64,000 nucleotides of DNA, from NCBI GenBank assembly GCA_961205875.1, contig OY540820.1, positions 4,588,001 through 4,652,000 of the forward strand, written 5' to 3'. The first letter of the stretch is position 1. The number at the start of each line of letters is the position of its first letter. Shown here in pieces: positions 1 through 64,000 of this stretch. Origin of the DNA: Sialis fuliginosa. Taxonomy: Eukaryota; Arthropoda; Insecta; Megaloptera; Sialidae. Position numbers and translations under genes: made by a program. The notes below the pieces were generated by a model that was given only the letters and a program-made list of their open reading frames with translations, did not search any database and was not told the origin of the DNA.

Positions 1-89
1 CTATCTACTTGCAATTTTTCAACTACACAAATTAGCTTTTACTTGGAAACTTTACTGGAACTGCAGAAACAAGCTACACAATAAAATAA

Positions 90-350
90 TCCCTTGATAA
101 TACAGGTGATTCAACACTGTCGTGCCAAATTTAAACAGTAAATTAAGAAAAATATTTTAGCAAAAAACTTTATATGAACATGTGTCCGGAAATTCTACAG
201 CTACAGAACTTTTACCCAAAATTAGTTTTTATTTAATATCTTGAGAACCCATTATGATACAGTTATGAAATTTGATAACCGGTTAAATATTAATATGTGT
301 TATCGATTTCCAGCATTAACCAATTATGTATGGGGCCAGTGGGCCCATCG
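90..350. repeat. Dispersed repeat, inverted copy at 29,828-30,095
   Basis: The segment matches, in reverse orientation, the stretch at about 29,828-30,095. Shared landmarks in the same order include GGGCCAGTGGGCCC, GAAATTTGATAACCGGTT and CCAAAATTAGT. The two copies have clearly diverged. The family is not recognised and the exact ends are not visible. Confidence 0.7.
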
Positions 351-1841
351 ATTTTTATTTAGTATTTCTATATTTCTCAAAAACGGTTTATCCTATAACA
401 AATGAGCAAAGTTTTTATTTTGTGTATTGTGTGTCGTATAATATTATACAAATTAAATAACAAAAAAATACTAGATAAAAATCGATTGGCTTAAAAAATC
501 CTTGGTTCTAAGACATACATAGTTTTATTTAGTCAACAAATAAGATTTTAGTATCAGTAAGAAGATTCCATTTTCTTTCTCGTACTGTTATTCTCACTGT
601 ACCTGTCTATCTGTCTGTCTGTATACATTGGCACTATAAACAATTCCCAAGTTGTTTAAAAAACGAGTGTATGTTTGTACTTGTTATGACAGGCTTGTAC
701 GTGTTTCTATTCGTTTTGCAGTACAAATACAGTAACTTATTATTTATACATAATATCTACTTGTACAATACAGAAAATGAATAATAAACTAACATGGTCG
801 GCACAAGACTTTTATATACATCATGATACAGAAGAAATTACATAAGTTAACACTTTGGGGGGGGGGGGGGGAATGAACAAAACATAAATTATAGATAAGA
901 GCATTTTCTATAACTTAAATCCAAAACATTTTTTTCTACTGCGCACCGTTTTAAAAATAATTCGAAAAATTCAATAATTGACATCAGTAAACATCCGTTT
1001 CCGGTTTAATGATGGTTTTCGAAAATAGGAGGTGCTGATGGAGGTTGATAAATACACTTTTGTCTCAATTTACGCGATATTTCGTGGAACCTATCTACCC
1101 TGTAAATCGAGGGATAAGTATATAAAATAAACATGGGTACGTATATTTATTTTTATTTTGACATTATCATTTCGTATTTATGTATTTCATGTCTTGTTAT
1201 TGCACGAACCATAAAAATAAAATTCTTTTGTTTGTAATATAAAAACAGAGATAACAGTACTTTGTACATACATGCATTCATTAAAAAATGGAAGTTTTTT
1301 TTAATGAAGTTGGTAATTTTTATCTGTAACAAAGGCAAGTCGTCGGTAAAAAAATAATAGAACTGAGTTATGTTAGTAAAAATTAACAGTGAAAATGAAT
1401 CAATAAATATTTTTTTAAATACTAGCTGTTAAGGCCTCTAGATTTTCAATGACCAAAACAAATATCAATTAGCTTAACCCCCCCCCCCCCCTCCCAAAAA
1501 ATGTTTTTCCCAAGTACATTATAAAATAGAATATTACATCAATTTTCTCGATCCCTGAAGGGGGTGGGGTGAGGGGGGGGGGGGGTAAGTACCCATTAGC
1601 CCCCCCCATGGACGCCCATGCCTATAATGGTGTGGCGTTCTGCAATTATGAAAATCCCGTACGCTCGACATTGTCCTAAACTCTTTGTGGGGCTTTAAAT
1701 ACTCCCACGCAAAGTTTTTTTGAGTTAAACATGTCTATATTTTTGAAATTAGTAAAATATAATACACGCCCATAAAATAAAACCACTTTCTTACAAAAAA
1801 TGATGAAAATAAAAAATCGAAGCACTACAAAAATAGTTACA
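351..1841. other. AT-rich non-genic stretch with homopolymer tracts
   Basis: No gene is seen. A run of G lies at about 859-871, a run of C at about 1,479-1,492 and runs of G and C at about 1,556-1,608. The segment around 872-1,015 resembles 14,805-14,950 inside the large fold-back further on, with shared motifs such as CATAAATTATA and CCGTTTCCGG. The C-rich stretch ending near GGACGCCCATGCC (about 1,611-1,623) looks like a worn hAT terminus. Confidence 0.6.
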
Positions 1842-2055
1842 CCGTTAGGCGCGCGGCATACATGCGTAGACCAGCCGTTTTTGATTCGCTATAACTCAAA
1901 ACACCGGGCTAAAAAATTGCAACTAAGTTACTAATAATATGTAAGGATATGTAATCGACAGCTACTCAAAAGGACACGTGCTCAAATAAAGCGTGGTTTG
2001 TATTGTTACCGTTTTTATAGGAGTGGTCTACGCATGTATGCCACGCGCCTAACGG
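1842..2055. mobile_element. Small inverted-repeat element (MITE)
   Basis: The 214-base element is bounded by inverted repeats of about 30 bases. The left end reads CCGTTAGGCGCG and continues through GGCATACATGCGTAGACCA; the right end is its reverse complement with a few differences. The interior has no coding sequence. I could not settle a target-site duplication, so the superfamily is open. Confidence 0.85.
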
Positions 2056-2904
2056 AGAGTTAAGTTAGGTCAGACATTTCTGTATGATTGTCGATAAAAC
2101 AGGTTTTTAGTTTCGTATCTACACGATAGATGTGACTAACTTAACCTAACCTAACCTACACGCGTACATGCCTTTTATCTAATACATTTTTCGAGATACA
2201 ATACTTTGTATACCGAAAAAAAGGCTACTGCCTGTCCATCCTCAGGATGCAAGCTATCTCCCTGCTAAATTTCATCAAGATCGGTTTAGCCGTGAAAAGG
2301 TAACAGGCAGAAAGACACACTTTTGCATTTATAATATTAGTATGGATTATACGTAATGCTGAAAGTGAATTCTAATTATATAAAATAAATCTTTCTGGCT
2401 AAATGTTAAAACTTATACAGGGTTTGTCGAGGATATTAAAAATCGCTTTTTGTTAATAAGCCCATGCTATAAAATACAATACATAATAAATAAAGGGCGA
2501 ATAAACTTGCTGCTTCCTTATTATTAAATTTATAGGTTTCGAAACTCACAACTTTCGCTAATTGTAAGATGCCTATAAATATTTATCAATAGAAACTATT
2601 TACTAGTTTAAGGTAAAACTTTGTGAATTTGATTACAATACAGGATAAGCTAGCCACGTTTCACGGCAATGTTTTGAAAAACATCTTGAATACAAATAAG
2701 GTATCTTGCGGATCTCAATTTTCTACTTGATTCGATATACGAGATTGAAAGGATCAGATTCAAATCAAAATCAGATTAAAGTATTTAGTTTTATTTGTTA
2801 CAGATGCGAAATAATATATTTATATAAAGGTACATTATTTACCGGTACACTGATATAACTCAAAAGGATTGAATCTAAGGAAAAATGTTAAATACTCGTA
2901 CACA
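2056..2904. other. Non-genic stretch with a repeat tail and TTAGG-like units
   Basis: Three CCTAA units in a row lie near 2,138-2,156. At about 2,216-2,345 there is a repeat tail that includes ATTTCATCAAGATCGGTTTA and ends in TTATAATATTAGTATGG, a type common in insect genomes. I cannot say whether it belongs to a Helitron or a LINE/SINE. The remainder is plain AT-rich DNA. Confidence 0.55.
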
Positions 2905-3845
2905 AAAAAAAAAATTAAAGAAAAAAATAAAACCGACTTCAAAAAACTAAAAACATGAAACCATATATTGTGTATAATAACACAGCCACAAAAAAAGTGC
3001 GCTATCAAAAAAACAACCTATAAGGTAGTGGCACCAGTCTTGGCAAGGACTCCAGTAATGGCAAATTTTTAATTAAATCTACTGAAATATTTGTTGATCT
3101 TTGATTACTACCATTTCTGAATATTAATCTATATACATTAAACTGTCTTACAGCGTGATTTGATGACAATCGGCCAATAGGTGTTAAAATGGTGGACATT
3201 TAAACTAATTATTAGTATAATTTATTTATTAATTATTATATTATCATAGAAACTGCTTTACATTGTTTCAAATTTGACGATTCTTTCTTTTATATCTTTT
3301 GTGCCGTAGTACTTATCATTAGCAAGTGTCCATCACTGCGTGCTCATTGCTGGTTTTATTTTATCCATAACTGGAGAAAAAACATTAACAAAATAAATGG
3401 CTATAATTTAAAACACAAACTATATTTGGTGACTTTGGTAGTGAAATTGATTAAATAAAGAGTTAGTTGTTTTATTAGTAACATGAGTTCATGAGAATTA
3501 CAAAATACAAGCCCATTAATAAAAAAAAAAACAAAAACTTGATCTTATAGCGGCCTCAACTGGTGCCTTTACCTTATAGAATTGTAGTATTGGTCGAGCA
3601 TAGTCGAAATCCAATTTTTTTTAGTTTTCTGTGTACCAGTTTTTTTTATTTAAGCTTAAATTTTGGGATTAGCCAACTTTGAAAAATTCAACCTAAACGC
3701 AAAATTCAAGTTCAAATAAAAAAAAACTGGTAAGCAGGAAATTCCAAAAATTTGGATATAGGTTACGTTTTTTGTATCGCACACTTAAAATTAACAGTTT
3801 TTAAAGTCGGTTTTATTTTTTTATTAATTTTAATTTATTTTTTAT
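2905..3845. mobile_element. Inverted-repeat element hosting a nested MITE
   Basis: An A-rich left end (about 2,905-2,950) containing AAAACCGACTTCAAAAA has an inverted partner at about 3,795-3,840 (TTTTTAAAGTCGGTTTT). The interval between them holds a full copy of the TAAGGTA family at 3,021-3,576. A further short hairpin around ACCAGTTTTTTTTATTT lies at about 3,636-3,735. No protein is encoded. Confidence 0.6.
3021..3576 (+). mobile_element. TAAGGTA-family MITE, full copy
   Basis: This 556-base element has inverted ends TAAGGTAGTGGCACCAG and CTGGTGCCTTTACCTTA. Related copies lie at 6,655-6,853, 9,575-9,640, 17,419-17,975, 27,409-27,920, 33,968-34,528, 36,729-37,129 and 42,764-43,076. It contains no transposase. 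Short AT-rich flanks fit a 2-3 base target duplication, but the length is not certain. Confidence 0.9.
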
Positions 3846-4024
3846 GTTTCCCTTTTGACTGGCGTATCTTCAAAATCTATGGCTAAATTCTGATAAAATT
3901 TGTATGGGACCACCTCAGGAGTATACTCTTTCAAATAAAAAAATAAATACTTAATTCCCTCAACATCTGGAATTCGAAATAAATCGGTTTAGCAATATTT
4001 ACTTATATATTTCATATATGTAGG

Positions 4025-4410
4025 TACAGTCGCCTGCATTAATGGTCTTACAGTGTGTATTCATTTTCGTTTATCACAAACTTAGTAGGCTCCTCCCATT
4101 TGATTATTATAATATTTAAATCATTTCTCCATGTATCAAACAAAGACAGATATTTTGAAATTCATTGATAAAGAACTACTCTTTGTTTATAGTACTCATA
4201 TATATTTGTGCAATTAAATTATTATGTAATCTATTGAAAATTGTATAGGTAAATTTTGTGGCAATACATATTTGATATTCCGAATTTTAGTATTTAAATA
4301 TATTAAACTTGATAGAAAAAGATAACCAATGATGTTTGTCTTTAAATTTGGAATTTTTTGTAAGCAATTCTAGCCTTTAGGGTGCCAGACGAGTTCTGCA
4401 GGTGACTGTA
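4025..4410 (+). mobile_element. Tc1/mariner-type MITE, copy 1
   Basis: The 386-base element runs from TACAGTCGCCTGCA to TGCAGGTGACTGTA. The ends are inverted, and the TA at each side fits a TA target duplication as used by Tc1/mariner elements. A second copy lies at 7,039-7,433 in the same orientation. No transposase is present. Confidence 0.88.
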
Positions 4411-4934
4411 CATAGGTATAAAAAATTTAAAAACAATTTTTTTTTAAATAAAATCGGTTAATTGGTTTGGACTCTGCGAGGAAACAGATGCAGAACTTAC
4501 ATGCATAAATACATACACATAGATTGCCAAATTCATAACCCTACGTAGTCGGGTAAAAAAAGTATTTTCACTATTGGGATAAATAACAACTTTTTCACCA
4601 CCAAAAAAATTTTTTTTTCGACAGTTGCAAGAATACAATGTAAATACTATTTGAAATCTTGTAAGTAGGTACAGTCAATAATTCTCAGTAGTAAACAACG
4701 CCACTCTTGTAATCCTCTATATATAAGAATTCAGTCGAGTGCAACGGGAGAATATTGGAAAAGAAAATTAATCAAATAAATAGAACGAAAAACCTTTTTC
4801 CTTTTACGCTCCATCGATTGTTCGTCTTCACACTGTGACATGCACAGATACGTAAGTGGGGGAGTTCTTACATCTTAAACATTACACATATAACACATAT
4901 GTATTGCAAACAAAAAGAAACTAATGTTTTAAAA
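4411..4934. other. AT-rich non-genic stretch
   Basis: I see no gene, RNA gene or clear repeat boundary here. Confidence 0.5.
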
Positions 4935-5613
4935 CAGTGGCGTAGCTAGATATCGCTGCGCCCCCAGCGAAAAACTGAAAAAAACTTCCACTTGATGTAA
5001 TTAAAGACCTTTTTTTAAGGAGGTTGGGAAGTTACGTCAAACTAGTAGGAATAAGTTGAAATTTCACACAGTTGTTTAAACATTCAAAATGAATAATATA
5101 CTGAAATTTCCGATTTTTTTACCAACTCGTTTTTAAGAAAATAAATTTTAAAGTCCAGTTGTAAATACGTGGCGTTAAATGCCAGTTGATAAAAATAGAT
5201 TGTTAAAAGATATAAAAATGATAAAAATCAATTTAAAAAACAGTAAGATTGATTTGAAAATTAAGTATATTGTAAAGTATACATTTATGTAATTATTTCA
5301 ACAAGAATTACGTGTTTCGACCACACCATTATTAAGAAAACAATAAAAGAAACATGAAAAATGTATGAAATTAAATATAAATATTTGAAATTAATGCGTA
5401 ACAGCGCATTGTAAAATGACAAATACATGAGTGCAAGTGAGAAAGACAAGTCGTAGTTTTGGCAACCGTCTTACCCCACCGCCTTCCCCTCAAAGTCTAC
5501 AGGTCATTTTTTAATCCTCATAATACTATTCTACCCCATTTTGCCGCCCACTCTACCTTGCGCCTCTGGCGGGAGCCGTTTTCTACTTTCCTTAACTCCT
5601 AGCTATGCCACTG
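4935..5613. mobile_element. hAT-type non-autonomous element
   Basis: Inverted ends CAGTGGCGTAGCTAG and CTAGCTATGCCACTG bound 679 bases. Flanking 8-mers match only partly (5 of 8), so the copy is old. An internal block at about 5,019-5,150 also occurs at 10,489-10,620 and was probably acquired from another repeat. Confidence 0.75.
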
Positions 5614-5629
5614 TTCGAGAAATTGGTAT

Positions 5630-5865
5630 TGCTTCCTCGCAATATCGAAGATACGAGAAGCTTTGTGATCGTTTTAGAATGAAACTTGTTCTCCGATTTC
5701 AAAATTTTAAATTGATCTTTCCGTTTCACGTCAGTACAAACACTTTTCGTTCCGTGTCTGTCTGTCTATCCGTCTGCGTGTGTGTCTATCCCTTGTATCC
5801 TTGTCACACGCATAACTCATGAACCACTGAACCAATATTAATGAAACTTGGTTAGATGCTTGAAT
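5630..5865 (-). repeat. Fragment of the fold-back family seen at 60,040-61,573
   Basis: The block contains GAAGATACGAGAAGCTTTGT, a TCTGTCTG-rich run and TTGTCACACGCATAACTCAT. All recur at 60,590-60,960 and partly at 18,520-18,660. A short open frame across it is repeat sequence, not a gene. Confidence 0.75.
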
Positions 5866-6654
5866 TAGTTTTAGTTTTTTTTTGTTGGGTACTTTTTACA
5901 AAATTAATAAATGTCATAAAAAATTCAAAAAGTTATTTCTTTATATTGTCTGGTTAGTTCTAAGAATTTTTTATCCTTTAAAAAATTTTCTAAAAGTTCA
6001 TTCTTTAGGAGATAAACATAAAAATAGAATGTTTGGGTACTCCCTGGAGTAGATTCTTTTAATGTCCTTAACAACACCTGAAAGTTTGTCGGTATATTTA
6101 CGGGGCACCCTGTATTTTTCCTCTAACATTAAATCAATCAATGTTTATGGAATTATTTGAACAATATTTTATTGACAAATGATAACTATAAAACATTTTC
6201 ATATCAAAAAGGTCAGGTAAATATAATATAATATGTATAATGTTTATTCTAAATTTCCAGTTAGTCAAATACGACTCTGTTAAAATGTAAGTATTGACTG
6301 TCATTTCTCTGTTGACATTTAGTGCTTTTCTGTACCAATACAAAATATTTTAAGATACGAAGGTGGAAATAAGAACAGCCGATGTCCAATCGAAACAATA
6401 TTCTGATAAAAAACATTCGTGTTTATTGTATAAAATAGAAAAACTTTTTTAAATATTTAAACAATGTATGATTTAGTGGACATAATATATACATATATAA
6501 GATACATCTTTTATATTAAAAAAAAATTATATTCGAAGTATTTTTACTTTAACGGAAAAATCGTTTTACAGAAGTTTAAATGACCAATACTAAAAATTAA
6601 TGGACCATTTTCATTTAACTTAAAGGTTTTACTAACACAGTGGTTCTAAAAAAG
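5866..6654. other. AT-rich non-genic stretch
   Basis: No gene is seen. A short GGGGCACCCTGTAT motif near 6,100 resembles the end motifs of several insect repeats, but no partner end was found. Confidence 0.5.
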
Positions 6655-6853
6655 AATGATTACAAAATGATAAGTACTACGACACAAAAGTTATAAAAGA
6701 AAGAATCGTCAAATTTGAAACAATGTAAAGCAGTTGCTATGATAATATAATAATTAATAAATAAATTATACTAATAATATAATTAGTTTAAATGTTCACC
6801 ATTTTGACACCTATTGGCTGCAATTACTGGGGTCATATCAAAGATTGGTGCTA
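6655..6853 (-). mobile_element. TAAGGTA-family MITE, truncated inverted copy
   Basis: It is the reverse complement of the central part of the family. The recognisable landmarks are the GAAAGAATCGTC block, the stretch equivalent to CATTTTGACACCTATTGG and a damaged TTGGTGCTAG end. Confidence 0.75.
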
Positions 6854-6885
6854 GACGTTTTAATAGAAATAGATAAAATTAACTT

Positions 6886-6965
6886 TTAGAAGAGCACTGA
6901 AGATGTCCACTGCAATGTGTGAAGAAACGTTGGCCGATAACACAGCCCAGATGCCATGATCCATA
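6886..6965 (+). repeat. Penelope-like terminal fragment with hammerhead-like core
   Basis: The fragment reads CTGAAGATGTCCACTGCAAT and shortly after GAAACGTTGGCCGATAAC. The same module recurs at 41,159-41,300, 48,629-48,853 and 49,562-49,790. CTGAAGA followed by a pairable segment and GAAAC resembles the hammerhead ribozyme core known from Penelope-like elements. The family assignment is an inference. Confidence 0.55.
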
Positions 6966-7038
6966 AAGCTATGATAGTTAAATATGTGAACGTTGTCCAT
7001 GGGTTTTAAATTGACAAGCTTATTTTCATATTATTATG

Positions 7039-7433
7039 TACAGTCACCTGCATTAATGGTCTTGCAGTTTGTATTCATTTTCGTTTATCACAAACTTAGT
7101 AGGCTCCTCCCATTTGATTATTATAATATTTAAACCATTTCTCCATGTATCAAACAAAGACAGATATTTTGAAATTCATTTGCTAGATAAAGAACTACTC
7201 TTCGTTTATAATAGGTACTCATATATATTTGTGCAATTAAATTATTATGTAATCTATTGAAAATTGTATACGTAAATTTTGTGGCAATAAATATTTGATA
7301 TTCCGAATTTTAGTTTTTAAATATATTAAACTTGATAGAAAAAGATAACCGATGATGTTTGTCTTTAAATTTGGAATCTGTTGTAAGCGATTCTAACCTT
7401 TAGGGTGCCAGACGAGTTCTACAGGCGACTGTA
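7039..7433 (+). mobile_element. Tc1/mariner-type MITE, copy 2
   Basis: The 395-base element has ends TACAGTCACCTGCA and a matching inverted right end finishing in GACTGTA. It is collinear with copy 1 at 4,025-4,410 apart from small insertions. No transposase is present. Confidence 0.88.
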
Positions 7434-8131
7434 CATGTAGATACAGTAAATAAACAGGCTTAGATATCTTGGACAAAAGATAACTGATGTGTAAGGGATA
7501 GCTTTATGTAATAGGGATTATATTATAACTAAAATACATTTAAACATGTTCATTTAGACGTACTCGTATTTGGTAGAACGCACTTCGATAATAATATAAT
7601 TAATACGGATGTGTATGTACAACATATTGGAATTATTTATTTGATGTAATTATTCAATTATTTGAAATATAACCACATTTATTTATTGATGTGGTTTCAG
7701 TAAGGAGGGGGCGTGGGAGGAACGGTGTCTTCCGGATTGCGGTCATATCATTTTTCAGTTGTAAAGAAGGGGAAATTTGTCGCAGCTTGCTAAAAAGTTA
7801 AATAGTCATATCTACTGGCTAGTGTCCTGATTGCGGTCAATTCTTCTATGCTTCATAAAAATATGTTAACCCAATCATGCCCAGCGTTACATATGAGCGT
7901 TTTTGTTAAGATTTTGCGTTTGCTGTAAGATTATTTTTATTCGAATGGGTTTGAAATCATACTTATTTTCGATTATTGGACTGAATACATCAACAATGCA
8001 ATTACCAACGTTCTGAAGTTTTAGTATACATAGATAGGTATGAATTGATGACAGAAAAATCAGCAATATCGATAACAAAAAAAAACCTCGGGAACGATTG
8101 AGTTAATAGAAAACATTATAAGTAATTTATA
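7434..8131. other. AT-rich non-genic stretch
   Basis: No gene or repeat boundary that I can support. A short G-rich patch lies near 7,703-7,722. Confidence 0.5.
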
Positions 8132-8990
8132 TTAGCCACTTTACAATAAGGCGCCGTTTTATAAAGCGGCTAAGAAATGTCTAGCCGCTTTACAAAATGG
8201 CTGAACTATCATCCGCCAGATTGAATGATATCATACGTTCTACAATACGGCTAGCTCAATGCTTAGCCGCTTTATAAAATGGTAGTAATTGAATCGCCCG
8301 ATTGAAAAATGTAGTGTTGTTATCTATCACCAGAGGCGCTGAATACCTATACGAGAAAATAGAGTCGCCCAGTGATAATGTTCTGTCACAAACAGTAAAT
8401 AAAACAGTAATTGTTCAAAATAAGTATGCAGTTATTTAGAATAGAGATGATACTCTAATAATATACAAGTTAACTGTCCTTGTTTAGGTTGGTTAGTTTC
8501 AGTTAGGTTATGTTAGGTTAACTGTCCTTGTTTAGTTAACATAACCTAACCTAACCTAACAGAAACTAACCAACCTAAACAAGGACAGTTAACTTGTATA
8601 TTATTAGAGCATCATCTCTATTCTAAATAACTGCTTACGTAATTTTTAACAATTGTGACGTAGTGTCCGCATTTTCTTCAGTTTAGCCAATATTTTTAAT
8701 ATATTTAAATTGATTTTTGTGATTTTCTATATTTTTTTGTATGATACACACTTCATACATCTGTTTCTTACCTAAATCCTTGCCATCCTAAAACAAATTC
8801 CGCTTTATATAAAAAGACTGATATAGGCGCCGTTTTTTAAAACAGCTGAACGAAGCCAGCCATTTTATAAAACAGCTGAACGACGTCAGCTGCTTTATCA
8901 AACAGCTAAACGTAGCCAGCCGCTTTATAAAATGCGTATGATTTACAATTCGGCTGATGTTAGTTAGTCGCTTTATTGTAAATCGGCTAA
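8132..8990. mobile_element. Inverted-repeat element with clustered subterminal motifs
   Basis: The ends are TTAGCCACTTTACAATAA and the near reverse complement ending in GGCTAA. Both subterminal regions carry many copies of a GCCGCTTTATAAAA-type motif in both orientations (near 8,162, 8,183, 8,264, 8,859, 8,889 and 8,919). Such clusters resemble transposase-binding sites. A long palindrome (8,428-8,634) is nested in the middle. There is no coding capacity. Confidence 0.7.
8428..8634. repeat. Near-perfect palindrome with TTAGG-like centre
   Basis: Arms of about 73 bases (8,429-8,501 and 8,562-8,634) are almost exact reverse complements. The loop holds four CCTAA units in a row. A related, more open copy lies at about 51,345-51,440 inside another element. 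Confidence 0.85.
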
Positions 8991-11900
8991 ATTTACCACC
9001 TGGCAGATTTAAAAAAACCCACCAATATATTAGTCGTATTTTCTAACTAAAAATAAGGTTAACTTTTTAAGTTAACAAAATTATGAAAAATGTTTACAGT
9101 TATATTTCGGTTAGGTTAATTTAAGTTAGAAAATTGGTTAGTTTCGATTAGGTTAAGTTAGGTTAGAGTAGTTCAGGGGAAGCTGGTTAGTTTTTTCTTT
9201 TTGCTCCCCATGCTAATAAGTGTTTGTTTAGTGAAGGTATTTGAAAATTCATACTTGTTGACATGAGTTCTACTAATTAGGATATAAAGATCAACATTCG
9301 TCAACAGAAAGTTTTTCATTGTTCATTCAGTAAATATCATAAAACAAAACAACAAATATATAACATAAGGTAATTTTACAAAACTTTCATAATAGATTGT
9401 TTGAAATCTCGACTTTTGAATATAATATGTATGTACATCAAAGCGTTATTTAAAAGCCAAGTTTATCAAGCCTGTATGGATTAATAAAGTTACAAATTTA
9501 ATATGTGTATACATGAGTTCTAGAAAATTATCACAAAAGACATAAAATAAAACGTATTTTTTTCTTTATGTTCTAAGATACTAGCACCAGTCTTGGCCGC
9601 TTTAAGAATGGGCTTCTTTTTTGTAATTCTCATATCGAGAAAAAATATTATTAAAAAATGTATTTAATTTACTGAAAGAAAAGCAATAAAATACATTCTG
9701 ACATAATAAAAAAAAATACACGTTTACATTTACACTGATATAATACACTAATAAATAGGATTGTATCAGTAGATACTGCACAATGCATTTAATAATTAAC
9801 TTATCAATATTAAATTAAAAACAAGATTAATAATTATTAGTGACTCCCTTGAGCCTGTCTTGCAGAGTAAAGTTTTTCGAAAGAATGTTTGATAAAACTT
9901 TTGTATGAGAGGGGGGGATGAGAATTGTGATTGAAAATTGGATCGAAAATACTAAAAGGTTGAGAAACGCTGGACTTAACGTAACAAAATAATATATACT
10001 AAAATCTATGAATTAAAAAAAAACACTCCAACGTAAATCGGATAAGTGGTTCTCGAGTGATAAGCGCACTAACGGACAGACAGACAGACGTTACGTTTTA
10101 TAATATGTAAGGATGCGTAAAGGAAGAGGTATTACATTTGATCTTAATTCTGTTTAGTTATAGATAGACGTATATATAAAGCTGTAGGGAATACAAGCCA
10201 TGTGTGAAACAAACTTGAGATTTAGGTTGTTATTTTAGCAGTTTATTAGTTTGACGTTATCAACGAAATGAGCAATATTGATGAAAACGAGGTGGCAAGA
10301 CTATCCCGACTAATACTGATCGTTCCAGTGTAGTCCTTGGGGACGTTCTTACGCATGATGTCAATAGAGATGTAACGGAAAATTGTTAGGCCTTTCAAAA
10401 TGAGCTTTTTACAGTTTCCCCGGTTGTTATCATGACGATACGATATGTGGCAATTACATCGAGTTAGTACAAAGCTGAAATAAATCTTAAGGAAGTTGGA
10501 AAGTTACGTCAAACCAGTAGGAATAAGTTGAAACTTTACACAGTTGTTTAAACACTCAGAATGAATGACATACTGAAATTTCGGATTTTTTGACCAACTC
10601 GTTTTTTAGAAAATGAATGACGTTGATACAAGGATTTTTTCAATTTATCGAGTGTTTTTCAAAGGGCCGGAAAAAAGCTTCAAATTATTGAGAGATTCAA
10701 ATTATCGAGTGTCAATTTATCGAGAGTCGACTATAGTACGAAAATTTGTTTCACAGTATTTTTCAATACAATTTTTTTTTTTTTAAATATACACATAATT
10801 ACAAAATTTAATTGATATGTTTGAAATAAAACTAACCATTATGTTATTTATACACAACTGTGTATATTAATTTAAGTAATATGTAATGAGATTCGTATAT
10901 AAACATGAAATAGCATTATAAAATAAATACCTACCTACGCAGAAATATTAATTAAACATTATAGTATTGTTTAATATTGTTTTAAAAATCTGATTTCGGT
11001 GTCACCAACTGAAAACTAAATTAATTTTGTATGCTGAAAATAGCCTCTAATTCAATTCAAAATAAAGTCGGGCTCGTTTATTCTAAGCCTTCTGAAACGT
11101 TTTGAATCGAGGAAGTCGCGTTTATTCGAAGGGCTCCCAACCAAGTTATGTATAGATCCTTGACCAATCAGCGTTAGCGCGGGAATTGACGTCACCACGA
11201 AGATGTATTCAAATGTTATAAATGTATAATAGAATATCAATTTCAAGAAATCCTTTATTTATTCTTGTCTTCGTATTTTTTAATATTTTAACAACATATA
11301 TAATCAAAGAAATACAAATTCGACATTGTAAAATCATGACAAAGCTATTACAGAGAATTTTGTCTATTCGGGAAGTGTCATTTATACTATTTTTACGTTC
11401 TGTGGTTTTGAAAACTTTATATACCTTAGTATTTAATATTTATCGTTAATAGTTAATCGTGATAGTGAAATAATTTTACTTTACTTTTAATTTCGTATAT
11501 GGCAAAATATGAGCAATGTGACGCGTGACGACGGTGATAAGTGTAAATTATAATATGTATGTATTCTATCTGACTTAACCTCAAATCTATAGATATGATT
11601 TTCGTTGCGTTCGTAACATGCAATGAATATCAAAAAAATTAAAATATTTTGAAAAATATTGTACAGTCAATGAGATGAATACAAATGCTCTATTCATTCT
11701 ACAAGAAATTTCAAAAATATGTTCGTTTACGCCATGACTCGAGAATGGTGGGAGGTGAAGAAGGAGAAAAAATTACGAATAAACGAAACTTGGCATTTCA
11801 GATAAACGAGACTTAACGAGTAGCTTCATTTTCATTATTATTAATGTTCATGTTAGTTCACTGTATTTTTAAAAGTTATATTTAGATATTATTGTAGATA

Positions 11901-12328
11901 TATTCGGACCTTTTTTATTCATATTATAAAATAATAGTCAGTGGTGTAGTAACAAGGGGGGGAGGTCGTCGTTAATCTCAGTAATAACATTTTAAAATGG
12001 TTAGTACTCTAAATAAAAAGGTAGGACTGAATCTTCCGTATTTAATTTACTGTAAAAACATTTGATTTGTAAATAGATTCTGTAATGATACATTACTAAA
12101 TATATAGTGAGATTGCTAAATATATAAACTATCCTTATCATTATCCGCACCTCCTCTAAGGAATTCGTTAGTAAAATGGACCCTTTATCTAGTAGGGCGT
12201 AAATGATCGAGCGAAAAGGGGCGTTGCATGACTTTAAGACACAGACCGCAATGTCACTATCTTAATGATGTCAAAGCATGTGTCCTTGATATTGACAGAA
12301 TGTAAATTGACACACTCTATCTCTCTAA
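8991..12328. other. Non-genic stretch with repeat fragments
   Basis: No gene is seen. Recognisable pieces are TTAGGTTA-like runs near 9,108-9,168, an end fragment of the TAAGGTA family at 9,575-9,640, a family end shared with 18,690 and 39,930 at about 10,022-10,090, a block shared with 5,019-5,150 at 10,489-10,620, one arm of the 41,506 fold-back at about 11,148-11,400, and a solo hAT-like end (CAGTGGTGTAGTAACAAGG) near 11,940. Confidence 0.6.
11148..11400 (+). repeat. Single arm of the fold-back family at 41,506-42,029
   Basis: This block matches the left half of the 41,506 fold-back, including CTTGACCAATCAGCG, GCGCGGGAATTGACGTCACC and TTTATTTATTCTTGT. Here only one arm is present. The short open frames on both strands are repeat sequence. 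Confidence 0.8.
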
Positions 12329-12824
12329 GGCGGCTATTACACTATCAAAGAAATGTGATAAAATTTCTTTGATCAAAGAAATATGACAGTGTAATAAGTC
12401 AACTTTTATAATATTTACCTTCATAATATTTCTATGATCATAGTTAATGACAGTCTCTTATATTTGATCAAATGTTTTTTGACAGATAAATCAAAATGGC
12501 GACTACCAAGTTATCACTGACTGTTACAGTTAATATATTAATATCAACATAATCCAGTATTATATGATAATCTTCTTATTGATTATAAAAACTGCAATAC
12601 ACAGTTGTAAATTCAAACCTCGATCGCGTCAACTGACGAACATTCACGCATTGATTATCAAAATACAACAAAAAAGAAGAAAATATCCCTAGATAATACT
12701 AAGAAAATATTATCAAATATTTTATGTAGTGTAATAGAACAAAATCTCGTATTTTATCAAAGAAATATGATCAAATCTTTGTCAAAGATCTTTGAGATAT
12801 TTATTTGATAGTGTAATAGCCGCC
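12329..12824. mobile_element. PIF/Harbinger-type MITE
   Basis: The 496-base element has inverted ends GGCGGCTATTACACTATCAA and a right end finishing in GTGTAATAGCCGCC. It is flanked on both sides by TAA, the three-base target duplication typical of PIF/Harbinger. The interior repeats the TTTGATCA/ATCAAAG motif in both orientations and has no transposase. Confidence 0.9.
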
Positions 12825-13458
12825 TAACACACACATATGTATAAATTGCAAGCTTTCGAAGATACCTAATTTAAAAATTATTCTATTAAATTTAAATTAA
12901 TTTTTGAAGAATATTATTTGGCACCATTTGTACTTTCCCAAACTTGGGAAAGTACCAATTATTTAAATCATTTATTCAATGAGTGCTTGTAAAAAAGACT
13001 GATGAACAGGGGCGAAGCAGTGCTTCCCTTACTTTATGGTCAAATTAATACAAAACTGTTTTTTCAATTAATAAATAATTTTAAAATATTATTAGAATAT
13101 TCATTAAACCTTTAAGTTTTTTGTCGATCTGTTAAACCCGATTTAGCAAAAAATATTGCTAAATATAAACAATGTTAATTTTTTTTTAAATCTAAGAAAA
13201 ATTGATTATTTGATAGCCGCTAATTAACAAATCTTTATTCAGCAACCCAGTAAACTGTTTATAAGGTATTTTAGGGCAAGGGTTAATGCTTGATGTTTAT
13301 TTTTTCAAACTATCTATTTTTCTTGAATATTTTCTTCAAATTCTTGTAAAAATGATTAATTTTTATGAAAAAAGTGCAAGTACTGTTAGGTCAATCTGAA
13401 ATTAGTACACCACTTTGGTCGTGTTTTTGATAATGATGTGTCTTAACTTAAACACTAA
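12825..13458. other. AT-rich non-genic stretch
   Basis: No gene or defined repeat is seen, apart from a short inverted pair around CCCAAACTTGGG near 12,937-12,948. Confidence 0.5.
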
Positions 13459-13536
13459 TGTCCGGTATCATAAAGGACCTAACAAATTTGTTAGCTAGCA
13501 AGCAATTTCAACTGAGATATCAAACTTATATGATAG

Positions 13537-15679
13537 TACGTCTGGTACGTAAAAAAACCCGGCACTTTTTGATTGGGGTATGACACTTTCTGTGCTCATA
13601 GATAAGGTCAAAAGAATAATTTTCAGATAGGGAGCCACTTTAAAATCCGTGTAGAACACCATTATATCGGCTATTAAAGATGGCCCCCACCGTTTTTATT
13701 AAATTGACTGTATCTGAGCTCCTAGTCATCTGATTTCAATTTTCTTTTGTTTGTTTTAAAGTTCTTATTGAGTAGATTATTTTTTGTCATTATTCATTTT
13801 TCTCTAAATCTTAAGGGTTCCCCACAATTTTCGAAAATCTGAAAATGTTACTTTTTTTAAGAGCTTAATTTTTATATAACTTTTTTATTGTGCCCAATAT
13901 CATTTTTTTACATCATACAAAAAAGAAAGACATTTTTTTCTGCGTTCCATTGATAACAAGATAATACTGCTTTAATTAACAACTTCTTTGGAAAAAGTGT
14001 GTTAAACTAAGAAAAATTGACTATTTTTGGATCATTCCATGTCATGTTTACCTTTTATCATATGAAATTTTATGTTGGGATCAATTTTCTCATATGGTAT
14101 AGCTAAAAAATTAAAAAATCTGTCATGGATGTCACTGAACTTTCTTATACAATAAAAAAATGTACGTGTATCTACTAATATAAAACAAATAATTTTGGCT
14201 TACTGATGACAGATATAAAAAAATTAATAGAACATAAAGTATAGATAATAACGTGCTCTACATATTTTGTTATAAACATTTCATTCTGTCATGAACTTGT
14301 TAAAAAAAATAGAAAAAAATAAAAAATTAAATAAAAAATATTTTTTTTTAATTGGTAAGAGATACAAAAAAATTAATGGAACATAAACTATAGAAAATAA
14401 GGTTCTCTACATTTTTTGTTATAAACATTTCATTCTGTCATGAACTTCTTAAAAAAAAATGGAAAAATTAAAAAATTTAATAAAAAGGATTTTTTTTAAT
14501 TGGTAAGAGATACAAAAAAATTAATAGAACATAAACTATAGATAATAACGTTCTCTACATTTTTTGTTATAAACATTTCATTCTGTCATGAACTTGTTCA
14601 AAAAAAAATTGAAAAAAATAAAAAATTAAATAAAAAAGATTTTTTTTTAATTGGTAAAAGATACAAAAAAATTAATGGAACATAAACTATAGAAAATAAC
14701 GTACTCTACAACTTTTATTTCAATAATTTATTTCTGCTTTAAACCATTTCGAATATAATTGAAAAAAACGATTATAACCTCAAAATCATTTTTTGAGAGG
14801 AATTGAACATAACATAAATTATAAATAATAATATTATAAGTAAATTATTATTTAAACATTTTCTTCCAACACGTACCGTTTCAGAAATATTTCGAATAAT
14901 TACAAAAATTACAAGAGTAAATATCCATTTCCGGTTTTAAAAACATCTGGTTTTCTTTTTTAAAACAAATTAATCCTTAATATAAAATTTTACCCCTCTA
15001 TGTACTGCCATTTTTGAGTTCCAGCGTTTACAGACAAACAGATACACACACAGACAGACAGACAGACATGATGATAAAAATAGTCAGAATTGATTCAGGG
15101 AAGGTATAAATGAACATTTCCATCAAAATCTCGAATCCGAGAAACCAATACAGGTCAACTTGACTTGGAATGATCCAAAAATAATCTATTTTTCTTAGTT
15201 TAACACGCTATTTCCAAAGAAGTTGTTAAGTAAAACAGTATTATCTAGTTATCAATGGAACGCAGACAAAAATGTCTTTCTTTTTTATATGAAGTAAAAA
15301 AAAATTATTGGGCACAATAAACAAGTTATATAACAATTAAGTTTGTAAGAAAAGTGAAATCTTCAGATTTCGGAAAATTGTGGGGAACCCTTAAAATTTA
15401 GAGAAAAATGAATAATGATAAAAAAGATTTCTTTTAATAAGAACTTTAAAATAAACAAAATAAAATTGAAATCGGATGATTAGGAGCTGAGATACAGCCA
15501 ATTTAATAAAAACCGTGGGGGCCATCTTTAATAGCCGATATAACAGTGTTCTACACGGATTTTAAAGTGGCTCCCTATCTGAAAATCTTTCATTTGACCT
15601 TATATATGACCACAGAAAGTGGCATACCCCAATCAAAAAGTGCAGCGTTTTGGCTTTATTTGCCACGAACCAGACGTAC
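13537..15679. mobile_element. Long fold-back element nested in the PIF/Harbinger copy
   Basis: The termini GTACGTCTGG and CCAGACGTAC start arms of roughly 600-700 bases that are reverse complements with scattered differences (for example GTTCCCCACAATTTTCG on the left and its partner on the right). Flanks TATGATA and TATGACA suggest a target duplication of five to seven bases. The central part carries a tandem array at 14,210-14,720. No transposase is recognisable. Confidence 0.85.
14210..14720. repeat. Tandem array of about 150-base units
   Basis: About four units begin near 14,210, 14,362, 14,509 and 14,659. Each contains ATACAAAAAAATTAAT, GAACATAAACTATAG and (in the first three) CATTTCATTCTGTCATGAAC, separated by A- and T-rich linkers. 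The array lies in the asymmetric centre of the fold-back. Confidence 0.88.
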
Positions 15680-15941
15680 TATGACAGTTCTTTTGGAGTT
15701 TGTTGATGATTTTGACAAGTTTTGCGCACGCGTTGTAGGTAAATACCAACGGTATTAAAACAGTGGTGATGTTATGAAAATTATTTTGTACGATCAAAGA
15801 TGCCAACTGTGTTACAATTAGTTGAAGTGTCACTGCTCTAAATTCCATAACTAATCCATAGATACTAGTACAGAATTAATACCCCATTTGAATGTAATTG
15901 CTAGCTAGCAAATTTTGTTAGGTCCTTTATAATACCGGACA

Positions 15942-17418
15942 TAACATAAGCTAGCACAAGTGAACTAAAGTACAACTTGTACAACCTATCGCTCAGAGGT
16001 AGTTTTTTTTGTAGTATTAAATTAGCACTAATATACATATATAATATATAGCACTAAATATATTTATGCGAATTTCGTTTTCGAGCGAACAATTCGACGC
16101 TTGTTTACATATTAAAAGTCTTAAGTCAACACTCACTTATGCTTATTTTCGTATACATTGATAAATAATTGCTTCTGAATTGTCTAATGCGGGTTATAAA
16201 TTAGCACTAAATGTTTGACACCTGATTTGTTAAGATTTGTCCTTATTTTACTTGAGTGTGCTGGCTTAAATCTTAAGCTGGCACACTCGCTCGTCATTTT
16301 TTTAATAAAAGAGTTACAAATTATTTTTTTGCGTATTAAATTGGCATTAAATAGACTCTAATTTAGTACTATTCTTTAATCGATGTATGCTTCATTTGTT
16401 GTGCTAATTTATAATTTATAATGTAATTCTATACTTATTGTATTATATTTATTTAAATGAATACAATTGACCTATAATAATACAACAACGTTAATGACAC
16501 GATGATTATTGATTAAATGTGCATATCAAATTCCCATTGATATTTAGAAAACCGTGAATGTAAAATTGGCTGTTAGTTAAAGGTCAAGTTCAGTGATTCG
16601 GGTAACGTTTATACCGCACGTGAAGTTAGGGAAATACTAACGTTAGACATTAGTCCAGGCTGGCTAGGCTAAAAAGTACTAAACATATATGAAAAATGTT
16701 ACTTTTTTATGGTGGGAATCGATTATATAATTAAGTCTTTGAGAACACATACATCATTGTACAAAAATAAAGGTTTGACAAAAAAAATTTATTGTTATCA
16801 AAGAGAAGCATGATTCCTTTATTAACAATTTAATAAAACAAAAACAATTGAAGTTATCAGATCCTAATTTTCAGTGAATGTTCTGTACTACAAAATGTTT
16901 ATTTTCCAGGGGTACCAACTTAAAAAACGTTAAACTTTATTAGTTATTACTGCTTGAAAAAGTGTTTTTTCAGCCATCTAATCAGTGTAGCGGATAAACA
17001 AATGAATTTTTTTTATTTTTTCAAAATGAAGAATGTAGAGAATTTTGTAGCGAATAACTTTTTTTTGTATAATACTTATTTAGACCACTATTTAGCAAAA
17101 AACAGAAAATCTGAAGAATTTTGAAATTGAACCATGGTTAACTCCTGTCGCGGACAACCAAAATCGGAGCAAATTTAGGGTATTATTCTTCACCACTTTT
17201 GTAACAAAACCTGTAAGTATTAAAACTGTACGCAAAAATAATCTGTTTTAGCCTCCACAGTCTGGACTACATTGGGTTATGGAACGTTCGTTTTTCATAC
17301 AAAACATATAAAACGGATGGACAAAAACGTCTCGTATTTCAAGATATACAGGATGACCCATTTTAAGTGTCCACCCCTTTTAACTTTTTATGACGAGGTT
17401 CTATCGAAAAACATTTCA
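15942..17418. other. AT-rich stretch with a repeated short motif and a hairpin
   Basis: Four to five copies of TTAGCACTAAAT or close variants lie between about 16,018 and 16,350. A hairpin with stem GAGTGTGC/GCACACTC lies at about 16,254-16,289. A block near 16,928-16,985 also occurs in a TMEM161 intron at 58,320-58,375. No protein-coding gene is seen. Confidence 0.55.
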
Positions 17419-17975
17419 GACAATCGGCCAATAGGTTTCAAAATGGTGGACATTTAAACTAATTATTAGTATAATTTATTTATTAATATATCTTTTGTGT
17501 CGTAGTACTTATCATTCTGTAATCATTAGCAAGTGTCCATCACTGCATGCTCATTACTGGTTATACGTTTGCCATTACTGGAGAAAAAACATGAACAAAA
17601 TAAAAGGCTATAGTTTAAAAAAAACTATATTTGCGGACTTTGGTAGTTGAATTGATTAAATAAAGAGTTACTTGTTTTATTAGTAACATGAGTTGATGAG
17701 AATTACAAAAAAGAAGCCCGTCAATCACATAAACAGTAAACCTTGCTCTTATAGCGGCCATAACTGGTGCTAGTACTGGAGAAAAAACATGAACAAAATA
17801 AAAGACTATAATTTAAAAAATATAGGTAGGTACTATGTATATTTGCGGACTTTGGTAATTAAATTGATTAGATAAAGAGTTAGCTGTTTTATTAGTAACA
17901 TGAGTTCATGAGAATTACAAAAAAGAAGCCCGTCAATCACAAAAACAGTAAACCTTGCTCTTATAGCGTCCATAC
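17419..17975 (+). mobile_element. TAAGGTA-family MITE with an internal tandem duplication
   Basis: The left end is missing. The 3' part is present twice in direct tandem: about 17,575-17,774 and 17,775-17,975, each beginning TACTGGAGAAAAAACATGAA. The two units differ by few bases, so the duplication is recent compared with the element. Confidence 0.85.
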
Positions 17976-20083
17976 ATGTTTTCCAAGCAACTCAAAATTT
18001 AAAACTGCGTAAGTGTTTATTTATTACAATATTTTATACATCTGTTGCAAATATTCCAAGAAAATGTTCAATTAATATAAATTCCTTATTAAAATTTAAA
18101 AAGTAAATTGATTTCTGAATGAATTTCAAATTCAAAAGTAATCATATTGATGTAGTCGACAAAAATTTAATCGCAGACTCAGTGAGCTTAAATATTGAAA
18201 AACAATCTAACTTTGAAAATACATTTTTAATAAAACTTCTCGAGCAAAATCCCACTTGATGATTCAGTCAAGTTTATAAACAAGAAAATTCTTTAACGAA
18301 TTACACGAAATTATTGTGTTTGAATACGATTATAATCATGACAACGTTTCTGGTTTATTCGATCGTGTTTTTATTTACTTCGAAATTTTGTTCAAATGGA
18401 ATTTAAATTCTGAAAATGTATATTTTATTACATTAGATTAACAACTCATCTATATACAGGGTGGTCCGGTTTGGGATACAGATATTTTAGGAGCTCATTG
18501 TGAGTAAAAAATTGTAGATAGGGTCAGACTCACGGACGGACAGACAGACACGGAACGACGTGAAACGGATAGAACAATTTAAAATTTTGAAATCGGAGAA
18601 CATTTTTTTTGTCTCAATCTGAAACGATCACAAAGCTTCTCGTATCTGCAATATTGCGAGGTTAATCCTTAATATATATAAAGCTCAACGTCTCTCTGTC
18701 TGTCCGTTAGTGCGCTTATCACTCGAGAACCACTTATCCGATTTACGTGGTTTCTTTTTTAATTCATAGGTACATTCTCTGGCCAGGTTATAGGCTATAT
18801 TTTGTTAGGTAACATAACAACTAAGCAGTGACGATAATAGTAAATCAAGTCGGAAAAAATTTTGCCGTCGGCGTGCCATTTTGCAATACGCTGCCTAAAC
18901 CGTTCAATATTGAACAAAATAATGTTTTAAAGAACTGTGTAGAATCAAAAGATCTACAATAAAGTCAGCAACACCATATATCTAACTGTTATATTTAAGC
19001 CACAATGACTGCTTTTATGTTACAAAGAAAATTAAAAATATTTAGATTTTGTTTACGTGGACTTTGACCTGCATAACATTAATCCTTATCGAAACAAATG
19101 ATTTCATCGTTATCAGTACTTAATGTAGATATAATTTGCCCTTTACAGAATCTAATTTGGTATTTTCGTTTAGGAAATAACGTGAAATATACATACAATA
19201 ACATATTATGTATTTATTTTTGTAAATTTTGTTTTTTCTTTCTTTAGACTTATTTTACACTGTACTACAGTACATGAAATAATTAATAAAATATTATTAT
19301 TATTATTATTATTCGCGGCAATTCGCTCGAACTATGATGAAGTGTCGCGGGGATAGGGAAGATTCTTCGCTCGCCCGGCAGTTGTTTATTTTGTTTTCAA
19401 TCATTAACTTTTAAATTTAAACAGAACAAAAATTATTTCTAATTTTTGTTCTGATTTGTTTTTTTTTAGGTACGTTAGGTTTTGATTAGTTATTATTACG
19501 ATAATAATTAATTGTGTTTGAACATAATTCAACTATATTTTTCAAAAATCCTAAACAATAATTCCGAAGTCCAAGCGGACGTATCCGCGCCTGCCCAGCT
19601 AGTTTATTATAAATTGATTTTATCATTCAAAATAATTGATATATTTTTTCAATGTCGGGATGATATGTCTTTGGCATGGCGTTCGGATATACATAATTAT
19701 TCCGGAGCTAAACGGTTAGAGTTTTGTTACGAGTCTTATCTCACTGATATATGTAAGTCGACTGGATTGGTTATTTGTTATTTGCTTTTCTGATCTCTCT
19801 GCGTTCTGAAGATCGGTAAAGTAGGATAGTTAAAAGCTTTTCTCGATCCTAAATCCGGTCTAAATCGGTAAATATATATTTTCCAGATTTAAATATGATC
19901 GGCCTCTGAAAACAATCATTATGTGTTTATGTTTCTAATAAAAGTGATTTTAAATCGATATATCTTCGGCGATACTAGAGGGTAAAGTCATAACCTGCTT
20001 CTTTTAGAAGGTTATAATTTTTAATTTCAAATTGTAAACTAATTTGAATAAGGTCAAAACTACATACATACATACCGCAGAAG
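17976..20083. other. Non-genic stretch with repeat-family ends
   Basis: No gene is seen. A fragment of the 60,040 fold-back family lies at about 18,520-18,660. From about 18,672 to 19,060 there is a copy of a family starting near CTCAACGTCTCTCTGTCTG and containing GCGCTTATCACTCGAGAACC; its second copy lies in the receptor gene's third intron. A Helitron- or LINE-like end is possible near 19,600 (GCCTGCCCAGCTAGTTTATT). The ATT microsatellite at 19,294-19,312 is minor. Confidence 0.55.
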
Positions 20084-20945
20084 CATGGGCGCCGGCAGAA
20101 TTTCTTCCAGGGAGGTGCATCTAGATATATAAAATTAAAATATATATAAAATAATAAAAAAATTTAAAAAAATAAAGAATAATAATTTTGTAATTTTTTT
20201 TTTTTTTTTTTTTTAAATAAAGTACTTTTCAGTACTTTATATAAGTACTTTTCAGTACTTTATATCATTGCGATCTAGTCACATAGACTAATAAACAATT
20301 TTATTCTATCCTAAATTAATAAAAGTACTTAATTCTAAGAGTTCACCCATTAGTGTCTCTCAGTTTCTCTTTGTCTGACGTGAACACATTTTTCTTGTGC
20401 ACTAAGTCTGCATTTAACACTAACACATACATTAGCACTTACTCTGCTTTTCACTAACGATTAAACTAACTCAAATGGTTTTTTCCTTTTGAGTCTGCGC
20501 ACTATGCCTGTGTTGTCCAGGAGTTGGCTGGCCTCAACGTTCTCATGATGTCGAAGTCTTTCTTCATGTTTTTGTGCAAATCTCTGGATTTCGCTAGCTA
20601 CAGCTTCCACTCCTAGGTCGTTATGGAGGTCGTTGTTTCTTATGTACCAAGGTGCGTCGACAATATTCCTTAGTACTTTATTCTGAAATCGTTGTATTAT
20701 ATTTATATTACTTTCTTTGGTACAACCCCAAAGTTGTATACCGTATATCCAAACAGGTTTAAGTGTAATTTTGTAATAACAATAAACTTGTATTCCATTT
20801 AGCATGACTAAAAAAAAAAAGGTCCTCACTTTTATATTCTGACCTGAATTTTAAATTAAAAATTGTATTTCTTAATTTTTTTGTTTTTTCTATTTTGCCA
20901 GGGGGGTGCAAGTGCACCTCCTTGCACCCCCTCCCGGCGACCATG
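20084..20945. mobile_element. hAT-type element containing a LINE fragment
   Basis: The ends CATGGGCGCCGG and CCGGCGACCATG are inverted and flanked by a perfect 8-base duplication, CGCAGAAG (20,076-20,083 and 20,946-20,953). The middle is interrupted by the tail of a Jockey-type LINE (20,461-20,778, minus strand). A run of A followed by GGTCCTCA near 20,812 is shared with other hAT elements in this window. Confidence 0.9.
20461..20778 (-). pseudogene. Jockey-type LINE reverse transcriptase, C-terminal remnant
   Basis: The frame encodes about 105 residues including LKPVWIYGIQLWG, IIQRFQNKVLR, NDLGVEAVASEIQRFA and a final RRLKRKKPFELV before a stop. These are the hallmarks of the C-terminal end of Jockey-clade LINE polymerases, which normally are far longer. 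Only the tail is present, as expected from 5' truncation on insertion. It lies inside a hAT element, so the LINE inserted into that element or the element captured it. Confidence 0.85.
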
Positions 20946-22249
20946 CGCAGAAGCATTAAATCGTTTTTGTATCTTATCTTGATTGTCCTAGGGCACATCT
21001 TAGAACCCCGTGTCATCCATATCCGGTGTAGTTTTGTAAAAAAATTTACTAACTAAATATTAAAGCCAACCAAAAGGGAAAAAATATAACATGTAATTTA
21101 TAATTTAACAAAATAAAATAATCATTTTTTTAAATTTAATAAAGATATTTTTTATACTGGTACATTTGTTTGTTGGTCATTATTTTAACTAAAAAACAAA
21201 ATTAGTTATGCATTCCAATTATAAAATTAAATTTATACAAAACGAAAGTTTATAAAACAAAGAAAGTTTTTTTTTATATTTTCAGGTTTGAAAATATACA
21301 GTTTTATTGTTAACGTACTTTTCAATTAAATTATAAAAGAAAAAATATATTCACACTTAGCTGGCTAAAAGAAAATTAACATAAATTTGCCTCAAGCTAT
21401 TTAAATATTAAACATATCAAAAACTTTTTGTTTCTTTACAGTCAAAAATTATACTGTTTCCTTGGTCTAAACAGAGAACACGAAAGTGCGTCAAACAGAA
21501 ATCAAATGGACTATTTCTTGCAGCTCATTTTGAGATATCTATTAGTGGTAGAGAGTTCAAACTGAGCTTTTTTTATTCGTAATGTAGTCTAGTATAAATT
21601 AAGTTTGTGATTTTTTTCACCAGAGTAGTTAAAAAAATGTGTGAGATGATATACTGAGATATTAACTATTAACTTATTTGTTAATTTATCAATTTTAATT
21701 TATTAATAATCGGAGAAGGGGGTCTCGACGATCTTAGGGCATTTGATTGTCTTAAAGTTAATAATGTAAGCTATATTTTAGGATCGCGCCAAGCTGAGAT
21801 ATGTATTAACTATTCAACTTATCTATTAATTTATCATTTTTAATTGACATTTTCGGTGATTTTTTAAAGGGAAAGAAGGCGGAAAAATAAATCTCACAGA
21901 CTTACTAAGGCCTGTCTATAACTATATTTCGACTTTTCAAACTTCATGTATTTATTTATACATAAAAATGATTATATAAGATAAAAAATACACAGTAATT
22001 TAAAGAAAACATACATGTATGTGTGTTATATCTGTAAATACTACGTTCCTTTTAATATAAAAAAATATCTGGGCTTTCTTCGACGAACTTTTTCCTTTAA
22101 GGTAGTTCTCGTGTTACAGTACTATCAAAAAATTACGCTCACAATACAATGGTAAAATATCGAAAATAATTGCGTTGCCACAGAGAATTTTTCTATATAC
22201 CCAAATAATAATAATAATAATAATAGGCTCCGCTATTTGAGGTAGGGGA
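20946..22249. other. AT-rich non-genic stretch
   Basis: No gene is seen. Two related blocks around AACTTAT..TTAATTTATCA (about 21,661-21,703 and 21,808-21,850) hint at a small internal duplication. Confidence 0.5.
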
Positions 22250-23690
22250 GCTATATATAATAAATAAATGCTTTACTTCAGGAAAATTTCCAGAACCACT
22301 TAAACTCGCCATTGTCAAACCCATATTTAAAAACGGTGATCCTAGCCAAATCAATAACTACCGTCCCATATCCATCCTAAGCAACATTTCCAAAATATTA
22401 TAAAAATCCATATACAATAGAATAAATAATTACTTAACAAAATTTAAAATAATATCAAAATGCCAGAACGGTTTCTTCACGGGTTCCTCAACATCTATAG
22501 CATTATTCAAAATACTAGACATAATTACCAATGCGTGGAACAATAAAAACATACCCCTAGCAGCCTTATTCGATATGTCTAAAGCCTTTGACTGTATTAA
22601 TTTACAATTATTTGAAACCAAATTAGAAAAATACGGAATACGCGGCCAGGCCGGTAAATTGATTGTATCGTACATGACGAATAGAGCGCAGTTAGTGGAA
22701 ATAGATATAAACGGTTATACTTCTATATCGCAAGTGCCGAGATCTGGTATTACATACACACAAATCCGAAGGCACGCCGCAGGGATCTATCCTATCCCCA
22801 TTATTATTCAACATTTACATTAACGATTTAGCTGACAACATTAAAAAACATTTAATTTTGTACGCGGACGATATAACAATTATCTATAATGAAATACACA
22901 CTGAAAATATCACTACAAAAATAAATGACTCTTTAAGATCCCTAATAGGCTGGACATCTAGCAACGCATTAAAAATAAATATTGAAAAAACAAAATACAT
23001 CAGATTTGGAGAATTTAATGACCTAATTAATAAAATAACACTTGACACAAACAACGAAATCCCACTAGAACCTTCTGTCAAATTACTAGGAATATATGTT
23101 GACCAAAACTTAACTTGGAAACCACATATTGACTACATAACTAATAAAATATCCAAATTCTGTTTCTTATTACGCAGCATGAAAACTAAAGCACCGATAG
23201 AAGTCTTATTAAACAATATTTATCACTCGTTTATAATTTCTAACATACGCTACGGAATAATTATATGGGGCAATACAAACTATCTAAATAACCTATTTAA
23301 AATACAAAAAAAGCATTGCGAATTATAAACGGTAACAGTCCTAGAGATCCCTGTCGGCCTATCTTCAAAAAAAAAGTACCAACCCTACCCAGCTTATACA
23401 TATACGAATGCGCAGTGTTCTTCAAAGGCAATTATGATCTTTTCGCGGAAAATTACCTAACACATAACTACAATACAAGAAATAAAGACTCCTGCAAAAT
23501 ACACCAAACATCACTAACAACCTTATACAAAGCACCTTTCAATTCAATAGTCAAAATATATAACAACTTACCCACATATGTACATAAAAAACTTACAGAC
23601 AAATAAATTTAGAAAACATCTAAAAGAATTCCTGTTGGATCATTGCTTTTACAATATCAAGGATTATCTTGAAAATAATTTCAAATAATA
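22250..23690 (+). pseudogene. LINE (Jockey/CR1-like) reverse transcriptase remnant
   Basis: Translation gives the ordered reverse transcriptase blocks: KPIFKNGDPSQINNYRPIS, NGFFTGSSTS, AALFDMSKAFDCIN, a damaged GVPQGS block, LYADDITI with the catalytic YADD, LLGIYVDQNLTWKPHIDYI, and the C-terminal RPIFKK...LPSLYIYECAVFF and HNYNTRNKD. At least one stop (near 22,402) and shifts near 22,760, 23,320 and 23,600 break the frame. The endonuclease part is absent, so the copy is 5' truncated and dead. It ends close to a TTTA-rich tail near 23,860. A related tail lies at 56,095-56,360. Confidence 0.9.
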
Positions 23691-24584
23691 CGAATACATC
23701 TGATTTATTTTCCTTTTCTTTCATTTATATAAGTATTCTAGTTTTTCTGTTTTAATTTCAATTTCAATTTTATTTTTTATATTATTATACTATACCATGT
23801 AGTGAATACTATACTATACTATACATACCATGTAGTGAAAAAGAATAAAATGTTTATTTATTTATTTATTCTCGTTTATTGTTTAATTAAGTCGTCTATA
23901 CAGATTAGGTATTACAAACACACTCATACTATGAATATATTTTCTCAAATTACAAACACATCAATAAATAGAGTCACCAGCCGCGCGCACCTGCAAACAA
24001 TTCAAGAAAATTCGCTCTCTATCGTATACAAATCTAACTGCACACAGTGTTGCCAGATTTATTCTATTCAATTCGTCGATATGCCGATTCTTTTTTAAAC
24101 TTTAATATTTTCCACGGTTGTATTAGTACGTATTAGGGCCGTTTTCTTAATTTTATGATTAAACACTTCGACAGATTTTGATAAAAAACTACCAAACTGC
24201 AAAGGGTTATTATTCTAATATGTGATAAAAAATTCAAAAAGATTGACCGTTTTGTATTTGAAATACAATACAAAAACGACCTTTAAATACCATGATAAAT
24301 ATGTACAATAAATTACCCAACCAATTAAAGAACCTGTCATACACTTGTTTTAAAAAAAACATATGAATATATATTTAAAAGCAGTCTTTTTATTTTATAG
24401 GTGATTTTTATGCTGACTGTTACAGTTTTTCAACCCAGAATTTAGATTTATTTCTAACCTAACCATGACCTTTTGTATCTTCTCTGAGAGATTCTTGCAA
24501 ATAAAATTTATTATTATTATATACATATTTTGATATTTTAATTACTATGATGAGTGTATAACAAATCTATTTTTATTGTTTCAG
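23691..24584. other. Upstream region and 5' intron of the receptor gene
   Basis: No gene is seen. The stretch ends in a convincing splice acceptor (TTTTATTGTTTCAG, last base 24,584), so at least one 5' UTR exon of the receptor gene must lie further upstream. I could not place it or its promoter. Confidence 0.5.
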
Positions 24585-24589
24585 ATTTA

Positions 24590-24670
24590 ATGAATATTTC
24601 CGACCATGAATCTACATTCAAATCTATTTACTTCAATTATTATCATATAAAGATTAAAAATAAAGACTAG
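24590..24670 (+). promoter_or_regulatory. Upstream ORF in the receptor 5' UTR
   Basis: A 26-codon reading frame begins six bases into the exon and stops with TAG one base before the main start codon. Termination so close to the main ATG could lower or tune initiation there. That it is translated is an inference. Confidence 0.55.
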
Positions 24671-24671
24671 A

Positions 24672-27600
24672 ATGGATGACATGACAATATTAAAAGAAAT
24701 AATTCAAACAATGCCATCTTCTCAAATAAATGACTCAATCATACTAGAACTTAACAACACACTCGAATTACCTAAAGATGCATTTCCATTCGATATCTAC
24801 ACAACAATAGAGACTAAAATCATATCCAACATGAGTGAATGGGGGCCCAAAAGAGACTCCCTATACATTGTCATACCAATAACAATTCTATACGTCCTAA
24901 TATTCTTCACAGGAGTGATTGGAAACATATCAACTTGCATTGTCATAGCAAAAAACAAAAACTTGCATACAGCAACAAATTATTACTTATTCAGTCTAGC
25001 CATCTCAGATCTGTTACTCCTTGTATCAGGCTTGCCATCTGAAATGTATTACATTTGGAACAAATTCCCCTATATGTTTGGGGAAGTGTTTTGTATTATC
25101 CAAAGTTTCGCTGCTGAGACTTCAGCTAATGCTACAGTTTTAACAATAACTGCTTTTACTGTTGAACGATACGTGGCTATTTGCCATCCATTTCTTTCAC
25201 ATACAATGTCAAATCTATCCCGTGCTGTTAAGTTTGTCATTGCAATTTGGGCTATAGCAATGATACTTGCCATTCCACAGGCAATTTCTTTTGGGCTTGT
25301 TTACGAAACAACAACCAGCGGTTTTATTTTAACTAACCACTACGTATGTACTGTTAAAAAGGAGATTATACCTCATGCATTTGAAATATCAACTATTGTA
25401 TTTTTCATTGCACCGATGTCATTGATAACAATTCTTTATATATTAATCGGGCTACAGTTGAGGAAATCTAATGTAACTAACTCTAGGAGGAATATTAATG
25501 AGAGTAGTGTTAGACTGAAGCATAAAATGTTTAAAGTTCCTGCAAGTGCGTATGATGTAGAGGTACAAATGGACGAAAGAAGTTATAAAAATATTATCAA
25601 TGGAGTTAATACTGAAGGGGGGCTGGGAAAGAATATCAGAGCGCTGCAAGAAAAGAAAAGAGGTTGTTCAGAAGAGGATGGAAGGAAGAATTATAGTAAC
25701 AGATCTCAAACTAGGGCCACGAAACACGTTGTCAAGATGTTAGGTAAAGTATCAAAAATATTTGTTTGCATTAGTGTCAATTTCAAAATAATATGGATTT
25801 TATAATATTTAAAAAAGGTCAGTTTTCTCGAATTTTTTTGGATAACTATATTATTTATCTAAGATTTGGGAAAATTGTATGTTATTAAGCCTACATTAGA
25901 TTTAGGTACATTATATACACTTATCCAAAAAATTAAAGGAACAAACAATTATAACTTTTTTTTAAGTGTTCTTTGAAGAGCTGTATCTCTGTGAAAAATG
26001 GTCGTATCCAAATTTTAAAAAAAGCATTTTAAAGCTTCAAGTTTCTAGTTTTAAGATTTTTTAGCATATTTTTTTTAAGTTACGGTTATCGCGCAATTAA
26101 AAGAAATAGTGGCACACAAAAATTTTCCTATTTTTTTTAAAGGTCCGCGGGCTCTGAAAAATTGTTTTCAGTTAAACCAATGCATTAGTCAGTTAACTTG
26201 TTTATCAGCTTTAATTTGTTTGTTTTTTTTTGGTCCCTCTCTAATTTTTTTTACCGAGATATCTGACTTTAAATGAAAAATTATTCTTTTATCTTCGATC
26301 ATCAATATATCAGCAACTAATGATTAAACAGTAAATTTAAGAGCAGTTTTAAAAATTTGAATAAATTTCCTACAAGACCCTTTTATAACTTTATTGGAAA
26401 AAAAAATTTTTTACCCTCACCATTAGTTTGAAAATGTACAAAAATATGACTTTTTATAGTCTTTTAGTAAATCTACCGCTACTTTACAAATATTGATGGA
26501 AAGACTAATATTGCCAGGTGTTTTTACAGCTTAATGTACCCCGAACAGTACTGTAAATTTTGAAATTGATCCATTGAACCGTTTTTCCGGACCGATTGAT
26601 CAAATTTTGCTTGCATATTAATTCGATTCCAGCATGCGAGACACAAAATTATTTTACAATTTCATACGGTTCCCGCTACGAAAGAATTAATTAATGCAAT
26701 TAATTCAAGATGAGATTAGAATTTTATTTATATTCGGGAGTTCAAAAATAGTGTCACTTCGAAGGCTGTAACTTGAACAAGAGTACATGAAATATCATGA
26801 AAATTTGACAGTATACTAATTAAGGATGATAATCTATGGGAAGCATAAGGATTTTTTTATGTCGCCCAGTGGCGTAGTAAGAAAAATTTTCGGGGGGGGG
26901 GGTTAAGCTTGGGGCTCCCAAAATATGCGAAATTGTTTCGCAAGTTCAAGATCAAATGATCGATAATCTTATAACTAATAAAAAAAAAAGGTCACACAAT
27001 TAAAATTTGAAGACCTTTTTTTTTTAGTCATATATGCAGTCACTTCAAAATTATTTCACATACTTTAAGAACATTTAATATTTCGGGAGGGGTTAATGAT
27101 CACAAAAAAGGTCATTTAATTCAAAATTGTAATAATAATTTCATATATTTAAATAACATAAAATATTTCGGGGGGGGTTTCGACCCCAAAACCCCCCTCG
27201 TTCCTACGCCACTGATGTCGCCATTTATATGTCAGGCCAAAGACTTTTCATCCCATGCAGTATAAGAAAATATTATTTTTTTAAATCGATATTTTTTATC
27301 CATCCCAAAAAAATATCCTTATTTAATTAATTACCTATTATCAGCAACGTCAGATAAAATGTGAGTTAAATATATTTCAGATGGTTTTAATTTCAAGATA
27401 AAACCATATAAGGTAAAGGCAACAGTCTTAGCAAGGACTCCAGTAATGGCAAATTTTTATTTAAATGTACTGAATTAGAAATATGTGTTCATATTTGATT
27501 ACTACCATTTCTGAATATTAATATTAATCTATATACATTTAACTGTTTTACAATAGGTGTCAAAATGGTGGACATTAATTTATTTATAAATTATTATATT

Positions 27601-30600
27601 ATCATAGAAACTGCTTTACATTGTTTCAAATTTGACGATTCTTTCTTTTGTGTCGTTGTACTTATCATTAGCAAATGTCCATCACTGCGTGCGCATTACT
27701 GGTTTTACTTTATTCATTACTAGAGAAAAACATACACAAAATAAAAGGCTATAATTTAAAAAACAAACTACAATATTTGTGGACTTTGGTAATTAAATTG
27801 ATTAAATAAAGAGTTACTTTATTATGTATTATTATTATAAATAACAAAAAACAAGCCCATTATTCCAAAAAAAAACGAAAACTTGCTCTTATAGCGGCCA
27901 TAACTGGTGCCTTTACCTTATTTATCTACTAATTGATTAATATACGATAAAACATTGTTATGAGTCTAATTTTACTCATAAATAAGAAAGCTACGTAGGT
28001 ACGTACGTGTGTAAATGTATTATTTAGTTTTAATATTTGTTGAAATTCTACATTCCTGACATTTATTATCTCTTGTACAAACCGCGCATATTAATTAATA
28101 ACTATAATTTATAATTTGAAGCCATTATTTGTTTTATTGTGGAAATATTATTTCGGGTCTGATATATACCTAGCTTATCTTGACACAGTTACATAATTTA
28201 TAAAGTCATCTAAAGGAAAATATATATTTTTTCATGTTGTTTGTTTAGAGATCATAAAGTAGGTTATATAAATAATCGTATTTATTCCCGTCATATTTTT
28301 CCACTAAATATTTTTGACGTTATAAATACTTATAGTAAAAGGAATAGAGATATAAAAAGAGATGAATAATGATGCATTTGGGAAGTTGGATTTTTTTGGA
28401 TTTTCTCTTTATAGGTTCGAAGATGAGTTGAAAATCAAAAATTTGGAAAAATCGGCCATGTGCCTCCTGAGAAAATTGCATAATTGTGCATTTTTGATAC
28501 ATTTCGAGTGTATCGCTACACAGTTTTTGAAATATATCCGGTTCTATAGGTCGTAGGAAAATAAAAAAAATTAAAATACTTATAAGTTAATAGACTATAG
28601 CATAGGTGTCCAACCTTTTGAATCTTCCGGGCCGCATAGCAAAAATTTTATTTAATTTGGGCCGCAGGTTATAATATAAAACTGAGGACCTTTTTTTTAT
28701 TTTTGGTCGCGTCAATTCCTAATTTTATTATAAATATAATATATAAATAGATATATGGATAGAGAGTTAAATTGGGAAGACCTTTTTTTTTTTTTAGTCG
28801 TAAATACTATTTTCTATACCTTCATTAATTATCATATTTTTTTTTTTTAAATTAGGCTCGCGGGCCGCATCAAAGGTCCTCGAGGCCCGCATGTGGCCCG
28901 CGGGCCACGGGTTGGACAAGCTTGGACTATAGAACTGCATAGGTAGCGTTACTTTTCAAACGTATCATAACCTTAAAAATAAAAAAATTGTCGAAAAACT
29001 TTTTTTATCGCTAATAATTCAATAATTAACGTAAAAATGAAGGGATTTTTACGAAAATAAGAAGAAATATGAATTTTTATGTTATAAATACATGATAAAA
29101 TTTTCAAAAATAATATTTGATTTTTACACCTACAATCGGCCATTTTTTGAAAAACGCTACCTATGCAGTTCTATAGTCTATTAACTTATAAGTATTTTAA
29201 TATTTTTTTTATTTTCCTACGACCTATAGAACCGGAGATATTTCAAAAACAGTGTAGCTACACTTGAAATGTATCAAAAACACAATTATGCAATTTTCTC
29301 GGGACGCACATGGCCGATTTTTCCAAATTTTTGATTTTCAACTCATCTTTGAACATATAAAGAGAAAATCCAAAAAAAATTCAACTTCCCGAATGTATCA
29401 CTTCAAAATGCTAATTTCCCTCTACTATTATTTAGATATTTTCTAAAATATTCAGTGTTTAAAAAAAATGTTTTAGTAAAAGTTTTTAGAGAAATTATTT
29501 TCTATATAATTCTAATCTTAAAAAAAATTATAGAATATCATAGGCAAATCGGGCCGACTATTCGCAGAATAATCGGCCCGATTTGCCTATACACGACCCA
29601 ATCTGCAATACCCCCACTCTATCTCCCGAGAAATCGGCCCTGCAGATTGAGTGGTATATAGAGGGCATTAATTTTGCTGGAAACAAAACACGACTTGATA
29701 AATATTTTTTTAGTCTTTTGATGTTAAATCTTATGCCGTGTTTAGACCGAAAAAAACGTGTCTTTTTGAAAAAAGTGGAATAAACCCTATGGAAAAAATT
29801 AAAGAACCAAAAACGACATGATAAAATTCGGCGGGCCCACTGGCCCTATACACCCCTGCTCTAATTTATTATTGTTTGATGTTGGAAATAGATAACACTT
29901 ATTTATAATAAACCGGTTATCAAATTTCATGACTGTAACACAATGAGTTCTTTAGATAATAAATAAACACTAATTTTGGACAAAATCTTTGATGATCTGT
30001 AGCTCCCTTATGAAGAATATTCGAACACATATTCATACACATTTTTTTGCTTAAAATAACATCTTCGATCTACTGTTAATTTTTTTTACACTAGTTGTAA
30101 ATCATCCTGTATATGATAAGAATATCATTTTTTTATTATACATTTTTATATCTGCTAATAATTCTCAGAATTATGTATTCACTGAAAAAATATGTATAAT
30201 CGTACATTCCAAATAATGACATTCACATACTTTATGTATATTTTTGAATAATCTGTTTGTGAAAAATGAAAGCTTGAAATGGTTAATTTTAAATTTAATT
30301 TAGTGAGATACGTCGAAGTTTATAATTTCTCTCGGTAAAGCTTAACCACTACCCATTTTGCGTATAATCTGTTTATGCCATAACATTTTAAATTAATTGT
30401 AAACGAGTTATTCGATTAAAATCAGGTTTGTCGATATAAACTTTATATAGACATTGTTGCCAAAATAGACTCTAAAAATTGATTTTTGTAATGGTTCACC
30501 ACGATAATGACAATTATGTATTATTATTTTTTACTCAGAAGGTAAAAAACCAGGGCCGGTCGAACGGCCAGGCGGCCCAGGCGACAGCCTGGGGCACCAA

Positions 30601-33600
30601 TTTCTTGGGGGCGTCAATTGTTTTAAACTTATTTTCTATGTTCTGTTCTAGGGCGCCAAATTTAAGCTGTATATATTTTTTGAATAATAGTTTTGATTTT
30701 TTCTGCAAAATAATTCATTTTACTTAATAAAATGCTTAATATCAAAAATAAATTATTTATTACAAATTTTTTTACAAAACTTGAAAAGCACAGTGCCAAA
30801 TCTATGGGTGGCTTTGCGGATTCTTGTAACAATTCCGGTTAGTGTAGCTAGTGGTGAAAGAAGTTTTAGTAAATTAAAATTGATAAAAACTTATTTCCGA
30901 TCGGCTATGATAGAAGATAGGTTGAATAATTTGGCTATTCTTTCAATTGAAAATAAAGTTGTAGCAAACCTCAATCTTGAGACAGCAATCGAAAATTTTG
31001 CAGACATGAAAGCCAGGAAGAAATATTTTATATAATTTTAGTTATGTTATACATATAGGTATTATTTATCAATTATATCTTATATTATATTAAAAAAGTA
31101 GGTAAGGTACATTATTTAACACTTTCGGCTAACACAGTGAACATTTTTTGCTCTATATTTCTAACTACTTTTTTATATAATACAAATATAGACATTATCT
31201 ATTCACCTCCTTTATTATTTATCTAGTTATATACCGTGTCTCCAAAATAAATATTTATAGTTCACTGCTTGATTTTGTTGTTAGACACATAAAAAAAATT
31301 AAACACAGAAAAAATATATGTATAAATTGGCACGGAAGAAAGTAAAAATATAGGTATTAATTTTCCCACTTGAATCAATTGTGAACTCAATGAAACACGA
31401 AAAATACTCCGCTAAACATTTGTGTTCATATTAACAATATTATTATGTCGATTCACACGAATGATTTCAAAATATTATAAAATTAGTTTTACTCGCTAAT
31501 AAAATGATGTATTAAATTAATAACGAATTGAAATCACTGAAGATGAACTTGAATTTACCTCGTTATGTTCTATTGTTGTAAGTCATTATGTTAAGAAAAT
31601 ACTTTATTAGCGCCACAAGAATACTACATACATGTAGTTATACCCAGGGATGTGCTGGAGCCGGTTCGCGCGAGCCGATTATTAATATTTTTGAAAATCG
31701 GCGAGCCGGTTGTTAAATTATTCTGCGAATAAAAGTTCATACTATTTTTATATTTTCGTTTTCACGCGGTATCTGTTGGTTTCGGTTCGGCTCCACGCTC
31801 TACCGATAAAACCTTTGTACTACATACCGTGTTTTGATCTTTTCCTCAGTTCTGTCAATCGTTTTTAAATTTGTGTTCCTAAAAATTTAACAATAAAAGA
31901 AGAGTTTTAAAAAAAATTCATTCGTTCTATTTTTAAAACTTTTTTTCGATACTTGTGCATTATATTCCCGGCCATTGCGAATATGCAAGTCTTATGTTTT
32001 TTATATGATTTGGTTAGTGGCAGGCAATATATATATTGAATAGTGCATATTCGGTTGCTATTTTCGGAAACTACAACAGGGCATTAAAAAGTATGCGTAA
32101 GGCATGTTTTTTTTTGTTTTTTTTTTTTTAATATTTATACATTTATGTTCATGATGAAAGGAACAAATTCGTTTAAAATCCAGGTAATTATTTTGTGCAA
32201 AAACGCTTGGACACGTCGATTAGTATTTTTAGTTGCGGATTTTTTGAGATAAGAAAATTGTATACAGGGTGTCTGAAGAAGAACATATACAGTCATCATT
32301 GTTTTTCTTTAATGGAATACCCTATATATTATGCCATTTTTGAATTGTACGGTGTATTCTGAACACTTTTTGTATAACATACTATATCTCTAAAATCAGC
32401 GGTTTTCGGAATAATGACGTTTGAAAATTGACATTTTGAAATACACACAAGTCCAATAAAATGTTTAAATTGAACAAATACACCTTGAACTTTTTTTTAA
32501 AGCCAACAAAAACAACCTGGTATTGCAAAAAAAAAGAAAAAAAAAGAAAGAAAAAAACAGAAAAAAACATTCAATGTTTTTTTAAATGTTCAATTTAAAC
32601 ATTTTATTTGACTTGTGTGTATTTAAAAATGTTAATTTTCAAACGTGATTATTCCGAAAACAGCTGATTTTAGAGATATGGTATGTTGTACAAAAAATGT
32701 TCAGAATACATCGTACAATTCAAAAATGGCATAATATATAGGGTGTTCCATTAAAAAAAACAATGATGACTGTATATGTTCTTCTTGAGACACCCTGTAT
32801 ACAATTTTCTTATGTCGAAAAATCCGCAACTAAAAATACTAATCAACGTTTCCAAGCGTTTTTGCACAAATTAATTACCTGGATTTTAAACGAATTTGTT
32901 CCTTTCATCATGAACGCACTGTATAGCGAGCCGGTTGTAAAATGTTTGGCAGTACACCCCTGGTTATACCCAGATAACTTTTTCTAATATGGGGATCTCA
33001 GTAATTATACGTGATATAGATTAGGTTAAATGAAATTGATTATTTTTAAGTGAGTATTACAATCAGGCCTGGATTTATTGAATAGGCAATGTAGGCAGCT
33101 GCCCAGAGCGGCAAATTTTGGGGGAAACTTTAAAAAATTGTTTTCTCCGCGAGGAACTGGAACTTGACAGTAGTATTAGAACCAATAATGTATCTAAGGT
33201 TAGATTAGGTTGAAATATGCCCTACAGTTGGTATTGTGAAAAACATAACCTCTGTCATTTTTACTGAACATATTCTAACTAATTATCGACGTTATTGTTA
33301 ATTATAAAATATGTTACACGTTTCAAGGATACACATTGCAGGTTCGTTTTTTTTACGAGAATTTTTTCCGACCCACAGGTTTCCAAAAATCGACGCGAAA
33401 TTAACAATTTTTCCATAAAGTGACAGTTTTTTTTATCAATCGTAGCAAAAAGATTGGAGGGAAGGTGGGGCGGAAATTTTTCAAACTGCCTAGGGGCGCT
33501 AAATTTCTAAATCCAGGCCTGATTGATTATATAATTAACTTGTAATAAATAAAATCAAGAATTACAAATTGCTACGCCTTCAGTATATTTGAAAGAGTAA

Positions 33601-36600
33601 TTGAAAAAAGTTTTAGCAAGAAAATTTAAATAATTTCTTTACATTTCATTACATTATTCGTTTCATTTAACTAAATTTAATTAAATTCTTATCGCATTTT
33701 TCTTGGAGTTTTAAGAAAAACATTTTGATATATTTACTTCTTCCTACAATTTAATTATATTATAACACTACACATAATTTTATTCTTATAAATGTTTTTT
33801 TCTTCGATCAAAATTTATTTTTTTCGTTGTAATTTTAATATACATATATTTCGTTGAAAAAATCTTTATTGATAATTATATTATTTATTTTCTTACATTT
33901 TAATTGCAAAATTAATTTAAAATGTATGGTGGAGGGAGGAAGGCTCTAAAGAGCTATTATTAATTATTAAGGTAGTGGCACCAGTCTTGGCAAGGACCCC
34001 AGTAATGGCAAATTTTCAATTAAATGTACTGAAATATTTGTTGATATTTGATTACTACCATTTCTGAATATTAATCTATACACATTTAACTGTCTTACAG
34101 CGTGATTTAATGACAATCGGCCAATAGGTGTCTAAATGGTGGACATTTAAACTAATTATTAGTATAATTTATTTATTAATTACTATATTATCATAGCAAC
34201 TACTTTACATTGTTTCAAATATGACGATTCTTTCTTTTATATCTTTTGTGTCGTAGTATTTATCATTAGCAAGTGTCCATAATTGCGTGCTCAGTACTGG
34301 TTTTACTTTATCCATTACTGGAGAAAAAACATAAACAAAATAAAAGGCTATAATTTAAAAAATAAACTATATTTGCGAACTTTGGTAATTAAATTTATTA
34401 AATAAAGAGTTACTTGTTTTATTAGTAACATGAGTTCATTAGAATTACAAAAAACAAGCCCATTAATCCAAAAACCCCGAAAACTTACTCTTATGTGTAT
34501 AGGGGCTATAACTGGTGCCTTTACCTTATCCATTTATAGACAGAGACGTACCGAAGGGAATATGAACGCTAATAATGTAGACAATAGACACAGCCTATGT
34601 ATACAGGGAACAATTTATATTAAATATAATAGTACAGATACAATATTAGAAAATATTAAGCATACTAAATCAAATTATTTCTATTTCATTGGTAGAAAAA
34701 ATTTAAAATATCAGTTAGGATATACACGGGTGTATGTCATAAAGGTGCCAAAAATAATATGTACATTAAAATATTGACGGGACACCCCCTTAATCTGTTC
34801 TTTGTGACCAAAAAATAAGGTAACCGAAACTCAGCATTGTCAATTAATATTTAGGCTATGCTCAGTGTACTTTAAATTTAACGCGGTATATTTTAAATAA
34901 AGGTGTACCAGAATTCCAGCCGAAACTCACGATGTAAATTTAAAGTAAATATTTTAACGTCTCTATTATTATATTATTATAATTTTTTTATTATATTATT
35001 ATTGACACTAAAATTGAAATTACATTCGATCGAAAAGAACGTATGCTATACAAATAATTTAACGAAATTGTAGCTACACAAATAGTTTTACGAAGCTGCA
35101 AATTGCAGAATATGTAAAAAAAACACAATTTTTATAATTTAATGTATTTTCTTAAAGAAATACCATATAGAACAATGTTATATCAATTTAAGATAATATG
35201 TATTTATATTTAAAATATAACACTAGTCGACAAATTCCAAAAAGTTTTTTGCACATGAAATCGGACCTATATATGTATTAGTGATGTAACGAATATTCGC
35301 ATTCGCATTCGCGAATATTCGCACATTTTTTAACATTCGCACTCGCATTCGTATTCCCAAAAAAAAGTGTGGATATTTGTACGAATATTACTTTTTTGTA
35401 ATAGTAAAAAAAATATTTTTTATCTATTATATTATTTTTAAGAACTTAGGAACAGTCAACATTTATTTTTACTTCCATGTTCTGAAGAAATGGGAGTTTT
35501 GTAATACCGTCGAAAAATTGTGTACGAGATAAGAGCAAATTCTGATTGTACTTACTTCAAAACGTAATTCAAAACATGACGGCTGTGCGTGTGTGTGTCT
35601 GAATGTAAAATTTTCGTTCACGATAACTACTGTAAAAATGCTTCTATTTCAATTATTTTTGGGGGAAATGTTTGTCGTAGTGAGTACTCTAGACCCCACC
35701 AAAAAAAAGTTTTTTTTTTGTTAAAGCAATTTAAATAATACAATACATTTGGGAGAGGGGGTTGTATGGATCATGCCCCAACCCCTAAAATAAGTAAATG
35801 TTATAAAATTAAAACTAATTAAATAATGCAATAATACAAAAAACTTATCAAATTAATACAAATTAAAATTTACAAAAAAAAAAGTTGATGGAGCTTATAT
35901 GTCTACATTCCCCCCCCCCCCTCAAAGCGAAAAAATAAGAAAGAAAAATTTATAATAAAAAAAGTCAATATTCACATTCGCATTCGCATCCGCGAATGTC
36001 GGCCGCTAATATTCGCATTCGCGAATGTTTAAAATCATACATTCGTTACATCACTAATATGTATTATGATAGACGAGAGTTCAGAGATTTTAGAATCGTT
36101 TTCGGATACTCTGACGTGCTGGAGAGTATCCGAAAACGGTTCTAAAATCTCTTAACTGTCCTCTATCATAATATATAAATCCGATTTCATGTTCTCTGTC
36201 GACTAGTGTAATAGAACTGACGTTAGACGTGAATTCCGACCGGAATTCCGATACACCTCTACTCAATAAATAACCTATTATTTTGTTATTTTTCCAGTTG
36301 CCGTTGTTGTAGCATTTTTCATTTGCTGGGCTCCATTCCACACCCAGCGTCTGCTTGTGATGTACACAAACGATCCAAACCAACCTCTGGGATCTACAAT
36401 GATTAAACTCCTGACTGTACTAACGTACGTTTCAGGAGTTCTCTATTACTTGTCGACTACCATCAATCCTCTACTATACCACATCATGTCCAACAAGTTT
36501 AGAGCTGCCTTCAAGGTTTGTTGGAAGAAGTACGAACAATTTATTTTAGTAACATTGTTGTAGTTGCTTTTTTGTTATCGTTAATATAATTACAATATTT

Positions 36601-39600
36601 GTTATGTATCTACGTTGTATATATTAGGTATACAGTACTAACTAAAATGAGTAAAAAAAAGTCCTAATTGGTATAAAGACAATAGCGTATTTTTTTTACA
36701 TTTAATTATAATTGTAGTTTTAAAAATATAAGGTACTGACACCAGTCTTGGATATCAGAAAAATTAGAAATATTTGTTGATATTTGATTACTACCATTTC
36801 TGTATATAAATCTATAAATTGTACATTTAACTGTCTTACAACGTGATTTGATGACAATCAGCCAATAGGTGTCAAAATGGTGGATAATTAAACTAATTAT
36901 TTGTATTATTTATTTATTAATTATTATACTATCATAGCAACTGCTTTACATTGTTTTTTGACGATTCTTTCTTTTATATCTTTTATATCTAAAATGCTGC
37001 AATTTAAAAAACAAACCCACTTTGGTAATTAAATTGATTAAATAAAGAGTTACTTGTTTTATTAGTAACATGAGTTCATAATAATTACAATATACTCTTA
37101 TAGCGGCCATAACTGGTGCCAGTACCTTAATTGTTTATAATTAATTTAAACTTCAATTTTTCTATTTTAAACACAAAAGGTTAAAAAAAATAACATTACA
37201 AGTTTCCTCAAAATGATTCCAACCTCAATATTACATTCAGATACCGCTAATTGTAAGTTTAGTTTTTGTTTCGCTTTTTGTTTGCAATAACTAGAGATTG
37301 GAAAAATAGTTTTTCAACTATTGCGAAAAATGTAACTATTATAATTTTTATAACAATTCTCCATTGATTTCAGAAAACTGGTTTGATTGAACCCAATTTG
37401 AAATCAACTATTTGCAACTATTTTACCGTTTCAATTATTTTTAAACTATTTACCTTTTTTTATCAAACGTTAAAAATTTTGCATTGAAAAAAAATCATAA
37501 AGACAAAGTTTCAAATAATTCTAATTATTAATATTGATTTTTTTGGTAACAATAAGTTATAGGCCGTTACAACTTACAATAGTTGTATACCAGTATGCCT
37601 CAACCAAAAATAAAAAAAAACAGAGAAACTGTGATTTCTTAGTCACTTAAACTAAAAATATACACCTTATGTCCGGTATCATAAAGGACCTAACAAATTT
37701 GTTAGCTAACAAGCACTTTCAACTGAGATATCAAACTTATATGACAGTTCTTTTGGAGTTTGTTGATGACTTTGACAAGTTTCGCGCACGCGCTGAAGGT
37801 AAATACAAACGGTATTAAAACAGTGGTGATGTTATGAAAATTATTTTGTACGGTCAAAGATGCCAACTGTGTTACAATTAGTTGAAGTGTCACTGCTCTA
37901 AATTCCATAACTAATCCATAGATACTAGTACAGTATTAATACCCCATTTGAATGTAATTGCTAGCTAACAAATTTTGTTAGGTCCTTTATAATACCGGAC
38001 ATTAATCACAGTAAAACAATTTCACTCGACACGTGTTTCGACTTCACAAGAAGTCCTCATCAGGTGTTGTGAAGTCGAAACACGTGTCAAGTGACATTTT
38101 TTGATTGTGGTTAAGGTGTATATTTTTAGTTTAAAAAATAGATTTGTTGTGATTTCTTAATAATTTTGACATGTTTATCCCAAAAATTTTTACTACGTTG
38201 ACTTCACTAATTTATCGACTAAATCGAGAAAAAAATTACTATAGTAAAAAAATTTGTATATTTCACAACTATTTTGATTAAAGATAACTATTTTACAAAA
38301 AAAAAATCAACTAAATAGTAACTATTTAATTTAAAATAACAACTATTTTTCCAATCTCTAGCAATAACTGATTGTGAGCTACATAATATAATGATAGATG
38401 TGTTTATTCCAGAACACGTTCTCTAGGTGTTTCATCCAAGGACGGACCGTGTCGAGTCAAGGTCGTTTTTACTCGACGTTATCGGGACGTTCATCGCAGG
38501 TGACCAGTCAAAGTGGAAACAGCAATGTGAGCTTTAGTAGTCGCCAAAACAGCGTTAGATATTTACAGGTATAAATTGTTCAAAACAAACAACTTTTATA
38601 TCTTTAATATACATAAAACTCAACGTCTCTCTGTCTGTTCGTTAGTGCCAGGCGCGCAGGTCCGGTTTTACCATTCAGGCAGAGTAGGCAGCTGCTTACG
38701 GCGGCAAATATTGGCGGAAACTTTGAAAACTTGTTATATTCGTGGGAATTGAAAATTGAAATCCGAAAATCGAGACGTAAAAATTTCAACCCCTCTATAC
38801 ATGTAACTCAAGCATGACAAAAAAAAAAGGTCTTCAGTTTTTATGTATCCTAATTTAACTTTATAACAATTTATAAAATTTGAAACTAACGCAACCAAAA
38901 AAAAAGATCCTGAGTTTTATATTTTGACATCTATGACTTAAACTGTTAGTTTCGAGGGGGGGCGGCAATTTTCGCAACTGCCTAAGGGCGGCAAATTTTT
39001 AAATCCGGGCCTGCAGGCGCGTATACAAGGGGGGGTCAAGGGATCATGCCCCCCCCCCCCAAGAACTAAAAAAATACACTCAATATTATGAAGAAATCCA
39101 AAAGTTATTAAAGTGTCAGATGAGTTCAAATCACTATGTATTAATAATTTTCACAAAAAAAGAGTATATTTTGATAATTAACTCCTTGACACATAGAATT
39201 GAAGATTGACAGACTATTTTTAATATACCTAATTAGTTTTATTATTTTATATGAGTTATAGGAAATTGATTTGACTTAATTTCTAGTTGCCATATTGTGC
39301 ATATTTCTCAACTACCTTTTATTGCAAAATTCGAAATTGTAAAATAAACAGTTAAAGAATTTGCAGTCAAGAAAATGTGTATTAACTAATATCTCGAAAA
39401 CAGCAGCCCTAAATAAATTTTGATACATAGTTTATTAATTAGCGAACATTTTGTACATATATGTATACTGTTCTGGAAAAAATTTTACAAACACTAAAAA
39501 AAAATATTTTGAAATTTATTATAGGCACGTTTATTTCAAATATATGTATATGCTGCCATTTGAATGTTAAATTTATAATTTTTTTTCTGTATGACCCCCT

Positions 39601-40952
39601 CCGAGACAGGGCCGTTACTACCACCGGGGCCTCCGAGGTTAGGGGGGGCCCGCGGCAGCGTAAAACTTTTATTTTTATTTGGTTCTTGAAAATGTTAAAC
39701 AAATGTTACACAAATTTTAATTTTAATGATTTTTTTCCGTTGTAAACTTGAATTTTACATTTATTATTAATGAAAATAAAGTTAATAGGAAATGTAAAAT
39801 CTAAATTACACATAAGTGGTACATTTCCAAGTAAGGATCAAAAAAAAAAAAAGTTCTTCAATTTTTCATATTTTGAGGACCTGTAGTTTACTCCGAGAAG
39901 TGAGGTTGTATACGTACCTGATTAGTGCGCTTATTACTCGAAAACCACTTATCCGATTTAGGTGTTTTTTTTTAATACATAGGTACGTTCTTTGGCCAGG
40001 TTATAGGCTATATTTTGTTACGTTAGGTAACATAACAACTAAGCAGTGACGATAATAGTAAATCAAGTTGGAAAAAAGTTTGCCGCCAGCGCGCTCTTTT
40101 GCAATACACTGTCTAAACTGTTCAATATTGAACAAAATAATGTAGTAAAGAATTATGTAGAATCAAAGGTTCTAAAATAAAGTCAGCGACACCATATATC
40201 TAACTTTTATATTTAAGCCACAGTGACTGCTTTTATGTTACAAACGAAAATAAAAATATTTGTATAATATGATTTTTCTAAAATATTTTATTTTTATTTT
40301 TTAGGATTCCATTGACACTTCTCATTTACGTCGTCCACTCGTGGTGTCATTTAGACGCCATCTTCAAAAAACGCATAACCCTCATGAAAACACCATAAGC
40401 GAACTTGACATCGAAATCCAAAAAGTATTGAACGGTCTAGAAAACGATATCGATCACAAGGCCAATAAAAACAAATTGAAAAGAAGTCGTGCAATAAGAA
40501 AAAGATTCGTATTAAATGTTTCTAATCAAAACAAAGATATCGAAAAACTAGAAACAACAAAGAATGAGAGAGAAGAAAAAAACATAATAAATGTTGATAT
40601 ACATTTTGGTGACGAATATGGGAAAGATTTTAAAAATTTAAATAAAGATACATATCTAAACAGATATAGTAAAGAAGAAAACAGCTCTTTGAGTCGTATT
40701 GTCAAATCCCAAACGTTCGGAAACACAAATTGTTTATGTAATTATATTAAGGAGCACAATACATCAAATTCTGCTGAAAATAATATTTATAAGTCGTCAT
40801 ATAAATGTCAAAAATTAAAAAAATCCCAAACATTTTCTAGCAAAATCAATTATTATTTGAGTAACACAAAAACAAATGTTGATAAAAATACAAATGTTAC
40901 ATTTTTAAATCAATCAAAAAATATTGAAAGTGAAGAAGAAATTACATCGTAA
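24672..40952 (+). CDS. CapaR: CAPA (periviscerokinin) receptor-like GPCR, four coding exons
   Basis: Exons are 24,672-25,743, 36,298-36,515, 38,413-38,568 and 40,305-40,952, with GT-AG junctions and consistent phases (1, 0, 0), giving a predicted 697 residues. It is a rhodopsin-class neuropeptide receptor of the plasma membrane. Exon 1 encodes an N-terminus with N-X-S/T sites (residues 20, 28, 53), TM1 (about 65-92) to TM5 (about 238-262), the ERY motif at 165-167 and the extracellular cysteines 141 and 226. Exon 2 gives TM6 (FFICWAPFHTQ) and TM7 with NPLLY. The segment AETSANATVLTITAFTVERY and SHTMSNLSRAVKF is closest to insect CAPA receptors; a pyrokinin receptor is the main alternative. 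The third inner loop (about 95 residues) and the Asn/Lys-rich tail (about 270 residues) are long for the family. A poly(A) signal AATAAA lies at 41,102. CAPA receptors act in fluid balance through Gq/calcium (family knowledge). Confidence 0.9.
26867..27214. mobile_element. hAT-type MITE
   Basis: Inverted ends CAGTGGCGTAGTAAG and TTCCTACGCCACTG bound 348 bases, flanked by a perfect 8-base duplication ATGTCGCC (26,859-26,866 and 27,215-27,222). Long G runs lie just inside each end. Two internal A- or T-tract GGTC motifs face each other (about 26,981 and 27,010). Confidence 0.93.
27409..27920 (+). mobile_element. TAAGGTA-family MITE, full copy in intron
   Basis: The ends TAAGGTAAAGGC and CTGGTGCCTTTACCTTA are present, and the interior is collinear with the copy at 3,021 with small deletions. 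Confidence 0.88.
28368..29405. mobile_element. Fold-back element interrupted by a hAT MITE
   Basis: The left arm (about 28,368-28,600, continued after the insertion at 28,925-28,950) is the reverse complement of the right arm (about 29,145-29,405). Shared landmarks are TTGAAAATCAAAAATTTGG, TTTTGAAATAT and CTATAGAACTGCATAGG with their partners. The short open frames in both arms are mirror images of one another, not genes. Confidence 0.85.
28601..28924. mobile_element. hAT-type MITE inside the fold-back
   Basis: The ends (CATAGGTGTCCAACC, GGTTGGACAAGCTTG) and the CCGCGGGCC-rich right end are typical of a widespread insect hAT MITE group. A perfect 8-base duplication GACTATAG flanks it (28,593-28,600 and 28,925-28,932). 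Confidence 0.93.
29541..29591. repeat. Short GC-rich palindrome
   Basis: ATAGGCAAATCGGGCCGA and its reverse complement face each other across a short loop, giving a stem of about 20 pairs. AATCGGCCC recurs near 29,631. Confidence 0.75.
29828..30095. repeat. Dispersed repeat, inverted partner of 90-350
   Basis: It is collinear in reverse with the block at the start of the window, including GGGCCCACTGGCCC and AACCGGTTATCAAATTTC. Confidence 0.7.
30551..31035 (+). pseudogene. hAT transposon remnant with transposase C-terminus
   Basis: A GC-rich terminus beginning CAGGGCCGGTCG at 30,551 is followed by a frame (about 30,787-31,035) encoding PNLWVALRILVTIPVSVASG, ERSFSKLKLIK and DRLNNLAILSIE. This is the hAT dimerisation region seen in hAT transposases and ZMYM1-like proteins. 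The frame ends at a natural-looking stop, but the DNA-binding and catalytic parts are missing. No right terminus was found. It lies in the receptor gene's first intron. Confidence 0.85.
31645..32962. mobile_element. hAT-type element carrying a fold-back
   Basis: The ends CAGGGATGTGCTGG and CAGTACACCCCTG, with the GAGCCGGTT motif near both, are flanked by a perfect 8-base duplication GTTATACC (31,637-31,644 and 32,963-32,970). About 770 of the 1,318 bases are a nested fold-back. Confidence 0.92.
32145..32918. repeat. Fold-back nested in the hAT element
   Basis: Arms of about 350 bases are reverse complements. TTTTGTGCAAAAACGCTTGG and TATACAGGGTGTCT on the left face their partners on the right, across an A-rich centre near 32,525-32,570. 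No coding sequence. Confidence 0.87.
33064..33521. mobile_element. hAT-type MITE
   Basis: Inverted ends CAGGCCTGGATTTA and TAAATCCAGGCCTG bound 458 bases. The internal GTAGGCAGCTGCC and AACTGCCTAGGG blocks recur in the element at 38,657-39,013. The flanking 8-mers no longer match, so it is older than its neighbours. Confidence 0.82.
33968..34528 (+). mobile_element. TAAGGTA-family MITE, full copy in intron
   Basis: Both inverted ends (TAAGGTAGTGGCACCAG, CTGGTGCCTTTACCTTA) are intact and the 561-base interior is collinear with 3,021-3,576. An open frame crossing its right end is incidental. Confidence 0.9.
35221..36208. mobile_element. PIF/Harbinger-like palindromic MITE split by a hAT
   Basis: The outer ends CACTAGTCGACA and TGTCGACTAGTG are flanked by TAA on both sides. 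The interior around 36,085-36,155 is a palindrome with GAGTATCCGAAAACG. A hAT element (35,279-36,056) has inserted near the left end. Confidence 0.82.
35279..36056. mobile_element. hAT-type element with CGAATATTCGC-rich ends
   Basis: Ends TAGTGATGTAACGAATATTC and GTTACATCACTA are inverted, with repeated ATTCGCATTCGC motifs near both. A perfect 8-base duplication ATATGTAT flanks it (35,271-35,278 and 36,057-36,064). Confidence 0.93.
36729..37129 (+). mobile_element. TAAGGTA-family MITE, shortened copy
   Basis: The ends TAAGGTACTGACACCAG and CTGGTGCCAGTACCTTA are present with a 401-base interior missing several blocks. It lies in the receptor gene's second intron. Confidence 0.87.
37670..38001. 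mobile_element. PIF/Harbinger-type MITE, uninterrupted copy
   Basis: The 332-base element has ends TGTCCGGTATCATAAAGG and its reverse complement, flanked by TTA on both sides. It is the intact form of the element that carries a fold-back at 13,459-15,941. Confidence 0.92.
38025..38063 (-). ncRNA. Candidate hammerhead ribozyme motif
   Basis: On the minus strand the order is CTGATGA (38,063-38,057), a six-pair stem GACTTC/GAAGTC closed by TTGT, GAAA, then CACGTG and GTC. This is the conserved hammerhead layout with a self-complementary short stem III, as described for Penelope-like elements. Stem I is weak by eye. The motif lies inside an inverted-repeat element. Confidence 0.5.
38649..39920. 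mobile_element. hAT-type element in receptor intron 3
   Basis: Ends CAGGCGCGTATACAAGG and TTGTATACGTACCTG are inverted and flanked by GTTAGTGC and ATTAGTGC (7 of 8 match). It inserted into a repeat whose left part ends at 38,648 and resumes at 39,921; the uninterrupted form is seen at 18,672-19,060. It is itself the host of a smaller hAT MITE. A further GC-rich hAT-like end lies near 39,607-39,660. Confidence 0.87.
38657..39013. mobile_element. hAT-type MITE nested in the previous element
   Basis: Ends CAGGTCCGGTTTTAC and AAATCCGGGCCTG bound 357 bases, flanked by a perfect 8-base duplication CAGGCGCG (38,649-38,656 and 39,014-39,021). It inserted eight bases inside the end of the larger hAT element. 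Confidence 0.93.
39921..40262 (+). repeat. Right part of the family seen at 18,672-19,060
   Basis: GCGCTTATTACTCGAAAACC, AACATAACAACTAAGCAGTG and TTCAATATTGAACAAAATAA are collinear with the earlier copy. The left part (38,608-38,648) is on the other side of the hAT insertion. The repeat ends about 40 bases before receptor exon 4. Confidence 0.85.
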
Positions 40953-41505
40953 AATTTTGTACCGTCCTAGTAGAAAAACAGTAGTGGATCTATTGTGGTG
41001 GGGGGGGGGGGGGTTGATACGATTTGTTGTATAAAATGCAATTTTCATGTCATTTTATTTTAATATAATAGCTGTTTTATATTGTTGTTGTATTTTCCGT
41101 CAATAAATTATAAAAAAAATGATTTATTTTAATTAATATTTTGGTGTTAACCATCAAAAATTTCAAAAGAGCCCTGAAGATGTCCACTGCAATGTGTGAT
41201 GAAACGTTGGCCGATAACACGACCAAATCGACGCGGTTTACACCTAGAAGCCAAGATCCATATCAAGATCACCGCGAAAGCCTCGACTTGTATAAATATT
41301 TCATTATTAGTATTGTAGAATATTTATGCTAAGTTTCAAGTAAATCCAACAAAAAAAAAACGTTTACACCCCTTTTTACCCTCGTAGGGATTGAATTTCA
41401 AAAAATCCTTTCTTTCAGATCACATTCACGTCAAGACGCTTCGATTGGCACCCCAACGAAGTCAATAGCATTTTTTATTTGCACGTAAAAAATGACACAC
41501 ACACC
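40953..41505 (+). other. 3' flank of the receptor gene with a Penelope-like fragment
   Basis: A run of G lies near 41,001-41,012 and the poly(A) signal at 41,102-41,107. From about 41,159 to 41,300 comes the CTGAAGATGTCCACTGCAAT module with GAAACGTTGGCCGATAAC and AGAAGCCAAGATCCATATC. No further gene is seen. Confidence 0.6.
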
Positions 41506-42029
41506 CAAGGTATATAAAGACAAGGTAGTCTAAACAATTCCTTGACCAATCAGCGTTGGCGCGGGAATTGACGTCACCTGGGGGATCTATTCAAATGTCA
41601 TAAATTTTTAATAGAATATTAATTACAAAAAATTCCTTTATTTATTCTTGTTTTCGTATTTTTTGATATTTTAACAACACATATAATCAAATAAGTACAA
41701 ATTCGACATAGCAAAATCATAAAAAAGCTGTCAAAGACAATTTGGTCAATTCGGGAAGCATCATTTTTACTATTCTTAAGTTGGCAATACGTTATATGAT
41801 TCTGACAGCACTTTATGATTTTGCTATGTCGAATTTGTACTTATTTGATTGTATGTGTTGTTAAAATATCAAAAAATACGAAAACAAGAATAAATAAAAG
41901 ATTTTTTTGTAATTAATATTCTATTAAAAATGTATGACATTTGAATAGATCCCCCAGGTGACATCAATTCCCGCGCCAACGCTGATTGGTCAAGGAATTG
42001 TTGAGACTACCTTGTCTTTATATACCTTG
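41506..42029. mobile_element. Fold-back with promoter-like motifs in both arms
   Basis: Arms of about 250 bases meet near 41,767. The ends CAAGGTATATAAAGACAAGG and its partner are flanked by CACACACCC on both sides, which may be a 9-11 base target duplication or simple repeat. Each arm carries CCAATCAGCG, a GCGCGGGAA and TGACGTCA or TGACATCA. A single-arm relative lies at 11,148-11,400. Confidence 0.85.
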
Positions 42030-43265
42030 ACACACACCCATATTTCTGAAAATAGTGTAAATATACTATAGTGACCTTAAAATATATAAATGTTTTTAAT
42101 TTAATTTTCATTAGATCGGGCGGGAAAAATACTACGGTGGAGGTAGTTTTAGGGGGGGAGGGAACAACCCCCTATCTCGCACGCATAGAAACCGAAATAT
42201 TTACTGAATTAATCAATATTTAATGAATAAAAAACAAAAAATAATAATATTTCATCTCCTGTCGCATATGAAGGGTTAAAATTAGTATCATTCGTTCGGG
42301 CGGGAAATATACTACGGGAGGGGGGTTTTAAAGGGAAAAACAACCCCTTATCTCGCATTCATAGGAACCGAGATAAATGAATAAAAAAATGAATTGATTT
42401 TCATACAATTTCTAACAATAAGACAAGAGCTATTCCTGGGATTTTGAAAATATAATTTTACACGATCTTTTAAATAACTACGAATGGATTTTATTCAGGT
42501 TTTCACTAATGGATAGGTAAAGTTTAGATGTATAATTTGTGGATATTTTGTGTAAATTTCATGAAGCCGGAAAAAAACAATTCGCAGTGAACTGTGTGTT
42601 GTGGGCATGTTGGGTGAGCATGTTGGATGGGCATGTCGGGTAAGTATGATTACTTTGTTTAATTAAATTAAAATCCCAAACTACAACCGGGTCAAATGCG
42701 CTAGTGTATTATATTTCTTTTTTTAAATTTAATACTGACCTGTCCTAATTATGAATGCAATATATTTATTAATTATTATATTATCATAGCAACTGCTTCA
42801 CATTGTTTTTTTTACGATTCTTTCTCTTATATCTTTTGTGTGTTCATTACTGATTTTACGTTGTTCACTATTGGAGAAAAAACAAACAAAATAAAACGAT
42901 GATTTAAAAAAAAAAAACTATATTTGCGGACTTTGGTAATTAAATTGATTAATTAAATAGAGTTACTTGTTTTATTAGTAACATGAGTTCATGAGAATTA
43001 CAAAAAACAAGCCCATTAATCCAAAAAAACAGTGAAAGTTGCTGTTAAAGTGTCCCAGACTGGTGCCAGTACCTTATCTCTGTTTAAATTTTTTTATTTT
43101 AACAAATAATGCGATATTAAGAAGTTAAAGAAAATTGAAATCAATTTTAAATTTTTAGATCAAGTAAAGTTAGGTTAGGTTAATTTTTGAGGTTCGTACT
43201 GTCCCAAAAATTGGTTTCAGCACCACTGTAAGGACATAATTAATAAAAACAAACGCATACTTGCT
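42030..43265. other. Non-genic stretch between receptor and first Hsc70 gene
   Basis: Two related G-rich blocks (GGGCGGGAAA..ACTACGG and AACCCCxTATCTCGCA) at about 42,118-42,190 and 42,298-42,372 suggest a local duplication. A truncated TAAGGTA-family MITE lies at 42,764-43,076. The remainder shows no gene. Confidence 0.55.
42764..43076 (+). mobile_element. TAAGGTA-family MITE, left end missing
   Basis: The right end CTGGTGCCAGTACCTTA is intact and the interior is collinear with other copies from TTTATTAATTATTATATT onward. Confidence 0.83.
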
Positions 43266-43496
43266 ACAGCTTCTGAAATATAAAAAATAAAACACATTTG
43301 ACTTCTCGAACTGAATTTATTTTTCAATTAAAACAATTAGGCAATTTAGAAATTACGGTACAAAAACAGTTTAAAAGATTTTGAATTTGTATAAGAAAAA
43401 AAAAACAAATACGCAATAATACTGGTGTAAGCAGGAATGGACCTGGAATTTAAAAACTAAAACCAGCGCCTTTGACGCCAGTCACATTATTTGAGT

Positions 43497-45700
43497 TTAA
43501 TCAACTTCCTCGATTGTAGGTCCTGCGCCTCCGGTTCCCGGAGCACCTCCAGCACCTGGAGCTGCTCCACCGGCGCCTGGGAATCCTGGCATACCTCCTG
43601 GTGCTCCGCCTGCACCTTGATACAACTTCGTAATGATCGGATTACATAAACCTTCCAGCTCTTTCTGTTTGTGTTCGTATTCTTCTTTATCGGCCAGTTG
43701 ATTTGCGTCCAACCACCTGATTACTTCGTTGCATTTGTCCATGATTGTTGTCTTGTCACTTTCAGATATCTTGTCCTTTAACTTTTCATCTTCCATTGTG
43801 CTCTTCATGTTGAAGCAATAAGACTCCAGCGCGTTCTTGGCTGAGATTGTGCTCTTTTGTTTCTCGTCTTCGTTACGATACTTCTCCGCATCGTTGACCA
43901 TACGCTCGATTTCTTCTTTGCTCAAACGTCCTTTGTCATTGGTAATGGTGATTTTGTTCTCCTTGCCTGTAATATTTTATTAGTTAATAAAACGTTTTTT
44001 AAATCACAAATAAAAATAAAAGCAAAGAGAAAAAATATCTAATTTTAATATTGTATATTTTAAATATCAGGGAGGGAGGGGGTTGACAATAATGAGAGTT
44101 GATTGAAGCGAATTATTTAAATAATAAATACAATATCACTTACCGGTAGATTTCTCAATAGCGGTTACGTTCAAGATACCGTTAGCGTCAATATCGAATG
44201 TGACTTCAATCTGAGGAACTCCTCGCGGCGCTGGGGGGATTCCAGTCAGTTCGAAACGTCCCAAGCTGTTATTATCTTTGGTCATTGCACGTTCACCTTC
44301 GTAAACTTGAATCAATACACCCGGTTGATTGTCTGAATACGTTGTGAATGTTTGAGTTTGTTTGGTTGGAATCGTAGTGTTACGTTTGATTAAAACAGTC
44401 ATCACACCACCGGCGGTCTCGATTCCCAAAGACAGAGGTGTTACATCTAACAATAGAAGGTCTTGAACTTCTTCAGACTTATCTCCGTGGAGAATTGCAG
44501 CTTGGACTGCGGCACCGTAAGCGACCGCCTCGTCAGGGTTGATCGATTTATTTAATTCTTTACCGTTGAAGAAATCTTGAAGTAGTTTTTGAACTTTAGG
44601 AATACGAGTTGATCCTCCGACTAAAACGATGTCGTGAATCTGTGCCTTGTCCATTTTAGCATCACGTAATGACTTCTCCACAGGCTCCATTGTTGATCTG
44701 AACAAATCCGCGTTCAGTTCTTCAAAACGAGCACGTGTTATCGAGGTGTAGAAATCTATTCCTTCAAACAATGAATCGATCTCGATACTGGCTTGAGTAG
44801 ATGATGAAAGAGTACGTTTCGCCCGTTCACAAGCTGTTCTCAAACGACGTAAAGCACGTTTGTTAGACGTAAGATCTTTCTTGTATTTACGTTTGAATTC
44901 TTGGACAAAGTGATTGACCATACGATTATCGAAATCTTCACCACCCAAATGTGTATCTCCGGCTGTAGATTTTACTTCAAAAATACCATCTTCAATTGTT
45001 AAAATAGAAACATCAAAAGTTCCACCACCCAGATCGAAAATCAATACGTTTCTTTCGCCGACTCCTTTTTTATCTAACCCGTAAGCTATAGCCGCTGCGG
45101 TTGGTTCGTTGATGATACGAAGTACGTTTAAACCGGAAATGGTTCCGGAGTCTTTTGTGGCTTGTCGCTGAGAATCGTTGAAGTAAGCAGGAACTGTGAT
45201 TACGGCGTTTGTTACGGTTTTTCCTAAATATGCTTCGGCAGTTTCCTTCATTTTTGTTAAGACCATTGAACTGACTTCTTCAGGGAAGAAAGTCTTATTT
45301 TCACCCTTGTATTGTACTTGAATCTTTGGTTTACTCGCATCGCTGATAACCGTAAATGGCCAAAACTTCATGTCACCTTGAACTGTTGCATCTTCAAAGC
45401 GACGCCCAATAAGACGTTTTGCATCTAAAAAAAATGTATATTGAAAAATCATAACCCAACTTTAATAATTAATTAATGTTATATTTACGTACCAAAAATT
45501 GTGTTATTGGGATTCATCGCGACTTGATTTTTAGCTGCATCACCGATCAACCTTTCAGTGTCGGTGAACGCAACGTAGGACGGTGTTGTTCTGTTTCCTT
45601 GGTCGTTGGCAATAATTTCGACCTTTCCATGCTGGAAAACTCCTACACATGAGTAAGTGGTACCCAGATCGATTCCTACTGCTGGTGCTTTTGCCGCCAT
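43497..45700 (-). CDS. Hsc70: Cytosolic Hsp70/Hsc70 chaperone, copy A
   Basis: Exons 45,493-45,700, 44,144-45,424 and 43,497-43,966 join in phase to 652 residues; a UTR intron (45,701-45,887) ends directly at the ATG. Hsp70 is an ATP-driven chaperone that folds and disaggregates client proteins with J-domain and exchange-factor partners. The sequence shows [47 protein letters not shown] and [12 protein letters not shown] in the ATPase, the [17 protein letters not shown] linker region, a Gly-rich tail with GGMP and the cytosolic terminus EEVD. The poly(A) signal is at 43,316-43,321. By my count it differs from copy B at about 24 of 1,959 coding bases and two residues. One is MKFWPF where copy B and the family have MKHWPF, the other Ile for Val in AVITVPA. 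The introns differ greatly. Confidence 0.97.
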
Positions 45701-46008
45701 CTGTAATAAAATAATATTATTTTTAAAATCATTTATTATTTTATAATAGGTATGCTTTAGTTTATTATAGCCAACTAGGTTAACTGTGATAATGTGTGTG
45801 ACAAAACGGACAAAACTATCCTAATCTATTACAAAAAATAATTTCAAAATTGAAAGAAAACGTATTTCTTAATAAAATAATAATTACCTTGTATATAATG
45901 TAGAAAAGACTTTAAATAAATATTTAACGCTAATAATTACAATTAACTAATGTACCTAAACTTCTCAGGTTGCCTAATAAATGAGGACGAATACATGAAA
46001 ATGGCCGG

Positions 46009-46015
46009 TTTTATA
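46009..46015 (-). promoter_or_regulatory. TATA box of Hsc70 copy A
   Basis: TATAAAA on the minus strand lies about 120 bases upstream of the 5' UTR exon's donor (45,888) and matches the TATA box of copy B in sequence context (GCCGGTTTTATA versus GCCGATTTTATA on the plus strand). The start site is inferred near 45,980. Confidence 0.8.
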
Positions 46016-46030
46016 CTTACAGAACCGTGT

Positions 46031-46553
46031 TAGTCCAATCAAATTAGACATTTTCTGTACGTGACAAATGGAAAATGGAATCAATATTCGCCTCGATTAT
46101 TTTAGCGCCAATAGATGGTAAATTCTGTCCTTGAATCAAAAATGCAAGACTGTATGCCCTTGATAAATACACGAATAAAAAATAAAAATTAAAAAATTTA
46201 GTGCCGTCTGTATTATGCGAATGAAAAACTCGAATTCGACATATTCTCGATTGAGCTCGAGAATAAGGGCCCAAGGTTTGTCCTGTCCCGCTCCGGAATA
46301 GTTAATCCCACATCCCACTCAAGCATTTAAATATCCCATTCAATAATGATTTAAATACTTGAGCGGAACGCGGGACTTTGACCATCGAGTAAAAAATATT
46401 TATTTTTTACTCAAATCTGTAACCAATCTGAACCGGGTGTCTGGCAACATAATCGGCAGCCTTGTATTTTTTATGTTTTATTAAGGGCATTATTTGCCAT
46501 CAGTTGGCGCTAAAATAATATATTCCATTTAAAAATCTAATTTGATTGGACTA
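46031..46553. mobile_element. Inverted-repeat element inside the Hsc70 copy A promoter
   Basis: Ends TAGTCCAATCAAATTAGA and its reverse complement bound 523 bases, with further matching blocks inside (ATTATTTTAGCGCCAA in both arms). TGT flanks it on both sides, and copy B keeps the uninterrupted sequence (TAT at that site). The superfamily is not clear. No transposase. Confidence 0.92.
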
Positions 46554-46557
46554 TGTT

Positions 46558-46572
46558 AGAACTTTCCAGAAT
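46558..46572 (-). promoter_or_regulatory. Heat-shock element of Hsc70 copy A, displaced
   Basis: AGAACTTTCCAGAAT holds three alternating units GAA-TTC-GAA with two-base spacers, the binding layout for heat-shock factor trimers. The inverted-repeat insertion has moved it about 540 bases upstream of the TATA box. Confidence 0.85.
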
Positions 46573-46859
46573 AATGAAGAATGAAAAAGCATAATAAAAT
46601 GGTGTTCGTACACCAATTTAATCTCGAACCCAGAGACATTACTACGCGTGAATTTGAAACATTATGAAATAAGAAATAATTTACTCATTTTTTAGTAAAA
46701 ATTAAATAATCAACATTTCAATTTAATACAAAGGAAAAATTTAAAACTACTATGATGAATGAGTAATGCAATAGATTTCTATTAATATTTACTAGATTTT
46801 TTACATAATAAATCAAATTATAAATGTATAAGTATTTATTTATAGATTATAATTTTGAA

Positions 46860-48018
46860 AGGATTAACGTAATTTTTATGAAAACCCTAATTTTAAAAAA
46901 ACGTCATTCATATTGATGATTATGCAGATCATCGCATTATCATCTCATGGTCACATTTTCTAGAATAGCCTTTTCTAGTAAATTCCTTGAGAAATACCGT
47001 TTCCTATATCTATACAAGGTATTACACGTATCTGATTTTGATTCATGACGTACCTATGTATTCATATTAAAATGACTCATCAAGATTACAGAATATTTTA
47101 TTGTACATATATTTTAAAATATATTCAAAATAAATATTAATTTAATTTACACCAAAAGGCTAGATTAAAAGAAAATATAGATTTCGTTAAATTTAATAAT
47201 ATACATCTATTTAAGCGATTTTTAATCTTGAATCGTGAGTGCCCACAAAACACGAAATATTGCTGAAAAGTCACAGCAATATTATTTTGTAATATTGTAA
47301 TATTGCCCGCAAGATTCCTGAAACTTTGCTGTAACATTCCTATGTCTCCCCCAAACATTACACTAATCATAAAATAAAAAATTTAAAAAACTAAAAAATT
47401 AAAATTAAAACTTCCTCTTGGGCGGGGCTGGTGGGGAATGGCATGGATAAAAACTTCTGCCATGTGTATATATCTATTTTATAGTTCATAACAAAGGTAT
47501 ACACCGCGCGGCAGAAATTTTCATTCGGTATTTTAGATTTTACAGCATTTTTAAGATTCGCCCCGATTCTGGCCATTTGTAGGCCTTATAGCACCGAAGT
47601 CCCTACATAAAAAATTCTGCCATTATGTTTTTATGTAAGTATACGTACAAATAAACATTTTGCACCAGGTCTGGCCCCGTTGTTATCTGATTTTTTTGGG
47701 TCGAAATTTTGAGGGCCCCCTGTAATTAAACCCCTACGCAAAAATTTCTGCCGTATATCCAAAACATCTTTAATTGGGGTCTACTATAAGCAACCGTCTC
47801 ATTCAAACGGTTGTTACGTGATTCTTTTGTGCGTATTTTTCGTGGGCCCTATCTATTAAATCCCTACAAGCTGGTGGACCGGACTCATCGTCCGAGCTTT
47901 GTCTGAGTGAGACTTCAAAAAAACCACAACGGCAGATGGTTGTTAAATCTACACCGATTTTGCAGCTGGCTCCTATACTATTAGGCTATTTTGTACTTTA
48001 CATACCTTGCCACTAGGG
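46860..48018. other. Non-genic stretch between the Hsc70 copies
   Basis: No gene is seen. The motif TTCTGCC recurs near 47,456, 47,618 and 47,747 and inverted near 47,513, at spacings of about 60 to 160 bases. The reason is not clear. Confidence 0.5.
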
Positions 48019-48340
48019 CAGCGGTCACCAAACTAAGGCCCGCGGGCCGGATCCGGCCCTCCAAAGTTTTTCATCCGGCCCCTGATTTGTATATATAAAT
48101 ATTTTTTATACATATAAGAAATATTAATTTTATATAATTTAAGGATTTGATGTAAATATGTGTATTTATCTACATTTGAATCAATATTTTCCATTATATG
48201 TATATACTCCATTTACATAGCTAATTGCACATTTAAATAAATGTTCTAATAAGATTCCAAGAAGAATATTTTTCGTTCGGCCCCCTATGTTTAAAAAAAA
48301 TTCGATCCGGCCTGTTTTTCGAAAAGTTTGATGACTCCTG
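48019..48340. mobile_element. hAT-type MITE
   Basis: Ends CAGCGGTCACCAAACT and AGTTTGATGACTCCTG with the GGCCCGCGGGCCGG block are typical of hAT MITEs. Flanking CACTAGGG and CACTAGGA agree at 7 of 8 positions. Confidence 0.9.
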
Positions 48341-48628
48341 CACTAGGATATGTGCCGTCGTAGAGACACTTTAACCCATTAATGCCCAAAGGGATAAGTT
48401 TTCAAAAATTATAAGAAATGTTTTGTTAATATGTTTATTTATTTAAAAAATAAGCTTATTTTACAAAAAAAAAATTTTTGGGGGGCCCAAGCTCCCCAAT
48501 TTTTAATGTTGCGTTGACGCACTCTTGGGCGTAAGGGTATAATAGAACTATATGTAGTAAACATATATAAATAAGTGAATCTTAAAATATAACACAAAAA
48601 TTGTTTGATTTTTACAATGTTTACATCT

Positions 48629-48853
48629 GAATCTTGGCTTCTGGGTGTAAGCCGCGTCGATTGATCATGTTAACGTTTCGTCATACATTGCAGTGGACAT
48701 CTTCAGGGCTCTTCTCTACTTTTAGAAGAGCCCTGGAGATGTACACTGCAATGTGTGACGAAACGTTGGCCGATAACACGAACAAATCGACACGGCTTAT
48801 ACTCAGAAGTCAAATCCATATCAAGATCACCGCGGAAGCCTCAAGACTTGTAG
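48629..48853. repeat. Penelope-like terminal modules, head to head
   Basis: A minus-strand copy (about 48,629-48,715) and a plus-strand copy (about 48,719-48,853) of the CTGAAGATGTCCACTGCAAT module meet at TTTTAGAAGAGCCC. Both carry GAAACG(TT). The family name is an inference from the hammerhead-like core. Confidence 0.6.
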
Positions 48854-49561
48854 AATGTTTACATCTCTTTCGTGCATTTGTATCATGTACTCTGATAATA
48901 TTGCCTATAGGTATTTTCATATTGCACATCTTTTCATAAAAAATGTATTAAAGGACGGCCGAGATTAGGATTTGTGTATTGTGGCCATAGGTTCTTGTGT
49001 CTCATCTGCTACTCCCTCGTGCTTTATTAGGGTATCAGCGACATAGGAACGAAAATCAAGTTGGGAAATTTTTTGTCTTATTTGCAATATTGTGAATTTC
49101 CCATGCAATTACTGCTATAATATCTATATCATATTGCCAAATAGTAGCCACCACCATTTTTCCCCACGTATTTTTATACTATAATTCGTACTACTATTAT
49201 CGTGTAAAATTAAATCGACTTCAAAATATGATTATCGTCAATTCCCTCTTCATTACTAAATTCATCTACTTAGAGAGGAATATACCATAAACTGCATCTA
49301 TTTCATAATCACTCATTTCTTCTATTAGTTGCTCGAGTTTCTGCTCTGTTAAAGCTTATCTCATTTTATATGACATCTATATAGAAATAAGTTTCGTTAA
49401 AAAAAATAAAAGTAATTAAAATTTACATAATTCGTATTATTATGAGAATAACTAATAACCATTGTTACGTAATTAACTATTTTTAATATTATTTATATAA
49501 TATGTATATACATATACTAACATTACTAACGTTGTATATTATTTTAAAATTTCACAATAAA

Positions 49562-49790
49562 GATTTGAGGCTTTCGCGGTGATCTGGATATAGATTTTAG
49601 CTTCTGGGTGTGAGCCACGTCAATTTGGTCGTGTTAGATCACACATTACAGTGGACATTAACTACTCACCTTAACTTTTAGAAGGGCACTGAAGATGTCC
49701 ACTGCAATGTGTGACAAAACGATAACACGACCATATTGACGCGGCTTACACCCAGAAGCCAAGATCCATAAAAACAGAGATGATGCACTG
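49562..49790. repeat. Penelope-like terminal modules, second head-to-head pair
   Basis: The arrangement repeats that at 48,629-48,853 with more changes: a minus copy from GAGGCTTTCGCGGTGATC and a plus copy ending AGAAGCCAAGATCCAT. Confidence 0.6.
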
Positions 49791-50022
49791 AACTGCTGAG
49801 GTTTTTACAATAATATCTGTATCGCCACTTGTGTTCATTGTAATACCCAAGAGTGCGTCAACGCACACTAGATATTTCGTTTGGTTTTTTTCAACTAAAC
49901 ATAAACAATTAATTTTTTTAATATGTCTATTCGTAAAATAGACCCATTAGCGATACAGTAACAGTAAAAAAATATTGATAAATATCACAGGTTATTTCAA
50001 TTTATTGAAAATGTAAACATAT

Positions 50023-52241
50023 CCCAGTAATCGAAAAAGTAATCAAACAGAATCATATTTTGACGTTTCATTCCGGAATCTGTTAAATTCCGTAATCAAA
50101 TTTAATAATGTCAATCTGTTTAATTACGATTTAATACGATCAAGCGGTCTGAAGATGTTTGCAGTACTACCAATCCATGATACAATTTACCAATACACAT
50201 TGCCAACCTTTCTTTTAACTGTAAATTTTGATTCCGATTTAGTTCGAATGATTACGTTGATTCCGTATCGTTCCGGTAAACGACATTCAGTTTGAAAATA
50301 TTCAATACGTATTATTACGTTCGGTGTTTTGAATCCGGTTTATTATGTTTTAAGGAATTCAGATTGGAGGTTTCGAATACGGATCATTATGGTTCTCAAC
50401 TATGTTCGTTTTAATACGTTTTTTGGAACTGAATCGTAATTAAACAAATTCAGTTTACTGAATGTCAGCACTAAATGAATACGGTTTATAACGAAAGATT
50501 CAGTTACTATAAAAATTAGATATTATCATTGTAATTTTCAAAACGTAGCATTTGAACGGTAATTTAATAGTTTACATCACCTTTTTTTATTATATCACGG
50601 GGATGACATGATAAAATTTGAGTCGTTTGGCATATAAGAGGTAATAGAGTGTTTTGCAAAATAGTACAACATTGATACAATTGAAGACGCCATTTGTTTT
50701 TTTTTGTTTTCTTAAAATGACGCAATTACTTAATGTCGACACGTATTATGAGTTTACTCGATTTTAAAACTATATTGAACCAAAGTTTCGACAAAAATGT
50801 GACGAGAAACTGGAAACTGTGGTCACAGAAGTTTGAAAATTGAAATATTCCGTTCTAATTGGTTATGATTGACTATTACAGAACTTTCGAATACAAGAAA
50901 AATGAAGGTATCTCTCTTATTTTCAATATATTATAAAAGGTAAAGGGCTATGGAATTTTTTATAACAATAATATGTACATAATTTTATTTAGATAATTAA
51001 TTTTCAACAAATAAATGTTTTTTTAGTTTCCAATCTGACAGAAAATAAGAAGTGATTATTGAAATTTAGATATTAATAATACATGAAGAATGTCAGTTGA
51101 ATTTTTGACGGAGTCCAGTAGTTTGAGAGCTAAAAAGAGTACATCGAGCGTATTCCAAGATTAATTATTAACCTTTAGCTAGTGAAACGAACAGGTGCCG
51201 TCTGTGAAAGTGATAATTTTAAGGACAAAAAAAACGTTATTCTAACAAAATATCTTGAAACTATTAATGTAACTTGAATGTCTGGCTAATACGGAGTGTA
51301 TGGATGTCCACTGTCAGATTTATCAATAATCACGTAAATAATTATTCAGAATAGAGTTGATGCTCTAATAATATACATGTTAACTGTCCTTGGTTAGAGT
51401 TGATTAGTTTTTGTTAGGTTCGGTTAGGTTAAAAACGGAGAATCAATCTCCGCCACAACGAACTGTTTTAAAATAATTTTATCAATTAAAATAAATATGA
51501 AGGTAAAAATGTTCTAGTCATGCATGCGCATAAACTCTATTCTAAATTACTATATACATAATTTTTAACAATTCTGACAGGGGACACCCATATACTCCGT
51601 ATTTACCGAACGTCTAAGTATTATTTTTGCTAAATTGTTAACAGAAAAATTTTAAGAAAAAAAAGCTTACTAAAAAATCAGTTGATCGCAGTATTAAAAT
51701 ATGATTAATTGCGCATGACTATTTCAAAGCACAAAACAGTACCAAATCAAATATTAGGTATCATTTCAACTTATTTTTATATAATTTACAAGTAAAAACA
51801 GTTTAAAAACCACTAATTTTTGTTTTGCATGCATGCTCGCTCGATATATCAATGCTAATATATCTATCCTTGTTTACATAACCTATAAAAAAAATGTCAA
51901 TATATGTATTAAATGATGTGAATATTATGTATTTATTGTTGTTTTTTTGTAAAATATTATATTGAATGTGTATTTATTGTATAAAATAAATTTCAGGTGA
52001 AATTATTTAAATAAATATTAATTTTATCACGCGTCAATTACATCCATAGACTTATATTTGTACCCGCGTCATTTGCAACCATAGACTTATATTTGTATCG
52101 TATTTCCTGAATCCGGTAATATTCGTTTTAGTTCGGTTAGTTTGATTTCTCATTCCGTATTAATACAAAAAATGGAATTCAGATTCCGGAATAAAACAGA
52201 ATGGTATTTCATTCCGTTTGATTACTTTTTCGATTACTGGG
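50023..52241. mobile_element. Unclassified 2.2 kb inverted-repeat element in the piggyBac-like element
   Basis: Ends CCCAGTAATCGAAAAAGTAA and the matching right end are inverted over about 30 bases. The interior has many ATTCCGxxTTxATTACG-like motifs on both sides and no recognisable protein. The flanking AT on each side gives no clear duplication length. A further element is nested at about 51,289-51,602. Confidence 0.75.
51289..51602. mobile_element. Small inverted-repeat element related to the 8,428 palindrome
   Basis: Ends ATACGGAGTGTATGGATGTC and the partner ending ATACTCCGTAT are inverted. The interior block TAGAATAGAG..GATGCTCTAATAATATAC is shared with 8,428-8,634. Confidence 0.7.
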
Positions 52242-52443
52242 ATGTGCGAAAATTCTCTATTTTACGTATTTTTAAATATGAATAATAATTCTAACAAAAA
52301 TTATATAACTATTTTGGCAGAATTAAAGAAAGGCTCTTCTTCTACTAAACCCATATAATAATAAAAGAAAACAAAAATTTTATATTATTAAAAAAAAATA
52401 GTTTTCATAATGTTGCGTTGACGCACTCTTGGGCGTTAATGGG

Positions 52444-52963
52444 TTAATCAACCCTATGCCGTCGATGGTAGCGACGCCGTCAGTGGTAAAAATCGTAACT
52501 AACACAATCGGGTCAACTGTTATATACCCAACCTAACTTAACCGATGTTTAGTAAATATTTTAATTGGTAATTATATACGTTTAACAATTAAGAGTATTT
52601 AATTTCCTTTATAAAGAAAAGAAGTAAAATTCTTCAAAATAATTTCTCATTTTAATTAAACACGTTTTTCAAACGAACAACTGACCCGATAAGAACAATT
52701 CCTTTTTTCACTTCACGTTCACCGTCACATACAATCTAAGATACTTATAATACAAACCAGGTAGCACACTAATGTTTTATTATAACTTACTATGTGATTC
52801 AGCAGATCTGCTAAATCATGCTACTGAATTGCCAGTGTGTAAGAGGTCTAAGAACCAAATCAACTCTATAGCTCTAAATCAAATTTAATTTTTAGTGAGA
52901 CTGGGAGGAATCACACATTGACCTGATTTCAATTGTCAATTTTTACTTAACGTTGCTTCAGCT
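52444..52963. other. Non-genic stretch downstream of Hsc70 copy B
   Basis: No gene is seen. The flank is unrelated to that of copy A, so the duplicated block ends near 52,966. Confidence 0.55.
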
Positions 52964-53189
52964 TCTGAAATATAAAAAATAAAACACATTTGACTTCTCA
53001 AAATGAATTTATTTTCGAATTAAAACAATTAGGCAATTTAGAAATTACGGTACAAAAACAGTTTAAAACTTTTTGAATTTGTATAAGAAAAAAAAAAACA
53101 AATACGTAATAATACTGGTGTAAGCAGGAATGGGCCTGGAATTTAAAAACTAAAACCAGCGCCTTTGACGCCAGTCACATTATTCCAGT

Positions 53190-55353
53190 TTAATCAACTT
53201 CCTCGATTGTAGGTCCTGCGCCTCCGGTTCCCGGAGCACCTCCAGCACCTGGAGCTGCTCCACCGGCGCCTGGGAATCCTGGCATACCTCCTGGTGCTCC
53301 GCCTGCACCTTGATACAACTTCGTAATGATCGGATTACATAAACCTTCCAGCTCTTTCTGTTTGTGTTCGTATTCTTCTTTATCGGCCAGTTGATTTGCA
53401 TCCAACCACCTGATTACTTCGTTGCATTTGTCCATGATTGTTGTCTTGTCACTTTCAGATATCTTGTCCTTTAACTTTTCATCTTCCATTGTGCTCTTCA
53501 TGTTGAAGCAATAAGACTCCAGCGCGTTCTTGGCTGAGATTGTGCTCTTTTGTTTCTCGTCTTCGTTACGATACTTCTCCGCATCGTTGACCATACGCTC
53601 GATTTCTTCTTTGCTCAAACGTCCTTTGTCATTGGTAATGGTGATTTTGTTCTCCTTGCCTGTAATAATTAATTAGTTAATAAAACGTTTCTTAAATGAC
53701 AAATAAAGAAAAGGCACAGAGGAGGAAGGGGTTGATAACGGAGAGAGTTGATTGCAGTGACGAGGAAAGCGACAATTCAAAAGATAAATATAATATCACT
53801 TACCGGTAGATTTCTCAATAGCGGTTACGTTCAAGATACCATTAGCGTCAATATCAAATGTGACTTCAATCTGAGGAACTCCTCGAGGCGCTGGCGGGAT
53901 TCCAGTCAGTTCGAAACGTCCCAAGCTGTTATTATCTTTGGTCATTGCACGTTCACCTTCGTAAACTTGAATCAATACACCTGGTTGATTGTCTGAATAC
54001 GTTGTGAATGTTTGAGTTTGTTTGGTTGGAATCGTAGTGTTACGTTTGATTAAAACAGTCATCACACCACCGGCGGTCTCGATTCCCAAAGACAGAGGTG
54101 TTACATCTAACAATAGAAGGTCTTGAACTTCTTCAGACTTATCTCCATGGAGAATTGCAGCTTGGACTGCGGCGCCGTAAGCGACCGCCTCGTCAGGGTT
54201 GATCGATTTATTTAATTCTTTACCGTTGAAGAAATCTTGAAGTAGTTTTTGAACTTTAGGAATACGAGTTGATCCTCCGACTAAAACGATGTCGTGAATC
54301 TGTGCCTTGTCCATTTTAGCATCACGTAATGACTTCTCCACAGGCTCCATTGTTGATCTGAACAGATCCGCGTTCAGTTCTTCAAAACGAGCACGTGTTA
54401 TCGAGGTATAGAAATCTATTCCTTCAAACAATGAATCAATTTCGATACTGGCTTGAGTAGATGATGAAAGAGTACGTTTCGCCCGTTCACAAGCTGTTCT
54501 CAACCGACGTAAAGCACGTTTGTTAGACGTAAGATCTTTCTTGTATTTACGTTTGAATTCTTGGACAAAGTGATTGACCATACGATTATCGAAATCTTCA
54601 CCACCCAAATGTGTATCTCCGGCTGTTGATTTTACTTCAAAAATACCATCTTCAATTGTTAAAATAGAAACATCAAAAGTTCCACCACCCAGATCGAAAA
54701 TCAATACGTTTCTTTCGCCGACTCCTTTCTTATCTAATCCGTAAGCTATAGCTGCTGCGGTTGGTTCGTTGATGATACGAAGTACGTTTAAGCCGGAAAT
54801 GGTACCGGAGTCTTTTGTGGCTTGTCGCTGAGAATCGTTGAAATAAGCAGGAACTGTGACTACGGCGTTTGTTACGGTTTTTCCTAAATATGCTTCGGCA
54901 GTTTCCTTCATTTTTGTTAAGACCATTGAACTGACTTCTTCAGGGAAGAAAGTCTTATTTTCACCCTTGTATTGTACTTGAATCTTTGGTTTACTCGCAT
55001 CGCTGATAACCGTAAATGGCCAATGCTTCATGTCACCTTGAACTGTTGCATCTTCAAAGCGACGCCCAATAAGACGTTTGGCATCTAAAAAAAAATTTTA
55101 TATTCAAAAAACATAAACCAACTTTTGCATTAAGTATTTACATACCAAAAATTGTGTTATTGGGATTCATCGCGACTTGATTTTTAGCTGCATCACCGAT
55201 CAACCTTTCAGTGTCGGTGAACGCAACGTAGGACGGTGTTGTTCTGTTTCCTTGGTCGTTGGCAATAATTTCGACCTTTCCATGCTGGAAAACTCCTACA
55301 CATGAGTAAGTGGTACCCAGATCGATTCCTACTGCTGGTGCTTTTGCCGCCAT
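53190..55353 (-). CDS. Hsc70: Cytosolic Hsp70/Hsc70 chaperone, copy B
   Basis: Exons 55,146-55,353, 53,804-55,084 and 53,190-53,659 give the same 652-residue layout as copy A with identical intron positions and phases; introns are 61 and 144 bases, and a 144-base UTR intron (55,354-55,497) precedes the ATG. All Hsp70 signatures listed for copy A are present, with the consensus MKHWPF and VVTVPA, and it ends IEEVD. The poly(A) signal is at 53,008-53,013. Exon 1 is identical to copy A at every base and exon 3 differs at one, while introns are hard to align. The TATA box and heat-shock element are in the compact classical arrangement, so this copy looks the better candidate for heat induction. 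Intron-bearing genes of this type are usually constitutive (family knowledge). Confidence 0.97.
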
Positions 55354-55605
55354 CTGTAATAAAATAACATTATTTTTAAAATCATTGTTTATTAGCCAAC
55401 TAGACCAATTGTGACAAAACTAACCTAATTGAATATTACAAAAAAATAATTAAAAACTGAAAGAAAATTTATTTCATAATAATAAAATAATATTTACCTT
55501 ATATATAATGTAGAAAAGTATTTAAATAAATATTTAATACTATTAATGTACTTAACACTACTCCGTTTGCCTAACAAATGAGAATGAAGAAATGAAAATG
55601 GCCGA

Positions 55606-55612
55606 TTTTATA
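55606..55612 (-). promoter_or_regulatory. TATA box of Hsc70 copy B
   Basis: TATAAAA on the minus strand, about 21 bases from the heat-shock element and about 110 from the UTR donor at 55,498. Transcription is inferred to start near 55,577-55,580. Confidence 0.82.
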
Positions 55613-55633
55613 CAGAACGTACAGAACCGTATT

Positions 55634-55648
55634 AGAACTTTCCAGAAA
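55634..55648 (-). promoter_or_regulatory. Heat-shock element of Hsc70 copy B
   Basis: AGAACTTTCCAGAAA is a perfect three-unit element (GAA, TTC, GAA with two-base spacers). It sits directly upstream of the TATA box, as in classical heat-inducible promoters. Confidence 0.9.
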
Positions 55649-56094
55649 ATAATACCTTGTCTTGGCATGTGGTATTGGTTACACAAGTTAATCTCGAAAC
55701 CAATGGCACTACTATGCGTGAATTTAAAATATTATAAAATAAGAAAAAATTTACGCATTTTTATTATTAGCAAAAATAAAATAATCAACGTTTAAATTTA
55801 TTGTACACATTAGTTATAAATTTAATCATATATTTATTTAATTCTTATTTCTGTTTAATTAAATGGAAATGGCGGGAAATTATTGTATGTGTCAATACAC
55901 TTTTTCTATTAATATATTTACTAGATTTTTGTAACAATATAATTATAGATTATTATCTATCAGTATCTAAATAAGGTGCGATTTGGGATTAGGGCAAAAA
56001 GGGATCAGGGAAAAGACCTCTAATAATTTATATAAATCGTTTGTTTTATAATACAAAAAACATGTATAATAAGATTTATTTGTACCGTTGGCCC

Positions 56095-56360
56095 ACGTGA
56101 GCCATGTCGTAAATTATTTAAAAAACTTAGCATTTTGACCCTATTTGACATGCTCATATACGAGTGTGCAATTTTTCTTAGATCCAATCCGGAAATATTT
56201 GAAGAATATTTACCGAAACACAACTATGATACAAGAAAAAAAGATTTCAAAGTAATCAAAACTAGATTACAATTAATCAACAAAGGAACATTCAATATCA
56301 TTGTCATAATATACAACACTATAAAACAAACAATTTTAAGATATTTAATTTAATTTTTAT
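56095..56360 (+). pseudogene. LINE 3' tail remnant
   Basis: The frame reads LFDMLIYECAIFLRSNPE, KHNYDTRKKDFKV and NIIVIIYN, matching the C-terminal end of the LINE at 22,250-23,690 (LPSLYIYECAVFF, HNYNTRNKD). Only about 75 codons remain. It ends near AT-rich sequence just downstream of TMEM161. Confidence 0.8.
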
Positions 56361-56536
56361 TTAATTTTAATTTTTTTATTATAATTTTTTTTTTTATATC
56401 TTAATTTTTGGTTTTGTGCTGATGTGTTCCATATTATTATATGATTTAATCTGAATAAAAAATATTATTATTATTATTTTTATTTCTAAAAAAAGCTTAA
56501 CATTCATATTGTCAATGACCAAATACAACAAAAAGA

Positions 56537-59266
56537 TTACAGTTGTGAAAAATATGTTTGATACATCATTCCTAATGACGTTGAAGCAAACCAGACAAAA
56601 CAACACCACCACGTTGCAAACCCAAACAATCCTCGATATACATCAGTTGTGAAAATCTGAAACATTTCAAAAACAATTTCAGGTTAATGAAATTACAACT
56701 TATTAACCTTCGAACACAACACTGTTAGGAACATAGACATAGACATTCTCTATGTCTATGGTTAGGAAAATCATATTTCAAGAGTAAACTTCCGTTATTT
56801 ATCAATTATTTGTTTATTTTTATAAAAATTACTGAAATTACTTTCATGGTGAATTTAGCACGAGGAAGCACTGTGCATTTACTTGGCAGATGTTTTTTAA
56901 ATGTATTAAGATACATACCAGTTTAAAAGAACTTAAAGCTAATGTAAATTCTTTTGCTGATTTTGAAATATCAGTTTCTTCTGTATTTTGTGCTTGATCT
57001 ATTAAACCATCAACTGGACATTCTTTTTCTACATTCTCGCTACCGATCCAACTAAAATCACCTAATGATTTGTATACCAGTGTTAAATACAAACAAATCA
57101 ATAACGGTAATATATATTGAAGTGTTACAACGCATAAGTAATAGAATACTGCTGCAATCTGAAAGAAAAAACACATTATTATTGAGCGAATGATGAAACT
57201 AATCAGTTGTCATTTTCAAACAGATGTTGTTATTGAAATAACAAAAATAGCGTTGAAAAGAAGAAAGCCTTCAGTTTTTAAAGGTATAAATAAAATTTAA
57301 TAAAAAGTTTGTGCATCCAATTTATAACAAATTTTCTATGCTCGGTTTTTACACATGGTATTAGTACAGGGGGTTGATCTTGAAGATAAATTCTACATAC
57401 TTTCTTTTGTAGTTCCACATTTGTTATTCTTCCTGCTTCCTTTTTTTGCTGTTCGACTCGATGATATGCCATATTCAGATACGTTTGTAAATATATTGGC
57501 ATTAATAAAATTCGTACAAGTACTGTAAAAACTATAGCGATTATTCTCATACTTTCAAACGTTGATTCGTTCATCCTTAAAAACACAATTTAATTATAGA
57601 TTTCTTTAACAGGTTATGTTACGTTTTTAAACACAAGTTAACGCTTGAACAGAATTCATTATAAATTTACACAGTGAAAGTAATTAAGTGTTAATATTTC
57701 AATAATACTTACAATGGTTCAGTCAATCCAGTAAAAATCTTTGTCGTTAAATATTCTCGACAAATTGGTTTAATCCATAAAATTACCAGTAAAAATGGCA
57801 TAATAAATGTAATATTTAAAATAAACTTCAAAAATGTATTCTCATTACAATACCTAAAAACAAATTAATTATTTAAATGAGGGTGGTTGTTATTGTGGTA
57901 ATTATATATATCTCTCTCTCTGAATTGCATACTTTAAAGAATCCCAGTGCATCTTTGCCATTCTAAGACCTGGAAATGTGAATAATGCGCCAATCAGTCC
58001 ACACCAAATTGCAATGAAGAATTTCAAAACTATTTTTGATGCTGGTCCTCTGAAATAAAGAATATAAGAAGTTTTACCATTGCGTTAAACGTTAAAATTT
58101 AATGAAGAAAAAGTAATTGCAAGATCTTGATTCACAGAATCATCGCCAGGCTTTTATAAGGAATAAGATTTGAGAGAGATGCAAGAGAAAATGACATCTT
58201 TCTCAAATCTTATTCCTGCTAAAAGCCTGATGATGATTCTGCAATTCACAAGCTTGCATTTACTTTTTCTTCAATAAATTCTGACGTTTAGACAAGAATC
58301 AAGGTATCAACTTAAATAATGTTAAGCTTTATTAGTTATTATGGCTTAAAAAAGTGAGTTTTCAGCCATTTTTCTCAGTTTAGTTCACTATTTATATGTG
58401 ATACTTACGGAGAAATAAGACCTTGACTATCGAGTAACATCGTAGCACTGTCATTAAAACTTGCGTAAGCTTTATCTAACCCCAACTCTAACGTGTTTTC
58501 ATCAATAATCAATATGATCATTGACACAAACAAGTAAGAAAAACCTGTTACAATACATGTTGATCGTTCACCAATTGACTCTTCTCCTTGAAAATAAAGG
58601 ACCGTTAACGAGAGAAGAATTTTCCTGAAAACTTATTAAGGAAAAAACATTCTATTTAAAAATTTGAACAAATAGTTTAAGGATACATAGAAAAACCTAG
58701 AACTAAAAGGCACCACATTATACTAAGGTTTATTTCATCAGAAATGGAAAACCAAATTTGATAAATCTGAAATGTCAAATATAATGATTTTTTTTACAAA
58801 ACTATGAATTATGTTAAGTTAGATTCGACTTACTTCGGTCATGATGTACACTATAGCAGCGTATAAAGAGAAATCGACCAGCCATTGATATTCCATATAA
58901 TATCGTAAATGTATTACATCTAACGATGACACTTTAGCCGTTTCTAACTGAATATCTAAACTTCTCGGGACGTGGAATGTATCTTCGGATTTTCCATTGT
59001 TTTCCGAATGTTTGTGAGGTTTTTTGTTTTTACTCTTCTCTTTAGATACTCCGGCTAGTAATCGCAACTCACTGTTTGTTGGATATAAATATCTTGCTAG
59101 ACCCGTTGAACATAACAGAAATTTGGCCAAGGAAAAATATGGACCAACCTTCTGAATTAAACTAACCATTACTAGTGTAATGACTAATTGAGCACCTAAT
59201 AACGCCTGAAATTGAAAATATGTATTTATTATAACAAATACATAACCTAGAAAAAAATCTTACCAT
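56537..59266 (-). CDS. TMEM161: Transmembrane protein 161 (TMEM161A/B family), complete
   Basis: Nine coding exons join in phase: 59,264-59,266, 58,834-59,205, 58,687-58,766, 58,409-58,624, 57,933-58,049, 57,713-57,853, 57,401-57,575, 56,919-57,158 and 56,537-56,656. The predicted 487 residues equal the length I recall for human TMEM161B. TMEM161 is a conserved multi-pass membrane protein whose molecular activity is not well defined. Matching landmarks in order are KVGPYFSLAKFLLC, MEYQWLVDF, MWCLLVLGFSMKILLSL, GALFTFPGLRMAKMHWDSL, LVILWIKPI, YLNMAYHRVEQQKKEAGRI, VFYYLCVVTLQYILPL and a last exon with ATWW. The start codon is exactly the last three bases of exon 1 (ATG then GTAAGA). A poly(A) signal lies at 56,479-56,484. 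Several short reading frames here simply run through exon ends into introns. Confidence 0.95.
56846..56905. repeat. Solo end of the 60,040 fold-back in the last TMEM161 intron
   Basis: TTTAGCACGAGGAAGCACTG and the following CATTTACTTGGCAGATG match both outer ends of the fold-back at 60,040-61,573 almost exactly. It starts about 14 bases from the exon 8 donor, so frames reading through that donor end in this repeat. Confidence 0.85.
58095..58290. repeat. Inverted repeat in a TMEM161 intron
   Basis: Arms of about 85 bases face each other (AAAAGTAATTGCAAG, CAGAATCATC and TAAGGAATAAGATTTGAGA on the left with partners on the right). No coding sequence. It probably is a MITE. Confidence 0.8.
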
Positions 59267-60039
59267 TTTTGTGCTTGTTATGAAAAATTATATCATAACT
59301 AATTAAATAATGCGTGATATATTTTTCTGTTTAGTCAGTTTTACTGTAAAATTTCAATTTTGTTAGTACATAAATGCATGTAGTATTTTCCAACCTAGAA
59401 AAGAACGAAGTTAATTTTAGATAAATCAGGTATATGGAATTCTTAAAATAGATTCTTTCAAGAAACTAATTGGGAACGTATATATTTTTTTTATAATATT
59501 AATAAATATGTATATATTATTATCAGAACTTACATTTTATTTCTGTGTTAAAATTTCAGCATTTAGCACATACTTATAGCTTATAGTTATAACCTGTGAT
59601 TATAACTAACTACTGTTTTGTAATATCATTTAGGTACATATTATCATACCTACATGCAAGAAATATATATATTATAATTCATTCTAATTATATAAGGGCC
59701 GAAGAAGGCCCGCCATACGCCCATACAGGTATTTATTATTTATTGTCAATATATACAGTGTATTTACAATCAGTACCGTAGTGTTAAATTTCGGGCCCCA
59801 CCGCAAGAACTATAATGGTTTTCACTCTCAAAACAATCAATGAAAATACTAAAATATCTACGACTGAAAATGAACGGCCCAATCAGTTTTAAAGAGTACC
59901 TATTTTACGCCGCAAGAAAATGCATATAAATTTGTATGATTGTAAATTAAATATATTTCTTTATAAATGCCCGGTCATTTTGCTTCCTCGCAATATTGAA
60001 GATACGAGAAGCTATGTGATCGTTTCAGATTGAGACAAA
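59267..60039. other. Upstream flank of TMEM161
   Basis: The TMEM161 5' UTR and promoter must lie here but have no marked motif. At about 59,980-60,037 there is an inverted copy of the loop of the following fold-back. A GGGCC-rich pair near 59,696 and 59,792 may be worn hAT ends. Confidence 0.5.
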
Positions 60040-61573
60040 AACACATCTGCCAAGTAAATGCACAGTGCTTCCTCGTGCTAAATTCACCAAAGGTAGTTAA
60101 TTATTGAACAATTTAAATAAAAACCGATAATGTTGAGATAAATTGCCTGGAATTGGTTAACAATTTAATTTTTATACAATTTTACTAAAAAATATTAGTT
60201 CGAAATTTTTCTCAAGGCACACCTGATTATTTTTTCGTATATTTTTAATTTTTTGACAAATGTCAAAATGACATTTAAAACGTCAAAATGACATTTAATA
60301 TGTCCATGCAAATATCAGTTTAGAAAAACAAAACACGAATTTTTAAAATAAATTAAGATAAATCTTTGTACGGGAATATTTTACAACAAATGTTGTAGAC
60401 CCATATTATAGGAAATTTAATGCTCTACAAAAAAGATTCTATAAAATTTTCACGTAACATGTGTCGTTCTTGAGATATCTTGAAAAATAAATATTTTTGA
60501 ATGTCACCCCTCCCCCTTACACACTATTTTGATGATTTTGAAATGGGACCGTCCTCAAACCAGATCCAACCATCCGATCAAATTTCAACAATATCGGTTC
60601 AGTGGTTCATGAGTTATGCGTGTGACAAGGATTCAGGGAACAGACGGACGGACACACGGACGGACAGACAGACAGACACGAAACGAATAGTGTTTGTCTT
60701 GACGTGAAACGGATAAATCAATTTAAAATTTTGAAATCGGAGAACATTTTTTTTGTCTCAATCTGAAACGATCACAATGCTTCTCGTATCTTCGATATTG
60801 CAAGGAAGCAAAATGTTCTCCGATTTCAAAATTTTAAATTGATTTATCCGTTTCACGTCAGGGCAAACACTTTTCGTTCCGTGTCTGTCTGTCTGTCCGT
60901 CCGTCTGTCCCCTGAATCCTTGTCACACGCATAACTCATGAACCACTGGATCGATATTGTTGAAACTTGGTCGGATGGTTAGGTCTGGCTTGAGGACGGT
61001 CCCATTTCAAAATCGTGTGTAAGAGGAAGGGGTGACACCCCAAAATATTTATTTTTTCAAGATATCTCAAGAACGACACATGTTACGTGAAAATTTTATA
61101 GAATATTTTTTGTACAGCATTCAATTTCCTATAATATGGGTCTACAACGTTTGTTGTAAAATATTTCTTTACAAAGATTTACCTCAATTTATTTTAAAAA
61201 TTCGTGTTTTGTTTTTCTAAATTGATATTTGCTTGGATATATTAAATGTCATTTTGACGTTTTAAATGTCATTTTGGCGTTCTAATGTTATTTTGACGTT
61301 TTAAATGTCATTTTGACATTTGCATAAATTTAGATTTAGATCGAAATTATTGTCAAAAAATTAAAAATATATGAAAAAATATTCAGGTGCGTTTTAAGAA
61401 AAATTTCGGACTAATATTTTTTAGTAAAATTGTATAAAAATTAAATGGTTAACCAATTCCAAGCAATTTATATAAACACTATCGGTTTTTATTTAAATTG
61501 TTGAATAATTAACTACCTTTGGTGAATTTAGCACGAAGAAGCACTGTGCATTTACTTGGCAGATGTTTTTTTC
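60040..61573. mobile_element. Long fold-back element
   Basis: Arms of about 700-770 bases (60,040-60,747 and 60,808-61,573) are reverse complements, sharing CATCTGCCAAGTAAATGCAC, TGACATTT runs, CTTGAGATATCTTGAAAAA and TCTGTCTG-type runs. The loop (about 60,748-60,807) is also present inverted just outside the left end. Pieces of the family occur at 5,630-5,865, 18,520-18,660 and 56,846-56,905. No protein is recognised. Confidence 0.9.
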
Positions 61574-61620
61574 ATAAGGGAGTTATGATATTTAAAATTT
61601 TAATGTAGAAACGGTACTCA

Positions 61621-62115
61621 ACTACTGACACCTTTATAATATACAGACAAAGAAAGATATGACTTGTAACACGCTACCTAGCGTTGTTACCAGTGTGCTC
61701 CGCAAAAATGTGCTCCGTAAAGTCAGGGGCATATCATTCGGTTTTTAAAATAAATATCAATTGAGCGGAAGTAAAAATTAATTCCATGCCCTCCCCCCCA
61801 CACATCCTATCTTCCGGCTAATAAATGCAAGATTATTCTCGCCGCGCCAGGCTCCCACCCCCTCCTTTGTGGGGGCCAAGTTTTTATCTGAAATACTTTT
61901 AAAAGCAATATAAATAATTGGTTAATAATTGGAGTATCTTTATTCTGTGGTTAATACATGCAGCGGTCACCCATGTTCTCCGTATTAACCAATAATTTAT
62001 TATTAATTGTTTTTATTACTAATTATCTTAAGGAATGATGCTCCATTTGATGGAGCTTTTTTTGCGGAGCATACTGGTAACAATGTTAGGTAGCGTCTTA
62101 TATCTTTCCTTGTCT
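61621..62115. mobile_element. Inverted-repeat element with GTTACCAG-type ends
   Basis: Left CAAAGAAAGATAT and GTTGTTACCAGTGTGCTCCG face right partners GCGGAGCATACTGGTAACAA and ATATCTTTCCTTG. The interior includes G- and C-rich blocks and no recognised gene. Confidence 0.75.
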
Positions 62116-62806
62116 AAGCACAACTGTCAACAGTGTGATTTGATGACAGCAATCGGCCATTGTGTTTCGGAATGGTGGACATCGTGGACATGTAAACATC
62201 ATCGGCGTCCAAGAAATTGTGTTATTTTGTTATGCAAATAGTGAAGTGAGTAAATTTTTAGTAATCTTCATTCATATATTTTTGTTCTATAGTCAAATGA
62301 ATTTAAATGTTTGACTTTTCAGTAGATTAACTTAACCTGCCCTAATGTAGTTGTGTGTGTTTTTGGTTCAATGCAGTTCAATGTTCATTACTGGATATTA
62401 TTTTTGAATAATTCCCAGTTATGAACGTAATGTTTATAACTGTCGTGTTCATTCGCTAAATTAATTCATCCTAATGAACATACAATATATTTTTGATTGT
62501 ATCAATTGAAGGACAAATTACTTTTATGTATTACCTACATTACAGATTACAGGGGTGTGTAAAGTTTTTATGCAATACATCTGTTTTTATTGAAAATACA
62601 AATTTGGGCCCCCTTCTATGGTTAGTAACATATTTATTAGATTTTTGGTATTTGGGAGGTGATTTATGTCGTTGATAATTTTCAAATATTACAAACAATG
62701 GTATTATTTATTAAAATAATAATTAAATTAATTTAATAAATTAAGAATTACGTACACTGTTCACTGTCAAGATTATGTATAAGAAAGTCCCGTAGCTCCC
62801 ATGGCT
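62116..62806. other. Non-genic stretch with a TAAGGTA-family relative
   Basis: GTGTGATTTGATGACAG, AATCGGCCATTG and AATGGTGGACAT at about 62,131-62,195 resemble the centre of the TAAGGTA family but are too diverged for a firm assignment. No gene is seen. Confidence 0.45.
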
Positions 62807-63071
62807 AGGGTGACCAGGTCTCCGGTTGTGACCCGGAGTCTCAGGGTTTGCATACTGGATCTCCGGGCTCAGGGTTTGGGTGTAATTTCTCCGGGTTTTG
62901 CAAAAAATGACGACTAAAAAAAAAAGGTCGTCAAAAATAGAGCAGGGGACATAACAGTGCATATTATGGTAACAAATTTTATGAAAAAAAAAATAAAAAG
63001 AATAAAAAAAAAAAAAAAGGGGTCTTCATTTACATCTTAGGGTTTACCAAAACTAAAATCTGGTCACCCTA
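62807..63071. mobile_element. hAT-type MITE
   Basis: Ends TAGGGTGACCAGGT and ATCTGGTCACCCTA bound 265 bases, flanked by a perfect 8-base duplication CCCATGGC (62,799-62,806 and 63,072-63,079). Two A-tract GGTC motifs lie inside. Confidence 0.93.
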
Positions 63072-63168
63072 CCCATGGCAGATATTTTTTGTTAAAAATA
63101 CATTTGAAAATCTTACCCCTGACCACACTATTAGTTCTTTGTTAGTGAAAAGATTATTTATTTTAGAA

Positions 63169-64000
63169 ATGGCGCCAAAAAAAGATTATACGCCAGAGCA
63201 AATGCGCAAGGCAATAGAAGAGGTAAGCAAAGGAGTAAAAATTGGAACAGCAGCAAGAAAATATGGCGTACCAAGAGTCACTCTACGAAATAAAATAACT
63301 GGCAGAAGTCCTGTCGAGTGCAGTATGGGACCACCTACCATCTTAACAAAGTATGAAGAGGATATTCTTGTTCAATGGTTGCTCGCATTTAACGATAGGC
63401 ATTTTGTCATAGATAAAGAACAATTACTTAACAGCGTACAACAAATAATTATAAACACTAAAAGACCCAATCCTTTCACTGACAATAGACCGGGTAAAAA
63501 ATGGTACCAATCGTTTTTGAAGAGACACCCTGAATTATCTAAAAGAGCTGCTAAAAACGTAACCACTTCCAGGGAACATGTAACTGAAGATCAAATCAGA
63601 TCGTGGTTTACAGAAATAGATGAATATCTCGAAGAGAAAAATCTGAAACATATTTTAAATGAGCCAGAAAGAATTTTTAATACAGATGAAAATGCATTTT
63701 GCCTTAATCCAAAGGCGGACTGCGTTCTTGTAAAAAGAAATGATTATTCTACGGAAGAGGGGGAAAAGCAAACAGTGCTTATTACAGCTAACGCAGCTGG
63801 ACAGCTTTTACCGCCTATGATTGTGTTCTCTTATAACCTTATTCCGGAACACATATCAAATAGTGTGCCCGACACGTGGGGTATCGGTAAATCAGAAAAT
63901 GGTTGGATTTGTAGAAGCACTTTCTATGAATACATCACTAATATATTCTACCCTTGGCTGATTAAAAATAAAATAACCTTACCGGTTATATTTTTTCTCG
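63169..64000 (+). CDS. pogo/Tigger-type transposase, N-terminal part, runs off the window
   Basis: The frame is open from ATG to the window edge (277 codons). Residues about 8-50 (TPEQMRKAIEEVSKG, GTAARKYGVPRVTLRNKITG) form a pipsqueak-type helix-turn-helix; about 63-135 look like the second, CENP-B-type DNA-binding domain (WYQSFLKRHPELSKR). The DDE catalytic core starts with FNTDENAF, where D is the first catalytic residue, and continues through YPWLIKNKITLPVIFFL, just before the second catalytic Asp is expected. The element's ends are not visible. The absence of any stop or shift makes it a young DNA transposon or a domesticated jerky/Tigger-like host gene. Which one cannot be decided without the right flank. 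Confidence 0.9.
   Translation, partial: MAPKKDYTPEQMRKAIEEVSKGVKIGTAARKYGVPRVTLRNKITGRSPVECSMGPPTILTKYEEDILVQWLLAFNDRHFVIDKEQLLNSVQQIIINTKRPNPFTDNRPGKKWYQSFLKRHPELSKRAAKNVTTSREHVTEDQIRSWFTEIDEYLEEKNLKHILNEPERIFNTDENAFCLNPKADCVLVKRNDYSTEEGEKQTVLITANAAGQLLPPMIVFSYNLIPEHISNSVPDTWGIGKSENGWICRSTFYEYITNIFYPWLIKNKITLPVIFFL

Follow-up and report, generated by a model that had tools for sequence, protein, structure and literature searches.

Two nearly identical Hsc70 genes stand side by side in Sialis fuliginosa, and in one of them, copy A, a transposon separates a perfect heat-shock element (HSE) from the TATA box to which it lies close in the other, copy B. The window that holds both genes is a stretch of 64,000 nucleotides (contig OY540820.1, positions 4,588,001 to 4,652,000), and all positions given here count from its first letter. 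The gap between HSE and TATA is 543 bp in copy A and 22 bp in copy B, values that agree with the roughly 540 and 21 bases given in a preliminary description of this DNA. An account in which the transposon entered copy A after the genes had duplicated, and left this copy with a weaker or otherwise altered response to heat, is probably correct as a whole. That copy A should respond to heat less strongly, or differently, is itself plausible, judging from the layout of its promoter.

The genes are arranged in tandem on the minus strand, and each encodes 652 amino acids in an open reading frame when splice sites are assigned by motif. When the genome was searched (392 Mb in 20 contigs, with the twins on contig C12), PF00012 matched 27 stretches, and copies A and B gave the sole matches in their C12 neighborhood. 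The proteins had been called nearly identical, and they indeed differ at only two of 652 residues (position 90, F in A and H in B; position 145, I in A and V in B). Coding divergence is low (dN 0.002, dS 0.050, with 21 silent sites distinguishing the copies), with no differences among the 208 nucleotides of exon 1 and one among the 470 of exon 3, and the 3' UTR together with the sequence that follows diverges by 0.055. Aligned introns are more distant, with JC values of 0.150 for intron 1, 0.187 for intron 2, and 0.126 for the 5' UTR intron, and they carry indels besides. Because the exons are so much closer than the introns, the pattern suggests that exons have been homogenized by gene conversion or held by strong codon constraint while introns and promoters were diverging.

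The difference at residue 90 deserves separate mention. It requires a two-base change (TTT at 45363-45365 in A, CAT at 55023-55025 in B) within an MK-H-WPF motif, and His occupies this position in all four intronless Hsp70 paralogues of the genome as well as in the two PDB alignments shown (7kw7_C and 5fpn_A). With Phe at codon 90, the function of copy A may be changing in addition to its regulation.

Both copies carry the same perfect three-unit HSE, as had been claimed, and the match between them extends over 13 of 13 bases. On the two strands of the whole window, five perfect three-unit HSEs are present compared to 0.96 expected, and none of 100 shuffles reached five. Within the 60 bp upstream of the copy B TATA, a perfect HSE arose in just 13 of 20,000 dinucleotide shuffles. 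Chance is ruled out as a full account by this low frequency and by the identity of the HSE in A and B, which are paralogues and so do not count as independent occurrences. A shared TATA context had also been proposed. This holds for the motif, in that TATAAAA is present in both copies and 14 of 15 bases agree from its first T, but copy B has five extra bases beside TATA. Because of these additional bases, the gap in copy A would be 17 bp without the insert, versus 22 bp in B.

No HSE matching at least 8/9 positions was found between the TATA and the HSE of copy A, and one 8/9 match lies farther upstream, at 46973-46985. The idea that the transposon brought in the HSE is rejected, as the best match within the inserted DNA reaches 6/9 and thus offers no substitute.

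Once the insert is removed from copy A and one TGT is retained, its promoter aligns with that of copy B without gaps from the HSE up to the 5-bp difference beside TATA, and 32 of the 35 positions aligned in the 40 columns downstream of the HSE are identical. Upstream of the HSE, identity is 23/44 aligned positions at -50 to 0, 41/50 at -100 to -50, and 60/81 at -200 to -100, and it drops to 89/171 beyond -200. The preliminary description made no mention of this conserved block above the HSE, which has been displaced too. The insertion parts a whole conserved module, consisting of HSE and upstream block, from the core promoter, rather than the HSE alone. Calling the twins a natural promoter comparison is justified in the sense that they are matched and constitute a real natural experiment. 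However, the comparison is not one of a single variable, given that the promoters differ beyond the insert.

Positions of the promoter, gene, and transposon features of the two Hsc70 copies within the window
Feature	Positions	Strand	Remarks
Hsc70 copy A	43497..45700	-	coding exons 45493-45700, 44144-45424, 43497-43966; 652 aa, open; motif splice sites; PF00012 match
Predicted 5' UTR intron, copy A	45701..45887	-	GTAATT...TTACAG, ends at ATG; splice sites conserved with B
TATAAAA, copy A	46009..46015	-	TATA role inferred
Target-site duplication TGT, TATA side	46028..46030	.	alignment, flank test
523-bp non-coding TIR element, MITE-like	46031..46553	.	between HSE module and TATA of copy A; tips TAGTCCAATC...GATTGGACTA
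Candidate cryptic TATA TATATTATT in the element	46514..46522	-	36 bp downstream of HSE; speculative
Target-site duplication TGT, HSE side	46554..46556	.	alignment, flank test
Perfect three-unit HSE TTCTGGAAAGTTC, copy A	46559..46571	-	motif match, tail-type
Conserved upstream block, copy A	46612..46725	-	limits approximate, by eye from gapped alignment with B
Hsc70 copy B	53190..55353	-	coding exons 55146-55353, 53804-55084, 53190-53659; 652 aa, open; motif splice sites; PF00012 match
Predicted 5' UTR intron, copy B	55354..55497	-	GTAAAT...TTACAG
TATAAAA, copy B	55606..55612	-	TATA role inferred
Perfect three-unit HSE TTCTGGAAAGTTC, copy B	55635..55647	-	motif match, tail-type

The inserted DNA is a non-autonomous TIR transposon of the MITE-like kind. 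Its length of 523 bases and its TGT flanks had been given exactly, and the inverted-repeat structure claimed for it is evident both from its outer arms (91% complementary over 23 nt and 84% over 37 nt) and from the folding of the strand at 46025-46560, which is far better than that of shuffled versions (z -12.8, 0 of 100). The element is 65% AT, and its longest stop-to-stop frame amounts to 85 aa. Its ends match at least 95 genomic stretches (several per copy, and counting the element itself), a lower bound that comes from scoring 40 of 344 candidates. The middle (query 46200-46460) gave 31 matches including itself, in pieces only (approximately 46218-46284 and 46285-46354), and no full-length relative of this part was found in the genome search. 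Because two short internal stretches recur elsewhere in the genome, the middle of the element (46218-46354) looks composite. An Rfam scan of 42900-56500 returned no matches at the gathering score.

Target duplication was assessed in the window copy and nine of 20 fetched loci, with two loci set aside where a tip could not be placed (L013 and L017) and nine where one end only was matched (L020-L028). The ten copies scored are 310-1029 bp in length, and eight of them, including the window copy, have identical 3-bp flanks, a count attained in 0 of 10,000 shuffles, for which the mean was 2.2. The matching flanks are TAA (three copies), ATT (two copies), TGT, AAC, and ACA, and the misses are L010 (TGA/TAA) and L018 (ATA/TAA). 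The transposon reading put forward earlier is therefore well supported, by the repeat family, the inverted ends, the target duplication, and the empty site in copy B. The MITE-like designation reflects terminal inverted repeats, a 3-bp target duplication with an empty site, and a short, multicopy sequence without a transposase. When frames of at least 90 aa were inspected by eye in three stretches beside family copies and in the loci of those copies, no clear transposase of an autonomous partner was seen.

Several transposon superfamilies can be recognized by their targets or tips, including the TWA target of PIF/Harbinger, the CACTA/G tip of CACTA, and the TA target duplication of Tc1/mariner. 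The mark of PIF/Harbinger does not fit this family, whose matching flanks include TGT, AAC, ACA, and ATT besides TAA, and neither does that of CACTA, the tip being TAGTCC or TAGACC in most copies. TA does occur at the tips, but Tc1/mariner is rejected, in that eight of ten copies show a further 3-bp match just beyond TAG...CTA and the empty site in B fits a duplication of 3 bp, not 2 bp. Within the family, copies L002 and L003 lie about 68 kb apart on contig C4 with equal match extent and scores, and in the alignment L003 has the same left end as L020, a locus that covers the place of L002. These equal matches and identical left ends suggest that L002 and L003 arose by a recent segmental duplication.

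Other features were noted in the window. A stretch at about 48029-48335 has the ends CAGCGGTCACCAAACT...GTTTGATGACTCCTG with CACTAGG flanking both sides, which makes it a candidate short hAT-type element with its target duplication. A nested fold-back occupies 48510-49865; its inverted repeats measure 34-69 nt and are 80-94% complementary. A perfectly matched 20-nt pair, TGCGTTGACGCACTCTTGGG (positions 48510 and 49846), encloses about 1.36 kb. The open frame of a seven-helix receptor at 24651-25805 may represent a neuropeptide (pyrokinin-like) receptor, going by resemblance.

Given the clean empty site in copy B, which bears no insertion footprint, insertion into copy A after the gene duplication is the simplest order of events. 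Divergence within the transposon family provides a less direct guide to age. The left end of the element differs at 24 of 167 positions (JC 0.16) from the majority sequence of 20 further copies, a set that includes the near-identical L003 and L020, and the right end differs at 39 of 137 positions (JC 0.36) from the majority of ten others, a value that is inflated because the inner part seems not to be homologous. Left-end distances from the element to 19 others have a median JC of 0.252, with the nearest at 0.199, and the corresponding value among those others is 0.241 (171 pairs). No near-identical copy of the element is present among the copies compared. Had a consensus copy entered once the genes had duplicated, about half of the A-B intron divergence (JC 0.13-0.19 in total) would be predicted, and the divergence of the element is greater than that half, which makes the dating ambiguous. 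Subfamilies and gene conversion both blur such estimates, and insertion before the duplication is not concluded from them.

The proposed history would begin with a tandem duplication that produced two Hsc70 genes, each equipped with a TATA box, a proximal three-unit HSE, and the conserved upstream block. A non-autonomous TIR transposon would then have entered copy A between HSE and TATA, duplicating TGT in the process. Copy A is most likely still transcribed from its old start, which was probably retained because the coding gene, TATA, predicted 5' UTR, and splice sites are intact. In that arrangement, HSF at the HSE and the factors at the upstream block would have to bridge about 540 bp, where formerly the distance was about 20. 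Copy A would be expected to respond to heat more weakly or more slowly, perhaps with an altered basal level, such that copy B would carry the heat response.

Other hsp70 genes of the same genome offer a standard for the spacing. Four intronless Hsp70 genes (L029, L030, L031, and L032) reside elsewhere, and the TATA-gap test covered L029, L030, and L032, whose label as inducible-type genes was read from their promoters. In all three, 8/9 HSEs lie 24-29 bp from TATA, and one perfect HSE lies 125 bp away; in L031, the only perfect three-unit HSE within 1.5 kb upstream is located 999 bp above the ATG. An HSE close to TATA, which is a mark of the heat-inducible Hsp70-type promoter, is present in copy B and lacking in copy A. 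Thus, in its HSE-TATA spacing, copy B is like the three inducible-type hsp70 paralogues and copy A is the exception. Two of three hsp70 genes have GAGAG/CTCTC within 500 bp upstream of their ATG, but the motif was not found upstream of TATA in copy A (1030 bp) or copy B (500 bp). Because this motif is missing above its TATA, copy B itself may be just mildly inducible.

The alternative with the best claim to attention, albeit an unlikely one, is that the promoter tolerates distance, with HSF at -540 looping to the core so that copy A would be induced about as well as copy B. HSF binding at Hsp promoters is reported to fall mostly within 1250 bp of the TSS (PMC4717527), a range that would accommodate the insertion. 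Furthermore, the 526 bp contributed by the element and TGT come near 50 helical turns, and the left end of the element is as diverged as that of a typical family copy, so the insertion might have persisted for a long time. A related case from Liriomyza sativae is instructive (PMC3105046). There, a 495-bp insert (ATRS1) between HSE2 and HSE3 of hsp70 lowered reporter activity, yet native promoters with the insert were still inducible, up to about tenfold. Inducibility was kept when ATRS1 was swapped for random sequence of 75% AT and was reduced with 50% AT, and the AT content of the Sialis element falls between these two replacements. However, HSE1 and HSE2 stayed proximal in Liriomyza (PMC3105046), whereas nothing at or above the 8/9 threshold remains near the TATA of copy A. 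A close HSE is also the rule where it can be compared, being near-perfect in the three hsp70 paralogues tested and perfect in copy B.

Hsc70 genes are mostly constitutive, and the HSE might therefore drive little in either copy, in which case the insertion would have no effect on a heat response that is nearly absent. This reading is improbable, despite the lack of GAGAG/CTCTC upstream of either copy and the presence of four intronless Hsp70 genes, three with an HSE near TATA, that could bear the response. HSEs accompany hsc70-4 in most of the insects sampled in one survey and are absent from the D. melanogaster gene, and heat induces two ant hsc70-4 genes in which HSEs are conserved (PMC4717527); the fly gene fits a constitutive role and the ant genes speak against it. 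Moreover, the HSE has stayed perfect and unchanged in copies A and B although the adjacent 50 columns upstream have diverged to the low identity given above, and its placement in B resembles that of the three hsp70 genes.

It is more doubtful still that the element supplies a new core promoter, with the HSE driving a start inside it at TATATTATT and the old TATA working without an HSE. The motif sits 36 bp below the HSE, and the element lacks 12 family-consensus bases at this very site, but the DNA here is AT-rich and offers many motifs of the kind, about 6-11 in each kb of that strand. Also, a transcript begun at 46490, an assumed start within the element, would have nine upstream ATGs in its leader, versus none from the assumed native start of either copy (45980 in A). 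We assign the lowest probability of all, a very small one, to a split promoter, in which the HSE and upstream block would fire a heat-induced start in the element, and a leader rich in upstream ATGs would extend across the old TATA. Under heat, Hsc70 output from copy A would then be repressed and that from copy B would go up. If true, near-identical chaperone genes would have been wired with opposite signs by one transposon.

The favored account, that of weakened or altered induction of copy A, and its strongest competitor would both be informative. If copy A is uninduced and copy B is induced, the twins would reveal in nature what proximity to the core promoter an HSE requires, and they would represent a case wherein a transposon splits the duties of a duplicated chaperone gene whose proteins remain nearly the same. 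If both are equally induced, tolerance of distance would be illustrated just as clearly.

Insertion of transposable elements into heat-shock promoters is an established phenomenon that is already known from flies. P elements in hsp70 promoters were reportedly described by Lerman and Feder in 2005 and by Chen et al. As in those cases, a multicopy chaperone gene has a transposon in its proximal heat-shock promoter; unlike them, the insert of copy A is a non-coding TIR element of another family, it affects a cognate Hsc70, and it is seen in a single assembled genome. A search at the level of titles and abstracts, with subscription literature mostly outside its reach, found no report of an insertion of this kind in an Hsc70 promoter among the papers listed.

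ATRS1 shares with the Sialis element the character of an AT-rich extra stretch of about 500 bp that changes HSE spacing in an insect hsp70 promoter, but it left proximal HSEs in place, whereas the sole good proximal HSE of copy A has been parted from TATA. Nor was ATRS1 identified as a transposon in the accessible portion of its report (PMC3105046), whereas the copy A insert is a TIR element. Duplicated insect hsc70-4 genes are comparable in being cognate Hsc70 duplicates with a proximal HSE, the paralogues of which differ in HSE layout and induction. In Hymenoptera, however, the duplication is old and no transposon is named in the available part of that work (PMC4717527), whereas in Sialis one insertion makes up most of the difference in HSE-TATA distance. 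Particularly appealing in the Sialis genes is the combination of a matched twin, which preserves a nearly clean empty site, with the splitting of the sole good proximal HSE from the core promoter.
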